From Heterostelium album PN500 (lineage: Eukaryota > Evosea > Eumycetozoa > Acytosteliales > Acytosteliaceae), in contig NW_008805071.1 in the NCBI RefSeq assembly GCF_000004825.1, positions 682,001 through 746,000 on the forward strand: DNA of 64,000 nt, read 5' to 3'. Below, one piece after another: positions 1 to 64,000 of the stretch. The translations under genes and the position numbers were made by a program. Within the stretch, counting starts at the first letter, position 1, and every line of letters begins with the position of its first letter. Below the pieces are notes generated by a model that did no database searches, was not told where the DNA came from, and saw only the letters and a list, made by a program, of their open reading frames with translations.

Positions 1-2
1 AA

Positions 3-167
3 CCATGTCTAGTTAAACCTATAACCGAAATACTACAGAGCTGTAGTGGCGACTCGGCAGCACCATTCGATGACATCCATCATCAACACCACCATCAAAA
101 AAAATCAACAACAAAGGCTTTTGTAAAGTGTGGTAGTGGTCATTCTTTTATTATTATCCAAAATTAG
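3..167 (+). CDS. C-terminal end of an RCC1-like repeat protein (partial)
   Basis: An open frame enters from the left edge in frame 3 and ends at TAG 165-167, giving 54 residues. It contains a His-rich spacer (HHQHHHQ) and then VKCGSGHSFIII just before the stop. That last motif resembles the end of an RCC1 beta-propeller blade (V-x-C-G-x-x-H-S). RCC1-type propellers act as guanine-exchange factors or as scaffolds; which applies here cannot be told from one blade. The assignment rests on this one motif and on the frame staying open to the window edge. The start and the rest of the propeller lie outside the window. Confidence 0.45.
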   Translation, partial: PCLVKPITEILQSCSGDSAAPFDDIHHQHHHQKKSTTKAFVKCGSGHSFIIIQN

Positions 168-495
168 GAGTGTTTGCAAACAATCAAAAAAAAAAAGCAA
201 ACCACTTCAATTTCTCATATTTTTACAATAAAAATTTTGGTATTAATTATTAACCTTGCAACCTTTAATTTTAAGAGATATACACATCTGTGTGTTTATT
301 GATATTTGAGGGAAGAGATTGATGAGATGAGTCATCAATTTAATGATTGAAGTTTTAAAAAATTAATATTTTAATAACTTTTTCTTATAAATAAAAGAAA
401 AGATATATATTTATTTCTTTCATTTACATAATTAAAATAGATAACTAATTTATTTCATACCTTTTATTTATTCACTTTAATTACACCTAAAAACA
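168..495. other. Intergenic, A+T-rich
   Basis: This holds the 3' flank of the RCC1-like gene and the upstream region of the small gene at 496. There are A-runs near 187-200 and AATAAA-like signals. No further coding or RNA gene is apparent. Confidence 0.5.
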
Positions 496-774
496 ATGAA
501 ACAAGAAGGTAAAATAAAAATATTTAAATATAACCATATATTTCCAATTTTATATTAATATTTTTTATTTTTAGTTGTAAAAGCAATAGTTTTGATCAGT
601 TTAATAAGTTCCAGTAGTTTAGTGGACCAAACAGTTCAAAATGAAGTAAAAATCACAAACTCCAACATTATAAATCCTTTCGATGTAAATACCAGAGCAG
701 GAAGAAGAAAGCATACAAAACTGACGAGAGAGAATCCAAAAATCACACAAAAGTTTAAATGTCATCATAGATAA
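496..774 (+). CDS. Small basic protein of unknown function (two exons, 70 aa)
   Basis: I do not recognise this gene. The model uses ATG 496-498 in exon 496-508, a 66-bp A+T-rich intron with GT at 509 and AG at 573-574, and exon 575-774 ending in TAA. Splicing joins a four-residue lead (MKQE) to a hydrophobic stretch (VVKAIVLISLIS) and then a polar, very basic C-terminal half containing AGRRKHTK. The hydrophobic start could be a weak signal peptide or anchor, but it is short. The intron has good borders and downstream TAAATAAATAAA fits a polyadenylation region, so a real transcript is plausible. A chance open frame remains possible because the protein is so short. Confidence 0.35.
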
Positions 775-1153
775 ATATTAAATTAAATTGGGTGTTTGTT
801 ATATAGTAGTAATTTTTGTAAATAAATAAAAAAAATAATTGAATATTTTTAATTGTATCATAAATATATTTATATTATATCTGATATCAGAGATCACTTA
901 AATGAATTGTGACGTCTTTTTTTATTATTATTATTAATAATATTATAGTATTATAATAATCACATTATGATTTTAAAATGTGAAGTGTGCATCTTTTAAA
1001 GGTAAAGGTTGGTTTGGTATTAATTGTAGATAGTTTGATCGTATTAAATTGATTATTGTTTTTAGGAAATTATTTGTTGAAGTGGTTTGGTTATTTACAA
1101 AAAAAAAAAGGTGAGAATGGATTGGTTGGTTGGTTGGTTGATTGATTGATTCG
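775..1153. other. Intergenic between convergent small genes
   Basis: The sequence is A+T-rich, with ATT triplets near 921-957 and a GGTT-rich stretch around 1118-1140 next to the 3' end of the minus-strand gene. No coding signal beyond low-complexity shadows is seen. Confidence 0.5.
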
Positions 1154-1453
1154 TTAGTTGGCAGCATTTTCATCGTTGGAAAGATCTTCATCATCGTCAT
1201 CTTCTTGGTCAGCAGATTCATTATTGATTTCACTGTTCAATTGTAGACGTATTTCTTCTTTCTTCTTGATGGAATTCTCTTTCAAGTCGGCAATCTTTTT
1301 CTCCATGTGATTCATAATGTCATCGATCTGCAACTTCAACTGATAGTTTAGGTAATCCTCGACCTTCATTTTACCGATATTCACCAAATCATTCTGATCA
1401 ATTAGCAATTCACTATAAATACTACTACTTCTACTGCTATTATTACTATCCAT
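1154..1453 (-). CDS. Short acidic-tailed coiled-coil protein, unknown family
   Basis: This is a single-exon open frame of 99 codons from ATG 1453-1451 to TAG 1154-1156. Residues 1-15 are Ser/Asn-rich. Residues ~28-72 form a heptad-rich helix (LKLQIDDIMNHMEKKIADLKE) predicted to make a coiled coil. The C-terminal ~25 residues are highly acidic (DQEDDDDEDLSNDE). This layout is typical of small subunits of tethering, kinetochore or chaperone-like complexes, but I cannot assign a family. Base composition is clearly more coding-like than the flanks, which supports a real gene. It is transcribed toward the 70-aa gene and shares its upstream region (1454-1901) with the NUP205 gene. Confidence 0.55.
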   Translation of the reverse strand: MDSNNSSRSSSIYSELLIDQNDLVNIGKMKVEDYLNYQLKLQIDDIMNHMEKKIADLKENSIKKKEEIRLQLNSEINNESADQEDDDDEDLSNDENAAN

Positions 1454-1901
1454 TATTAATTATTATTTCTTAACCTTATATCAAATCTAACAATATTAAT
1501 TGTTAATCATCATTGATTCTATAATTTAAGAAATTGATTGAAAAAGGCGCCAAGTTGATAAAAAAATCGAAAACTTTTTTTAAATTTATTTTTTTATTCA
1601 TTTTTTTTTTTCGAACTACTGTGTTTGGTTTTTTTGTTGATCAAATGATCACACCTTTTTCAGTGAAGATCAATCAAGTACTCTGATGCACCACACCTCT
1701 CTTACTTATCTATATTTATATCTATTAAATTAAATTATTGTAATCAAATAGATTAGATAATTATACATACATACATATACATTTCTATAGAAAGTAAAGA
1801 AAAGAAAAGAAAAGAGCGGAAGTTGTAAAATAGTGGTTCAAACAAACATAGTAGTAGAAGAAAGAAGAAAGTAGAAGAAGTAAGAGAGAAGAAAGTAGAA
1901 G
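1454..1901. other. Divergent promoter region (coiled-coil gene / NUP205)
   Basis: This 448-bp A+T-rich spacer lies between two divergent start codons. T-runs occur near 1588-1610, and a purine-rich tract of GAAGAAAGTAGAAGAAG type runs directly up to the NUP205 start. No extra gene is seen. Confidence 0.5.
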
Positions 1902-4900
1902 ATGGAAGAAGAAGTATTTTCAGATCCACAAGGTAGATTGTTAGCATTGCTAAGAGGTGCAACAACCTCTGATGAAAATACAATCGGTGGTGGATCATCG
2001 ATCATCAATAGCAATGAACTCTCACAGTTCCTGTGGGCACAGCGCGATCTGTTCAGTGCCAACAAATTCCTACAGTTGAAACCGATCGTAAAAGAGATAA
2101 GTGAACAACAACGCAAAGAGATAAGAATCAAAAAGCAATTCAATCTCAATGGTGATATCATAGAGGTTGTCGATGACTTTATCAATATTGCATTCCAAAT
2201 CTCTGATAAATTGAACATCGATGAGTATCTAGCATGCCAAACACTGGCAAGAGTTGTAAACATGGTAATGTATATACAATTAATATATATATCATTCAAT
2301 TAACTAACAAACAAACAAACAACATATTTATATAGACATCTACACGTGATGCAACTTTATTGATAAATCAATGTGAAGAGTATCTATATCAAGCAAGATC
2401 ATGTTATTTAGATACACTAAGAGAGATTTTAAATGTAATTATTGTTTAGTTAGTTTTTATTGTTAGTTATGTAGATATGTAGATTAGTTACTAATATATT
2501 GATATTGTTATAGTTTTTGAATACAGATGACGACAAATCCAAAAGAGATATATTACAGATGTTTATGTGTGAGTTGTTATCGCAACACAACGATTGTTTG
2601 GTCACTGTACTACTAAGATTGTTAGAAGAGAAGATCAGAAATATAACTGTTCCTACCAATCAAAAGGAATCTACCTATAGACTACAGGAATGTCAAAAGA
2701 TCGTAGATTGTCTATTCTTGATAAGTTTCCAGGTAAGTAATAATAATAATAGTAATATAGATATGTTCTATTATTAAAACATCATCATTATCATTGTTTT
2801 CTAACATATTTATTACTACTATAGTTTACATTAAAAGAAGAATCAATTAGATCTCTCATCTCAAAGTTAAAAGAAGTTTCAAAGTTATATTCGAATCAAC
2901 AACCAAACAATACATTATATTCACCATTATTCCAAGTATGTATTAAAGAGAAGCATACTTAGTTAGATATTATTATTACTTTACTAACCAATATATATCT
3001 AAATATTTAGATTACATTTACATTATTATTGAATATCTTTGTTATATTTGTAGAATCAAAGGTATTACTAATGAATCCACACGAACATAAACCAACAGTA
3101 AACACTGCATTGACATCCAATACATTCTTGACTAAAGTAGAAGCAGATATTACATCGGATTGGGAACATAGTAAGTTATTCAATATTGACAATATATAGA
3201 TAGATAGATAGAGAGATAGAAAGAACAAAGATTATTAATCATCATCATCAATTACAATATTGTTATTATTTAGATTTATCAATTCAATCAACATTACAAT
3301 CAGTTTTCTATTTGTTAAAGTTAAAGGAATCAGCCAATGATTTCGATCAATGGTCACAACGTGCATTCCCAAAGGATCGTAACCCAGCAGAGTTTCTCGC
3401 TCGAATCGTCGAATTCCAAGAGTTCAAGAACAACTCACTAAAGAACTTCTACCTCTTTGTTTTAGATGAATATTGTTGTTCTTTGATACAATATTTCCCA
3501 ATCAATGATAAGATGAATTGTATGTAAACGAAACAAAACAAAACAAAACGAAACGAAACAAAACAAAACAAAACAATTTATTAACATTCAAATTAATAAT
3601 ATTATTGTTGATATTTAGATCTACCATTTTTAAATAGTTTCAATCAATTGATGATCGGAATCTACTCGAATGGAATGCAGAGTTCAAAGAAGTTCTGGGA
3701 GTTTGCAGAGAACTGTGGATATCTAAAGTCGTTGTGGTTGCAAATACCGAACGTTTTGATTACTTTGTCGTTCAGGATGATGGCGGCACTCACTGTGTGC
3801 AACGGTATCGAGGTGTACAACTTCTTCACCAAAGACTCTGCACAGTTCACATGGAACAAGATCCTGCAACACATGCAATTCTACATTGAGAGTTTGAATC
3901 AGCCAAACACCGAGTTGTCGCCGTCCGACACCGAAGCACTCAACGCCTTCCTCTGTCTCATCACCGAGGTCATCAACTACTCGCCGCATCTCGCACAGAT
4001 GCTCAGCAGAAGCACACCGATCCTATTGCTCTTCTTCCGTTACGTGACAGCGCCAGTCTCTGTCGGTTTGAAATCCACTACACTCAAAGCGATAACAGCT
4101 TGCGCAAAGTATCCAATTTATGTTCCAGATGTATGTATTGTTTGTTTATAATATAGTTATTGTTTGTTTGTATATTAACTTGTTATCTTCTCTTTTAGAT
4201 TTGGAAGCTATTAAATGAATCAGAGATATTCCCAAGTGGTTTGAGAATGGAATCACAAAGCTCAGAACACGGTGAATTCCCTTTCACTCAGCAGTTTCTC
4301 GAGTTGTTCTATCAGTTGATTCAAGGATCGCCGTTCTTGTTTGATCGCTCGAATGACAGTGTGATGCAAGTGTATCTCGAGCATATCATGAACTTGTTCT
4401 CGTCGTTCAACAACAAGGCATTCAACAACATCTTGGACAAGTGGAAATTCACACTGACCATTCTCAACATCTTTGTATTCTGTCTCTCTCATTTCAAGTC
4501 GTCGATCATCAACCATGTCATCGATCGTAAACATCCAGTCTATCCACTCTACATCGAGTTGACAAGAGAATCACACAACCTAACACTTCAAACAATTATA
4601 AATATAATTGATACAGCTACAAATGAAAATGTATGTATATGTAATGATTAACATGTTATAGAGACGAACAAGCAAATCTAACTTTAGTTATTTATACACC
4701 ACAGGTTAATCAAGAAAGTATTTCAAATGATTTGTTCCAGAATACATTATGTAGATGTTTAGATATCTTGTTGTTTGTGTCGGATAATACTGTCTATTCG
4801 TTGGACGACGCCAAGTCGATTGTTACTCATTTGTCTGCGTTACAACCATCGCCTATTATCAGTATTGCCAAGTTGATAGATCATCAGAACCGCGAGATAG

Positions 4901-7900
4901 CATTGAAAGCGTTGCGTTTGATCTACTCTTTCGAGATCTACACTCAGCGTATATCTTCGTTGTTCTTGGTGTCTTGTCCCGACGACATTCTCGAGCGGTT
5001 CGTCAAGGTGCTAGAGTACATCGAGCAAGACCAAGAGCTGTTTACCGGCGGCTACTACCAGCAATCCGTTCAGTTCCAGCAGTACGCTTCGAACTCTATT
5101 CAATGGACGATTGCACAGCTCATTCTGTTCTGTCTCGACAAGTCTGCTTACACCTCGAACTACACACTGGCGCACTTCCTGCTCGGTTGTCCGTCGACCT
5201 ACGATCTCTCGACCGACTTTGAGTTGAACTCGCGTACCTGCTTGACGGTGATGCTGCGCAAGGTTGCGAATCGCGATTTCGTCGCTCGCTATCCACACTT
5301 GAACGACTGCTACCACGAGATCATCAACAAGATGACATGCAATCCGTCGACAAGTAAACCAATGATATCGTTCCTCCAGCAGAGTTACTATCGCGACAGT
5401 ATCTCGGTGCTGCGTCAACAGATTGCTGTGTCGCCGCAGGAGAGAACCAAGGATGCCTATATCTCATCGCTGGCGTGGCTGCTCAAGACGATGGCCGTCA
5501 CCAATCACACCACTTCCAACCTCACCATTAAGACCTACTTTGCCAGCTTGCTCGGCAACAGCGACCAAAACATTCAGGTGCTCTCGATGTTCAATGCGAT
5601 CGACCTCAGCTTCCCGGAGCTGCACAAACCTCGCTGTTTCGAACTCTCGCCAAACCTCGAGAGCCAGTGCATCACCAGCATTCGCGATTGCCAACTGATT
5701 AACCTGCCAGTGTTGCGTCGTCATCTCGAGAAGGACGGTCGTTACCAATCGAATGCCGACATCGACAAGGAGATGGATACATGTGCACGACTCAATGCCT
5801 ACATCTCGCTGCTCGGATCAAAGTCGCGTGCTCTCGAATCCTGGAAGTTGTTTGTCAACGAGAGTTTGATTCAACACGATGTTATCATGTCGATCGACGA
5901 GATAGTCCCACTCGCAATGCTACAGCGACTGGTAGTCGATTTCGCCAACGAACGTTATCCAGTGAATTGCGGTGTCTCCATTGGTTACACTATCCTCTCG
6001 TTGCTCTACGTTCTCAAGGTCAAGAAGGATTCCTATCCACTCAGTAGTTTCAGCGAGACACTCGAAACCAAGATCAAAGGTATCTTTGAAGCGTTGCTTC
6101 AGACCGTGTTGAAGTCGCCATACCAGCCAATTAGAGGTATCGCTTATATTGCCATTGTCAACTATCTGCAATTGACGGCATCCGATGATGCCGCGGCCAA
6201 AGCCAGAGATTCACCTTTCGGTTTGTCAGTCTCTGGAAGTTCCAGTATCAATGGAATGCATCACTCTCGTATGAATCCAGAAGATGCCAAGTCAATCGAA
6301 CGTTACAATCTGATACTCTTGGCAAAGGTGGAGGATCGTTTCATCCGTATTTTGGCAGCGGATTGCAATGCCTTTGCCAGTGGATGGAAGATTGCCGCTC
6401 TGAGTTGTCTCCAGGTGCTTCTCTCGCTGGACGTTCACCGTGGTAATCGTATTCTCAAGTACATCGAGGATAAAGGTTTGGTTGGAACTCTGATTGCCGA
6501 GTGTTCCAGCTATCTATCTGACAGCTGGGAATCCGTCGGTATCAAGGAGCTCAGACTCTACGAAGCACAGATGTCGTTGCTTCTCTGTATCTCACAACAG
6601 GGTGACGGTGTGCGAGTGTTGATGAGCAACAACGTCATCAATTGTCTACAGCAATGTCAGATGTTCAACTACCTGCCGTCGGAGCAAGACGAGGAGTCGA
6701 TCTTCTCGCACCTCTTGCTACCGGCACTGCGTCTCATCGCTGGAATGTTCTTGTTGTCCAACGATCGTATGGATGTCTACAACCAGATCACCAACTTTAC
6801 CAACACACACAGCGATTTGCTCAAGACCATCCTGTTGGATTCCCATCAACATCCATCGACTGTCACTCTGGAGATCCTGCAGCTGACCGTCTACATTTAC
6901 ACTCAGCTCGCCAAGCATCAGACCGTTGCCAGCCAACTTAGCAACAAGCTTCAAGCAAACAAAATTCACTATTCTCTACTCTCGCTGCTAACCAAGTACA
7001 CCAAGTTCAACGCATTCTCCGATATCGATGCCGCCAACGATGAGCAACAAGAGATGAAGAACAAATTCGAGTACACCAATCTCAAAGAGAAACGTTCACT
7101 CTTTGAAGTTGAAGTAAGAAATCAGGTATCCTTAATTTGTAGAGATCTAATTTTATATTGTAGAAGAGTATCAATTTTACCAGGTAACTACTACTCAAAA
7201 TTGAATTTGCTATTTAATAATTCCAATTAATATTAATATTGTATTATATTCTTTTTCTCACAGAATCAAAGTTTGGTACAATCTGTTTCAATTCATCATT
7301 TGTTAAAGGACAACAACCGACTTTGACAACTATGGATTTACCACTCAAATATTTAACCAATTGTTTGGTGGACTTTTATCAAACCATTGATGTCATCACA
7401 TTCTTTAATCAAAATATAGATAATTATGAACAATTATCAAATTTACAATATAAATCTGTAAGTGTAAATTGTAAACAAATGTAATAATAATAATATTGAC
7501 TATTATTTTAAACATCTATAGATATTGCAAAATGAAAATTATCAAGATTTAAATGTTACTCAAAGAAATCAATTGGTATTACAAAAGCTCAAAGAGAAAC
7601 TCAACTTTTATCAACTCCAACACGATCTATTAATGGAAAACATTGAAACCTTGTTGGTTCTTATTGTCTCTCATGCCTACTATTATACTCATTCCGTTAG
7701 TTATCTATTCACTCACCCACTTGTTCAACCTAATTCTCCACCTCTACTCTCGGCATCTACCTCCTCGACACCAGTCACCACACCCTTTAAACAATTGAAT
7801 GGTACACCATCGATGAATGGCAGCGGTTCACTACCACTCCAACTCAGTGACTTGAATGCCAACAACAAGAGCCAACAACAAACTCCACAATCGATATTCT

Positions 7901-8331
7901 TGGACAAGAAACCAACTGGAACTCAGAAACTAATGAACTATTTCTTTAAAAGCACTCAACACACTCCATCCACCCCGATTTCATCAAACTCTATTACCAC
8001 CCAATCACTCTCCCAATCACAAAGACCTCAGATTCAAACTCCAACTTCACTTATCACCTCTACTTCCACTCCGGTACTCTCTTTCGACGAGAGCAGGGAT
8101 TTCCTCACAAAACTAAGAAATGTCTTTGAAAAAGAGATACCATCACTTAATAAGAGATTATTTGATTCTATATTAACAATTCCAAAGGTAATTATAAAAA
8201 TCATTTTATCATATCATCTTCCAAATAACCAACTAACAATAATATATTTATTTGTTTTTTTATTATTTTAGAAATCAATTATGATTGAATTATTAATGAG
8301 AAAATTAGATGATCTTTTTAACAAACAATAA
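1902..8331 (+). CDS. nup205: Nucleoporin NUP205 homolog (inner-ring scaffold)
   Basis: This 12-exon gene encodes about 1,846 residues, close to animal NUP205 (~2,000) and yeast Nup192. Exons: 1902-2264, 2336-2434, 2514-2732, 2825-2935, 3011-3170, 3274-3519, 3619-4130, 4199-4630, 4705-7183, 7264-7457, 7522-8187, 8272-8331. All junctions are GT-AG and keep the frame. The protein is an alpha-helical solenoid without catalytic motifs. Family resemblance is best in the first third, in the 'S-N-E-L-x-Q-F-L' start, the DEYLACQTLARVV helix, and a region near residues 370-620 that aligns in my judgement with the NUP205 middle. The product should scaffold the inner ring of the nuclear pore with NUP93/NUP188. 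The C-terminal region carries a Ser/Thr/Pro-rich insertion (7735-8075). Exon 9 is much richer in G+C than the ends. It converges on ligase III with a 44-bp gap. Confidence 0.8.
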
Positions 8332-8375
8332 AATAAAACTGACAATAAAAGAATATATAAATTAAACAACAATTT

Positions 8376-11300
8376 TTATTTCTTACTAATTAAATAGTCT
8401 GTAGTGGATAACAGGGATTTACTATTGATTGAATCCCAAATCCACAATGAATTTACAATGGTTGCTTTACTATTTTCCTTGGTAAATGCACGTAACAGTT
8501 CTTTTTTCGACTCATTACTAATGATATGTGATACTTGTGGAGAAAGGGTTTCCAATATCTGGCCACCATAACTAATAATGTATCTCTTAAGTGTGTCAAT
8601 GTCATTGAGCATCGTTGGGTGAAGATAGATTTCACAGCCAGAGAAGAAATCTGGTAATGTAAATTTCTTTGGTTTCGAAGTTACTGCCTTGCTACTATCA
8701 TCTGTTTTGGTGGTTGAGGTAGAGTCATTGGTTGGTGCTTCGTAATCAGGATTGGTTGGATCGTAAAAGAGATATTCATTCTCATCGATGATAACATCGT
8801 TCTGGAAACAATCTTCGATCCACTTGGATGTGACAACCAATCCACCGAGACGATCGACATGTGTCGACAGCTCACAAGCTGCGTCACAAATGAGATGAGT
8901 GGTTTTCGAGGCACCGACTGGTATCCAACTGGTTGAGACTTGTCCACCAAACGAAGAAATGATATTCTCCCACTTCTTGATGTTGGCAGGCGGCAAATTG
9001 TTGGCAAACACCGCATTGACACCCTCGAAAATATTACTCAATGGCAATGCTACTTCGTCTGCAGCCAATGGATCTTCTTCCTCGCTGTCAGCCTTACGTT
9101 TGCTTCCACTTCCAGTTTTGGTGGTACCAACATCGCTGGTATGAATAAATACACTGACAGCTTTATCATACAACTTCTTTACATAGAGTTCTTCTAGAGT
9201 TGCCCATTTCAATCCTGGGTAGTTTGGTTTTACTGAATGAACCGATTTGATATCCTTGTGTTTGGCAATAGAGAGTACCTGTGTTAGAGTCTCACCAAAT
9301 TCTTCGACTTCAAAAGTATGGCTGTCGGCCTTTGATTCCGGTGCTTTGACACAGGATACATTGCAAACATAGATTTTGTTATCACCTTGTACTACTTTTG
9401 TGGTTCTAATTTCTCCCAAAGGTATTGGAGATTTAACAAAATCATCTTCAACATTCTTCCATTTCTTTGAAATCGCTCCTGGAACACCTGCATTTCTCCA
9501 TTTTCCTGAATTATCAGTATAGTTTATTATTATCTAAAAAGAAAGAACATAACATGTTAATAGTTGATAAATTTTTAATTATAAAATTATATTTTTTATC
9601 CTACTTACAGTACAATTCTCTTTATCATTTTTAAATGGATCAGTTATATCTCCTTGGACATAAATGACTTTACCCTTTAGTTTTGTGCTGTTGCTTGATA
9701 GAGAGGATTTAGATGATGAAGTAGTGGTGGTAGTGGTGGTGGTAGTGGTCGAAGTAGTAGCTGTTGTCTTTTGTTTTTTGGTAGCTGTAGTAGAGGTTGT
9801 CGATCTTGAAGCCGGTTTGATTTCTTCATCGTCGGAATCATAGGGTACAATTTTAACATCCTTTGCCAAATCCTTTAGTTCTGCAAATTTAGTAGATGTT
9901 GCCCAATCTTTGTCTTTACGAATCTTTACGATTCTTGGGAAACGCATAGAAAATCCAGAGGTATGATGCTTGGTTCCTGTGAGTTCAGCCGATTCCACTT
10001 CAAATACCATAGCTTCTTTTGGATCCTTCACAATGAAATCCGGTGTGTATGCCTTGAGAATATCCAACCAGGGTGGTACCTTTGTGGAATCTTTTGAAAT
10101 CTTTATCATCGAATTCTTTACGATTGGCTGAAGCTTTCCGATGGCAGCATCATCCAGACCACCGCTAACCTTACAGACTGTCTTGTATGTTTCTGTTTCC
10201 TCGTCGTAGCAACACATCAGGAATACCGTTACCAAACCACCGCTTGTTCCAGTTCCATAGTAACCACCGATCGCCAGGAGATCGGCACTGTCTGCCATAC
10301 CGGCGAGATAATCCTTCTTCACTTTGATCCAATGACGACAACCCGGTTCGTAGACACTAGTGGAATCCTTAATAACCAAACCCTCCAGCTTCTCTTTGAA
10401 AGTACGATTCAGGAGTGCCACCAATTTCGGTTTATCCTCCTTTCCAGCGATCTCTGTAATCTCTGACAACTCGACACGATGCTGAACCACATTGACATTG
10501 CTCTCGAGAATCTCACGACGCTTCGAAATCGGTAGATCAATCAACGACTTGCCATTGAGATATAAGATATCAAACAGGAATACACAGACTGTTGCATCGG
10601 TGAAACCATTCTTCTTGTGAATACCGAGTGTTCCAAAAGGAAGCGGCTTCGAAGTCTTGGTATCCATCAACAGAATCTCACCGTCCAAAATAATAGAGTC
10701 GGCTTTCGTTGCCTTGGGAATGTATGGCTTCACCTGCTCCACCTTCCACGATTGGACCGGTTTCAAGTTTCTCGAGAAACAGAAATAGTCGTTGCCTTGC
10801 TTGTGAATCTGGATACGCTCACCATCGTATTTGATCTCCGCATAGAAGAGCGGACCGCACGCAGAGATCACGGCATCCGCTGACTTTAACGCTTTCGGTA
10901 GCATCGGTTTGATCGGTGTCATCAGCTTCAACGAGATACCGAGCGATCCCATCTTCATTGCCGAGCCATCGCCAGCACTCTTCTTGTCGAATCCACCGCT
11001 CTTTATAGTATCGATGACCGCACGCAAGTTGTTGGCCTTTCTGTAGGCATCCATCGCTTCGGGATGCAACGCTTCCAAAAAGTATTTGGCACCCATATTT
11101 ATCTTCAAATCGGAATCGATGATACGATTAACCAATCGCCAATCGAAAGCAGTGCACTTCTTGAGGAATTTCGAAATCGCTTTCACTTGATCGTCAAACT
11201 TTGATATGGTTGTCAAAACATCCAAGAACTCATCGACCTGTCCCAGTGTCAAAGTTGATTTAGTTGGAATATTTTCTTGTCTTTGATAAAACTATAAATA

Positions 11301-11715
11301 ATCTATTAATATTATGTTTATTTTAACAACAACTATGGTTTATCATTAATTTACCTTATATGCAGTCTCTGTTACATCACCTTTATCAAGATCGGCAATC
11401 ATTTCATCTAGATCTTCATTCCAGACTTCAGCCAAGATCTTTACCATTTGTTTATCTTTGATTCTAAATACTCTTTTATCTTCTTTAACCAACAACAGCT
11501 TTGCCAACAAGTATAAATCGCCACTACACAAATAAATTATAACTAATTAGATATTGATTGTTTTGAATACCCCAATAGTTTACTTTCTAGTAAACTTACT
11601 CGAATTTATCTACAAACAAAGCTACGATCTTTGATTTACCGGTGTGTGAACTCTCATTCTCCAATTCTTTACATAACTTATAAAATGAAAAAAATGAACC
11701 TGTCTTATCTGACAT
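8376..11715 (-). CDS. lig3: DNA ligase III-type ATP-dependent ligase with macro and twin BRCT domains
   Basis: Four exons (11715-11600, 11523-11355, 11291-9609, 9533-8376) give 1,041 residues. Residues ~5-210 match the ligase III DNA-binding domain, including KFDGDLYLL and DKQMVKIL. The adenylation domain has the active-site motif KYDGER near residue 249 (Lys nucleophile), and the OB-fold carries the motifs LEGLVIKD, HWIKVKKDYL and GFSMRFPR. A Ser/Thr-rich linker follows. Residues ~639-788 resemble an ALC1-type macro domain (YVQGDITDP, then NYTDNSGKWRNAGVPGAI). BRCT repeats lie at ~825-911 and ~953-1041. The protein seals nicks in single-strand-break and base-excision repair. The usual N-terminal PARP-like zinc finger is absent: the start codon lies just before the DNA-binding domain. 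An N-terminal mitochondrial signal is not evident. Confidence 0.9.
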
Positions 11716-12013
11716 GTCTATAGTTAAAAGTTAGATATAAATAAAAAACTATAAATAAATTTAATTAATGAAATTGTTAATGCTTTAACGATATCGATAA
11801 CAAAAATTATTTATCATATTTAAATTGATCTAATTAATATCCTGTTACTGGGTGAGGGGTGAAAAACAATTTTTTTTACAAGAATTTTGAATTATTTTTT
11901 ACACGATCATTTCAAATTTTTAAAGAAATAAAAGTAAACATACTACATATTAAACAAAAAAGGAAATCTTATTCAAAGTTTTATTTATTTATTGGAAGTT
12001 TCAAATAATTTTA

Positions 12014-15000
12014 TTAATGGAATGAATAGATGTTTGAGAGTTGACCACCAACCATGATTTCTATGGTGATCGGATCCTCATTGTCAATGTTACCGATTTC
12101 ACACTCGGCGAGCTTACTGTTTCGGAATGTTGTGCATATTACATTGCGATCATTATAAACCAATTTGATAAAAGAGTCTGATGGGTTATACGATACACCG
12201 AGATCAACAGGAACAAAATTCGATCCAAAGATCTGGATGATCGAATCTTTGTATTTAACAGATGTAATCTGTGGTTTAAAGTAGGAGATTGTGTAGTTTT
12301 CTAAGATTTCAGGTTGATAGGATAGCGCAACAACTGACAATGATAGATTCTTTCCGATTCCAGGTGGGATAAAGCATTCTATGAATTCATTGAATGAACT
12401 ACATGGTATGACAATCGAGTTTATATGAATTTCGATTCCATCATCATAGAATAATCCGAATCCAGATCCATTAATTCCAATTAATCCTCCTGTAGTTTTG
12501 AAATTTGAGATTAATAGATTATCTGAACTGGCTGGATTAAAATGGAATTCGGATATCGTTGATTGATCACCTGATTGAACGATCAATGATTGATTAGATG
12601 ATTCAAATTCTAATTGGAATTCGATTCTACCATTTGTATAATTGTTGATTTGAACTTGATTATCACCAATATAAACAAGTGGTGGGAGGTCTGAATCTTC
12701 TTCATTTCCAAAACCATTACCAAATATTAAGATCTTATCATTTGGATCTCCAAATGGTGGAAGGAATCCCATAATCTTTGGACCATCGAAATTGAATGAT
12801 TGTTGCTGGACTGTATCGATATTAAAAATCGATCTTTGATCATCGACAAAGACTGTAATCGATCGATAGTCTCCAATAGCAGATGGTGTCAAGCATACAA
12901 TTGATTCAGAATCAACACTGATAATCGGTTGACAAAACAGAGTTTCATCGATTAAAACTTGTAAATTCATTGCATCCATTCCAAAGTTTGAACCAGAAAT
13001 CGTTAAATTATCATTTCCATGACAATTTAAAATCTTTGGTTGGATTCCTGTGATTATTGGTGGTTGATAAGAGAATATAAATTTCGATCTTTGAATGTTG
13101 AAGATTGTTTGTTGTGTTGATATGATAATTTCATGATTACTTCCAACTCCATTTGGTACTTGACAAACTAATTGTTGTGTTGATAGCAATTCATTGTTAT
13201 GACAGGGCTTCTCTCCAATCGAAACAATCATTGAAGAATTGAATCTAATTCCATTGATAGTTATTTTATATCCACCATTGGTCGGACCTGTTAATTGATT
13301 TACTGATGTGATGATTGGACCAACACCTGAACAAATCGAATCAAATCTATTTGATTGATAATCTTGTTGATTAATCATTTGGATATCACATAATTGAGAA
13401 TTGATTGTTGAAATTATCATTCCATCAAAATCATTTGTAATATATCCAATGTAATCGACTGGTTTTGGATGATAGAAAACTTCGAAATCTCCAAAACTGG
13501 TTTTACTGGTTGTCTTCAAAAGACTTTCTAGAATAAAAGTGATTGAAACAATTGAAAGTGGTGATGAAAGAGTAATTCTTGTTCCAGTTGTTCCAACTGA
13601 TTGTAATTGAAGTTTAATATTGTTTCCAGGTTGATAATAATTCAATTCTTCAATGAATTTAATTGGTTGATTATGATATTGGTGGAAAGGATCTACGATG
13701 AGAGTTTGAATTGCTTGACTTTGACCATTGATTGAAATCCATTTATCAAATGATAATTCAAGTTTCATTGTTTGATAAATACTTAAAGAAGTAATATCAC
13801 TTGAATTCAATAGATTTGTGGAAATCAATTGTTGGACACCACTCTTGCTTTCTGATTCATCCTTTGATATTGAGCTTATTGAATTTTGATTATTCGATGA
13901 TAACAACGAATTTGATCGATCGAATGATTTCAATTTCATCAGATTCAAAAGACCAAGCTCAGTATCATCAATCATCCTTGTTTCTAATCTATTCTTTTCG
14001 AGACAGATCTTGAAATTATAGATTGTTCTATATTGACTTGGAATGATCCAATATAATGATGATAATGAATCGATTGATTGAGATTTCATTTTTGTCATCT
14101 TTATCATTGCATTTAGTAACACTGACGGTGGAATAATATCATTTGAAGTTCTTCCAGAATTGGCATAATTGTTGTCTTGACACATCATAGCCCAAGCTGC
14201 TCTTGCGTTTGTCTTAAATACAGAATCATCCATATCTACATCACTTTTTGATTTAATATTAAAAATTAGTTTGATATTAAGATTGTTTTAAAAGAAAATA
14301 TAAGTACCCTTTATTACTAATGTCTGAAAATCCAGGAACAACAGTAAAACATGAATTAATTAAAGATGTATCTGACTTTCTAAAATTCTAAATTAATAAA
14401 TAAATAAATTAGTCTTAAAATTGGAATTTTTCATAATAATTAATTAATATTTACATTGAATAATTTCTTTGAAATTGCAAAGATTACACCATTAGCCCAA
14501 TTTGGTTCATTGGTTCCAATTGAAAATGAAATTTGATTTTGAACATTTGCTTGATAATAGATATAATGAAGTGTCATAAAATATGCGATTTCTTCTTCGT
14601 AACAACTTTGGAGTTCGCTTCTGTATATGGTTGGTGGATTGAAGTGGTTGGAGAGTGATGGAGCGAAAACAAATTGATAGAAATTTCTTTTTGGATTCTC
14701 AAACATTGTCATGAATTTTGAAGTGAAACGTATCAATCTGAAATCATCATTATTTTCAAGCACGAATTTTTTGTTCTCGAGAGGTAAAGAATATTGAAGA
14801 TCCCAAGTTTTTTGATCATTTACCAAGGGTGGATATGATACTTGTGTTTGGGGTTTCGTAATGGGTGTAACTCGAGCATTCTCTTTTGAACATTGAATGA
14901 GATCATCTCTAAAATCACAAATTGATCCAACTTTTTCATCGAAAGCAATGTAATGAACTGAATAGATATCATTTGCAACATAGTCTTTGATATCTTGTTG

Positions 15001-18000
15001 TTTTTGTTCTGGAAACGTATTAGGTTGAACTGAACTAATTGATTGCTCCTCTTTTGGTGCAACATTTTCCTTACTTGTTCTTAGAACTTGGAGTTCAAGA
15101 ATAATATCACAATACCCCTTTGGAGGTATCTTATCGAGATAAAGATTCTGCTTTGGATATTTCGAAAAGTATTGATCATTGATATAATCTTTAATTTCCA
15201 AACTGATCAAAGGATGTTGGTCCACTCTAAAAAATAGAACTGGTTGCTGCATTGTAAAGAATAAACCGATAGAGTCCTTTCTAAATATTTTGATATCGTT
15301 AATATTTAATTCTTATCTTATTCTATAAAAGGATTTACATACGATGTCATCAATGTAATTCGTTCTCCTTCACCTAATAAATTATATGTATCATATTTTC
15401 GAACCATTCTATTGAATTGATAAACAAGAGTAGGATGATAGAAACAAATGATACCACCTGCTCTTTGACCTTGTCCATTATGACGATTGCTATCACCAAC
15501 ACAGAAATAGTTGTCCTCTATTTAATATAATTAATTAAAATTTTATAATGTTTAACTATAATTCTATTAAGTAATATATACCATTATCATTTTGCACCTC
15601 AGTTGAATATGTTGGATAAACTGGAAATCCTAATTTTGAATGTTCATAAAAAGCTGAGGCAAATCTATTAGTGATATATTTTCCATATTTTGACTTTGGT
15701 GAAAGATATTGAGGAAGTTCCAAATGTGCAACATTGATAACTTGTTCAGTTGGTCTCATTTGCATAATTTTATATTGATCGTCTTTCGTAAACACATTGG
15801 AACAAGACATTTGAACAAACATCTTCTTTTTGAAATGATCTGCTACTACCATCCATAAGTCAACTCCATCGTGATATACATTATTAAACTTCTCAAGTCC
15901 GGTCCGTTTCTTCAAGATATACTTTGATCTGGTTGGGTTTTCGAATAGACCATCTTCTCGATAGTAATTATTTCCAATTTTCATAAAATATTTCATTTTC
16001 AAATCGTTTCCAATTGTTGTGAATTCTGAATTCCAATAGCAGATATTGTCAAGATTGTCGTTTCCATTTCTAATATTTTTCTCACAAGCATCCCTATAAA
16101 TTTTCGACCATGATGAATCTTTTTTGATCAAATTATACATATATTTATAATTCTCCATTCGAGGTGATTTGACTATATCCTTAAACACATTTGAAGAAAA
16201 AACCTTTACAGAGTTCTTTACCATATACTCTGCAACTTGCTCCATATTATCAGTGTTGTAACAAAAGAAATGTTGACTGAAAACATTCTTTCCAAGAAAC
16301 TTAATACCTTCATATGGTGTGTTAAATTTCATACCATCACCTTTATCTTCGTATGATGGAAATATTGGATTTGAATGTTGAATATGAATTCCAAAGACTT
16401 GACCATCAACCTCATCCCAAAGTGAAATTCCTTTACTATGACCGTATCTGTCGTCTATAGTACCATCATTTGCTTTTTTCTCTATTCTTCCTCCCCAATC
16501 ATCTCTACCTCCAATTTGATCATTGTAATAGATATGATAGGTTGCAGGTTGCATAACAGTTGATTCCAATGGACTGAGTGGCATTTGGTCGAAAGGTTTG
16601 AGATGTTGAAGATTGTCAAATAGTTTCAATTGATCCATTGTTGAGTCAATATATAAATAGGATTCGGTTTCACTTTTGGCAATTTTATAGATAAACCACC
16701 AATCAACAACTTCATTGGTCACACCATAAGTTGGCCGTTGTCCAAGACATGAAACCAAGTCAGACTTGTACTCTATATTGGCATCAGATTTGATACCATC
16801 CACTATAACGAAAACATTGAATATTCCAACGTTTTTCAATTCTGGAAGAATACATGAGATTGTATTTCCATTATCCAGAATCTGAACGGAATGACATTCA
16901 ACATCACCAACAATGACTTGGACTTGGTTTGGATCATTTGAAAATTCACTACCATATATCATTATTGTTTGTTGAATTCGATTTAAACCTCTGTTCGGTT
17001 TTATTTTTGAAACGACCGGACCTTGGATTTTGATGAAATACTCTTGATATTCATGATCTATAGAGAAACTGTCGGTGACGAATAAAGTAACTGGATATGA
17101 TCCAATGAAAAAATATGGAATATCACAAAGAATACGATCTTCGGAAAAAATAGAACATGTTGACATATCTAAAAGATATTCTGTTCCTATTTGAATCGAT
17201 GTTATAAAATCCAAGTGCAGACCTGAAATTGCAAAGTTTTCATCATCTTGCTCGAATAAAGTGAAAGTTGGTTCATAATATGTGAATTGAAGAATAGTTA
17301 AAAATTCATGGTAAGAATGAAAAAGAATCGATATTTCGACGGTTGCAGGACCATCTAATTTTGGTGGAACCAAAAATGAGAATTTCTTTTTATCGATAAT
17401 TCTGATTGATTTTGAATCGACTTTAGTATCTTTAATCCTGATGGTCATATGATCATTTGAAAAAAGATCAAATGGCAGATTACTGTATTCTACTTCGATT
17501 TCGGTTTCAGAGTAAACATATCCAACCGTTGGAGTCATTGTGATGATGGGATCTACCACTGAGAAAATCATTGGTGGGGATAGAATTGAACCGTCAAGAC
17601 TGGAATATAATTCTATAGTATGATCTCCTATTGGTAAGCCTAATTTTTCAATATTCAATTCAATCTTTAAAAGATTGTAAGATACTAATTTCGAATCTAT
17701 ATGTTGTCCATTTAATAAAACATCGGTGAAATCTGGTAAATGTTCTGTTTGAATATTTAAATACCAAACACCGTCTCTATAGATCTCTTTGGGTTGAATA
17801 TCTATAATAGTTGGCTTTCCAATAAAAGTAAAAATCTTATCATCAAAGGAAATTTGATTTCCACCAATATTTAGTTCCAAAGGATATGAACCAATGATAT
17901 TGGTACCAGTTGTATCGAAAATACAAATTAATTGGGTATCACTTCTTTGTGTAGCTTGACAACCAACATTTCCAAATGAAGCAAAATCCGATTCACCAAG

Positions 18001-19086
18001 ATATCTTCCATTTATCGAAATCTGAAACTTGGTATTACTGTAAGCTATCAATGGATAAATGCTTGAAACGATAGGTCCTGAAAAAAAAAAAGATTATTAA
18101 AATTTTGAGATTCTTTGAATTCCTGACAAATAGTACATACGATAAATAACAAAGCTAAGAATTCCTTTAACAGATTGACCATCAATAACAGCAATGATTG
18201 GTAAATCCAATTCATTTTGACCATCTGGAATTGGATCGGTATGTGTGAATTGACAGATTACCCAATTTGGTGTAATCTTTTGTACTGGGCATATCTGACC
18301 ACCAATTATGATAATAAAGTTATTACGATCATCAACAAACGATTTTCCAAAAATAGTTATTTGATTGCTATTTGATATACTTCTTGATGGTCTAACTCTG
18401 AATAATGAAGGCACTTCATAACTGAAATACAAAGCTTGTACACCTTGCGACAGTCCTTCAGGATATATGAAAACATTGAAAACTTTGTTTTTGTCTTCTC
18501 GGTAGTTTGGAATGTAACATTGGATCTCCGTGCGAGAAGCACTTATCACTTTCAGGGGGAAACGCTCGTCAACATCAACAAAGTTTACATTAATTTCATC
18601 ATCATCTTCCAACAACAGATTCTTACCTGTTATCGTAAGGATCTTAGTTTCGAAACCTCTTGGGTAATAGAATTCTGGTGTAATACTATCAACAATTGGT
18701 GCTATTTTTAAATTAATAAATGTTTATTTTAATTCTTTAATAAATTTATTTTAAAACTTACATATGAAATTAAAAATAAAACCACTAAAAATAATATTTC
18801 CATCCTGTCGAAGACTAATACTATAGCTATCTTTACCTTTTGGATTCCAAAGAAAAAAGACAAACTTAAAAGTTACGCCATCATCGAGCAAATCTGATTT
18901 CAACAGAGATTGTTTTGTAGAACCAAGGTATAGTTCGGGTCTCCTCATGTCTTCAAGGCTGAAACCAGTTCCGTAGATGGTGAAATAAGTTTTACCGTAT
19001 TTATAACCAACTAGTGGACTATGATCAGTGATTAATTGCGACTCCACGACAACACCCATTAGAATGAGTAGAATGAAAACATTCAC
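12014..19086 (-). CDS. Giant secreted TIG (IPT)-repeat protein with an internal DNase II domain
   Basis: Seven exons (19086-18762, 18701-18141, 18077-15582, 15517-15343, 15280-14455, 14387-14308, 14243-12014) keep one frame for about 2,230 residues. The N-terminus has a hydrophobic signal-like segment (NVFILLILMGVVV). Residues ~20-735 hold several TIG/IPT Ig-like domains (pattern P-x-I-x-x-I-x-P...GG/G-x-x-I-x-G-x-x-F). Residues ~738-1185 match DNase II: CLGQ, VDWWFIYK, YNDQ, GHSKG near 842, IHIQHSNPIFP near 857, EHSKLGF near 1109 and CVGDSNRH. The His residues expected for catalysis are present. About 470 unassigned residues follow, then more TIG domains to the end. No C-terminal membrane segment or GPI signal is seen, so secretion is likely. 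There is no in-frame ATG before the hydrophobic start, so a short 5' exon is probably missing from this model. A role in digesting bacterial or extracellular DNA is inference. Confidence 0.8.
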
Positions 19087-19105
19087 CCACTTAATAGGTA
19101 TTATG

Positions 19106-19638
19106 ACCTTTGTAAAAATATAATAATTTGATAAGATTGTCTTTTTTTTGTTTATTATGACAAATACTCAAAGAAAGATTTTAAAAAATTAAAAAAATAT
19201 ATATTATTATTCTTGTTTTTGAAAAAAAAAACAAAAAAATGTTATAAAGCAGATATTTTGATTTCGAAAGTTTGCAAGATTCAGAGAAAAATAGATCTAA
19301 TTTTCAAGTATCCAAAAATTTTGTGCTCGTTCAAACGAGGAGATACAATAGTTGTAGCAATAATATTCATGGTAAATCTGGAATTGTTTTAATAAATATC
19401 AATAGATTTGATTTACTATATATCTATTTTCTCTCAAAACAACCATGAATGAAATTTCTTAAGAACGATAACTTTTAAAATACCTTACTTTTATCACAAG
19501 ATAACTCTGAATTCATTTTAAAAAATTCTCAGAAAAATGGCTCAATTTTTTTTTTAAAAAAAGATAATGATTTTTTTAAGTATTTGATTTCATTATCTGT
19601 ATTTTCATACACCAAGTTATTAATTGAGTGTTTTTTAA
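19106..19638. other. Divergent promoter region
   Basis: This A+T-rich spacer lies between the TIG/DNase II gene and the cyclophilin-phosphatase gene. It has long A- and T-runs (19142-19150, 19222-19230, 19547-19562). It probably also contains the missing first exon of the minus-strand gene, since that gene lacks an ATG where its open frame begins; I could not identify it with confidence. Confidence 0.45.
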
Positions 19639-19908
19639 ATGAATAATAATCTTAAAAGTAATAGTAATAATAAAGAAGATCAATTAATTAGTGAAGTTAA
19701 TGGTACCACCACTAATCAATATGTATTATTAGTAACAACAGTCGGAGGAATTGTAATTGAGTTATTCAATGATCAATCTCCAGGCATCGTCAATAGATTC
19801 TTAGAACAACTTAATCTTCATAGATACAACGACACTCTCATACATAGAATAATAAAAAGTCTATTCATTCAAACCGGTAGATTTAGTTTAAATAATAATA
19901 ATAATAAC

Positions 19909-19946
<38 letters not shown>

Positions 19947-21715
19947 AATAACAACTACTACTACTACAACTACAGTACCATCATTATTTACAAAAACCAA
20001 TACATTCATTGAAAATTCATCTTACTTCTTTAACGATGACCTCGATCAGGATGATATCGATGAACAATTGGAGATTACAGATGATAAAGAGAAGGCTGGT
20101 GGTGGTAGTGTTCATTTAGATCGTGAATTCAAGAAGCTACTTAAAGAGAGTAAATCAAGGTTTAATAAGAGAGGTCTTTTTGGTTTGGGAAGGTACAATC
20201 AGTTAATATTTTCGCTGGATTCTGCGGATGCTCTTGACAATAAGTTCTTGCTACTGGGAAGAGTACATCCATCTACGGAATCAGTTCTACACAAAATAGA
20301 GAATATGCCAACAAACGATGATAACTCACCGATTGAACCAATATTAATAACAGATGTACATCTTCTAAGTGAATTTAAAGAAGAAACCGTACAAAATGCA
20401 ATAACAACAACCACTTCGACAACAAAAAACAACAACAACAGCAATAACAATATTGATAATAACAACAATAATAATAGTAATAATAGTAATAATAGTAATA
20501 ATAGTAATAATAGTAATAATAGTAATAATAGTAATAATAGTAATAATAATAGTATTTCATCAACACCTAAATTAGAATTTGGTGAAACACCTTTGAAAAG
20601 AGCATATAATAGTACTTTTAATTTGAATGATGTTAATGTTAATAGTAGTAATAATAATAGTAATAATGTTACGAATCAACATTTCGATTCTACACCTGTC
20701 ATTAAGAGATTAAAGACAAAGATAATGACAGGCTTGATAAAGACACCATCTAGTTCGAGAGTACACGAAGATAGTCAACTGCCACTCATGACTTGCAATA
20801 TCGATAGTTTCAAACCAGTAGGTCTCAATCGTACGTTGTCAATGCCCTATATCAATGGCGGTACAAAGGTGAAACCAAAGTGGCCAACCAGACTGGTGAT
20901 CGTTAGACACGGTCAGTCGGAACAGAACGCACAGCTCGATCTACCGAATAAAGAGGATATCGATATTCTCTTGACATCGAGTGTCAGAGATGCCGACATA
21001 AAACTTACGGCGCTAGGACGATGGCAAAGTCAGCAGACAGGCCGCTATCTAGCGACGACCGCCAAATTCGACATTTGTTTCAGTTCACCTTATATCCGTG
21101 CGATCGACACCGCCGAGGAAATCATCAATCAACTGCCATACAAACTGAAGCGATACACCAGCAATTGGTTGCGCGAAAAGGAATTTGGCAATTTCCACGG
21201 CCTGACCGAAGAGGCTATCAAGCAGACGTTCCCGCGCGAATACCAGACGCGTATGCGTGAAGGTAAATACTGGTATAAGATGCCATCAGGTGAGAACTAT
21301 TGTGATGGTAAGTAGATAGATAGATAAGTAAATAGAAATCTTGTTATTTTATTCTAACAACAAATGATCGATCATCGAATTGTTATTTTCATTAGTTGAA
21401 GAAAGAGTACATTCTTTTTTGGAGAAACTATCTAGAGACTATGCCGGTAGGAATGTATTGGTGGTTACACATCAGGTTCCTTACAAACTATTTAGAAGTC
21501 TATTCCAACATCTCGATGAGAAAGGTGTGTTGGCGCTGGAGAATGTTCATAACTGTGGTATACAAGAGTATCTTTTAGATACCACCAAAGCAGCGGATGG
21601 TCGAATGAAGTTAAAACATTTCAATTTCAAATCATATGATTTAAAAGATTTACCAGATAATCTAAAAGAAAATAATAACAATAATAAACTCCAATCAAAA
21701 AAAGCATTAATATAA
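19639..21715 (+). CDS. Cyclophilin-like domain fused to a histidine phosphatase
   Basis: Two exons (19639-21307, 21396-21715) encode 662 residues. Residues ~28-80 and ~170-240 form a cyclophilin-type fold (TTVGGIVIELF, then LIHRIIKSLFIQTGRF, with the Arg and Gln of the peptidyl-prolyl isomerase site kept), split by a large Asn-rich insertion. Residues ~245-350 are low-complexity. Residues ~415-650 are a histidine phosphatase (phosphoglycerate-mutase-like) domain: RHG at 423-425 (nucleophile His424), SSPYIRAIDTAEEI, EFGNFHG, and VVTHQVPY carrying the second catalytic His. Both domains look intact at key residues, although the cyclophilin half lacks several canonical loops (compare the degenerate CWC27 type). 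The substrate is unknown. The Asn repeats at 19895-19943 and 20455-20550 are typical dictyostelid insertions. Confidence 0.75.
19892..19945 (+). repeat. (AAT)n poly-Asn tract in coding sequence
   Basis: This run of AAT/AAC codons encodes about 17 consecutive Asn inside a cyclophilin loop of the fusion protein. Confidence 0.9.
20461..20550 (+). repeat. Tandem AATAGTAAT nonamer repeat in coding sequence
   Basis: About eight copies of a 9-bp unit encode Asn-Ser-Asn. The copies are nearly identical at the DNA level, which points to recent expansion. They lie in the linker between the cyclophilin and phosphatase domains. Confidence 0.85.
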
Positions 21716-21888
21716 AATAAATATTTTATAACCATACATAACATCATTTGTAGTTGTAAAAGTTAAGTGGAAACAAACAATCCAAATATTCTTCATTCCA
21801 TTCCATTCCGGCTTCATTCCACTCCATTCCACCTTTTTTTTTTTTGTTTTTTTTTTTTTTCAAAAATTTAATATACAATGTAATAATA

Positions 21889-23046
21889 ATGGAACAACAA
21901 CAATTGTTTTATAGTATATTATCACTTTTGGTTTCAGTTTTGATAAGTTCATTCACAGTCTATCCTATAGAGTTATGGCGACTACGTAGACAGATCTACC
22001 CGATACTTAAACGATATCATTCGTACCTGTGGAGATTACAGTCGGCGACGGTCGTAGACAAACGTCGGCGTGTCGTAGAGGAATGCTTTATCGATGAGTT
22101 TGGTTGGTCGATATTCGCTCGGGGTTTCCTAGTGGAGCTGCTCTCTAATGTTGCATTGGTATCGGTGGTCTACATACTGCTCGGCACCGACTTTATCTTT
22201 AGTTCGATCGAGAGTCGCCAACGTTACGAATACAACGTTCAACTATCGCTATTCAACATCAAGCTCCTACTTGCCATAGTAATCATCGCCATCTCATCTA
22301 CCTACATAGATTTTCATTCACAACAACTAAAGATTGTATATCAATTAAATGAACAACAACAATATAATAATAAGAATTATTATCATCATAACAACGACAA
22401 CAACAACAATACTAGTAATATTATTAACAAGAAAGGTAATGATCATCTTAAACAATCGAATATAATATATCGTGTCAATCTCTATGAAAAATCAATTGAA
22501 GAGGTATATGGAACAGTGATACCGCCATCGTTGTATAGAAGCTATCCAGCACTTACGACACCGGTGTTGCAAAAGTATCTGCTGCAAGCACTGAGCAATG
22601 TTTGTTTCTACTTGTTGTATGCCAGTGTCTATTGTCTGTTGTTTAACTATCAGCAGCGCCAGTATACCAATCATGCGATGATCTACAGCAGCGGTAGTGT
22701 TTCCGATCGTAAGCAATTCCTAGTGTATATATTGCAGTATCTAGTTTATCGATCACCTCTGCTACCCGTTACACTGGCATCTACGGTAGCAGTGCTATTC
22801 ACACAACGATTGGTTCTCCTACAGACACAGATACAAGCATTCACATTTGCATTCAATCAACTACAGCTAACAATCATCGACAGAGTATCGAGTTTCGACG
22901 AGAACACACTCCTCTCATTCCCCAACAAACTGATCAAACTCTACCGAAAGAGTACCTACGAAGGTATGATAGGTAGACTACTCTACTTCCCACTGCGAAT
23001 AGTAATCATTTCTTTATGGTATGATTTCTTAATTTCATTATCATAA
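21889..23046 (+). CDS. Multi-pass membrane protein, possibly a divergent SLC25 carrier
   Basis: This is a single-exon gene of 385 codons. The chosen start is ATG 21889, because an ATG at 21878 is followed at once by TAA. About six hydrophobic helices are visible: residues ~7-26, ~65-85, ~115-135, ~225-245, ~285-310 and the C-terminal ~365-383. The phrase YPIELWRLRRQ after helix 1 looks like a mitochondrial-carrier signature (P-x-D/E-x-x-K/R). The helix ending in LLQTQIQAF and the final GRLLYFPLRIVIISLWYDFL also fit carrier helices 5-6. The canonical signature is not clearly seen three times, so a carrier fold is only suggested. A long Asn/His-rich loop (residues ~160-195) interrupts the middle. 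Transport substrate and membrane are unknown. Confidence 0.6.
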   Translation: MEQQQLFYSILSLLVSVLISSFTVYPIELWRLRRQIYPILKRYHSYLWRLQSATVVDKRRRVVEECFIDEFGWSIFARGFLVELLSNVALVSVVYILLGTDFIFSSIESRQRYEYNVQLSLFNIKLLLAIVIIAISSTYIDFHSQQLKIVYQLNEQQQYNNKNYYHHNNDNNNNTSNIINKKGNDHLKQSNIIYRVNLYEKSIEEVYGTVIPPSLYRSYPALTTPVLQKYLLQALSNVCFYLLYASVYCLLFNYQQRQYTNHAMIYSSGSVSDRKQFLVYILQYLVYRSPLLPVTLASTVAVLFTQRLVLLQTQIQAFTFAFNQLQLTIIDRVSSFDENTLLSFPNKLIKLYRKSTYEGMIGRLLYFPLRIVIISLWYDFLISLS

Positions 23047-23299
23047 TAATAATAATCATAATCAATCAATACAATCAATACAATAAAGATATTTATAAAC
23101 ATCATCGTCAACCAGCTTTGTCTTTGTGACAACTAATGATTACTCATAATTGTAAATAAAAATTTTATAAAAACTAAAAATGATGATCACCAGTGATTCC
23201 AGAATAAGATTTGTGGTTGTGTGTGATTGATTTTTCAGTATAAACAATTACAATTACTGACCACCTGACTTTGATCAGATAGATATCTGATAATATAAA

Positions 23300-23974
23300 A
23301 TGTTATCTTTATATAAGTCAAATATAAATATTAATGTATTACAAAAAGTGAGATCGACATGTAGTAGTAGTAGTAGTAATAATGCAATTAGTAGAGCATC
23401 TTTCACTACATTATCAACATCGACTGTAACATCATCATCGTCATTAGCATCTTCAATCAAATTTAAAGATCAATCAAAGAATAGATTACAATCATTTAGT
23501 AATATTAATAATAATAATAATACATTTTTAAATATAAATAATAATAGTAAGAATTCTTCAAATATAAATAGATTATTTAATAATAATATTATAAGTAATA
23601 GATATAACAATAATAAGAGATATTATTCAAGTAATCAACAAGAGAATGTTAATCAACAAGAGAAGAATAATCAAGAAAAAGTAAATGAAGAATCGAATAA
23701 TAATGAACAAACAGATAAAGAAGAAATAGGTAGAAAAAGAGTTGGTAGATGGTTATTGTTTTCAGCTGCATTGACAGGTGCAATGGTTGTCGTTGGTGGT
23801 ATCACAAGACTCACTGAATCCGGTCTATCAATGGTCGAGTGGAAACCAATCGTTGGTGCAATTCCACCTTTATCTCAAGAGGAATGGGAAGAAGAATTCA
23901 ATAGATATAAACAATATCCTGAATATCAAAAGTAAGTCGAAACTAATAATCTTTATTCTAACAACAACAACCAG

Positions 23975-24042
<68 letters not shown>

Positions 24043-24974
24043 ACAATATATTCTAACAAAAACATGTTTATAAAAAACACAATAACTATAGGTTAAATAA
24101 AGGAATGACAGTTGAAGAATTTAAAAAGATATTCTTTTGGGAATATTCACATAGATTGATGGGTAGATTGATTGGTGTCGTTTTCTTCTTCCCATTCGTA
24201 TATTACTTGAAGAAGGGATATATCGATCGATCTTTGGGAAAGAAATTGACTGCCATCTTCTTGTTAGGTGGTGCTCAAGGTGCGTTGGGATGGTACATGG
24301 TCAAGTCGGGACTCGACGAGAAGCTGATTGTTGGCGAGGTTCCGCGTGTCAGCCAATACCGTCTGGCAGCACACTTGGGTTCCGCTTTCGTTATTTACTC
24401 ATCGCTGCTCTGGATCGGTCTGGATTTGGTGTCTCCGAAGCTTTCGGCACTGGTCAAGTCGCAGTTGGCGTCGGCGCCTGCAGCCAGCCAGCAACTGGCG
24501 CGCAAAGTCGGAAGATTCGCTACACCCGTTGCGGCACTGATTTTCATCACTGCAATGTCCGGTGCTTTCGTTGCCGGTTTGGATGCCGGTTTGATCTACA
24601 ATGAGTTCCCGTTGATGGGTGGCCAGTGGGTGCCAGAGGATCTGATCAATCCGCGCATCAAGCCCGCCTACAAGAACATGTTTGAGCACGATGTCACCGT
24701 GCAATTCCAACATCGTGTGCTGGCGACCGTCACCTACGCATCGATCTTGGGACTGACTGCACTTGCCTATCGTGGTCGTCGCGGACTCAGTCCACGCGCA
24801 CGTGCTGCCGCCAACACTCTGGCCGCAGTCGGAACTGCTCAAGTCATCCTGGGAATCTCTACATTACTGACCTTTGTTCCAACGCCGTTGGCAGCCACTC
24901 ATCAAGCTGGTTCTCTCACACTTCTTTCCGTTGCCATATGGTTACTTCATGAATTAAAGAAACTACCAAAATAA
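23300..24974 (+). CDS. cox15: Haem A synthase COX15, mitochondrial
   Basis: Two exons (23300-23931 and 24092-24974) encode 504 residues. Residues 1-~145 form a Ser/Asn-rich, Arg-containing leader expected to act as a mitochondrial targeting sequence. The rest is an eight-helix membrane protein of the COX15/CtaA family, which oxidises the C8 methyl of haem O to a formyl group to make haem A for cytochrome c oxidase in the inner membrane. Conserved features include [39 protein letters not shown] and ATHQAGS. These give the four His residues that ligate haem in the two helical bundles. The single intron holds a long CAA repeat. The second exon is notably G+C-rich compared with the leader. Confidence 0.95.
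23977..24042 (+). repeat. (CAA)n repeat inside the COX15 intron
   Basis: About 22 uninterrupted CAA triplets lie between the GT donor at 23932 and the AG acceptor at 24090-24091, so the repeat is not translated. A variant that included it would add poly-Gln, poly-Asn or poly-Thr. Confidence 0.9.
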
Positions 24975-25746
24975 ATAAATATAAAAAGATAATGATTTTG
25001 AAACCAAATCTCTCTCAGGAGTCAAATTTCTTTCAAAAAAGTGATACTTGTAAATTTGACATTTTGGTACTGCGGGAACGTAAACAGATTTCTCGCGAGC
25101 ACGGTAACTCAAGAGATGCTTTGAGAAACTGGTATGTGGTAAAAGATATAAATCAATATTATCTCACTTTTCCATTAGCTTTCATTAAAAGTTTGTTATT
25201 CTATTCTAACTCGAACAACAAACAATGAACTTCACTACATTTCTTGTCAATTTTCTAAAGAAATTTTTTTTTTCAACTATTTTTAGAAATATTTTAATTG
25301 ATGATTTCTTTGTCCAATTTTAGTAAGTGAAAAATAAAGATAAATTTTTTTGAAGTTGGATTTTTTGGCAAAAAAATACATATGTCATTAATCAGAGCAG
25401 TGAAGGTCACCACCACCAATATTTTAGTAATATTTTAACCAATTATTCTTTAAAGAAATTAATATGAGTGTTTGCATTGGTAGTAGTAACATTCTACTTA
25501 TATGAATATTTTTATATAATATTTAATTAAAACCTTAATGACTTCAATATTCGAAGATAATAATAATGTTAGTATGATAGTACAATGATGATAATGATGA
25601 TGGCGATAATGATGATTATGATGATGACAATTTAACAATTGTTAACATAAAATGAATGATTAAATGATATGATATACTAATACTAATATTGTTTTTGATC
25701 TTATATGATTATTTTTATTCATTCTTGATCGATTAATATATTATAG
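24975..25746. other. Intergenic region downstream of COX15
   Basis: The first 250 bp hold a 78-codon ATG frame (24992-25228) with locally higher G+C (around 25068-25110) but no family resemblance. The rest is A+T-rich with GATGAT triplets near 25585-25630. It serves as 3' flank of COX15 and promoter of the PHD gene. Confidence 0.45.
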
Positions 25747-28525
25747 ATGTCAACGAAACCAACAACGACAACTACGACTACCACTTCAACATCTTCATAT
25801 TCAGATAATAACAATGACAATTACAATTATAATCATAGTTACAATACAATAGATTATAATAGCTCTAATGGCGATAAAGATAAACACAAAGATAAACATA
25901 AAAGCAAAGATAAAGGCAAAGATAATGACAATGAAATGAAGATGAATAATGGTGATGCTCTGTCTTCTTACACTCAGAATCAATGTCGTAGTATTGTACC
26001 TGTAGATAATGAACATGATAACTATCATTTTGATCACCACTTTGGTAGCAGTGGCAGTGGCAGTGGTAATGGAATGAAAGATAGAGTACAAAATAATAGC
26101 TATTTCAATTTGCTTTATTTTAAACATTTACAATCTAGTGTAAGTGGTAGCAGTGGTAGTGGTAGTGTACCATTATCAGCATTAGCATTAGCACCAGCAG
26201 TAGCAACAACAACAACAACAACTACACCATTATCGTCACAAGAGGAAACAACAGATGAACTTCACTGCTATTGCAGACGACCAGAGTATGGATTCATGTT
26301 GTGCTGTGAGCGTTGTGGCATTTGGTTTCACGGTCCCTGTGTCGACCTCACCAGAGAGCAATCGCAACTTCTCGACGCATTCGTATGTCCACATTGCTCA
26401 TACGTCAGTCACATCACCATCTTCATCGAGGATTTTAAAGAGAATTCAGTGCAGAAAGCATACTATAGGAATTTAGCAAGTAAGTAGTTAACAACAACAA
26501 CAACAACAACAACAACCATATCTATGTATTCTAACATCAGAAGCAATAACAGACAATTTAGATAATATAAAGAGTATAGAATATACAGGAAGTGGATTGA
26601 ATAACATAACAAAGTCAACAACGTCAATAACAACACCTACAAAGAGAGCGGCGCCAGACGGAAGTGGGTTGGATAACATGTCGAGAACACCAAAGAAGCA
26701 GAAGGCAATCGTTGATGACAACAACAACAACGTGCTAAAGACACCACCCAAGGCGAAGAAGACACTTGGCGACTACCCAAGGACACCTACAAAGAGCAAC
26801 AGCAACAACAGCAACAGCGATATTCAGCTGAAGCATCCGAAAGACAAAACATCGAAATCACCTGCTGCAGCCAGCAAGAGAACGATAACCAACTATCCAA
26901 CACCCAAGAAGTTGCCTGTCAAGAGAAGAATATTCAGTAGTAGCGACGATAGTTACAGCGATGGCGACAGTAGTTATAGTGATATCAGTGGTTCAGATTA
27001 CTCTGAAAGTGACAGCGATAGTGATAGTGATAGCGACAGTGACAGTGACAGTGAAAGTGATGGAGATTTCAAGAAGAAAAAAGCTAAAAGTGGAATAACT
27101 AACAAAAACAATACAAAAAAGAATATCAACAAGTGTTAACAACACAACTCCAAAGAAAGCAACTCCAACCATGACAAACAACAAAAACCATAACAACAGC
27201 AACAGCAACAACAGCAGCAGCAGTATCAACAACAAAGATAAGAATAAGGTTAAGGATAAAGATAAGAATAGAAGTGTTAATATAGCATTGAAACTTAATA
27301 GGACAAAGTCATCTAGTTCATCATCATCAAGTTCATCTTCTTCTTCTTCATCCTCAAATAATTTGAATGATATTTTGAATGAGATGAAGACACCACCTCA
27401 GAAGGTTGGTGAAACCACTCCAACCAATAATAATGGCAATACACCGTCGACCTACAAGAGAAAGTGGCCATTCACTCAGCCAGAAATCATACCGACCCCG
27501 ACCGACGTTTTCAAGCCACGTGACAGAAGCGCCAAACACGCACCAAAGAAATCGTCAGAGGAGATCATGAAGCAGCTATCACTACTCAAGAATATCAAAG
27601 AGGATTCCAATGCGAGGAAGAAAGCAATCGAACAAGAAAGAGAGGAGCGTGCTAAACTATCAAAGAGTAGTAGTAGTGGTAGTCAAATCAACAAATCAAG
27701 TGAGAACTTAAATGTAAATAATAATAATAACAACAACAACCATAACGATGATAATGTATCAAGTGGAAATGCAGGTAGTGTTCAATCTAATAGTAATAAT
27801 AATAACAATAACAATAACAATAGTAACAATAATAACAATAGTAATAATAACAGCAATAACAATAGCAATAGCAATAGTCCACCACTTAAATCAAGTGTTT
27901 CCAATTTGCCAAATAGTTTAGACAATAGAGATCGTGTTAGACTTTTATTTTCCAATTCCTTATCTAAACCTTTTAGTAAGTGTTTGAAACTGAAATATAT
28001 TAATACAATAGAGATTGAAGAGTAATAATTGATTATTAATACAATTGTTTACTACTTTAGATAAAGAGTTTATTAAAGAGTTTAATGCAAGGCAACAGGA
28101 AAAGATTGATGCCGAATATCAGGTGTATTTAGCGGATATCAACGAGAAGAAAGAAAATCATGAAAAGCTAAAGCAAAGCATCGATAAACACAATGAACAT
28201 TTGATAAGAGAACACGAGGAATTGATTGCCAGTCTGCAGACTAGTTCTCAAACCATGCAAACACAAACAACAACCACTAATGTACAGCCACAACAACAAC
28301 AACAACAACCAGAACAACTAGAACAACCAGAACAACTAGAACAACCAGAACAACCAGAACAACAACAACAGAATTCAGATTTACAACAACAAACTTCTCA
28401 CATTCCAGATTGTCCTACTCCAAACGATAACAATAATAATATCAATCAACAAACAAATACAACACCGGTGATATCACCTCATTTATCACCAATTCCAAGT
28501 AGTGCTCCTACTCTAATTCCTCCTG

Positions 28526-28601
<76 letters not shown>

Positions 28602-31600
28602 GCAACAGCAACAACTGGTATCAAATGACGTTATGCCAATGGATATAACTCCACCATTACAGTCACAACCAATTTCACTTCAACAACAACAACATCCTCA
28701 GCCACTACAAGAAACACCACAACCACCTTCACAAACTGAAGAATCATATCAACAACCAACATCTGCAATTGCTGTTGGTAGTGTAATTCAACAACAACCA
28801 GATCAACAACAACAACAGCAACAGAATTCAGATTTACAACAAATCACTGAACCACATTCCATGGGTTGGCCATATACCAATCAAATTGATTCTGAAGTCA
28901 GGTTCAATCATGATATCTCAAATATTCCAACGATCAACGAAGCCATTTTGAATATTATGGGACAAAAGTACTTCTCTGATGATAACATGTCATTGAGTTC
29001 CTCCATTCAGGAGATGTTGCCAACCGAGTTTCAAATCACTACTGACCATATCTTTGGTGCATCAATATCTCCATTCCCAACATCAATGGATTTACAATCA
29101 TCTTATCCACCACAACAAGAACAAACACAAATACAACCACCAACACCAACACAAACACAAACACAAACACAACCACAACCAATGGAAACTCAACAAATTA
29201 CTACCCATGAACAACAACAACAACAACAACAAATACATGTAACTCCATTACCACCATCACCAGCACAAACACCACCTTCTCCTCCAACTCCACCCATTCC
29301 AAAACTGGTGTTGCTACCAATACCTCCATTGGAACTACCACTTTTCATACCGAAAACGAGATTGGTCACCGAAGATCCCAAGGAGATCAATGAATTGGCG
29401 AGGAAGATTGAAGATCAGCTGCATGTGTCGTTCCCACAAGACTATAAGAATAGAGCGAGAAGTCTGAGTTACAATCTCATTCACAATAATGAACTACGTG
29501 CAATAGTTTTGTGTTATGAGATCTCGGTGATCGAGTTGGTGTTCAAGTCGCCAGAGGAGTTGGCTCCAAAGGAACTACAGAGTCTGCGTGAAGACATCAT
29601 CAAAAAGTCGATCACAAGCATCGTTCTACCGGAGGACAATGCGGTCTACATGAAAAAGACAAAGAAAGGTGATATCATGCTTGAGAAGGTGAAGATCAAC
29701 GAGGATCTCAATCCGAGTGTCTCACTTGGTCCCGCTGCTTCCTCAGATGCTCCACCGAAACTGGACCGCTCCAATGAGATTTCCATTAGCTACAATATCT
29801 ACGATGATGCAGAGTATGAAAACTTCTCGTGGACCGATCACGAGAACAGTTTCGACAATGTTTACTCGCCACCAATCCCACCCGCCAAAGACAACAACAA
29901 CAACAACAACAACAACAGTCCCGGCGACAAGTCACCAGCTTTGCCAACGCCGGTCATCGAGAACATCCGTTTGAACTGCAACAAGTCCGCCAACAACAAA
30001 GAATACTTTAACAGCGGCTTCTACTACATCAATGGCGCCACCTCTTTCAAGGAGACGATCGACAATTTCCCGCGCGAGTTTGTCTTCCGCTCGTTCCTAC
30101 ATTTCGGCAGTTTCGCGTCGTTCATCGAAGACATCGACAAGAACTCCAGCTCGAGAGTGCGTGCCAGCTTCTTGTTGTTGCCAACCGAAGCTACCAAGTC
30201 GACCTATGACACCATCTACAAGACTCTGATGGCTCAGAAGCAAGTACTCGTTAACCATACCCCGATAAAGACACACGCTCCTGGCGAACCGTTTGCCGAC
30301 GAGCTGTTTATCGTTCCCAACCCGACAAAGTCACTGCTCAGTGTGCTTCAACACAAGCTGAAAGGTATGCCATTCAAAGACGATTCGATCTTTGAGAGAT
30401 CGCTCATCGGACTCCTTCTCATCAAGACCGAACCTCTCAGGGACAAGAAGAGCAATCAGGGAGCATCAACAACATCCTCTGGAAAAGCACGACCCAGTCT
30501 TTCGAGATCTTCTTCCTACGACAGCGGTGACTATGGTTGTAATAACTGGGACAATTCAGGCGATGAAAGTCCGCCAATCGTCAAAAAAGAAAGACAATCT
30601 CAATCGCGACTTTCACAATCAAGAGTTTCACAATCAAGAGAAAGACCGCACTCACAGGCAAGAGAAACACAACATTCTCCAATTAGAGAACCTGTATATG
30701 ATAATAATAGAGCTCCAGTATATCCAAATGAACAGACTACTAATGCTACTGCCGCTGCTACCAACTATCACAAACAACCACCACCACCACCACCACCACC
30801 ACAGGAACATAGCAGATACAATGATTATGATAATCATAATCGTTGGGATGAGAGAAGGACAGCAGAATATAATCAATGGCAACAATATCAAGCATCACAC
30901 TCACAACAACCATCTCACTCGCAATCTCGAGCATCGTACGATAGTAGTAGAGACAGCTGGAAGAGTGATAGCGCCGTTGCAGATAGCTGGCAGCCTGGAC
31001 CTCAAGAGAGTTCGACATGGCATCATGACAACCGTTCAGAGGAATACAGGAAATGGGAGGAGCGTAGACGTTGGGAGGAATGGGAGGAGCATAGGAAGCG
31101 AGAAGAATATCGTGAATGGGAAGAGCGTAAGCGTTGGGAGCAATGGGAAGAGCGAAAGAGATGGGAAGAACATAATAATTGGCAACAAAAACAACAACCA
31201 TCAACATCAACATCATCATTACCAGCATCTCAACAAGCAAAGGAAAGTGATGATAATAATACTATTACTTCGCCAGTGAAGAAACCTGTTGTTGCTGCTG
31301 CAACAGTTGAAGATAATAATCGTCAGTCTTGGAATGATTATTATAACAATCAGAGAAACAACAATGGTTGGTCACAACAACAACAACAACAACAACATCA
31401 ACAATCACATTATAACTCATGGCAACAACAATATCACCACTCTGATTATAATTATAATACATGGCAACAAAAACAACCACCACAACACGACAATAGACAA
31501 CAACAACCACCATATGATTCTTATCATAACAACAGGGATGGATATCAACATCAACATCATCATCATTACTACCAACAACCACCACCACCACCACCACAAC

Positions 31601-31635
31601 AACAACAAACACAGCAACATCATTATAGTCGATAA
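25747..31635 (+). CDS. PHD-TFS2M-SPOC transcription regulator (PHF3/DIDO/BYE1-like), frameshifted
   Basis: Exons are 25747-26479, 26541-27975 (interrupted) and 28061-31635, for about 1,900 residues. A PHD finger lies near residues 175-225 (CYCRRPEYGFMLCCERCGIWFHGPC, then CPHC) and would bind a histone H3 tail. A Ser/Asp repeat, Lys-rich basic blocks and poly-Gln follow. A TFIIS-central (TFS2M) domain starts around 29385 (NELARKIEDQL...NRARSLSYNL...SPEELAPKELQ). A SPOC-like domain spans about 29960-30430. The C-terminus has W-E-E-R/K-R repeats and His/Gln/Pro runs. This domain order is that of PHF3, DIDO1 and yeast Bye1, which bind RNA polymerase II. In exon 2 the frame shifts between 27099 and 27136: the first frame hits TAA at 27137 and the second opens after TAA at 27096. 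Dropping one base, for example in the A6 run 27115-27120, would restore continuity; no plausible intron does. Confidence 0.8.
28528..28615 (+). repeat. (CAA)n poly-Gln tract in coding sequence
   Basis: About 29 Gln codons, nearly all CAA with CAG interruptions at the 3' end, lie in the disordered region between PHD and TFS2M domains. Confidence 0.9.
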
Positions 31636-31685
31636 ATTGTAAATGTAACAACCAACCTCCAATCCATTATTTATTATTATTATTA

Positions 31686-32912
31686 TCATCTCAACATCTT
31701 TCTTAGTGCTATATAAGACTGCTTTACATTATCGGGATACTTTTCGATTTGTGAATAAACTGAAGAATTACAATATCTCAAAGTTGACTTTGGGTCTGTA
31801 TAGTTTGCCTATAATATATATATAATTGATGTATTAGTACTTTTGGTTTTTTTTTTTTTTTCCTTAAAGAATAGAATATGAATAATATATATTTATAACT
31901 TACAACAAAACCTGTTATATCACAATATTTCTTTGGTGGTATTAATGATGGTGAAACTTGAATATTTACATCTAGATAAAGAATGATTGTTAATATAATG
32001 TTTTTGTCTATGTTAGGGGGATGATGATGATTGATGATTGATGATGGCGATGAACTTACAAGTTGGAAAATTGGCAGGTAATAGATTATATTGTTCATTG
32101 GCCAATATTTGTTTGATGGGTTTCCATGTTTGTTTCTTTTTGTTGTCGATCACTGAGAATTCAAACGATGGATTCTTGAAAGGATGTACTAGATTTTGTA
32201 TTGGCACTGGTGATGCTGTAGAGCCTGTCTTTTGTGGTGAAACCTTCTTGTTACTACCTCCACCCTTTTTGAATCTACCGGATATAGGTGTCGATGGTTG
32301 TTGTTGTTTCTTCTTTGTTGTTGGTGTTTCATCATTACTTAGAATATCTACATCTACATCTTGATCTTCATCATCATCATTATCATTATCATTATTATCA
32401 TTATCATTATCATCATCATCATCATCTGACATCTTATTATTATTGTTGTTTGTTTTACTTGACTTTTTGGTGGTATTTTTAGTTGTTGATGTTGTAGGTT
32501 GTCTTCTTGAACTTAATGGTTTTGATTTACTTGGTGTACTATTATTATTATTTTTTGATGATGATGTAGTTGTGTTATGTATTTGTTTTACTTTCTTTTT
32601 GGGTGGTTCTGATTCTTCATCTTCTTCTACCACATCTTCCACCTCTACCTCTACTTCATTGTCGGAATCCTCTTGACTCGACGGTGTGTTTGAAGATGAT
32701 GAAACAGATGGCGTGCTACTTCTACTCTTCTTATCGGTCTCGTAGCTACTCGATGAAGACGATCCGTCGTCTGTCAACTCTGAATCTGAATAGACAGCTG
32801 CCTTTGGTTTCACCTTTGAAGAAGTACTAGCTCTAGAACTAGTATTTCTTTTGATACTAGTACTAGTATCAATCTCATCATCCTCTGAATCTGATAATAT
32901 TTTCTTTGGCAT
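31686..32912 (-). CDS. ino80c: INO80 complex subunit C / IES6 homolog (YL1-C domain)
   Basis: Three exons (32912-32060, 31971-31904, 31808-31686) give 347 residues. The first ~240 residues are a Ser/Lys/Asp-rich disordered extension with an acidic block (D/N repeats at ~180-200) and basic nuclear-localisation-like stretches (PPKKKVK). The last ~105 residues are the conserved part: HPFKNPSFEF, WKPIKQIL, PPKKYCDITGF and ANYTDPKSTLRY, the YL1 C-terminal domain of INO80C/Ies6. In yeast and animals this subunit pairs with Arp5 in the INO80 nucleosome remodeller. The N-terminal extension is much longer than the animal protein. Two small 3' exons carry half of the domain. The gene converges on the PHD-SPOC gene with a 50-bp gap. 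Confidence 0.9.
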
Positions 32913-33532
32913 TATATTATATATATATACACACAAAACAATTAATAAATTACTATAGAATAAATAAAATTAATTAAATTCAAAACAAATCAAATCAAAA
33001 CATGATCATCACATCAAATATTTTAAATTAAAATTTAATTTTTAAATTTGAAAAGTTAAGTTATCTTTAATGACTTATTATAACTAATTATAATAATATT
33101 ATATTTTTTTATTCTTTTTAAACTCAGATTATAATTATAATACCAACTGTTTAATTATTCTTATATAATGAGTATTTGATGAGAGTAACTTAAGTAAACA
33201 TAGTTAACCTGGACTGCTTGATGCAATCCTAGCGATTAGATGTAAGCAGTGTTGAGTCAAAGAAAGAAAAATTCAATTTTTTAAAAATACAATTAATTTT
33301 TTTGAAAATGTTAATTTTTTTTTTTCTCTAGAATCAAACCAAGTTGATAACTATGTTTACTCCAGTTGTATAGATCTCTAATTTGATGTTCTGCAATTAA
33401 TATTAATATCTATCTATCTATCAATCTATCTCTAGCTTTCTATTTTCAATTCTTTAACCTAGTTATATAATATATAGTTTTATATACATTTGTTTGTTTT
33501 CTATTCTTAATTTTATTTTATTTTTTTATAAG
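32913..33532. other. Divergent promoter region (INO80C / WDR48) with an inverted-repeat element
   Basis: This 620-bp A+T-rich spacer lies between divergent starts. Most is low-complexity, but 33193-33361 forms a distinct nested inverted repeat, listed separately. TATC repeats occur at 33410-33432, and T-rich DNA runs up to the WDR48 start. Confidence 0.55.
33193..33361. repeat. Nested inverted-repeat element (structured RNA or small transposon candidate)
   Basis: A 14-bp arm at 33193-33206 (AGTAAACATAGTTA) is matched exactly in inverse orientation at 33348-33361. Just inside the left arm, ACTGCTT at 33213-33219 pairs with AAGCAGT at 33244-33250 around a 24-base loop. This 45-bp core is much richer in G+C than its surroundings. 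The rest of the interior is A/T-rich with a T-run. The 169-bp unit could be a non-coding RNA closed by a terminal stem, a MITE with short terminal inverted repeats, or a cruciform-forming regulatory site. Confidence 0.45.
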
Positions 33533-36500
33533 ATGTTACATTATTCACCAAGTCCCGAAAAGTATAAACAACTTAAACAAGCAAAATTACTACAACAACA
33601 ACAACAGCAGCAACAACAAAGTAACGGTCAATCTTCTGCTGTACAAATACCAAACTCAGCAAACAACAATACATCATCAAACTCAAACCAGAATAGCTAT
33701 AGTAATTATAATCATTTGTATAAACAACAGCAATTACAATTACAATTACAACAACATCAGAATCAAAAAAATAACAATTTACATAATAATAATAATAATA
33801 ATAGTAATAATAATAATAATATAAATAATAGTACAATTAATAGTAATATAAATCATAATAATAGTAGTAATTTAACACATAATAATAGTGAAGATCATAT
33901 GAATTCACATACACTTTTACATAAACCAATTAGAAGTAAACCAGCAAGATATAAAGTGAGTTACTCGGTTGGTGATGTCCGAGGCGATAAACATTGTTTT
34001 GGTATCAACTCACTCGTATTTGATAATGAGAGTAGTCAACTCTACTCGGCTGGCAGAGATTCAACTGTGAAGCTGTGGAGCGTAGATCATCAAACCAATA
34101 GCGTACAACACAAACATTGCTTCGAAGGTCATAACGATTGGGTCAATGATATATTTATAAATCCAAAACAATCTATATGTAATTATCTAATTATCTCTAA
34201 ATCTCTAAATCTAAATCTAATCTAAATCTAATCTAAATCTTATATAAATCTTATCTAATTATCTAATCTTATTATTATGAACAATAACAACATCAAATAG
34301 TGGTTTCAGGATCATCTGATTCATCGATAAAAGTATGGAATACAAACAGTGGTGAATGTTTGAGAACAGAGAGAAGACATGAAGATTATGTTAAAGCATT
34401 GGCATATGCTCCGAATGCCAACTATTTCGCATCGTCAGGTTTGGATTCTCACATTGTTCTATGGGATCTTAATGTATTTACACCAACTGGAACATTGTCA
34501 AATGGAAATGGTGTTACATCATCAACAACAACAACTGCATCGACATCATTAAACAATGGATTATCAAATAACTATGTACCACAATTCAATATAGCGAGAG
34601 CAGGTGGTGATAATATATCGATATACAGCTTGGCGATAAACAATGAAGCGTCGTTGGTGTTGGCCGGTTCGACCGAGCGAACTATTAGAGCGTGGGATGT
34701 CGTCGGTGGCAAGAAGATATTCAAGTTGAAGGGACATACCGACAATGTTAGATCGATCATCATCTCGTCGGACAGCAGAAGATGTCTGTCTGCAAGTAGC
34801 GATGGATCGTTCCGACTCTGGGACATCGGTATGCAGCGATGCATACACAGCTTTGACGATATTCATACGGACTCGGTGTGGAGTCTGGCCGTGTCGCCGA
34901 CATTCTCTCACGTCTACTCCGGCGGACGTGACGGATTGATATACTCGACCGACCTCAAGACATTCCAGTCGACTCTTGTCTGCAAGGAAGCGAATCCAGT
35001 GCTCAAGATTGTGCATGACGAGCAGCGTCAATCGATATGGGTATCGACTACCGACTCGGAGATTAAGAATTGGTCGTTGAATGGCGCCACCAAAGAAAAG
35101 ATTGAACCACGCTTCATCGATGAGGACAAGGATGAGGAGAGTGTCAATAACATCTCTGCGATTCTCAATGCCAACGAACCGATTATGAAGATCGCTGGAC
35201 GTCCAGGAATGATAAAGCATCACATAATGAATAATCGAAGACATGTCCTCACCAAAGACACAAGCGACAATGTACAACTATGGGATATAACAAAGGGCGA
35301 GCTGATTGGTGACTATGGTAAAGTGGATTTCGATAAGCAGGTCAATGAATTGCAAGAGATCATCAGCATACCGAAATGGCTTTCCGTCGATACCAAGACG
35401 GGAAATATCAACATCACAATGGAACCACCCCATTGCTTTAGCGCCGATGCACATCTTTCGAACCTGGGTGTCACTCTCCAAGAGGGCGAGCCAGACGAAC
35501 TATATAACACAGGAGAACGAGTTCTAGCCTCACTGTTCTCTCATTTTGTAAAAGAGAAACATAATCGTCAAAACAATGTAAATAGTAATCAATATGATGG
35601 TGATACAGTGGATTCTGTAGAGGATGAACCACAACAACAAGCTGTACCATCGTCGACCAACAACAACAATAATAACGACTCTAATAGACAGAAAGTTGCT
35701 ATGAGTGGTGCACCACCATCGTCAACCAACAAGGCGCCTCCCAAGAGAATGATTTTCGAATTACCCAAGGATACATCCATTGTGATATTCGATGACAACA
35801 ATGTAAATAATAGTTTTAGAATCCGTTTGAGTGAATTCACTGGTTTGGAATCGGTCGATGTCATTCCGACTTGGGTGTACGATTGCCTCTTTGGTGGACC
35901 AACACAGAAGAAAGAGACCAAAGACATCTACTTTATGATGTCACCGAGCGATGAAAAGAATATATCTCCAATCGCCAAGGGCATCATCAAATTCAACCAG
36001 GCTCCTCACACCCAGATTAGGAAGCTCATTGGCCATATCTCGTGGAAACTGAAACTGTTGGAGCCAAACTCATTGGTAGAGGAATACATTGAGATGCTCT
36101 GTGACAACAAGGTGCTGTTGCCAACCTACACACTGTCTACGGTGAGAGCATTCTTTTGGAAGTCTGGTGATGACATTCAGTTGACGTATCGTGTGAAGCC
36201 TGCCTATGGAAATGAAAATGAACTACGTAAACTTGTAAAACTAAATCAAATCAAAAAGATCACTGTGACGACACCAACTATCACTGGATCAACACCATCA
36301 TCCGCGCCCGCCAATGGTGCCAACAAGTGTAATTCCAACGGCAACAGCAATTCAAAGAGCAACAGTAACTCTGCAAATTCCTCACCCTCATTGATTGGAC
36401 AACACACAATCGATCAAGACTACGTGATCAACGGAAAGAATAACAAATCATCTCCAATGATCTCTACAATCAGCAACGGTGCCAACGAACTGCCTAAAGA

Positions 36501-36570
36501 AGGAGCGATGCCACCCAGTCTTTCCATTTCATCCAGTCCCAAACCATCAATTTCAACAAACGAGTCGTAG
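33533..36570 (+). CDS. wdr48: WDR48/UAF1 homolog (WD40 activator of USP1-type deubiquitinases)
   Basis: Two exons (33533-34178, 34301-36570) encode 971 residues. A ~140-residue Gln/Asn-rich leader precedes a beta-propeller with clear WD repeats: INSLVF...STVKLWSVD, GHNDWVND, SDSSIKVWNT, HEDYVKALAY...HIVLWDL, TERTIRAWDV, GHTDNVRSI...GSFRLWDI and HTDSVWSL. The segment after the propeller (SADAHLSNLGVTLQEGEPDE near residue ~600) and the C-terminal region with DVIPTWVYDCLFG and a SUMO-like-domain stretch match the WDR48 C-terminal domain. In animals WDR48 binds and stimulates USP1, USP12 and USP46, acting in the Fanconi and other deubiquitination pathways. The C-terminus is longer than in animals because of Ser/Asn-rich runs. 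A short loop of poly-Thr/Ser interrupts the propeller at ~34510-34560. Confidence 0.9.
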
Positions 36571-36654
36571 ATTTTTTAGTATAAAAAAAACTTTTATAAA
36601 TTAAAGATTGTACAAACAAACAAAAAGATATAATTGTATATTTGTTAAACATTA

Positions 36655-38061
36655 TTATTTTTTAATATATTTTTGAATCTCTGGTGAAATAGTTGCTTTC
36701 TTTTTTGACGCCACCAATTCTTTCTTCTTTGTCGATGAAGTTGTTGATTTCGGTTTTTTGACTTGACTCTTCTCAACTGGCGCTTGGGTTGGCTTTATTA
36801 CCTCTGGTTTCTTACGCAATTTAAATCCTTTAATCAAAGAAGCTAGCTCTGGAATTCCACCAAATGTCTTTGAACTTACCGATATAACAGGTAACTGTGT
36901 ATGATGATATTTTTTCAATTCCTAAGAAAAACAATTAGTTAAATAACAAGTTAATAATTGTTCAATGAGTGAGCGTCAATGTCAATTGAAAAATACACAT
37001 ACCTCCGTCACCAAGGTAAAACGTTTGGCTATTTCTTTTTGTTCAACTAAATCACCTTTGGTCAATACTATCTGTGTTTTTACATGTTCTTTATCCAATA
37101 TCTCTAGAATCTCATGATCACTCTCTTTAAGTCCATGTCGCGCGTCCAACAACAGAAATACTCGTTTCAATGATTTTCTTGTGGTGAGATACTCGAGAGT
37201 CAACTGATTCCACTGATCGACTTTCTGTGACTTGGCAAATGCAAATCCATAGCCAGGTAGATCGACAATATAGAGAGTGGATCCCAACTCGTACCAATTG
37301 ATGCTCTGTGTAAAACCTGGTTTATCCGATGTCTTTGCTTGACCTCGTTGTGTGATTGCATTGATGATACTCGACTTTCCTACATTACTACGACCGATGA
37401 AAGCAACCTCTGGCAACTTCTCCGGTATAAACGATTCCTTTGACTTTGCCGAAGCGACATAAACAAATTTCGAATGAAAGTAGGTTGGTAGTTTAAACTT
37501 TGATCGATCTCTCAATACATCCAGTTTGGTCTTTCCCCTTGCTGGTTTCGAAATCTTGATCTTTCCAACGTTTCTCTCCTCTATCGTCTTTAAAACATTT
37601 TGTTCAAACTTTGTTTGTTTGAACTGTGCATTCTTTCCTTGTTGATCAACTTCATCATCTTTACTGTTATTGTTATTGTCTTTTTGTCTTTTATGCCACA
37701 GTGACCTAGCAGATTCCTTAATAACATTCGTTTGTTTCTGACCGATCATCAACTCTAACCTCGGTACTTTCTTATCGAATACAATATCAGATTTTGGAAT
37801 TGCATCGATATCTGTGTTCTCCAAGATTTCCGCACGTTGTTTCATCATTGCTTTATATCTCTGTTGCTTTTGCTTTTGCAACTCTCTCTCTACTTTTGAT
37901 ACATAATAACATTTGTTTTGTTGAAACAATGAATTATCTACAGAGTTTGAAAATATATTTGTAAATCCATAACTATAACTACTACCACCTATACTACTAT
38001 TGATATTTATTCTATTTAAACTATGCAAACTATTAATTGACTTTAAACTTGATGTTAACAT
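36655..38061 (-). CDS. EngB/YihA-family GTPase, probably mitochondrial (GTPBP8-like)
   Basis: Two exons (38061-37003, 36921-36655) give 441 residues. The first ~40 residues are Ser/Asn/Arg-rich with few acidic residues, as in a mitochondrial presequence. The G domain shows G1 GRSNVGKSS (near residue 226), G2/switch region KPGFTQSINWY, G3 DLPGYG and G4 TKGD, the pattern of the TrmE-Era-EngA-EngB superfamily, EngB branch. Bacterial EngB assists large ribosomal subunit assembly, and organelle homologs are presumed to do the same. The protein is about twice the bacterial length because of the N-terminal extension (coiled and basic, residues 60-200) and a Lys-rich tail ending in EIQKYIKK. The start at 38061 is the first ATG; codons upstream in frame lack another. 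Confidence 0.9.
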
Positions 38062-38750
38062 ATTTATCAAAGAAAAATGAATCAATTAATTTAATGTGGT
38101 TTACAAAAAAAAAAAAAACTAAAAGAAAAACCGAATAATAATTTTAAAAAATAAAGATGATCAGATAATTTTTTTAATTTAATATTTGTTTATTGTTGTT
38201 TAACAATATTATTTGTTAGGAATGATAACGATGTATATATTATCTTTAGAAATGATTTGTGGTAAAGTCATTGACACTAAATAAATTAAAATGTTAGAGA
38301 ATGATTTAGAGTGATGTTTTTTTAAAAAATAGATAGATTTGTTTGTTTCTCACCATTATTTTAAAATAGAAATGTTTCTTATGTTTGTTTGGCAAAGGAT
38401 GGATTCAGTGTTCAGTGAATGTTAATACTACTTGGTAAATTTGGTTGTCTTTTAGCTATTATTATTATTGTTATTATTATTATTACTTAGTGTTGGTGTT
38501 GGAATGAGAGAGAGAGAGAGTGAGAGAGCAATGGAGACTAGATTAGTGTGGTTGCTGTAAAGGAGAGATTGGAGATGATGATGACGATGATAGTGATTTT
38601 TATAGTTGATTGATGTTGTTGGTTGTTGTTGTTGTTCTGATTATTGATCTGCTGCTTGTTGCTGTGCTGTTGTTGTTGTTGCTGTTGCTGTTGTTGTTGT
38701 TGTTGTTGTTGATTTTATTCTTTTTCTTTTTAATGGTTGTGATTGCATAT
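38062..38750. other. Intergenic, repeat-rich
   Basis: This contains the promoter of the EngB-type gene and the 3' flank of the PP2A B55 gene. Simple repeats include TTATTA (38456-38488), a GA-rich run (38506-38530) and GTTGTT/GCTGTT runs (38660-38712). No gene is seen. Confidence 0.55.
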
Positions 38751-40575
38751 TTAACTGTTTGCAGAGAATAGATACATGGTATTATTTGCACCGATGGCGA
38801 TTAAATTCTCCTTTGGATGCCACGAAACGTGTAACGCTTTTTTAGTAAAATCTATAGTATCTGGATTAATGTCATCAGGCCTTTTAGACTCTTTCTTTGA
38901 GGTACGCAATTTCATCTTACCGGTCAATGTTTTTGATTTTGGTTTAATGGCTTGCCTGGATGCCTCAAGACAAACGTCTTGCTTGGAGTTGCGGTCGTAG
39001 ATGTGGAAAAAGTTGTTGTAGCTTCCGGTGAGCATTTGAGTGCCGTCGTGGTTGATGGTACATTCAAACTTGTCGAAAATACAGTCATTCTCGTAGAGGT
39101 CGCACAGCTTGGGACGCAAGTAGTCATGGATCTGGATGGATTTCAGTGGACGCGACTCCATGTTGATGTCCCAGAGTTTGAGGGTGAGGAAGTCTCTCGA
39201 CAGGATGTAACGTCCGTCACGACTGAACTTGATGTCGGATATCGACGAGATGATCTCTGAGAAGAACGATTTGGTGGCGGGATCGACCTCCTCTTCAAAC
39301 ACCTTGCTGTGCTGGTCGCACAGGGCAGAGGAACGAAGATCACCAAGCTTGATGGTTCCCTTACTTGAACTGTACATAAATATATTACACGATGTCGGGT
39401 GAAACTCTGCCGAAGTAATAACCTCTGTTAGGTCCTCCATGTTGTGCGGCTTAATATCGACGACATTGAAGCACTCCTGATTGTTGTTGAGATTCCACAA
39501 ATGAATTCGAAGATCGTCCGACGAGATATATGTTTCTCCATCAGAGTTTAATGAAATAGAATTGATATGGTATGCATGTGCATTGGCATATACTTTTCTT
39601 GGTTGCGCAGTAATCACTGTCTCTCTAACTTGTAAACGTGGGATCTAATGATAATAATAAAATAATTTAAAAAAGGTAATAAATAAAAAAATCGTTAATA
39701 TTACAAACCAACCAATAACAACATAGATGATTATACTCTACCTTAAATATACTATTATTATTTAAATTATTATTATGACTATTTATATGGTTGTTATTGG
39801 CTGTTGGCAGTTTAATACTGCTGCTATAACTATTGATTCCGTTGGATGGAGCAGGTGATGAAGTTGCAATTTGCTTAATCTTTTTTTCGTAAACTTTCCA
39901 TAATTTAATTGTTTTATCTATAGTAGTTTATTATTATTATATACAAAGATTAGATAACCCTTTTCACACTGTACACTTTTAAATTTCAACGACAACTCTC
40001 TTCTCTTTTTGTTGTTGTTGATCTACTATAGATAACAATATACACATACCATTGGTAGTTAATAAAAAGTGAGCATCATTCTGTTTGGGACACCATTTAA
40101 TTTTGTTGATCTTCTCTTCGATTTCCAAACTCTTTAAATAATCAAACTCTGGCTCGTGACTTTGAAACTCAGAGTAGAATCTATATTCGGGTAATTTGTT
40201 ATCTTTCTTCTTGCCACTCTGACTCGCCTGTTTATCGTAGGATCTCTCAAAGAGAACAACTCTACCACCTCTGTCACCAGCTGCAATATAATCACCAGTA
40301 TTATCAAACTCTATTGCTGAGACTACATCAACTATAAAATAAATAAATAATAATAATGTTATTAAACAAGTTATAACTAATCAATCATCATCCTTTTTTC
40401 TTTTTTTCTTTTTTTTTTTGATCTTCGATCTAATGATAGATCGATCGATCGATCAAACTAACTAACAAACTAATAAATTAATTCTCTCAAAACACTTACC
40501 ATCTGTAATATCATCGGATGGTCCTTTGTTTCCAAAGACTTGACTAAACTTCCATTCAAGTGGTTCTGACGACAT
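38751..40575 (-). CDS. PP2A regulatory subunit B, B55 type (WD40)
   Basis: Four exons (40575-40500, 40331-40050, 39917-39742, 39644-38751) encode 475 residues. The start [15 protein letters not shown] and the following [29 protein letters not shown] are diagnostic of the B55 family. Seven WD-type blades follow, including [32 protein letters not shown] (split here for reading: [23 protein letters not shown]), [14 protein letters not shown] and LRIHLWNL. Later family phrases are [28 protein letters not shown] and [10 protein letters not shown]55 targets PP2A to phosphoproteins and, in dictyostelids, a B subunit influences cell-fate choice through the GSK3 pathway. An Asn/Ser-rich insertion at the end of exon 3 is lineage-specific. 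Upstream of the start lies a 3.2-kb non-coding stretch that may hold its control region. Confidence 0.95.
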
Positions 40576-43500
40576 TGTTTGTGTGTGGTCAATACTACTA
40601 CTGTTGCTTAACTAACTCTTAACTGTCTTGACTGTCTTTACTAACTAACTAACTCCAAACAAACAAACTCTAATAATAATAATAAAAAGTAAGGTAATAT
40701 AATATTATAATTTAGTATTTACTTTTACTAAATTGTGAAAATTCCAAATGAATTGAATTTGAATCGAACAAAGATAAATACGAAAAAATAATTTAATTTT
40801 TCTAAAAAAAAAAACAAAAAATAAAAAGAATGAACCTAAACAAAAAAAAATGTGATGATATGCTATGTTATGTTTGCTATAAATATAATTAACTGGATGA
40901 TGTTAGATCTGTATGTTTTGTTTTATTTCGTATAGTCTTCTTCAAGTTGGTTTTTTGTTTTAAAAAATATATATTTTTTTTTTTTTGCTGTTGATTTGAA
41001 GATGGAATTTTTAAATTGATATAATGGCTGATTTAAATTTAATATGAAACAAAAAATTCTACTTTTTTTTTTTTTTTGTTTTTGGATTCGAAAAAAAAAA
41101 ACAAAATTTTTAAAAAGATAAATTTATTGCATTGAGTTGAGTTGGATGTTGATGTTGTTGGATAAAAAGAAGGTCAGGTCAGGTGTCTGTGTTCTGAAGT
41201 AACAAAAAGCTTAAAAAAAAAAAACAAAAAAGCAAAAAAAGGAGAGAAGAGAAACAATTATTTGTTTGTTATGTTGATTAAATATAATATTATTATTTAA
41301 TTGAATTGAGCATAAAGATAAAACTTTGTTGTTTGAATTCAATCCAATTCTCTCTATTTTTTTTTTTTTTTTGTTTTTTTTTTTTTTTTTTTTTTGATGG
41401 AATGGTTGTGGTTGTATCAAGAATGAAGAAGTTTAAACCTAAACTAAATTACATACACTACTGCTACCCACTGATGGTGAATGTGATACCAACCACTTAA
41501 AAAAAAAATAAATACAATTAATTATTTCAATTCTATTTATTTTATTTTTTTTTATAAATAATAATTTTTTTTTTTTTTTTTTTTAGTGGTGTTTGTTGTT
41601 TTGTTGTTGTTGTGGGTTAATTAATGGTGTGTGTGTTGTTGTGTTGTTTGATCTTATAAGAGTAGTAATTTAATTTAATTTGATTTAAAGAGAGAGATAA
41701 ATATAAAGGTTGAACTTCTTCTTAATCTTGTACAACTATTTTTATTAGGCGAGTGAACCAAAAAAATAAATAGAAAAAAACAACAAAACCAAAAGAGCAA
41801 AAAAAAATTAAAAAATTTTGGGTATGAAGAGCATTTCTTTTTTTTGTTTTTCTTTTTTGTTTTTTTTTTTTTGGTTTTGTATTTCTTCATCGCCTTGCTG
41901 TTGATCATCTTGAATGAATTCAATTATCTTCTCCAATCTTCTAATGACATGATTGATTGATCGACGATTACAATTATATTGTTTTCAACATTCTAAAAAA
42001 GTTCAATTCCATGATTGATTGTATGAATGAATTATTGATTGATTGATCACTTACATTTATTCAATGGATTGTAAAAAAACTATTTAAAAAAATAAAATCA
42101 ATTCTATTCTATTCTATCTTTATATATCTATTATATTATATGTACAGGTTGTTGTCGGAAGGAATGAATTGATGATATTAAATAGACTGAACTAACTAAT
42201 TCTCGTTGTTATTATTATTGAATTACTTTTGTCCTGTTTGTGTTGTGTAACTTCTAAGATTAAATAAATAAAAAAGTGTATTAAACTATTTTTGTATGAG
42301 TCTAAATAAATATAATAAATAAATAAAAAAAAGGTGGTTGGGTGTCAAATTGATGAAACTCGGTGGTGAACTAATTGGTTGATTGATTGGCAATCCACTT
42401 TCTTTTCTTCCTATCTTCACTTCTTTCCTATATTCTCCTCTTTCTTTATTCTCCTATCTATCGAATCTAACTAAACTTTGTAACTATTAATAACTAACTA
42501 GCAAACAAACAAACAACTAAACTCTCTATATTTCTATCTATCTTTCTACGCTAACTATCATCCAAAATCTACTATCTTTTTTTAAAAAAAAAAAATTTGT
42601 TGATGTGCGAAAAACAAAAAAAACAATTGAGTTTTTTGATTTATTTTTTTCTTTTTTTTTTTTTTGTTTGTTTGATCATCACTCAAAACACAAACGAATA
42701 CAAAAAAAAAAAAAAAAAATTTTAAAAAAAAAAATGGATGTTATTAAATTATTTCAAAACAAATCCCTATTTTTTGTTATCTTCAACCAAAATGTAATAT
42801 TATCAATCATATTTATATGATATATGTTTTAGAAACAGTGATTGAATTGATTGATTTCCCAATGCCAACCTAACCAAACCAAAAAAAAAAACATACAAAC
42901 AGAAAAAAAAATAACAGATTACTATTTTGATTCATATTAGTGTGTTAATCTTATTTATTTATCACAGACATCTGTGCTTTTTTATTTTTATTTTTATTTT
43001 TTTTAATACAGTGTTGATTGTATTATCGTTTTGTATAAATAGAAATTATGTATTGAACAATCCAACAGTACTATTATCCATATCAATATAATATCATCTT
43101 TTAATAGTATAAATTAAATCAAAAATTAATAAACATTCATTATTTTATTAATCCAATATACAAAAAATAAAATTAAAAAATACAAATTCAATCTATCAAT
43201 CAAATCAAATCAAATAAATAAATTATTCTCAATTTACTAAACTATTACTATTCCAATCAATCCATAATATTATATATTAGTATCATTTAATATTTATCTA
43301 AATTTCTATTTTTAATTAGTTTATTAGTTTTGTTAGTTAATTAGTTCTCGAGTTTTAATTTGTTTATTAAGAAAAGAAAAAACATTTAGATAGATCTCAA
43401 TAGATTATATATATATATACCAATTATTATTATATTCATTTTAAATTTATTGTAAACTAAGAGTTAAGTTAAAGGTAATTATTTATCACTAAATCTATCA

Positions 43501-43814
43501 ATTCCATAAACAACTTCACAACCTTTTAGTTTTTTTTTTTTTTTTTTTTTTTTTTTTGCAAAAATTACACTAAAATAATTTAATTTGAAGTTGTTCATTA
43601 CCTTAATTTAACCATTTTGGATGTTAAAAATACCAAAAAAAAAAACACCAAATACAGCCAATGAGTTCACATTATTTTAATCATTCCGGAATACCAAAAC
43701 AACTTTTTATTATGTAATCAATTTTATATCATACTTATACTTTATTTATTATTTTTTACTTTTTTCTATTTTTATAACCATATAGATAAATAGATAGATA
43801 TAACTACAACAGAT
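40576..43814. other. 3.2-kb gene-poor region
   Basis: I find no convincing coding, tRNA or rRNA gene here. The sequence is dominated by A- and T-homopolymers (40967-40987, 41061-41077, 41358-41395, 41566-41584, 42654-42665, 43531-43557), AAAC/TTTG runs and CTAACT-type repeats. Small open frames in it encode only Lys, Phe or Ile runs. It separates the divergent starts of the PP2A B55 and CDC34 genes and may contain regulatory DNA or unrecognised non-coding RNA. Confidence 0.55.
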
Positions 43815-44794
43815 ATGGCATCTAAATTATTACAAAATCAGTTCAAAAGTATGATTAATCATTTATAGCATTGTTTGTATCAATTGGTTTTTTTAAAACA
43901 GATTAAAATACAGATCAATCAATCAATCAAATAGATAGATATTTAAACACCACCTTACTAACTATCATTTATCATGTAGAGATACAATCTGAACCTATTG
44001 AAGGTGTTTGTTTTGAACTTGTAAATGAAAATCTATTTGAATGGAAAGCTTATGTCGAAGGACCACCTGAAACTGATTAGTAAGTTGACAAACAATCAAA
44101 CTGTTCCAACAAATTATTCTAATATTTATAAATATTTACTTTCAAAGTGAGGGAGGTATATTTCAAATTTCCATGAAATTTCCAAACGATTACCCAATGA
44201 GTCCACCTACCTTAGTATTTCTATCAGAGTTTTGGCATCCAAATGGTAATTAATTATAGCTATATTTATTAAATATTTATTTCTAACAATTTTTTATTTT
44301 TTTTGGAAAAAAAAATAGTTTATACTGATGGAAAAGTTTGTATATCAATTTTACACCCTCCCGGTGAGGATGAAACAAGTGGAGAGTTACCAGAGGAAAG
44401 ATGGTTACCAACTCAAACTGTTACCACAATTATACTCAGTGTAATATCATTACTAAGTGCACCGAATACATCGTCACCCGCCAATGTAGATGCATCGGTA
44501 GAGTGGAGGAACGAACGCGAAGCCTACAAAAAGCGTATCAAAGCGCTCATTGCAAAGGCCAACCAGAAAGTACCGTCACACATTAAAATACCACATCCAG
44601 ACTCTGATCCAATGGAGCGTGCCAAACAGGTCGAGAAGATGAAACTACTCAACAAACCGATGGACTTTTTCGATGACTATGACGATGCTGGCTATGATGA
44701 CGACGAAGATGATGGTGATTATGATTACGAAGAGGACGAAGTCGATTATAACTCTGATAATGATGATGAAGGAATCGATAATGATGATGATTAA
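43815..44794 (+). CDS. Ubiquitin-conjugating enzyme E2, CDC34/UBE2R type
   Basis: Four exons (43815-43848, 43980-44079, 44148-44245, 44319-44794) encode 235 residues. The UBC fold shows EPIEGVCFELV, WKAYVEGPPET, FPNDYPMSPPTL, FWHPN and then GKVCISILHPP with catalytic Cys85. The acidic insertion after the active site (GEDETSGELPEERW) and the long Asp/Glu-rich C-terminal tail (residues ~190-235) are hallmarks of CDC34/UBE2R. These enzymes build Lys48 chains with SCF cullin-RING ligases, and the acidic tail binds the cullin basic canyon. The first exon supplies only 11 residues and was chosen because it restores an ATG in frame with a good donor. A second candidate, UBE2G, is less likely because it lacks the acidic tail. 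Confidence 0.93.
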
Positions 44795-44939
44795 TAATAA
44801 TAAACAAACTGAGTGTTTCTCTTTTATTTTTAAACCTGAAATATATATTTATATAATAGTAACAACAACAATAAAACCTATACAAATAATTTAAATTAAC
44901 TGATTCTTGTTTATTTTAATTCATTTTTAAAATTTTATA

Positions 44940-45321
44940 TTAACAATTAATTTCAATTGGTGTTTGGGTTTCTGTTGCATTTTGAATTTGATTTTGATTT
45001 TGATTCTCTAGTTGCTTAGTTTCTTTTTCTGTTTTATTTAACTTGACATAGACTATGATAATTGTAAATATAATTAGCATTACTCCAATAAAGCTACCCA
45101 TTCCAATAGCAATACCAACACCAGCATCTCTTAGATTTGGTTCTTTATATTTATGATCTCTTTCTATTTATTTTAAAAAGTAAAAAAAGAAAGCAATTAA
45201 TTTATTATATTTTTTAATTAAACAACATATAAATATTTATTAATTTACCTCTATTTTTGGAAAGTACCAAGTCTATTAGTATTAAATTTAAAACTATTGA
45301 GAATATATGTTTAAAATTCAT
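44940..45321 (-). CDS. Small type I single-pass membrane protein, unknown
   Basis: Two exons (45321-45249, 45163-44940) encode 98 residues; neither exon is long enough to stand out alone. Residues 1-~21 form a signal peptide (FSIVLNLILIDLVLS). A short polar segment (KNRERDHKYKEPNLRD) follows. Residues ~41-66 form a Gly-containing transmembrane helix (GVGIAIGMGSFIGVMLIIFTIIIVYV). The cytoplasmic tail is Lys, then Asn/Gln-rich (ENQNQNQIQN). The splice keeps the frame and joins two meaningful segments, which argues for a real gene. I do not recognise a family; such tiny receptors or adaptors are common in dictyostelids. The tail stop at 44940 lies 145 bp from the CDC34 stop, and the genes converge. 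Confidence 0.6.
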
Positions 45322-45881
45322 TTTATTTTTAATGGATAAATACAATCACTTTTTTTTTATACTTTTAAATATATCTATTATCTCATTGTCTGATTCGACA
45401 TTCCTTTTTTGGTAGTTTTTTATTGATGGTATTGAACAATACAATGATTTACATAAATATAACCTTATCGAATTCTTACCCCAACATCCAAATAAAAATA
45501 TATAAATAAACACTCATCATTGGAGGTATTACCGGATCAACCAATATATCTGTTTTTTTTTTAAAAAAAACAAAAGCAATTTGTATTTTAATATCTATAA
45601 CCCACACACATTTAACTTATTTGGAAAATAATTGAGTAATATATATGATCAAAACAGTGTACTGGTACTATACATTTAAATATATAAGAATAACTTAATT
45701 AACGAAGAATTGTAACCATGAATTTGGAAATGATGTTAAATTGTTATTCAACAATATGATGTTGAAAATTAAATTAAAACATTCAATAAATAATGAGGTG
45801 AGATTGATTGAATAACTAACTGCATTTACATTATAAACAAATCTATTCTTTATTAAAGTTTAGAATAAGTCAGACACAGAT
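45322..45881. other. Intergenic between small membrane protein and NDP kinase
   Basis: This A+T-rich spacer is the 3' flank of the NDP kinase gene and promoter of the small membrane protein gene. A T-run at 45350-45360 and an A/T-run at 45554-45570 are visible. No gene is seen. Confidence 0.5.
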
Positions 45882-46346
45882 TTAATTTCTTGGTTCGTAG
45901 ATGTGTGGGTTTGGGGTGGCGGTGGCGAGCAACTCGGTTTCGGCGAACCAGAGGGCGATTTCACGCTTGGCAGAGTCGACAGAGTCTGAACCGTGGATGA
46001 TGTTTCTTCCGACATCGATGGCCAAATCACCACGAATGGTACCTGGGGCGGAGGCCAATGGGTTGGTGGCACCGATGAGGGCACGGGCGGCAGCGATGAC
46101 ACCCTTACCTTCCCAGACCATAGCAACGACTGGACCAGAGGTGATGAAGGAGACGAGACCACCGAAGAATGGTCTTTCGGCGTGCTCAGCATAGTGAGAC
46201 TTGGCCAAATCGGCGGTTGGAACGATTTGCTTGAGACCGACGAGGACGAATCCCTTACGCTCGAAACGGGCGATGATCTCTCCGACCAAATTACGGGCAA
46301 CACCGTCTGGCTTGATGGCAATGAATGATCTTTCGGTGACTGACAT
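45882..46346 (-). CDS. ndk: Nucleoside diphosphate kinase, cytosolic
   Basis: This single-exon gene encodes 154 residues, the standard length. It carries the phosphate-transferring His118 in NIIHGSDS, the nucleotide-binding motifs [14 protein letters not shown] and RPFFGGL, the Kpn-loop segment [14 protein letters not shown], and a C-terminal tyrosine (HIYEPRN). NDP kinase transfers the gamma phosphate from ATP to NDPs and forms hexamers. Codon use is strongly biased to C-ending and G-ending preferred codons, unlike its neighbours, which fits very high expression. The upstream region has a TATA-like box and an oligo-T run (separate entry). No organelle presequence is present, which distinguishes it from the mitochondrial isoform. 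Confidence 0.97.
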
Positions 46347-46700
46347 TATAAAATTTCGTTGTTTAAAAATATAAATATATGGTTAAAAACAAAACTGAAC
46401 AAATTTTCAAGTGTTTCTTCAAGATACTGTTCAAAAAAAATTGTCAAAAAAAAAATCAAAAAAATTTGAGAAAAAAAAAAAAAAAAACAAAAGTGTTGTG
46501 TGGTTCAGAGATTTGAGTGATCAATCTGAACTTCCTTTTATGGATTTAAATTGACACAAAATTATTTTAAAGATTTATATTGATATTATATTAAAATAAA
46601 CTTGTTTTATTTTAGAAATAAATAAATAAGATTTTTTTATTGATACATTTTTAATTACATTGATATGGTTTTTAAGGGTTTGGGTTTGTGTAGCTATTAT
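46347..46700. other. Spacer between RhoGEF 3' end and NDP kinase start
   Basis: Apart from the promoter elements noted, the region is A+T-rich with A-runs and holds the 3' flank of the RhoGEF gene. No additional gene is seen. Confidence 0.5.
46471..46541 (-). promoter_or_regulatory. TATA-like box plus oligo-T upstream of NDP kinase
   Basis: On the minus strand, ATAAAAGG at 46541-46534 is followed about 45 bp downstream by a run of 17 T (46487-46471), and the ATG lies at 46346. TATA followed by oligo-dT is the usual layout of strong Dictyostelium promoters, so this is a likely core promoter. No transcription start was observed. Confidence 0.5.
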
Positions 46701-47421
46701 CTATGTATAATTTGACATTGGTTGTCCTGTGATGACTTGATATGCGTGAACTGCATCCTCTATATCTCTAATCCACAGTAGTTTATCTGCGTAGTTCTCT
46801 GCAGAAAATGATTGTCTATACGCTTGTTCTTTGCAAAGATGTAATATTTCGAATCCACTTTTAATCTCTGTGTTGTAATATATATATATTAATAGTGTTA
46901 AATAATAGTAATAGTGTTAGTTAACTTTATATTAATGATTGTTATGTTATTATTGATCATTATTACCTTTTGTTTCAATATCTCTAATATCAAGTAGATT
47001 CGATAGATAAATGGTTACAACGCGATTCTTTTGAAGTATGGATGATTTATAGACGATGATGATATCGTCGAGCAGGTAGAGAGTGGCGTCTTGACTCTTT
47101 CCGGTTTCCTTTTTGAAGATCTTTGTCTTTCCCTCTTTGAGGAGTGTTTTCTTGAGGAGAAGTGAATCGTGTTCCTTACCGATGAGATCTCTAATCTCAT
47201 TGATCTTCTCTTCGTTCTTTATCTTTCCGTTGATATCCGATACGATCTTCTCCATCAGCTTAGCTGCTCTCTCGAAAGCACGATAGTGTTCATTCTCCTC
47301 CGGTACCGTATTCTTCAACTCTCTCAATAGCAGTGGATATTTACATAGTCTCTGTACTGGTTTTATTACATATGATGATATATTTTGATTCTTTACACCT
47401 GGTAGTGATTTTATATGCTAA

Positions 47422-47469
<48 letters not shown>

Positions 47470-49678
47470 AAATAACAACAATAAAAACAGTTAGTTAACT
47501 AATTAACATAATCTATAACTTCTTATATTATTAATCTAATTCTAAATCTTACAGTTAAAATAGAAGATAATTGACTATTATTCTCCCATGATACTAATTG
47601 CTTATTACATTGTTCTTGATTTGATAAATATGTTACATATCTTTGTAAAGCGTTGGTCTATGAGTATATTGAGTATTTAATATTGAATTTGATTAGATAA
47701 ATATAATATCATCATTATTAATAACTAGTTATTACATACATGCTTAAAGAATATCTCATCTACATTTGGATAGTTATTGATGTTTTCCATGTTTGGTATG
47801 ATTTCTAGTAGTGAGTTGAATAGGCGTAGATTGATGACATAGAGTTCGTCGACATTGGAGAATACATAGTTGATATCTTCGTTTTTGATGCTCATCGATG
47901 GGTGTTGCGATAGTTCAATCATACTGTTCTTGTAGTAGTTGATAAGAATGTAGAGATCATCGAGATAGTCTGCTTCGGTTTCAATCAGTTCTTTGACCAC
48001 TCGGTTGGTAGTGGTGCTAGTCGCTATCGGTGGAAGCGCCGAACGTCTCGACGCCACCTGTTCAACGCAATTCAGTTTCTCAATGATCAACTCCTTCGGA
48101 TCAACATAGTCAACCGCAACAGTAGATCGTTTACTACTGAAGAATCCACGTTTCTTTTGTTGTACTGTTGCTGCTGCTGCAGATGTAGTAGGTGGTGACG
48201 ACACAACATCTGAACCGTTGTTGTTGTTATTGATGTCCATTGAAGAACCATCGTTGGGTGATGACGACGATGTTGTCGTTGTTGTAAACGATGAGAACGA
48301 ACCACTCGATGATCCAGAGCTAGGCGACATCTCGTAGCTACTTCCGTATTCTTCAGCGTCGGCATCGGCGTCGTCAGTTCCGGGCGCGTCGTCGTCGCGC
48401 AGCGACAGCGATGCAGTCTTTCTGGACAACATCTTTTGCCGCATGGTTTTGCGTTTGGCTTCATCGGATGACGACAGTTCACCACCACTGCTATTGCTAC
48501 CACCACTACTGTTGTTGCTCCTCAAGTTTGGCGAGTAGGTGGACGGACTTGAAAGTCCACCATCCTGACCAATCAAAGATATCGTGCGACCATTCAACAG
48601 TGATCCATTTTCATGCTGGGAATTACAGTTATCCTTTTGAGATAATCCATTACTACCACTACTATTAGGTACAATTGTATCAGATTTTATACGAGTTCTT
48701 GGTGGAATTACTGGATGTTGTTGTGCTCCAGGTGGTTGTGAAACTGGTCTATGATTTGGATTTGGATTGTGATTGTGATTGTGATTGTTGATTGCATTTG
48801 CATTTGAATGATTGTTTGAAAGTGGTGGTGTTACTGGTCTTAGATTTACCATTCTTTTAGGTTGTTGACCATCTGTTGTAGCTGTGAAGTTTGAGGGTGG
48901 CGATGGAGTTGGTAGTGGTCTTGGTGCTGTTGGTGGAGGTTGTTGATGGTGGTTGTTGTTGTTGTTTATCGGTGAAACAGGTCTTGTTAATCCATTGTTT
49001 CTCGGTGGTACAGCGGGTGTTTGTGAATGTGTTGTTGGTGATGCTGTAAAATTTCTTTTTGGTACTGGTGGTCTTCCATCGGAAACCTGTTCTGAATTGC
49101 CATTGTTATTATTATCGTTATTATGTAATGTTATCGTTGTCATTATCGGTGGTGTTCCCAATGACGATGGCGATGGTGATAGTGTAATTGGCGACATTGC
49201 ACTTGCTGGTGATGTAGATGTCGGTGATAAATAGTGTTTCTGTTGTTGTTGTTGATGTTGACTGAATAATGATAGTGGTGATATCTCTTGAGGTTTTTGA
49301 TTACTATTGCTATGTTGTTCCGATGTTGAAAACATCAAAGTCGGAGATGAAATATCAAAACTCTCCGATTGATTATTCAACTTTTCTGAACTCTTTGATT
49401 TCTTAAATGATCTTAATGTGAGTACTAATAATAAAAAATAGAAATAATAACATGTTAGTTAATGTACATATTAATTTGATTATTGAAATTGTTAATATTA
49501 GTTAATATTAACTAATTAATTTATTACTTTTTTTCTTTGATTTTGTTGTTGATTTTTGTTGATCTGCTGTCGTTGATGTGGTAGACTCGGGTGAGTTGTT
49601 AGCTTCCTCATCTTCATCTTCCTCTTGTTGCTGTTGTTGTTGTATTTTTTTATTGCGATTCCTTATCTGTTCAATCAT
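46701..49678 (-). CDS. Rho guanine-nucleotide exchange factor (DH-PH)
   Basis: Five exons (49678-49528, 49424-47740, 47657-47553, 47417-46967, 46867-46701) encode 852 residues. The first ~450 residues are low-complexity: poly-Gln/acidic start, then Pro/Ser/Asn-rich repeats of the form P-P-x-P-x-R that could bind SH3 domains. A Dbl-homology (DH) domain spans ~480-670: NRVVKELIETEADYLDDLYILINYY, VDELYVINLRLFNSLLEI, and the signature helix YVIKPVQRLCKYPLLLRELKNT. A PH domain follows (TLYLLDDIIIVYKS near the middle, LLWIRDIEDAVHAY as the last helix). The protein should activate a Rho/Rac GTPase and act on the actin cytoskeleton; the target is not predictable. The last exon (56 codons) completes the PH domain. 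An intron at 47552-47418 class position holds a CAA repeat. Confidence 0.9.
47425..47470. repeat. (CAA)n repeat in a RhoGEF intron
   Basis: About 15 CAA triplets on the plus strand (TTG on the coding strand) lie just upstream of the exon-4 acceptor at 47418-47420, effectively inside the polypyrimidine region of the intron. Confidence 0.85.
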
Positions 49679-51319
49679 GTTAAATTAATCTATTGCTTTC
49701 AAATAAAATTGGTGTTGATCAATTAATTTTGGAATTGTAATAAAATAAAATAAAATCAAAAAAAGCAATGATTGTTATAAAATAAATAAATAAAAATTGG
49801 TTTTTTGTTTTTTAAAAAAAGAGGAGGATCAATCATGTGTTTGTTTTAATCGCAGTGTTATAATTTTCTTACACCTTCCCACCTTCCCTCCTTTCAACCA
49901 ATCAATTATTTTTAGCAAAAAATTGATTTCACACTTTTCTTTTTAAAAGAATTTTGGATGAAAAAATAAAAAAATATTAAAACTTTTTGCTAAAATCGAT
50001 CATTAATCTGAGTTGACACATTTCTGATCATGATTATAACAAAATCAGTTGTTTGCCTTTCATACAACTAAATTAATTCTTTAGAATTATTTGTTGTTTG
50101 TTCTTGTTTTCTTATTTTTATCTATTTTTATTTTTAAAATTTATAAGAATATTTTAAATATCAAACAATTCAATTTAATGAATTCAAGAAATTAATTCTT
50201 TATGATAGTAGTAATTGTTGTTTTATTTTAATCTGCAATATAATATTGATAGATATATAAGTATTAATCAGATAATCATGCCAATCAAATAATAATAGTA
50301 AAATGATAATAAGACAGCAATTACCTATTAAGTTGATTTACTTTATTAGGAAATAGTGTTGTTTGCCTGTTGTTGTTGTTGTTGTTGTTTTCAAAACAAA
50401 CCATTCTCGTTACTCTGTTTATATAAAATTATTGTTATTCTCGTTATTACATTCATTATCACTCCTCTCTGCCTATCATCTCATCTCTCTCATTTGGTTA
50501 TAATTAGAATAGTAATAGGTGAAAACAGAGTCAGCTGCACTGTAAGAGAGTGTTGAATGGTATCTATATTTGAGATGAAAAATAGTGGTGGTAGTGTTTG
50601 TTTGTTTGTTTGTTGTTGTTGTTATTGTTTTGGTCGAATATGGTGGTTTTTGTGGGATATTAAGTGTGGTCGATGTGGATAGTCTACAAATAACACTAGC
50701 AAGCAATAATACTTTTATACCTTATGTTACATATGAAGTATATCATATTAGCATTGATGGATTTGTTTGATTGGTTAACTGGGAAAAAGTTATTTGAACA
50801 AAAATTTGGGGTACACACACTTGTTGTTATGATATTTGCTTTATGTACATACTTCTTCATTTTCCATTTTTCTGGTTGCTGGTTTAGTAGATAAATAGGA
50901 GTGAGTGATTGAATGATGATATGTTAACATGTGATGTGACAAACGTGTTGATTCTGCTGCTCTTATTGTTGTTGTTGTTGTTGATATACTCCTGTAGATA
51001 AAAAACAATTTAAATAAAAAAAAAAGAAAATGGATAGAATAGGAAAATACAACATATAAGGACAAATGAAATGTGAGATAGACAACACAAACTATATTTT
51101 TGGAATATATATACCTTTGTCCATCACCACCACAGCAACAACAAAAAAACAACATGTATATATATCTTTTTATATCTTTATTTTTTAGATGTAGATACAT
51201 TGTCATATGATGTAATCCTCTATATATAAGCATGGGATAGGATAGGTAGTTGAAAGGGATTATCAATATAATTATTTTTGTTTTTGTATTCAAAGTGACG
51301 ATTTTTTTTTTTCTGTTCT

Positions 51320-51502
51320 AGTGTGAGTTTTAGTGTGAATGTCAATGTGAGTGTGAGTGTGTAGTGAGATAAGTCAGAGTTGAGTGAGTGTGTTGTGTTT
51401 TTACTTGTATGTCTTTGGTTTTGTTTTTCTTTTTATGATTATGTTTTTGATGAGTGTGTTTGTATAAATGAGTGTGTGGGTTTGTGTGTTTTGAGGAGTG
51501 GA
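51320..51502 (+). repeat. Strand-asymmetric G/T-rich tract with TGAGTG repeats
   Basis: The plus strand is almost free of C for about 180 bp and repeats GTGTGAGT / TGAGTGTG units imperfectly. It lies 0.9-1.1 kb upstream of the cudA start. Confidence 0.6.
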
Positions 51503-52382
51503 GTTAAAACAGTACAATAAAAAAACAATATCATGATATTAAATCAAGAATAAATTTGAAAAAAAAAAGACATAAATAACAAGATATCCCTATTATTTTT
51601 ATTTAATTTAATTTGGATTATTACAAACATCAGACAACCAATATATATATAGAATAGAAACAACAACAAAATTGATAACCATCATCAGTTTTTTGTTTTT
51701 GCTATTTCCAATTTGCATTTTTTTATTCTACAAAACTATTATTTGTAAAACAGGAAGCAACTTGTGATAATCCAATTTTCTAGATTATTTTTTTTTTTAT
51801 TGTTATTATTTGTTATTATTTATTTTTTGGTAGCATTTAGTTTAAATTTACCATCATTCGAAATTGTATAATTTTTTTTTTTCTTCTTTGGTCAATCATC
51901 AATCACTTTCATAATATTTATATTGCCATATAAAAAAAATATATAGAACCCCATTCTTCACCAGCAACAACAACAACAATATCTTCATCATCATCTATCA
52001 CAGTAATACCATCACCATTGTCTTCAAAAACAAAAAAAAACAATAGAAAAATAATTAGTTAATTAATTTCCAAAACTAATTAAACACTACTACCATTGTT
52101 ATACCACACTACAAACCGTATACAACTCATCATCGATAGTATTACATCATTTTTTGGTTACCTATATGATTTATATCCTGATAACTATTTACTATTTTTT
52201 TGTTTGTTTATTTTTGGATTTCCAGTTTTCTAAAAATAAATAATAAATATCTATCTATAGTTAAAAAGAGTTTAATAAATATTAATAAATATTATATTCA
52301 GGTAACATCTATATTACTACCCTACTTTTAAAAATATTAAATAATAATAATTTAATTAATAATTATTGTCAATAATAATAAA

Positions 52383-52406
52383 TATAAATAGTTAAGTTTT
52401 TTTTTT
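52383..52406 (+). promoter_or_regulatory. TATA box and oligo-T of cudA
   Basis: TATAAATA at 52383-52390 is followed by T10 at 52397-52406 and the ATG at 52441. This is the usual dictyostelid core-promoter layout. The transcription start was inferred, not observed. Confidence 0.5.
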
Positions 52407-52440
52407 GTATTACTATAATAAAATTTGTTAAATTAGTAAA

Positions 52441-54312
52441 ATGAGTTTAATGGTTAATAACCATCCTCAATTCCATTCGATGGAATTAAATCCAGCATAT
52501 AATGGAATGATTAATGGCCAAAACCAAATTCCACATCCATATTTATCACAACAACATCAACAACAATTAGGTCATGCTGTTGTTCCACATCTACCACATA
52601 TAGCGCCATCAGGACATCTATTGAGGAATGTTCCTGACTACCAGCCTGGCACCGGAGCACAGTCTTCAACTGCATCACCGTCATCCAGCAGCAATATAAC
52701 AACATCATCACCCATTCCCAATAATATTTCCATTAATAATAGTCCTGTGAATCAATCTAACTCCAGTCCATCTGCAATGCAATCAAGCAATAAACGTATA
52801 TCGATTACACAACAAACCTGTTTGGTCGAGGAGAAATTCTCAAAGAACGGTGTCCAAAAGAATGTTCATGTAGTCGTCAAAAACAATCCATTCCTCCTCA
52901 CTCTAACGTTGCTTGACAACTCACTGAATTTCCATCAACTCTCGCCCGAGGTACATCTAGTGTATGACTCTGAGAATTTGAAAGAAGTCGACTCTGCAAC
53001 CATGAAGCCACTCGAATACAAGACCAGAGCCAACGAAGAAGGTGACCAACTGACTGTTGAACTTAGAATAAAAGTACTCTCATCGCAGCTTGAAGATATG
53101 CTGTTCCGTGCGCGTGTAAGAATAGTAGATCCACGAACCAGAAAGGAGATCGCTGGTCTGGCAGTTGTCACTCATCCCATCAGAGTTGTCTCCAAGCCCG
53201 ACCAAGTAAAGAAGAAAGCCAAGAAGAGAAAGAGAGCACCAACCGACTCACTCATGGATACACTCAATCGAATTGAACACCAACAAAAGGAGCAACAAAG
53301 ACTGCTCAAGAAACTCTGCTATTTCGACAAGGAGAACAATCTCGGTGCGCTTCTCGCCGCCAACAACTCCAGTGTCAACAGTCTGCTCGTTCCCAATGCC
53401 GACTCGCCAAAGATTGTCGATCACGAAGGAAAGATCATCGAGACAAACTGCTCGGACAACGGATCGGAAGACGAATCCGGTGGTGCCAAACAACAGGGTG
53501 TCGCCGACAAAGACGACTTCCAGAAGGCATTCAAAGAGTTTATTTGTGCTTTCAAACAGCTGCAGTGTCTTGATCCCGACGGTGCCGACAGTGCATTCAA
53601 GATCAACACCTGTGCCAACGATGCACAGACCATGTGTGAGATACTCGAACTTGTCAAAATGGAAATGAAGAAAGATGAGCAAATCAAAGACAAGTGTGGC
53701 ATCTCAGAGTCGATCGGCGGTGAATCACTTTGTTCTTGTCGTATCTGCCCGTACAAAGTCAAGGTCGATCACATCAACCAATCCTACGAGAATTACTTTA
53801 ATATGTTTGGAGCTGCCGGTGCTGCCGCTGCCGTTGCCGCTCAGAATCAAATGGTTGTACCACAACTTGAATACTCATTAGATGGCACAACTCAACAGCA
53901 ACAACAACAAGTACAACAGCAACAACAACAACAAGCAGCATTACAACAACAACAAGTATTACAACAGCAACAACAACAACAACAACAACAAGCATTACAA
54001 CAACAATATCTACAACAACAACAATTGCAACAACAATATCAATATCATCAACAATTACAACAACAACAAATTCAACATCTTCAACAGATGCAACCTGCTA
54101 CAATAGAACAACAAATATATCTCCAACACATTCAGCAACAACACCAAATGATGTTACATCAACAACAACAAAGATTACTCCAACAACAACAACAACAACA
54201 ACAACATCAACAAACAGACCAACAACTTACAAATAACTTTGTCGATTTTAACAATGGTTTAATGAACTTCCAAGTAGGTCTATTTAATGACTTGGGATTC
54301 TCGGCTGTTTAA
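52441..54312 (+). CDS. cudA: CudA-family nuclear transcription factor
   Basis: This single-exon gene encodes 623 residues. The central ~150-residue block is conserved with D. discoideum CudA as I know it: CLVEEKFSKNGVQKNVHVVVK, PFLLTLTLLD, PEVHLVYDSE, RANEEGDQLTVELRIKVLSSQ and RVRIVDPRTRKE, followed by a basic stretch KKKAKKRKRAP and MDTLNRIEHQQKEQQRLLKKL. CudA is a nuclear DNA-binding regulator with a remote SH2/STAT-like domain, needed for culmination and prespore and tip gene expression. Its own transcription in the tip is controlled by STATa. The C-terminal third is poly-Gln (53890-54220) and probably an activation region. A Cys-containing stretch CSCRICPYKVKVDHIN precedes it. Long 5' non-coding DNA fits complex developmental control. 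Confidence 0.93.
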   Translation: MSLMVNNHPQFHSMELNPAYNGMINGQNQIPHPYLSQQHQQQLGHAVVPHLPHIAPSGHLLRNVPDYQPGTGAQSSTASPSSSSNITTSSPIPNNISINNSPVNQSNSSPSAMQSSNKRISITQQTCLVEEKFSKNGVQKNVHVVVKNNPFLLTLTLLDNSLNFHQLSPEVHLVYDSENLKEVDSATMKPLEYKTRANEEGDQLTVELRIKVLSSQLEDMLFRARVRIVDPRTRKEIAGLAVVTHPIRVVSKPDQVKKKAKKRKRAPTDSLMDTLNRIEHQQKEQQRLLKKLCYFDKENNLGALLAANNSSVNSLLVPNADSPKIVDHEGKIIETNCSDNGSEDESGGAKQQGVADKDDFQKAFKEFICAFKQLQCLDPDGADSAFKINTCANDAQTMCEILELVKMEMKKDEQIKDKCGISESIGGESLCSCRICPYKVKVDHINQSYENYFNMFGAAGAAAAVAAQNQMVVPQLEYSLDGTTQQQQQQVQQQQQQQAALQQQQVLQQQQQQQQQQALQQQYLQQQQLQQQYQYHQQLQQQQIQHLQQMQPATIEQQIYLQHIQQQHQMMLHQQQQRLLQQQQQQQQHQQTDQQLTNNFVDFNNGLMNFQVGLFNDLGFSAV

Positions 54313-54667
54313 ACATTTTATTTAATAATAAATTTAATATAATATATAAAGTTATAAAATTTAAATAAAATATAATTATAATTATAATGAATTAATAATT
54401 TGAAAAAACCCAATAAATTTTATAAACAATATCAAAAAGTACAATTCTTAGTAAAAATACAATGGAAATAAATGGTTGCGAATATCTAGACTAGACTCAA
54501 AGAAATACTATCTTTTAACAAAGATGAATCTATCATTACTATTATTTCGATGACAAAAACAAATCATCATTATCCACACCGTCAGATTGTAGATTGAATT
54601 AATAAATAAAAATAGATATTGTAGGTGGATTTATGTTTATTAAAGTGATATATATTAATAGTATTAG
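54313..54667. other. Convergent 3' spacer (cudA / RabGAP)
   Basis: The sequence is A+T-rich with several AATAAA signals (54328, 54602 region) serving as likely polyadenylation sites for both genes. No gene is seen. Confidence 0.5.
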
Positions 54668-56065
54668 TTACATAATTATACATGGATCTAGATGGTCTTT
54701 ATCGATATTAGATCTTTGTTGTTGTTGTGACTGATGGGTAGATGAAGATACTGATTCCTTTTCAATATTTTCATTACTTTTCTTATTATTATTATTATTA
54801 TTGTTGTTATCATTATTACTTTTTTTATCATTGTTATCAGTATTCTTCTTTCCTCCATTATTATTGTTACTATTTGATTCGTTATTCTGATTTGTCTTCT
54901 TATTAATTATCTTTTTGATGATTGGTTCACCGGTTATCTTCTTTTTTAAATTGTCTAGATCCGTTGAGAACTTTGATGGTTGTGGTGTTGTTGTTGATGT
55001 AGATGATGATGATGATTGTGGTGTTGAAGTAATATTACCGATATTACTACTATTGTTATTGGAGTTATTATTATTATTACAATTATCAGAGTTGTTGTTA
55101 TTGTGTTTATTATTATTATTATTATTATTATGGTTGTTGTTACTACTGTTGTTATTACTGTTATTATTATTGTTATTGTTGCTACTGAGTGAAGAGATAG
55201 AATTTAATCTATCTTCATCTAATAAGTGAAAAGAATTACTTCTTCTCTTAAGACCTTCTCTGGTCGACGAATCAGCAGGACCGTGATTTACAGGTGAGAA
55301 AGGATTGGTCGGTGTCTGAAAACTCTCGAGAATCAGTGTATTCTCAAGTGCCATCTTCTTTAGACCTTCGAATGTAGTGTGTTCCTCGAGTTGCTCCAAG
55401 AACTTCTGTGTCCGTGTGAAGCGATCGGTATCTATCTTTTTAAAGAAAATAGCCAACTCTATCATCGATTGTATTTCTGGTTTCGTTAAATAGGTCTTTG
55501 ATTCAATTGCAAATGATTTAAATATCACTATATTATTAATCAATAACATAACATAACATAACGATAAAAGTAAGTAAGTAAGTAAGTAAGTTGTTTTGTT
55601 TTCTATCTATCTAGTTCGAATTTGAATATGATTAATAAATATTTACATCTTAACTTTTGATCGAATGTTCCTTGAGATAATATTGATAAACCTTTAACAA
55701 GCTAAAAAATAAATAAATAAAGATTAATATATTATATTAATGAATAAGTTAAGAATAATATCGTTGTGTATAATTAAAAATATATTTACCTCTTTGAAAT
55801 TTAAAAGTCTATCATTATCTTCATCCATGGCTTCGAACATCTTCTCCATGAGTTTAGTTAGATTCTCACTGTTTTGTTTGTCGTCGTTCGAGAGATTCTC
55901 AAGATCTTTCCAGTTGGGGAAGAATCTCATGATTATTTGATGAAATTGGAGGTATCCTATGCCTGTACCATCGTGTGACAATATATCGAATTCCTCTTTT
56001 AAGCTCTTTAATTTATCTAAACTAACTATAATATATTACATTATATAATATAGACTTATTATTAG

Positions 56066-56130
<65 letters not shown>

Positions 56131-57692
56131 CAACTTACAAGATGTAAATTTCATTAAATATTTGATATCCTTTTGCTCTTCATTATCTTTAACCTGTTTC
56201 TTTGTGATTTGCCAATGTTTCAATTTGAGATCTTGTATCTTCTTTCTTGACATTACTACTCCGATTCTCTTTGGTGATGTCTGTTGTGTGTTATTAAATA
56301 AAAAGGTAACAACAGCAAAAGAGTTAGATATACTGAGATATTCAACATACTTTCTTTACTTAAACTACTTACTCTTATTGTATTTAGAATTTGTTTAGCA
56401 TTGTCTAGAGAATTCAATATCTCAACTACCTGCGCGTGTGAAGTCGCCTTCATCAACGATTCAATATTGAGTTCTATCAGTGCCAATCCGATCTCTAGTA
56501 ACACCTTACTTCCTCTAACAAACAGATTATCCCAAATAATCAAAGCAAACTATTATATTATTAGAAAATAACAATAACAACAATTAACATTAATATTTGA
56601 ATTATTATAAGAGAATAAGATAGATATATTTACTTGTACAGGTAATATCGTTGAAAATAGACATAGGAACCATTCAATCGTTAGTATCTGAATGACAACA
56701 CCGATTCTCTTGAAGTGATTCATCAAGTCTGGAAACATATCACACAGTAGATCATTGAATACCTGTTGATCGATCTGTGCACCCAACATCGTATGTGTAA
56801 AGTAATCCGGTAGTATCTTATCTGCAATGTAATTCAAACACCAAAAGCTTCTTCCTCTTTAATTAATGTTAATAAAGTAAAAGTAAAATAAGTTAGAATT
56901 AGATATTATCATTTTAAACAAACACTACAACTAACTAACTTACCATCTTCAATAATCAATAACAATATATATGAAATGTAATTTAACGATTGACAATACC
57001 CAACATTAGGATTGTTGATACTATATACAAACAAAATGTTTTGAATCTTCTCTTTGAAAGTTTCATCATTCGATAGTAGATGATTCGGGAATGTTCTATC
57101 TAAATCCTAATATATATAATTATATTAGTTTATAAGATAAGATAAGATAAGAAAAGTTTAGATAAGATAGGATAGTAATAATATTTACCAATTTAATTTC
57201 AGTCTTGTAATCTCTTATCTTTGATTGTGTTTCCTTTTCTTTTAGTAACTTGAAATACTCCTTTCTAAAGTCTTCGAGTGACGATGCCTCGAGGTATGAC
57301 AGCCAAACCTTCTTACGGTAGTGACGGGGTATGCCTTTGTTGACGAGGTCGATGAACGATCGGTCATGCTCCAACTTGGCGAGTCGATCGATCTTGTCTT
57401 CACAGCGATTACGTATAAAGTGAAACCAATTCTCAGAGTTCTCGGTTTCATCTTCCTGAGCCATCTCGTTCAACACCTCAATCGTCTTACCACTCGCTTT
57501 CTTGCTATATCGGAATCCGTAGATATCTAAAAACTCATCATCATCGTCATCGTTGTCATATTCATTATTATTACCACTACCACCACTACTACTAGCTAGT
57601 TTTTCATTTTCAATATGATCATTATCACCATCTCTGACAACAATATTTATATCTATTTCTACTTTTAATTGTTCATTTTCATTACTATTCAT
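54668..57692 (-). CDS. TBC-domain RabGAP with EF-hand and C-terminal CaaX box
   Basis: Eight exons (57692-57189, 57106-56944, 56854-56634, 56549-56373, 56280-56139, 56025-55790, 55701-55647, 55527-54668) give 785 residues. The TBC domain begins near residue 130 (NKGIPRHYRKKVW). It has the arginine finger IxxDxxR (I166, D169, R172) split by intron 1 and the glutamine finger YCQ (Q207), so Rab-GAP activity is expected. A canonical EF-hand loop DEDNDRLLNFKE lies at ~470-481, with a degenerate one before it. This TBC plus EF-hand order resembles TBC1D8/TBC1D9, but the GRAM domains are missing. The last ~200 residues are Asn/Ser/Lys-rich, ending in CIIM, a farnesylation-type CaaX motif. Membrane anchoring of a Ca-regulated RabGAP is inferred. 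Intron 5 carries a TAA repeat. Confidence 0.88.
56068..56127. repeat. (TAA)n repeat in a RabGAP intron
   Basis: About 20 TAA/ATA triplets fill most of the intron between exons 5 and 6 of the TBC gene. Confidence 0.9.
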
Positions 57693-58784
57693 TTCTCTAC
57701 GTCTTTAGTTGATCTATCTATTATTCATTGATTTGATTTGATTTACAATTCTATTCTATATTACAAACTGATTATGAAACAAATGAATACTTTGTTTTAA
57801 GAAATAGATTTAAGAAAAAATATAAATAAATATCTATATAAATTTATTGATTACAATTTTTTTTAAAAATTTTTTATTTTTGATGATATCATTCCATGGA
57901 GATCGAAGAATTGGCAAAATTTGTGAATTAAAATTGGTGTCAAAAATTGTTGAAAGACTTTTCACACAATACACCTGATCTTCTCTTAGTTGACAAATCT
58001 ATGCTTGAAAGACAATTTAAAATCTATTAAATCTTAATATAAATAGTTATCATTATATTCACACATTTCTAAATCAAAAACAAGAAAATTTCTTTGAAAT
58101 CTACTCTTCTAAAACCAACTATTAAAAAGAAAGTAATCTAAGTTTAATACAAACTTTTTTTTTTAAATCAAAAAATTAATTTGACTCAAAATTCCGAGAA
58201 TTATAGTAAACATATAATATCTTTTTTTGAAATGAACATCTCATTTATCAAAACAAACACAAAATTATAGACAAACTCTAGACGAGTCTATTGATATAAA
58301 AATATAAAATAAAAATAATTAAAAAATAGAAAAAAAACTAGAATTATTTTTTTTATTTTATTTAATCAATAGTAAAAGTATTATATCTTTTTGAAATGAA
58401 CATCTCACTTATTAAAACAAAGCTATAATGATAGATTATCTATTATCATTATTGCTATACTAGTCTATTGATACCAAAATTATAAAGAAATAGTATCAAT
58501 CTCTCTATCAAAGATAAAATGATAGTCTTTCGACGAGTCTATTGATAAAATAATAATAAGAATTTCATAATTTTAAATCATTGACTAAAAATGTTATTCT
58601 ATAAACAACAAGTTTTCAAATACCAGGCTTGTCTATTTTTAATTAATCAATCTTTGGTATAAAAAAAAAAAATTTTGATATTTTTCAGTTATTTTTTTCA
58701 AATTGAAAACTAATAATTTTGAATTATCTCAATAATAAAATATAAAAAGAAAAAACAAAAACAAGAAACAAAGGAATGTAAGGA
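57693..58784. other. Divergent promoter region with degenerate tandem repeats
   Basis: This 1.1-kb A+T-rich spacer lies between the RabGAP and transporter starts. From 58221 to 58550 there is a repeated block: GAAATGAACATCTCA followed by TTATTAAAACAAA occurs twice (58229-58257, 58393-58421), and A/C-GAGTCTATTGATA occurs three times (near 58283, 58459, 58533). No open frame of interest is found. Confidence 0.55.
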
Positions 58785-60371
58785 ATGTCTTTTGATAATA
58801 ATAATAAGTTTATAGATGATTCAATAGATAGTTATAGTAATATAAAAAATAATAATAATAGTATTATTAATAGTAGTGTAAATTATAAATTTAATGATCA
58901 AGCATCTGAAAGACATAAACAAGATGAATATCATAGTAACAATAACAATATATACTCAATAAACGATATAAATAGTAATAATAGTGGTGGTAGTAGTAAT
59001 AGTCATAGTTTAGACGATGAAGATAATGAAGATGACGATCAAAATGAAAAATTAGTTTCAACAAACAATAATGTAGATTTTAAAGATATAGATAATGATA
59101 ATAACTATAGTAATGATGAAAAACAACCACATACTGAAAGTAAAAAGATAATTATGCTGAAATCAACGTTCTGGGTGGTTGTTTGGATCGCGCTGAATAT
59201 GGCGCTGCAGCTGGCGAACAAGTATCTGGTGGAGATCGGTTTCAAATTCCCGATCTTCATTATTCTCACTGGAACCACTACAACGTTTATTGGTTGCATG
59301 TTTTTCATGTTTGTCTTTAAGATGGCTGCATTCCCACCGAGAGAAGCGCTGTGGCGTCGCAAATGGACACTGCTGATAGCCGCGCTCTTCCAGTCGGCAA
59401 CCTATGTACTCGAGAACATCAGTATCGTCACCATGTCGATTTCACTGAACCAAATCATCAAGGCGACAGGTCCGGTGTTTGTTGTGTTGATCTGCATGGT
59501 TTGGTACCGGGAGCGCTACAGCTGGACGTCGTTACTAGCGATCGCGATTATTGTTACGGGCGCGGCACTGGCCGTCTTAAACAACCCGGATTTCGACAGG
59601 ATGGGATTCCTCTATTCTCTATCGTCGACGGTGTTTGCCGCTCTGCAAACGATCATCATTGCATCGCTACTCAAAGATCGTTCACTCAATACGATAACGA
59701 TCCTGACGGTGACGTCGTTGCCGTCGGCACTCTCTATTGTGCCGCTGTTTTGCGCCATTGAGTTGCCGCGCTTCATTCGTGAGCCGCCAGAAGACCCGCT
59801 CGTTCCAAGCCTTATAGTGGTCGGGCTGGCGGTAGCGGCATTCTTTTATAACCTCTCGCATTTCTATATCGTGCAGTACACGTCTGCGCTGTACTATTCA
59901 ATTGTCGGCAATGCCAAAGTCGTATTTCTCATCATCATCAGTTCACTGATCTTCCCTAATCCCTCGCCGTTTCACCCGATCAACTATGCCGGCATGGCAC
60001 TGACGCTGTTTGGATTCTTTATGTACAACGCACTCAAATTCAAGCGGCAACAGAAGCAACAGTATCAGCCACTCGAAAACGACCAGCCACTAGACAATCC
60101 TGAGGAACACCGCGGTGCCATATGTTTAAAGATATTGGAGAAAGCGAAATCATCGATATCCTCATTATCACCTAAATCTTCATCATCATCATCATCATCA
60201 GTATCAACCTCACCCAAATTTAAAAATAACAATAACATTAATAATAATCAAGATAAAGATAAAGATAATAGAGATAGAGATAAATCACCACTGATAAACA
60301 GAGGACAACAACAACAAATACAAAACGCATCAAAATTCAGTATTAATGATACTGATGATGATAATATATAA
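58785..60371 (+). CDS. TPT/DMT-superfamily solute transporter
   Basis: This single-exon gene encodes 528 residues. Residues 1-~120 are an Asn/Ser/Asp-rich cytosolic extension. Residues ~125-425 contain about ten hydrophobic helices in the triose-phosphate-translocator (TPT) pattern: LNMALQLANKYL, FPIFIILTGTTTT, ISIVTMSISLNQIIKATGPVFVVL, SWTSLLAIAIIVTGAALAV, VFAALQTIIIASLL, and SALYYSIVGNAKVVFLIIISSLIF. The phrases NQIIKATGPVF and GNAKVV correspond to conserved TPT helices 4 and 9. Members carry nucleotide-sugars, triose phosphates or PEP across Golgi, ER or plastid membranes; without plastids here a Golgi/ER nucleotide-sugar role is most likely. The C-terminal tail is Ser/Asn/Lys-rich. The true ATG at 58785 follows an ATG-TAA pair at 58776. 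Confidence 0.85.
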   Translation: MSFDNNNKFIDDSIDSYSNIKNNNNSIINSSVNYKFNDQASERHKQDEYHSNNNNIYSINDINSNNSGGSSNSHSLDDEDNEDDDQNEKLVSTNNNVDFKDIDNDNNYSNDEKQPHTESKKIIMLKSTFWVVVWIALNMALQLANKYLVEIGFKFPIFIILTGTTTTFIGCMFFMFVFKMAAFPPREALWRRKWTLLIAALFQSATYVLENISIVTMSISLNQIIKATGPVFVVLICMVWYRERYSWTSLLAIAIIVTGAALAVLNNPDFDRMGFLYSLSSTVFAALQTIIIASLLKDRSLNTITILTVTSLPSALSIVPLFCAIELPRFIREPPEDPLVPSLIVVGLAVAAFFYNLSHFYIVQYTSALYYSIVGNAKVVFLIIISSLIFPNPSPFHPINYAGMALTLFGFFMYNALKFKRQQKQQYQPLENDQPLDNPEEHRGAICLKILEKAKSSISSLSPKSSSSSSSSVSTSPKFKNNNNINNNQDKDKDNRDRDKSPLINRGQQQQIQNASKFSINDTDDDNI

Positions 60372-60891
60372 AAATAATAATAATAATGAGAGGAAGAGGA
60401 AGAAGAAGTAGAAGATAGTAATGTAATGTAATGATCCGTATTATAAACTAAACGAATCTAACAATCAATATATTAGAAAAAATAAAAATAATATAAACAA
60501 TGCATTGTTGTTTTTTATTTTGTAAAGATTAAATCGACAACCACAATCAACCGGTTAATACGATTATTTTCATCAATCAATGTCTGTTCAAAAAAAATAT
60601 GTAACAAAAATATAAAAATAATTATTTAATTTTTTTTTTTTATTTAAATTTGCAAAAACATGCTTCTCACCTCCAAGATACCCCAAAAACTAACAATCTC
60701 TTAAGATTAAGATTCTTGCATTCAATTCAACTCAACTCCAAATTCAATTCTATTTCTCTTATTTTTGTTGTTGTTTATTTGTTTTTAATTATTAATATTG
60801 TTTTTGTTTTTCAAAATTTGATTATTATTTATAAATATTCTATACTCGTCGATAATCTTTATAATAATAATTTATATAAATAGATAGAAAA
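60372..60891. other. Intergenic between transporter and uridine kinase
   Basis: This A+T-rich spacer has a T-run at 60631-60640 and a CA-rich patch near 60650-60740. Small open frames there look non-coding. Confidence 0.5.
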
Positions 60892-61904
60892 ATGAAGGAA
60901 ATGCTTATGATTTGTATTGCTGGTGGTACTGCAAGTGGAAAGGTAAATATATAAATATTATTTATATAAAAGAATCAATCTACTTGATTTGAATCAACCA
61001 GACAGACGATCAAACAACCATTCGAAATCAGTTTATTATCAAAAGTTTTGTTAATCGTAAAATCGAAAAATATTAAATAAATTTGTAGACTACCGTTTGT
61101 GAGGAAATCATTAAGAGATTGGAAAATCAGAGAGTTGCCGTCATCTGTTTAGATTCCTTCTATAGACCATTGGCCCATGAAGATCTTGAAAATGTTGCAT
61201 CCTATAACTTTGATCACCCAGGTAAATAATCAATTAACTGATCTATATAATCAAATCAAATCGATCGATCAATCATATCGAGCAAGATAACTAATGATTT
61301 GCAATGTTGTTTAAATAGATGCATTCGACTGGGAATATGCACAAAAAGCAATCAAGGAATTGAAATCAGGTAACAAATTCCATATTCCAACCTATTGTTT
61401 TAAAACACATACAAGGTAATAATTTAAAATCGTTGTTATTGTTGTTGGTTATGTTTATTAATGAATGATATTAACAACAATTTGAATTTCTTTTGCTCTT
61501 TGTTTTGTTTTGTTTGCTATTGTTATTATATTAGATTACAAGAGACAGTAGCTATTAATGGTATCGATGTTATTATTTTCGAAGGTATTTTATCGTTATA
61601 TTCACAGGGTATCAGAGATCAGATGGACATTAAGATTTTCGTTGACACCGACTCTGACACTCGTCTGAGCAGAAGAGTCATGAGAGACATTGCCGAGCGT
61701 GGCAGAAGTCTCGAGGGTGTTTTGCATCAATACGAGAAGTTTGTCAAGCCTTCGTTCGACGAATATATTCTACCAACTAAAAAGTATGCTGACGTCATTA
61801 TCCCAAGAGGTGCCGATAACGTCGTCGCCATCGATCTCATCGTACAACACATTCGTTCGAAATTGAACGAGCAAGATGCCAAGAAATTAAATGGTAAACA
61901 TTAA
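60892..61904 (+). CDS. udk: Uridine-cytidine kinase
   Basis: Four exons (60892-60942, 61089-61221, 61319-61415, 61535-61904) encode 216 residues, the family length. The P-loop GGTASGKTT spans the first intron (Lys17 last codon of exon 1, Thr18 first of exon 2). DSFYR and the substrate-binding FDHPDAFDW and [10 protein letters not shown] follow. [11 protein letters not shown] is the beta-strand motif before the lid, and [15 protein letters not shown] is the lid/base-recognition helix. [22 protein letters not shown] completes the fold. The enzyme phosphorylates uridine and cytidine in pyrimidine salvage. Splice phases are 0, 1 and 2, and all junctions keep frame. First exon ATG is preceded by an A-rich context. 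The 5'-end has no transit peptide. Confidence 0.96.
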
Positions 61905-62343
61905 ACAAAACAAAACAAAACAAAGCAAAATCAAAATCAAAACAATACAGAATCAAATAATATATATATATAGACATATTATAATCAAACTACATCAATC
62001 ATTCAATCAATCAAATCAATCAATCTTTCAATCATTTTAGTTATTCCAACAATTTTGTCATTAATTTAAAAGTTCCATGATAATTTTGAAATAAACATTT
62101 ATATTTTTTTAATCAAATAAGTAAAGAATGACACATCTAGTTGTCCAAGATAGTCATATGACATGATTATGCAAAATCATATATGATTTCCTTTTATAGA
62201 TTTAAACCAGCAATTTTATTTTTTGAGAAATTTCACAAAAGATATTTTTTTTTGTTTAAGCAAATGATAAAGTGATGGAAAATGATTAAAACGATAGTTA
62301 ACTATAATAACTATAATAGTATAAGTTATTTCATTAGAATAAT
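61905..62343. other. Intergenic between uridine kinase and GNAT
   Basis: The start is an AAACA repeat (61905-61935), then A+T-rich DNA with ATCA-type repeats (61985-62035). No gene is seen. Confidence 0.5.
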
Positions 62344-62889
62344 ATGACAAATATTAGTATTGAAAAGGAGAATCAATCACAATTCATTGAGATTAGAGAT
62401 CTTACTTTGAAGGCTTTCGATGGTGATTTAGATACTGCCAATATCATAGAGAAACTACGTGATGAAAAGAAAGATGTTTTATCATTGGTAGCGCTAGACA
62501 ACGATAGATCAGTTGTAGGTCATATTATGTATAGTGAAATGCAAGTTACATTGGACGACGGCAAACGGAATATAAGAACAGTGGCGTTGGCACCGGTTTC
62601 AGTTCGACCATCACTACAGAAGCAAGGCATTGGCAGACAACTGATAGAACAATCATTACGGATGCTCAAAGATCAAGGTGTGGAAGTTGTCATCGTACTT
62701 GGTCACCCGACTTACTACCCGAAATTTGGATTCAGCGCAGAGTTAATCAAACATTTAACAGCACCTTTCGCAGGTGAGTCTCTCATGGCATTGGAGCTGA
62801 AAGAAGGCTCACTAAAATCAACGAATGGCACTGTTCGATATGCGGATGCATTTGGAATCGATCACTCTAAACCTGCGGAATCGCACTGA
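62344..62889 (+). CDS. GNAT-family N-acetyltransferase, YhbS-like
   Basis: This intron-free gene encodes 181 residues. The GNAT core is visible: VVGHIMYSE (strand 4), ALAPVSVRPSLQKQGIGRQLIEQSL with the acetyl-CoA-binding pyrophosphate loop Q-x-x-G-I-G, then VIVLGHPTYYPKFGF (strand 5 and loop) and DAF near the C-terminus. Length and the GHPTYYPKFGF phrase match bacterial YhbS-type enzymes more than eukaryotic GNATs. The acceptor is unknown. Base composition agrees with its neighbours, so any transfer would be old. The lack of low-complexity insertions is unusual for this window. The start ATG is the first in frame after a purine-rich leader. Confidence 0.88.
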   Translation: MTNISIEKENQSQFIEIRDLTLKAFDGDLDTANIIEKLRDEKKDVLSLVALDNDRSVVGHIMYSEMQVTLDDGKRNIRTVALAPVSVRPSLQKQGIGRQLIEQSLRMLKDQGVEVVIVLGHPTYYPKFGFSAELIKHLTAPFAGESLMALELKEGSLKSTNGTVRYADAFGIDHSKPAESH

Positions 62890-63121
62890 CTTAAATGATA
62901 CCGTTGCAAAAATAAAATCAAAAATAAAAATAGATCCCAAAACAACAGAGGTTCCAGTCTTGCCATTAATTCATTCATTTATTTTTTTAACCAAAAGGTG
63001 ATTATTTTTAAATAATGGAACTTCTAAAAAAGAATATCTACAACCTTCCCTCAAAACCCAAATCTTAAAACTTTTTTATTTAAAAATACAATACAATAAT
63101 TTGTATATTCAACCTTAAATA

Positions 63122-63830
63122 ATGTATATTCAAAATAATAGGAATAAGATAAATTTAGGTTTTCTATTATTTTTATTGGTTATATTAACTTTAAATATCA
63201 AGATTATTGATGGACATCAATGTCAAAGAGATTGGTTGTTGACAAAAGATCAACAATCGGTCGATTTTTGGGTGACAATTAAGCTTCCTGGTTTCATGGA
63301 CCTCTATCTATATCATGATTCATTGATGGATTCACCAATGTTTTTAGTAAGATTAAAGATAGTTAATAGTCTGGAAATATATTTTTTTAAATTTTTTATT
63401 ATTTTATATATAGCAAGGATTAAGCAAAAAAAAACATTTCAAATTAATATTCACCACTAAAAACCAAAATATAAATTTAAATAGTTGATGAAAAGATTTA
63501 TTTTCTAAGTTATTTAAACCCAGATATCGATCGTGGAACAGTTGCATCTATATCTGGTTCAAAGAGATTCAATACGATTGATAGTACTACTCAAACCATT
63601 CAAGCAACCGATAATTTCAAATTCCATTTATTTGCTCAACCCTTTACTAATCAGATAAGTTCTATTTGGAACAATTTATTCCAAACGGATTGTAAACACC
63701 AACCATGCCTCCCATTTCCAAAGAAGGGATAAAGTCCCGATTTGACTATTTCCACTTGGACAACTGCAGATGCAAAAGTTGGTTTTCAAAAAATGAAAAA
63801 TAATCCTAATAATAATAACAGATAGAACTT
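63122..63830 (+). pseudogene. Secreted protein gene, apparently broken (DNase II-like start)
   Basis: Exon 1 (63122-63346) encodes a signal peptide (NLGFLLFLLVILTL) and CQRDWLLTKDQQSVDFWVTIKLPG...LYLYHDS. The spacing of C, VDxW, IK-P and YLYxDS resembles the first strands of DNase II, including the DNase II domain at 16.7 kb in this window, but no catalytic HxK motif follows. After a GT donor at 63347 the best acceptor (63413) gives a frame ending at TGA 63483. Another frame, open from 63487 to TAA 63730, encodes DEKIYFLSYLNPDIDRG, later HQPCLPFPKKG. After that TAA the same frame continues coding-like (SPDLTISTWTTADAKVGFQK). At least one frameshift and one in-frame stop are needed to read through. 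It is either a decayed gene or a poorly resolved model. Confidence 0.45.
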
Positions 63831-64000
63831 CAAAGTTCATCCTCATTTTACACCAAAAATAAAAAAAATAGTAACTTTAGTGTATTTAAGTTTTTCTGTT
63901 TATCACTAAATTAGAGAAAATACAGGTAGAAAAAGCATGATTGTATAGCCATTTCTAAAAGTTCCATTGATTAAAATCCTTTTTAGGAGAGAATTTTTGT
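63831..64000. other. Right-edge A+T-rich sequence
   Basis: Nothing coding-like is seen beyond the end of the broken secreted gene; the window ends here. Confidence 0.4.

Follow-up and report, generated by a model that had tools for sequence, protein, structure and literature searches.

In the genome of Heterostelium album PN500, a DNase II domain is inserted into a giant protein with TIG (IPT) domains on both sides, and this architecture is encoded by at least 19 genes, including the one described here. The gene is located in a window of 64,000 nucleotides (contig NW_008805071.1, positions 682,001 to 746,000; C10:682001-746000 in our contig numbering), which is the whole stretch of DNA that was analysed. 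The original prediction implied a singular protein; what was found instead is a large paralogous family, one side of which keeps the HxK motifs of the DNase II active site while the other side loses them. We favour, with a probability of roughly 0.6, the explanation that these genes encode a TIG-scaffolded, secreted family of acid nucleases whose HxK-losing sister branch would serve as binding or decoy module.

The gene was found on the minus strand (~19089-12014), and joining of seven exons across six introns gave a single frame of 2,231 residues, in line with the ~2,230 residues expected. The introns are 60-67 bases long with an AT content of 78-92%, are bordered by GT...AG throughout and keep the frame in all six cases; the three junctions proposed originally (18141/18077, 15582/15517 and 15343/15280) are among them. 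The product has the order N-terminal TIG domains, DNase II domain, a middle region of ~600 residues and C-terminal TIG domains. It contains eight N-glycosylation sequons, and in a hydropathy scan the N-terminal hydrophobic stretch alone passed; no C-terminal or other transmembrane segment was seen. The features of the gene are as follows.

18762..19089, minus strand: exon 1, the first recognised, with a hydrophobic stretch, WVNVFILLILMGVVVES, and a sub-threshold TIG match
19032-18913, minus strand: this TIG match in exon 1 (residues 20-59; 19.3 bits, piecewise scan)
18761-18702, minus strand: intron
18141..18701, minus strand: exon 2, with TIG matches
18699-18418, minus strand: TIG domain in exon 2 (residues 111-204; piecewise scan)
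18393-18235, minus strand: TIG domain in exon 2 (residues 213-265; piecewise scan)
Junction 18141/18077, minus strand: intron of 63 bases
15582..18077, minus strand: exon 3, with TIG matches and the larger part of the DNase II domain
18075-17824, minus strand: TIG domain in exon 3 (residues 298-381; piecewise scan)
17277-17071, minus strand: TIG domain in exon 3 (residues 564-632; no stretch at or below 0.05 by itself)
17019-16783, minus strand: TIG domain in exon 3 (residues 650-728; piecewise scan)
15387..16719, minus strand: DNase II domain (residues 750-1172), split by the intron 15581-15518
16707, minus strand: VDWWF (residue 754)
Residue 813, minus strand: YYNDQ
16443-16429, minus strand: GHSKG, the first HxK (residue 842)
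16377, minus strand: HSNP of HSNPIFP, with the third His (residue 864)
15645-15631, minus strand: EHSKL, the second HxK (residue 1108)
Junction 15582/15517, minus strand: intron of 64 bases
15343..15517, minus strand: exon 4, with the end of the DNase II domain
15503-15480, minus strand: CVGDSNRH in exon 4 (residue 1134)
Junction 15343/15280, minus strand: intron of 62 bases
14455..15280, minus strand: exon 5, first half of the region between the DNase II domain and the C-terminal TIG domains
14454-14388, minus strand: intron
14308..14387, minus strand: exon 6, in which the middle region goes on
14307-14244, minus strand: intron
12014..14243, minus strand: exon 7, middle region to about 13352, then C-terminal TIG domains
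~13321-13067, minus strand: TIG domain in exon 7 (residues ~1797-1881), placed by eye
13060-12833, minus strand: TIG domain in exon 7 (residues 1884-1959; piecewise scan)
12781-12575, minus strand: TIG domain in exon 7 (residues 1977-2045; piecewise scan)
12016-12014, minus strand: stop codon, end of the 2,231-residue frame

Elsewhere in the window, a frame of 558 residues at 19639-21315 on the plus strand combines a cyclophilin-type isomerase domain (31-241) with a histidine phosphatase domain (419-555), a pairing that, to our knowledge, seems unusual. Downstream of the TIG-DNase II gene, 8376-11252 on the minus strand holds two frames, one for a DNA ligase (9579-11252) and one containing LIG3-type BRCT domains (8376-9419); both are probably parts of one DNA ligase gene.

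DNase II is a metal-independent acid endonuclease with a pseudodimeric, PLD-like fold and is mainly known as an enzyme of ~350 residues that stands alone and is lysosomal or secreted. A Pfam search with the spliced protein matched DNase_II (PF03265) at residues 750-1172 with an E-value of 4.4e-31 and 108.7 bits, compared to a curated cut-off of 23, and the match spans positions 6-325 of the 326 positions of the profile. The motifs VDWWF, YYNDQ, GHSKG, HSNPIFP, EHSKL and CVGDSNRH were all found in the order claimed. With such an E-value and score a chance order of motifs is excluded, which is also borne out by a profile match to the solved enzyme. The window domain alone gave a weak match to solved DNase-2 (5i3e/5unb, presumably from Burkholderia) with 0.0058, via its C-terminal part, and a profile of 17 domains from the H. 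album genome, which includes a stand-alone DNase II (L001) and five HxK-lost rows, matched the same entries with 9.1e-18. In the alignment of this profile the two HxK motifs are opposite GHTKG and DHAKW of 5i3e, the segment with the second HxK being weak by itself (0.083); the same profile gave a chance-level match to a sodium-channel subunit (0.0088). HSNPIFP of the window aligned with HSWPKY of 5i3e, and we take its His to be the counterpart of His132 in the pig enzyme. Crucial residues of pig DNase II are reported to be His115, His132 and His297 (PMC11430429), and DHSK and DHAK are forms of the second motif on record (PMC4148230).

The window protein thus shares with DNase II a near-full profile match, both HxK motifs, the third His and the CVGD.NR motif, but the domain is embedded in a 2,231-residue TIG protein and takes up 423 residues for a profile of 326 positions. 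Since the domain lies inside this long frame, the product is a DNase II domain protein and no classical DNase II. The interval 15343..18077 given for it originally does hold the domain but is too wide, because the match itself is at 16719-15387; it covers TIG domains as well. Neither viral nor prokaryote relatives were confirmed by alignment among 71 and 277 pattern stretches and, because the query was narrow, this says little on distant DNase II.

TIG domains were matched by Pfam in the whole protein with 2.5e-68 and 226.5 bits (cut-off 20.9) in nine stretches, and they lie N-terminal and C-terminal of the DNase II domain, as predicted. Exon 7 gave four TIG stretches across two scanned pieces, two of them with reported places. 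Two further matches did not reach their thresholds, DUF7498 in the window protein (19.9 bits, cut-off 27) and, in exon 7, an NCBIfam repeat (26.2 bits, cut-off 30).

The middle region (residues 1188-1786, about 15280-13352 on the minus strand) matched no Pfam family at 0.05 as a whole, and the window piece of its first half matched none either. In 11 members, this first half gave three weak Pfam families, each in one member of 11 and the best with 0.027, and a profile built from it had no match among PDB sequences. In the genome, the first half was found with 20 matches at 19 places, window included, L019 accounting for two of the matches. It adjoins a DNase II domain at all 19 places, of which 18 were tied to DNase II by the genome match list and one (C15:524820) by reading of the locus L044. 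DNase II domains for which no middle-region match is listed are those of L009-L016, L026, L028, L031 and L035. Invariant Cys, His and Asp columns were seen across the 11 aligned members.

For the family, the genome sequence (32,926,113 bases in 39 contigs) was searched, which revealed 65 exon-level DNase_II matches with E <= 0.001, window included; 24 of these lie in open frames of more than 800 residues. The window and the fetched stretches, numbered as L loci, cover 53 of the 65 matches, and the other 12 are located on C27 (five), at C9:28-30k (three), at C3:474-476k (two) and at C15:948k and 493k (one each). Three genes encode the whole architecture in uninterrupted frames: L010 has 11 TIG stretches and DNase_II in 2,097 residues, and L013 and L015 have 13 TIG stretches each and DNase_II in 2,242 and 1,821 residues, respectively. 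Therefore, the TIG-DNase II architecture is independent of guessed splicing. In five more loci (L009, L011, L012, L014 and L016), the DNase_II match and the TIG match fall into an open frame of identical length and position. Ten paralogs (L019, L020, L021, L023-L028 and L044) are similar to the window protein both N-terminal and C-terminal of the domain, with a last-exon identity of 43-61% in eight of them (all except L026 and L028). Together with the window gene, these three groups amount to the at least 19 TIG-DNase II genes. These ten paralogs and the three single-frame paralogs support, as far as sequence comparison goes, that the window exons would encode one product. In L030, both HxK motifs and CVGDNNRH are within one open frame. 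L001 (frame of 360 residues, DNase_II with 344 bits) resembles an ordinary DNase II that stands alone. A misassembly or private fusion was ruled out by the same architecture being repeated elsewhere in the genome.

L029 (C10:743500-753499), ~0.7 kb past the right end of the window, is a degraded DNase II copy with four in-frame stops. L017 (C3:14000-23999) and L042 (C23:4800-10999) each carry one DNase II domain per strand; of the two domain pairs formed between these loci, one is almost identical and the other less similar. Contig C23 (L042) has only 11,158 bases, and C3:14000 (L017) is near a contig end.

The original prediction of a secreted protein is supported for relatives of the window gene. 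In L019, L020 and L023, the place aligned with exon 1 of the window contains an ATG with a signal-peptide-like stretch behind it, and candidate ATGs with signal-peptide-like stretches were found upstream of the first matched exons in L021, L024, L025 and L027. Secretion of these relatives is likely from their sequences, whereas the window copy may or may not be secreted: its hydrophobic stretch in exon 1 is not preceded by an ATG in frame, and the next one is 3' of the hydrophobic core. On the minus strand at 19057-19082, an out-of-frame ATG frame (MFSFYSF) ends with TAATG and has a one-base overlap with the first in-frame ATG.

The window copy lacks an ATG at the place where its nearest relatives begin, for which reason it may be impaired; it could be a decaying or silent paralog of a working family, which has lost start codon and signal peptide. 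A long end branch of 0.50 in the domain tree, compared to 0.28, 0.034 and 0.054 in the nearest relatives, would fit such a decay, but end branches are equal or longer elsewhere (L027 0.65, L030 0.68, L037 0.56) and no other lesion was found across 2,231 codons and six introns. In addition, a short upstream coding exon could restore the start: three candidate ATG-donor pairs upstream are in phase and could give the gene a first exon, none of the three being backed by a relative; alternatively, the missing ATG may stem from an error in the draft sequence. In sum, we consider a decay of the window copy rather unlikely.

A tree was calculated for 38 DNase II domains (39 rows minus the fragment L029; L044 was left out), and motifs were tabulated with the help of regular expressions and of local alignments. 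Where these missed a second motif, for example behind an intron, it was scored as unread. The side of the tree with the window comprises 22 rows (support 99/95), and the first HxK is present in 22 of 22. Both HxK motifs are present in 17 rows, that is in every row of this side in which the second motif was read:

Window, L017 plus strand, L019, L020, L021, L023-L028, L030, L031, L035, L036, L041 and L042 minus strand

The second motif is HAK in L019, L023, L024, L025 and L036. It was unread in L037-L040 and L043; in the alignment of L037 a stop comes first. The other side of the tree comprises 15 rows (support 99/98) and has the first catalytic His in none of them; the first motif reads LGKG in ten rows, TSKG in three and QSKG in one, and in L018 none was found. 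In eight genes of this side (L009-L016) HSH, KSY, RSY or RSF is at the position of the second HxK, a His being retained in L009 (HSH), and in the remaining seven rows the second motif was unread. The root of the tree is unsure because of long-branch warnings (L001, L018, L027 and others), and the rows are not to be counted as independent losses, since L017/L042 (one strand), L022/L032/L033, L011/L012 and L015/L016 are near-identical. With the first His absent from 15 rows, it is not nuclease activity that unites the whole family.

This loss raises the question of whether DNase II mainly serves these proteins to bind or recognise DNA, polyanions or a protein partner, as part of a Tgr-like family in which catalysis is an ancestral function. 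Besides the 15 rows without the first His and the eight genes with an altered second HxK, this would be consistent with the constraint on HxK-lost domains: three pairs among L009-L016 have domain dN/dS values of 0.20, 0.28 and 0.35. In addition, DNase II-7 of Trichinella is reported to have no DNase activity while its knockdown lowers invasion (PMC10249883), and TgrB1-TgrC1 binding is described to occur via TIG domains (PMC12324515). However, the intact motifs on the window's side, with the first HxK in every row and both wherever the second was read, argue for catalysis there; the HxK-lost pair L032/L033 has a dN/dS of 0.77, from very few changes, and the window protein lacks the transmembrane segment of Tgr proteins. 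A mainly binding role of the domain is unlikely in our view.

As regards selection on the window copy, which favours a working family, four comparisons with L019 and L020 gave dN/dS values of 0.18-0.33 for the exon with DNase II and for the last exon, at a dS of 1.2-1.9 that is near saturation. The three HxK-lost pairs among L009-L016 are more constrained than two recent HxK-keeping pairs. In L024/L025, pN/pS was 1.38 in the DNase II domain compared to 0.42 in the rest (37 non-synonymous and 7 synonymous changes vs 70 and 49; Fisher 0.0028), and in L019/L023 it was 0.95 compared to 0.63 (48 and 13 vs 64 and 30; Fisher 0.20); the contrast is thus significant for L024/L025 only. Positive selection was rejected since neither domain departs from neutral by itself (0.46 for L024/L025 and 0.87 for L019/L023), and with two pairs only the contrast of domain and rest is a hint; the low constraint fits relaxation as well as adaptation.

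Last, two genes or a false splice, with the DNase II part as an own transcript within a TIG gene region, are very improbable, since TIG-DNase II paralogs exist in single frames, paralogs are colinear across the introns and the first half of the middle region is beside DNase II at all 19 places.

The TIG-scaffolded acid nuclease family with a HxK-losing sister branch is our preferred explanation. Of the adhesion-like scaffold for a nuclease proposed at the outset, the insertion of the domain, its TIG flanks and its catalytic motifs are borne out, and from these we infer a nuclease activity. The proteins would most likely be released into the medium, the matrix or the endolysosome. Members with both HxK motifs would cut DNA at acid pH via a phosphohistidine, in the manner of DNase II, as expected from family knowledge and intact motifs, for example in the phagosome or in a secreted digestive fluid. 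The TIG arms may tether the enzyme to prey, to the matrix or to cell surfaces, and the HxK-losing branch would bind without cutting, probably as binding or decoy module. The window copy may be secreted as well, and a role in feeding or defence is conceivable.

The arrangement of the two known domain families is new, but it is not a new kind of enzyme. No TIG-DNase II protein was described in the titles or abstract openings of the papers listed, a search that covered few subscription journals; an automatic entry for the architecture may exist in databases such as InterPro. Like TgrB1/TgrC1 and the other expanded IPT/TIG proteins of dictyostelids, the family has several TIG domains and many paralogs (PMC12324515; PMC4334915), IPT/TIG family sizes in four dictyostelids being 9, 43, 35 and 50 (PMC4334915, Table 2). 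Tgr proteins are, however, transmembrane, and the accessible part of the account mentions no nuclease domain in them (PMC12324515), whereas the window protein carries DNase II. The DNase II-like proteins of Trichinella are likewise a large lineage expansion with altered catalytic His residues, but they have ~300-360 residues and no TIG scaffold is mentioned in the parts of the papers available (PMC4148230, PMC10249883); in H. album, a whole branch keeps both motifs. 'Deoxyribonuclease II activity' is among the GO terms common to lineage-specific expansions of dictyostelids (Luna and Chain 2021, PMC8535579), and TIG domains, domain order and active-site loss are absent from that account as far as it is accessible.

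A more far-reaching model is improbable at present: an expanded set of secreted TIG-scaffold nucleases and pseudo-nucleases, in which the faces of DNase II diversify from one recent duplicate to the other while the HxK core is kept, would form an extracellular, DNA-targeting system for recognition or defence. If this were true, targets could be, for example, bacterial DNA, biofilm, DNA of foreign amoebae or own DNA nets; D. discoideum is reported to cast DNA nets against bacteria (PMC4773522). Giant adhesion-like proteins contain DNase II here as a recurring module, at least 19 genes of this type being present in a single genome from a group that eats bacteria, and the split into HxK-keeping and HxK-losing members within this genome makes the roles of enzyme and pseudoenzyme comparable on the same scaffold.
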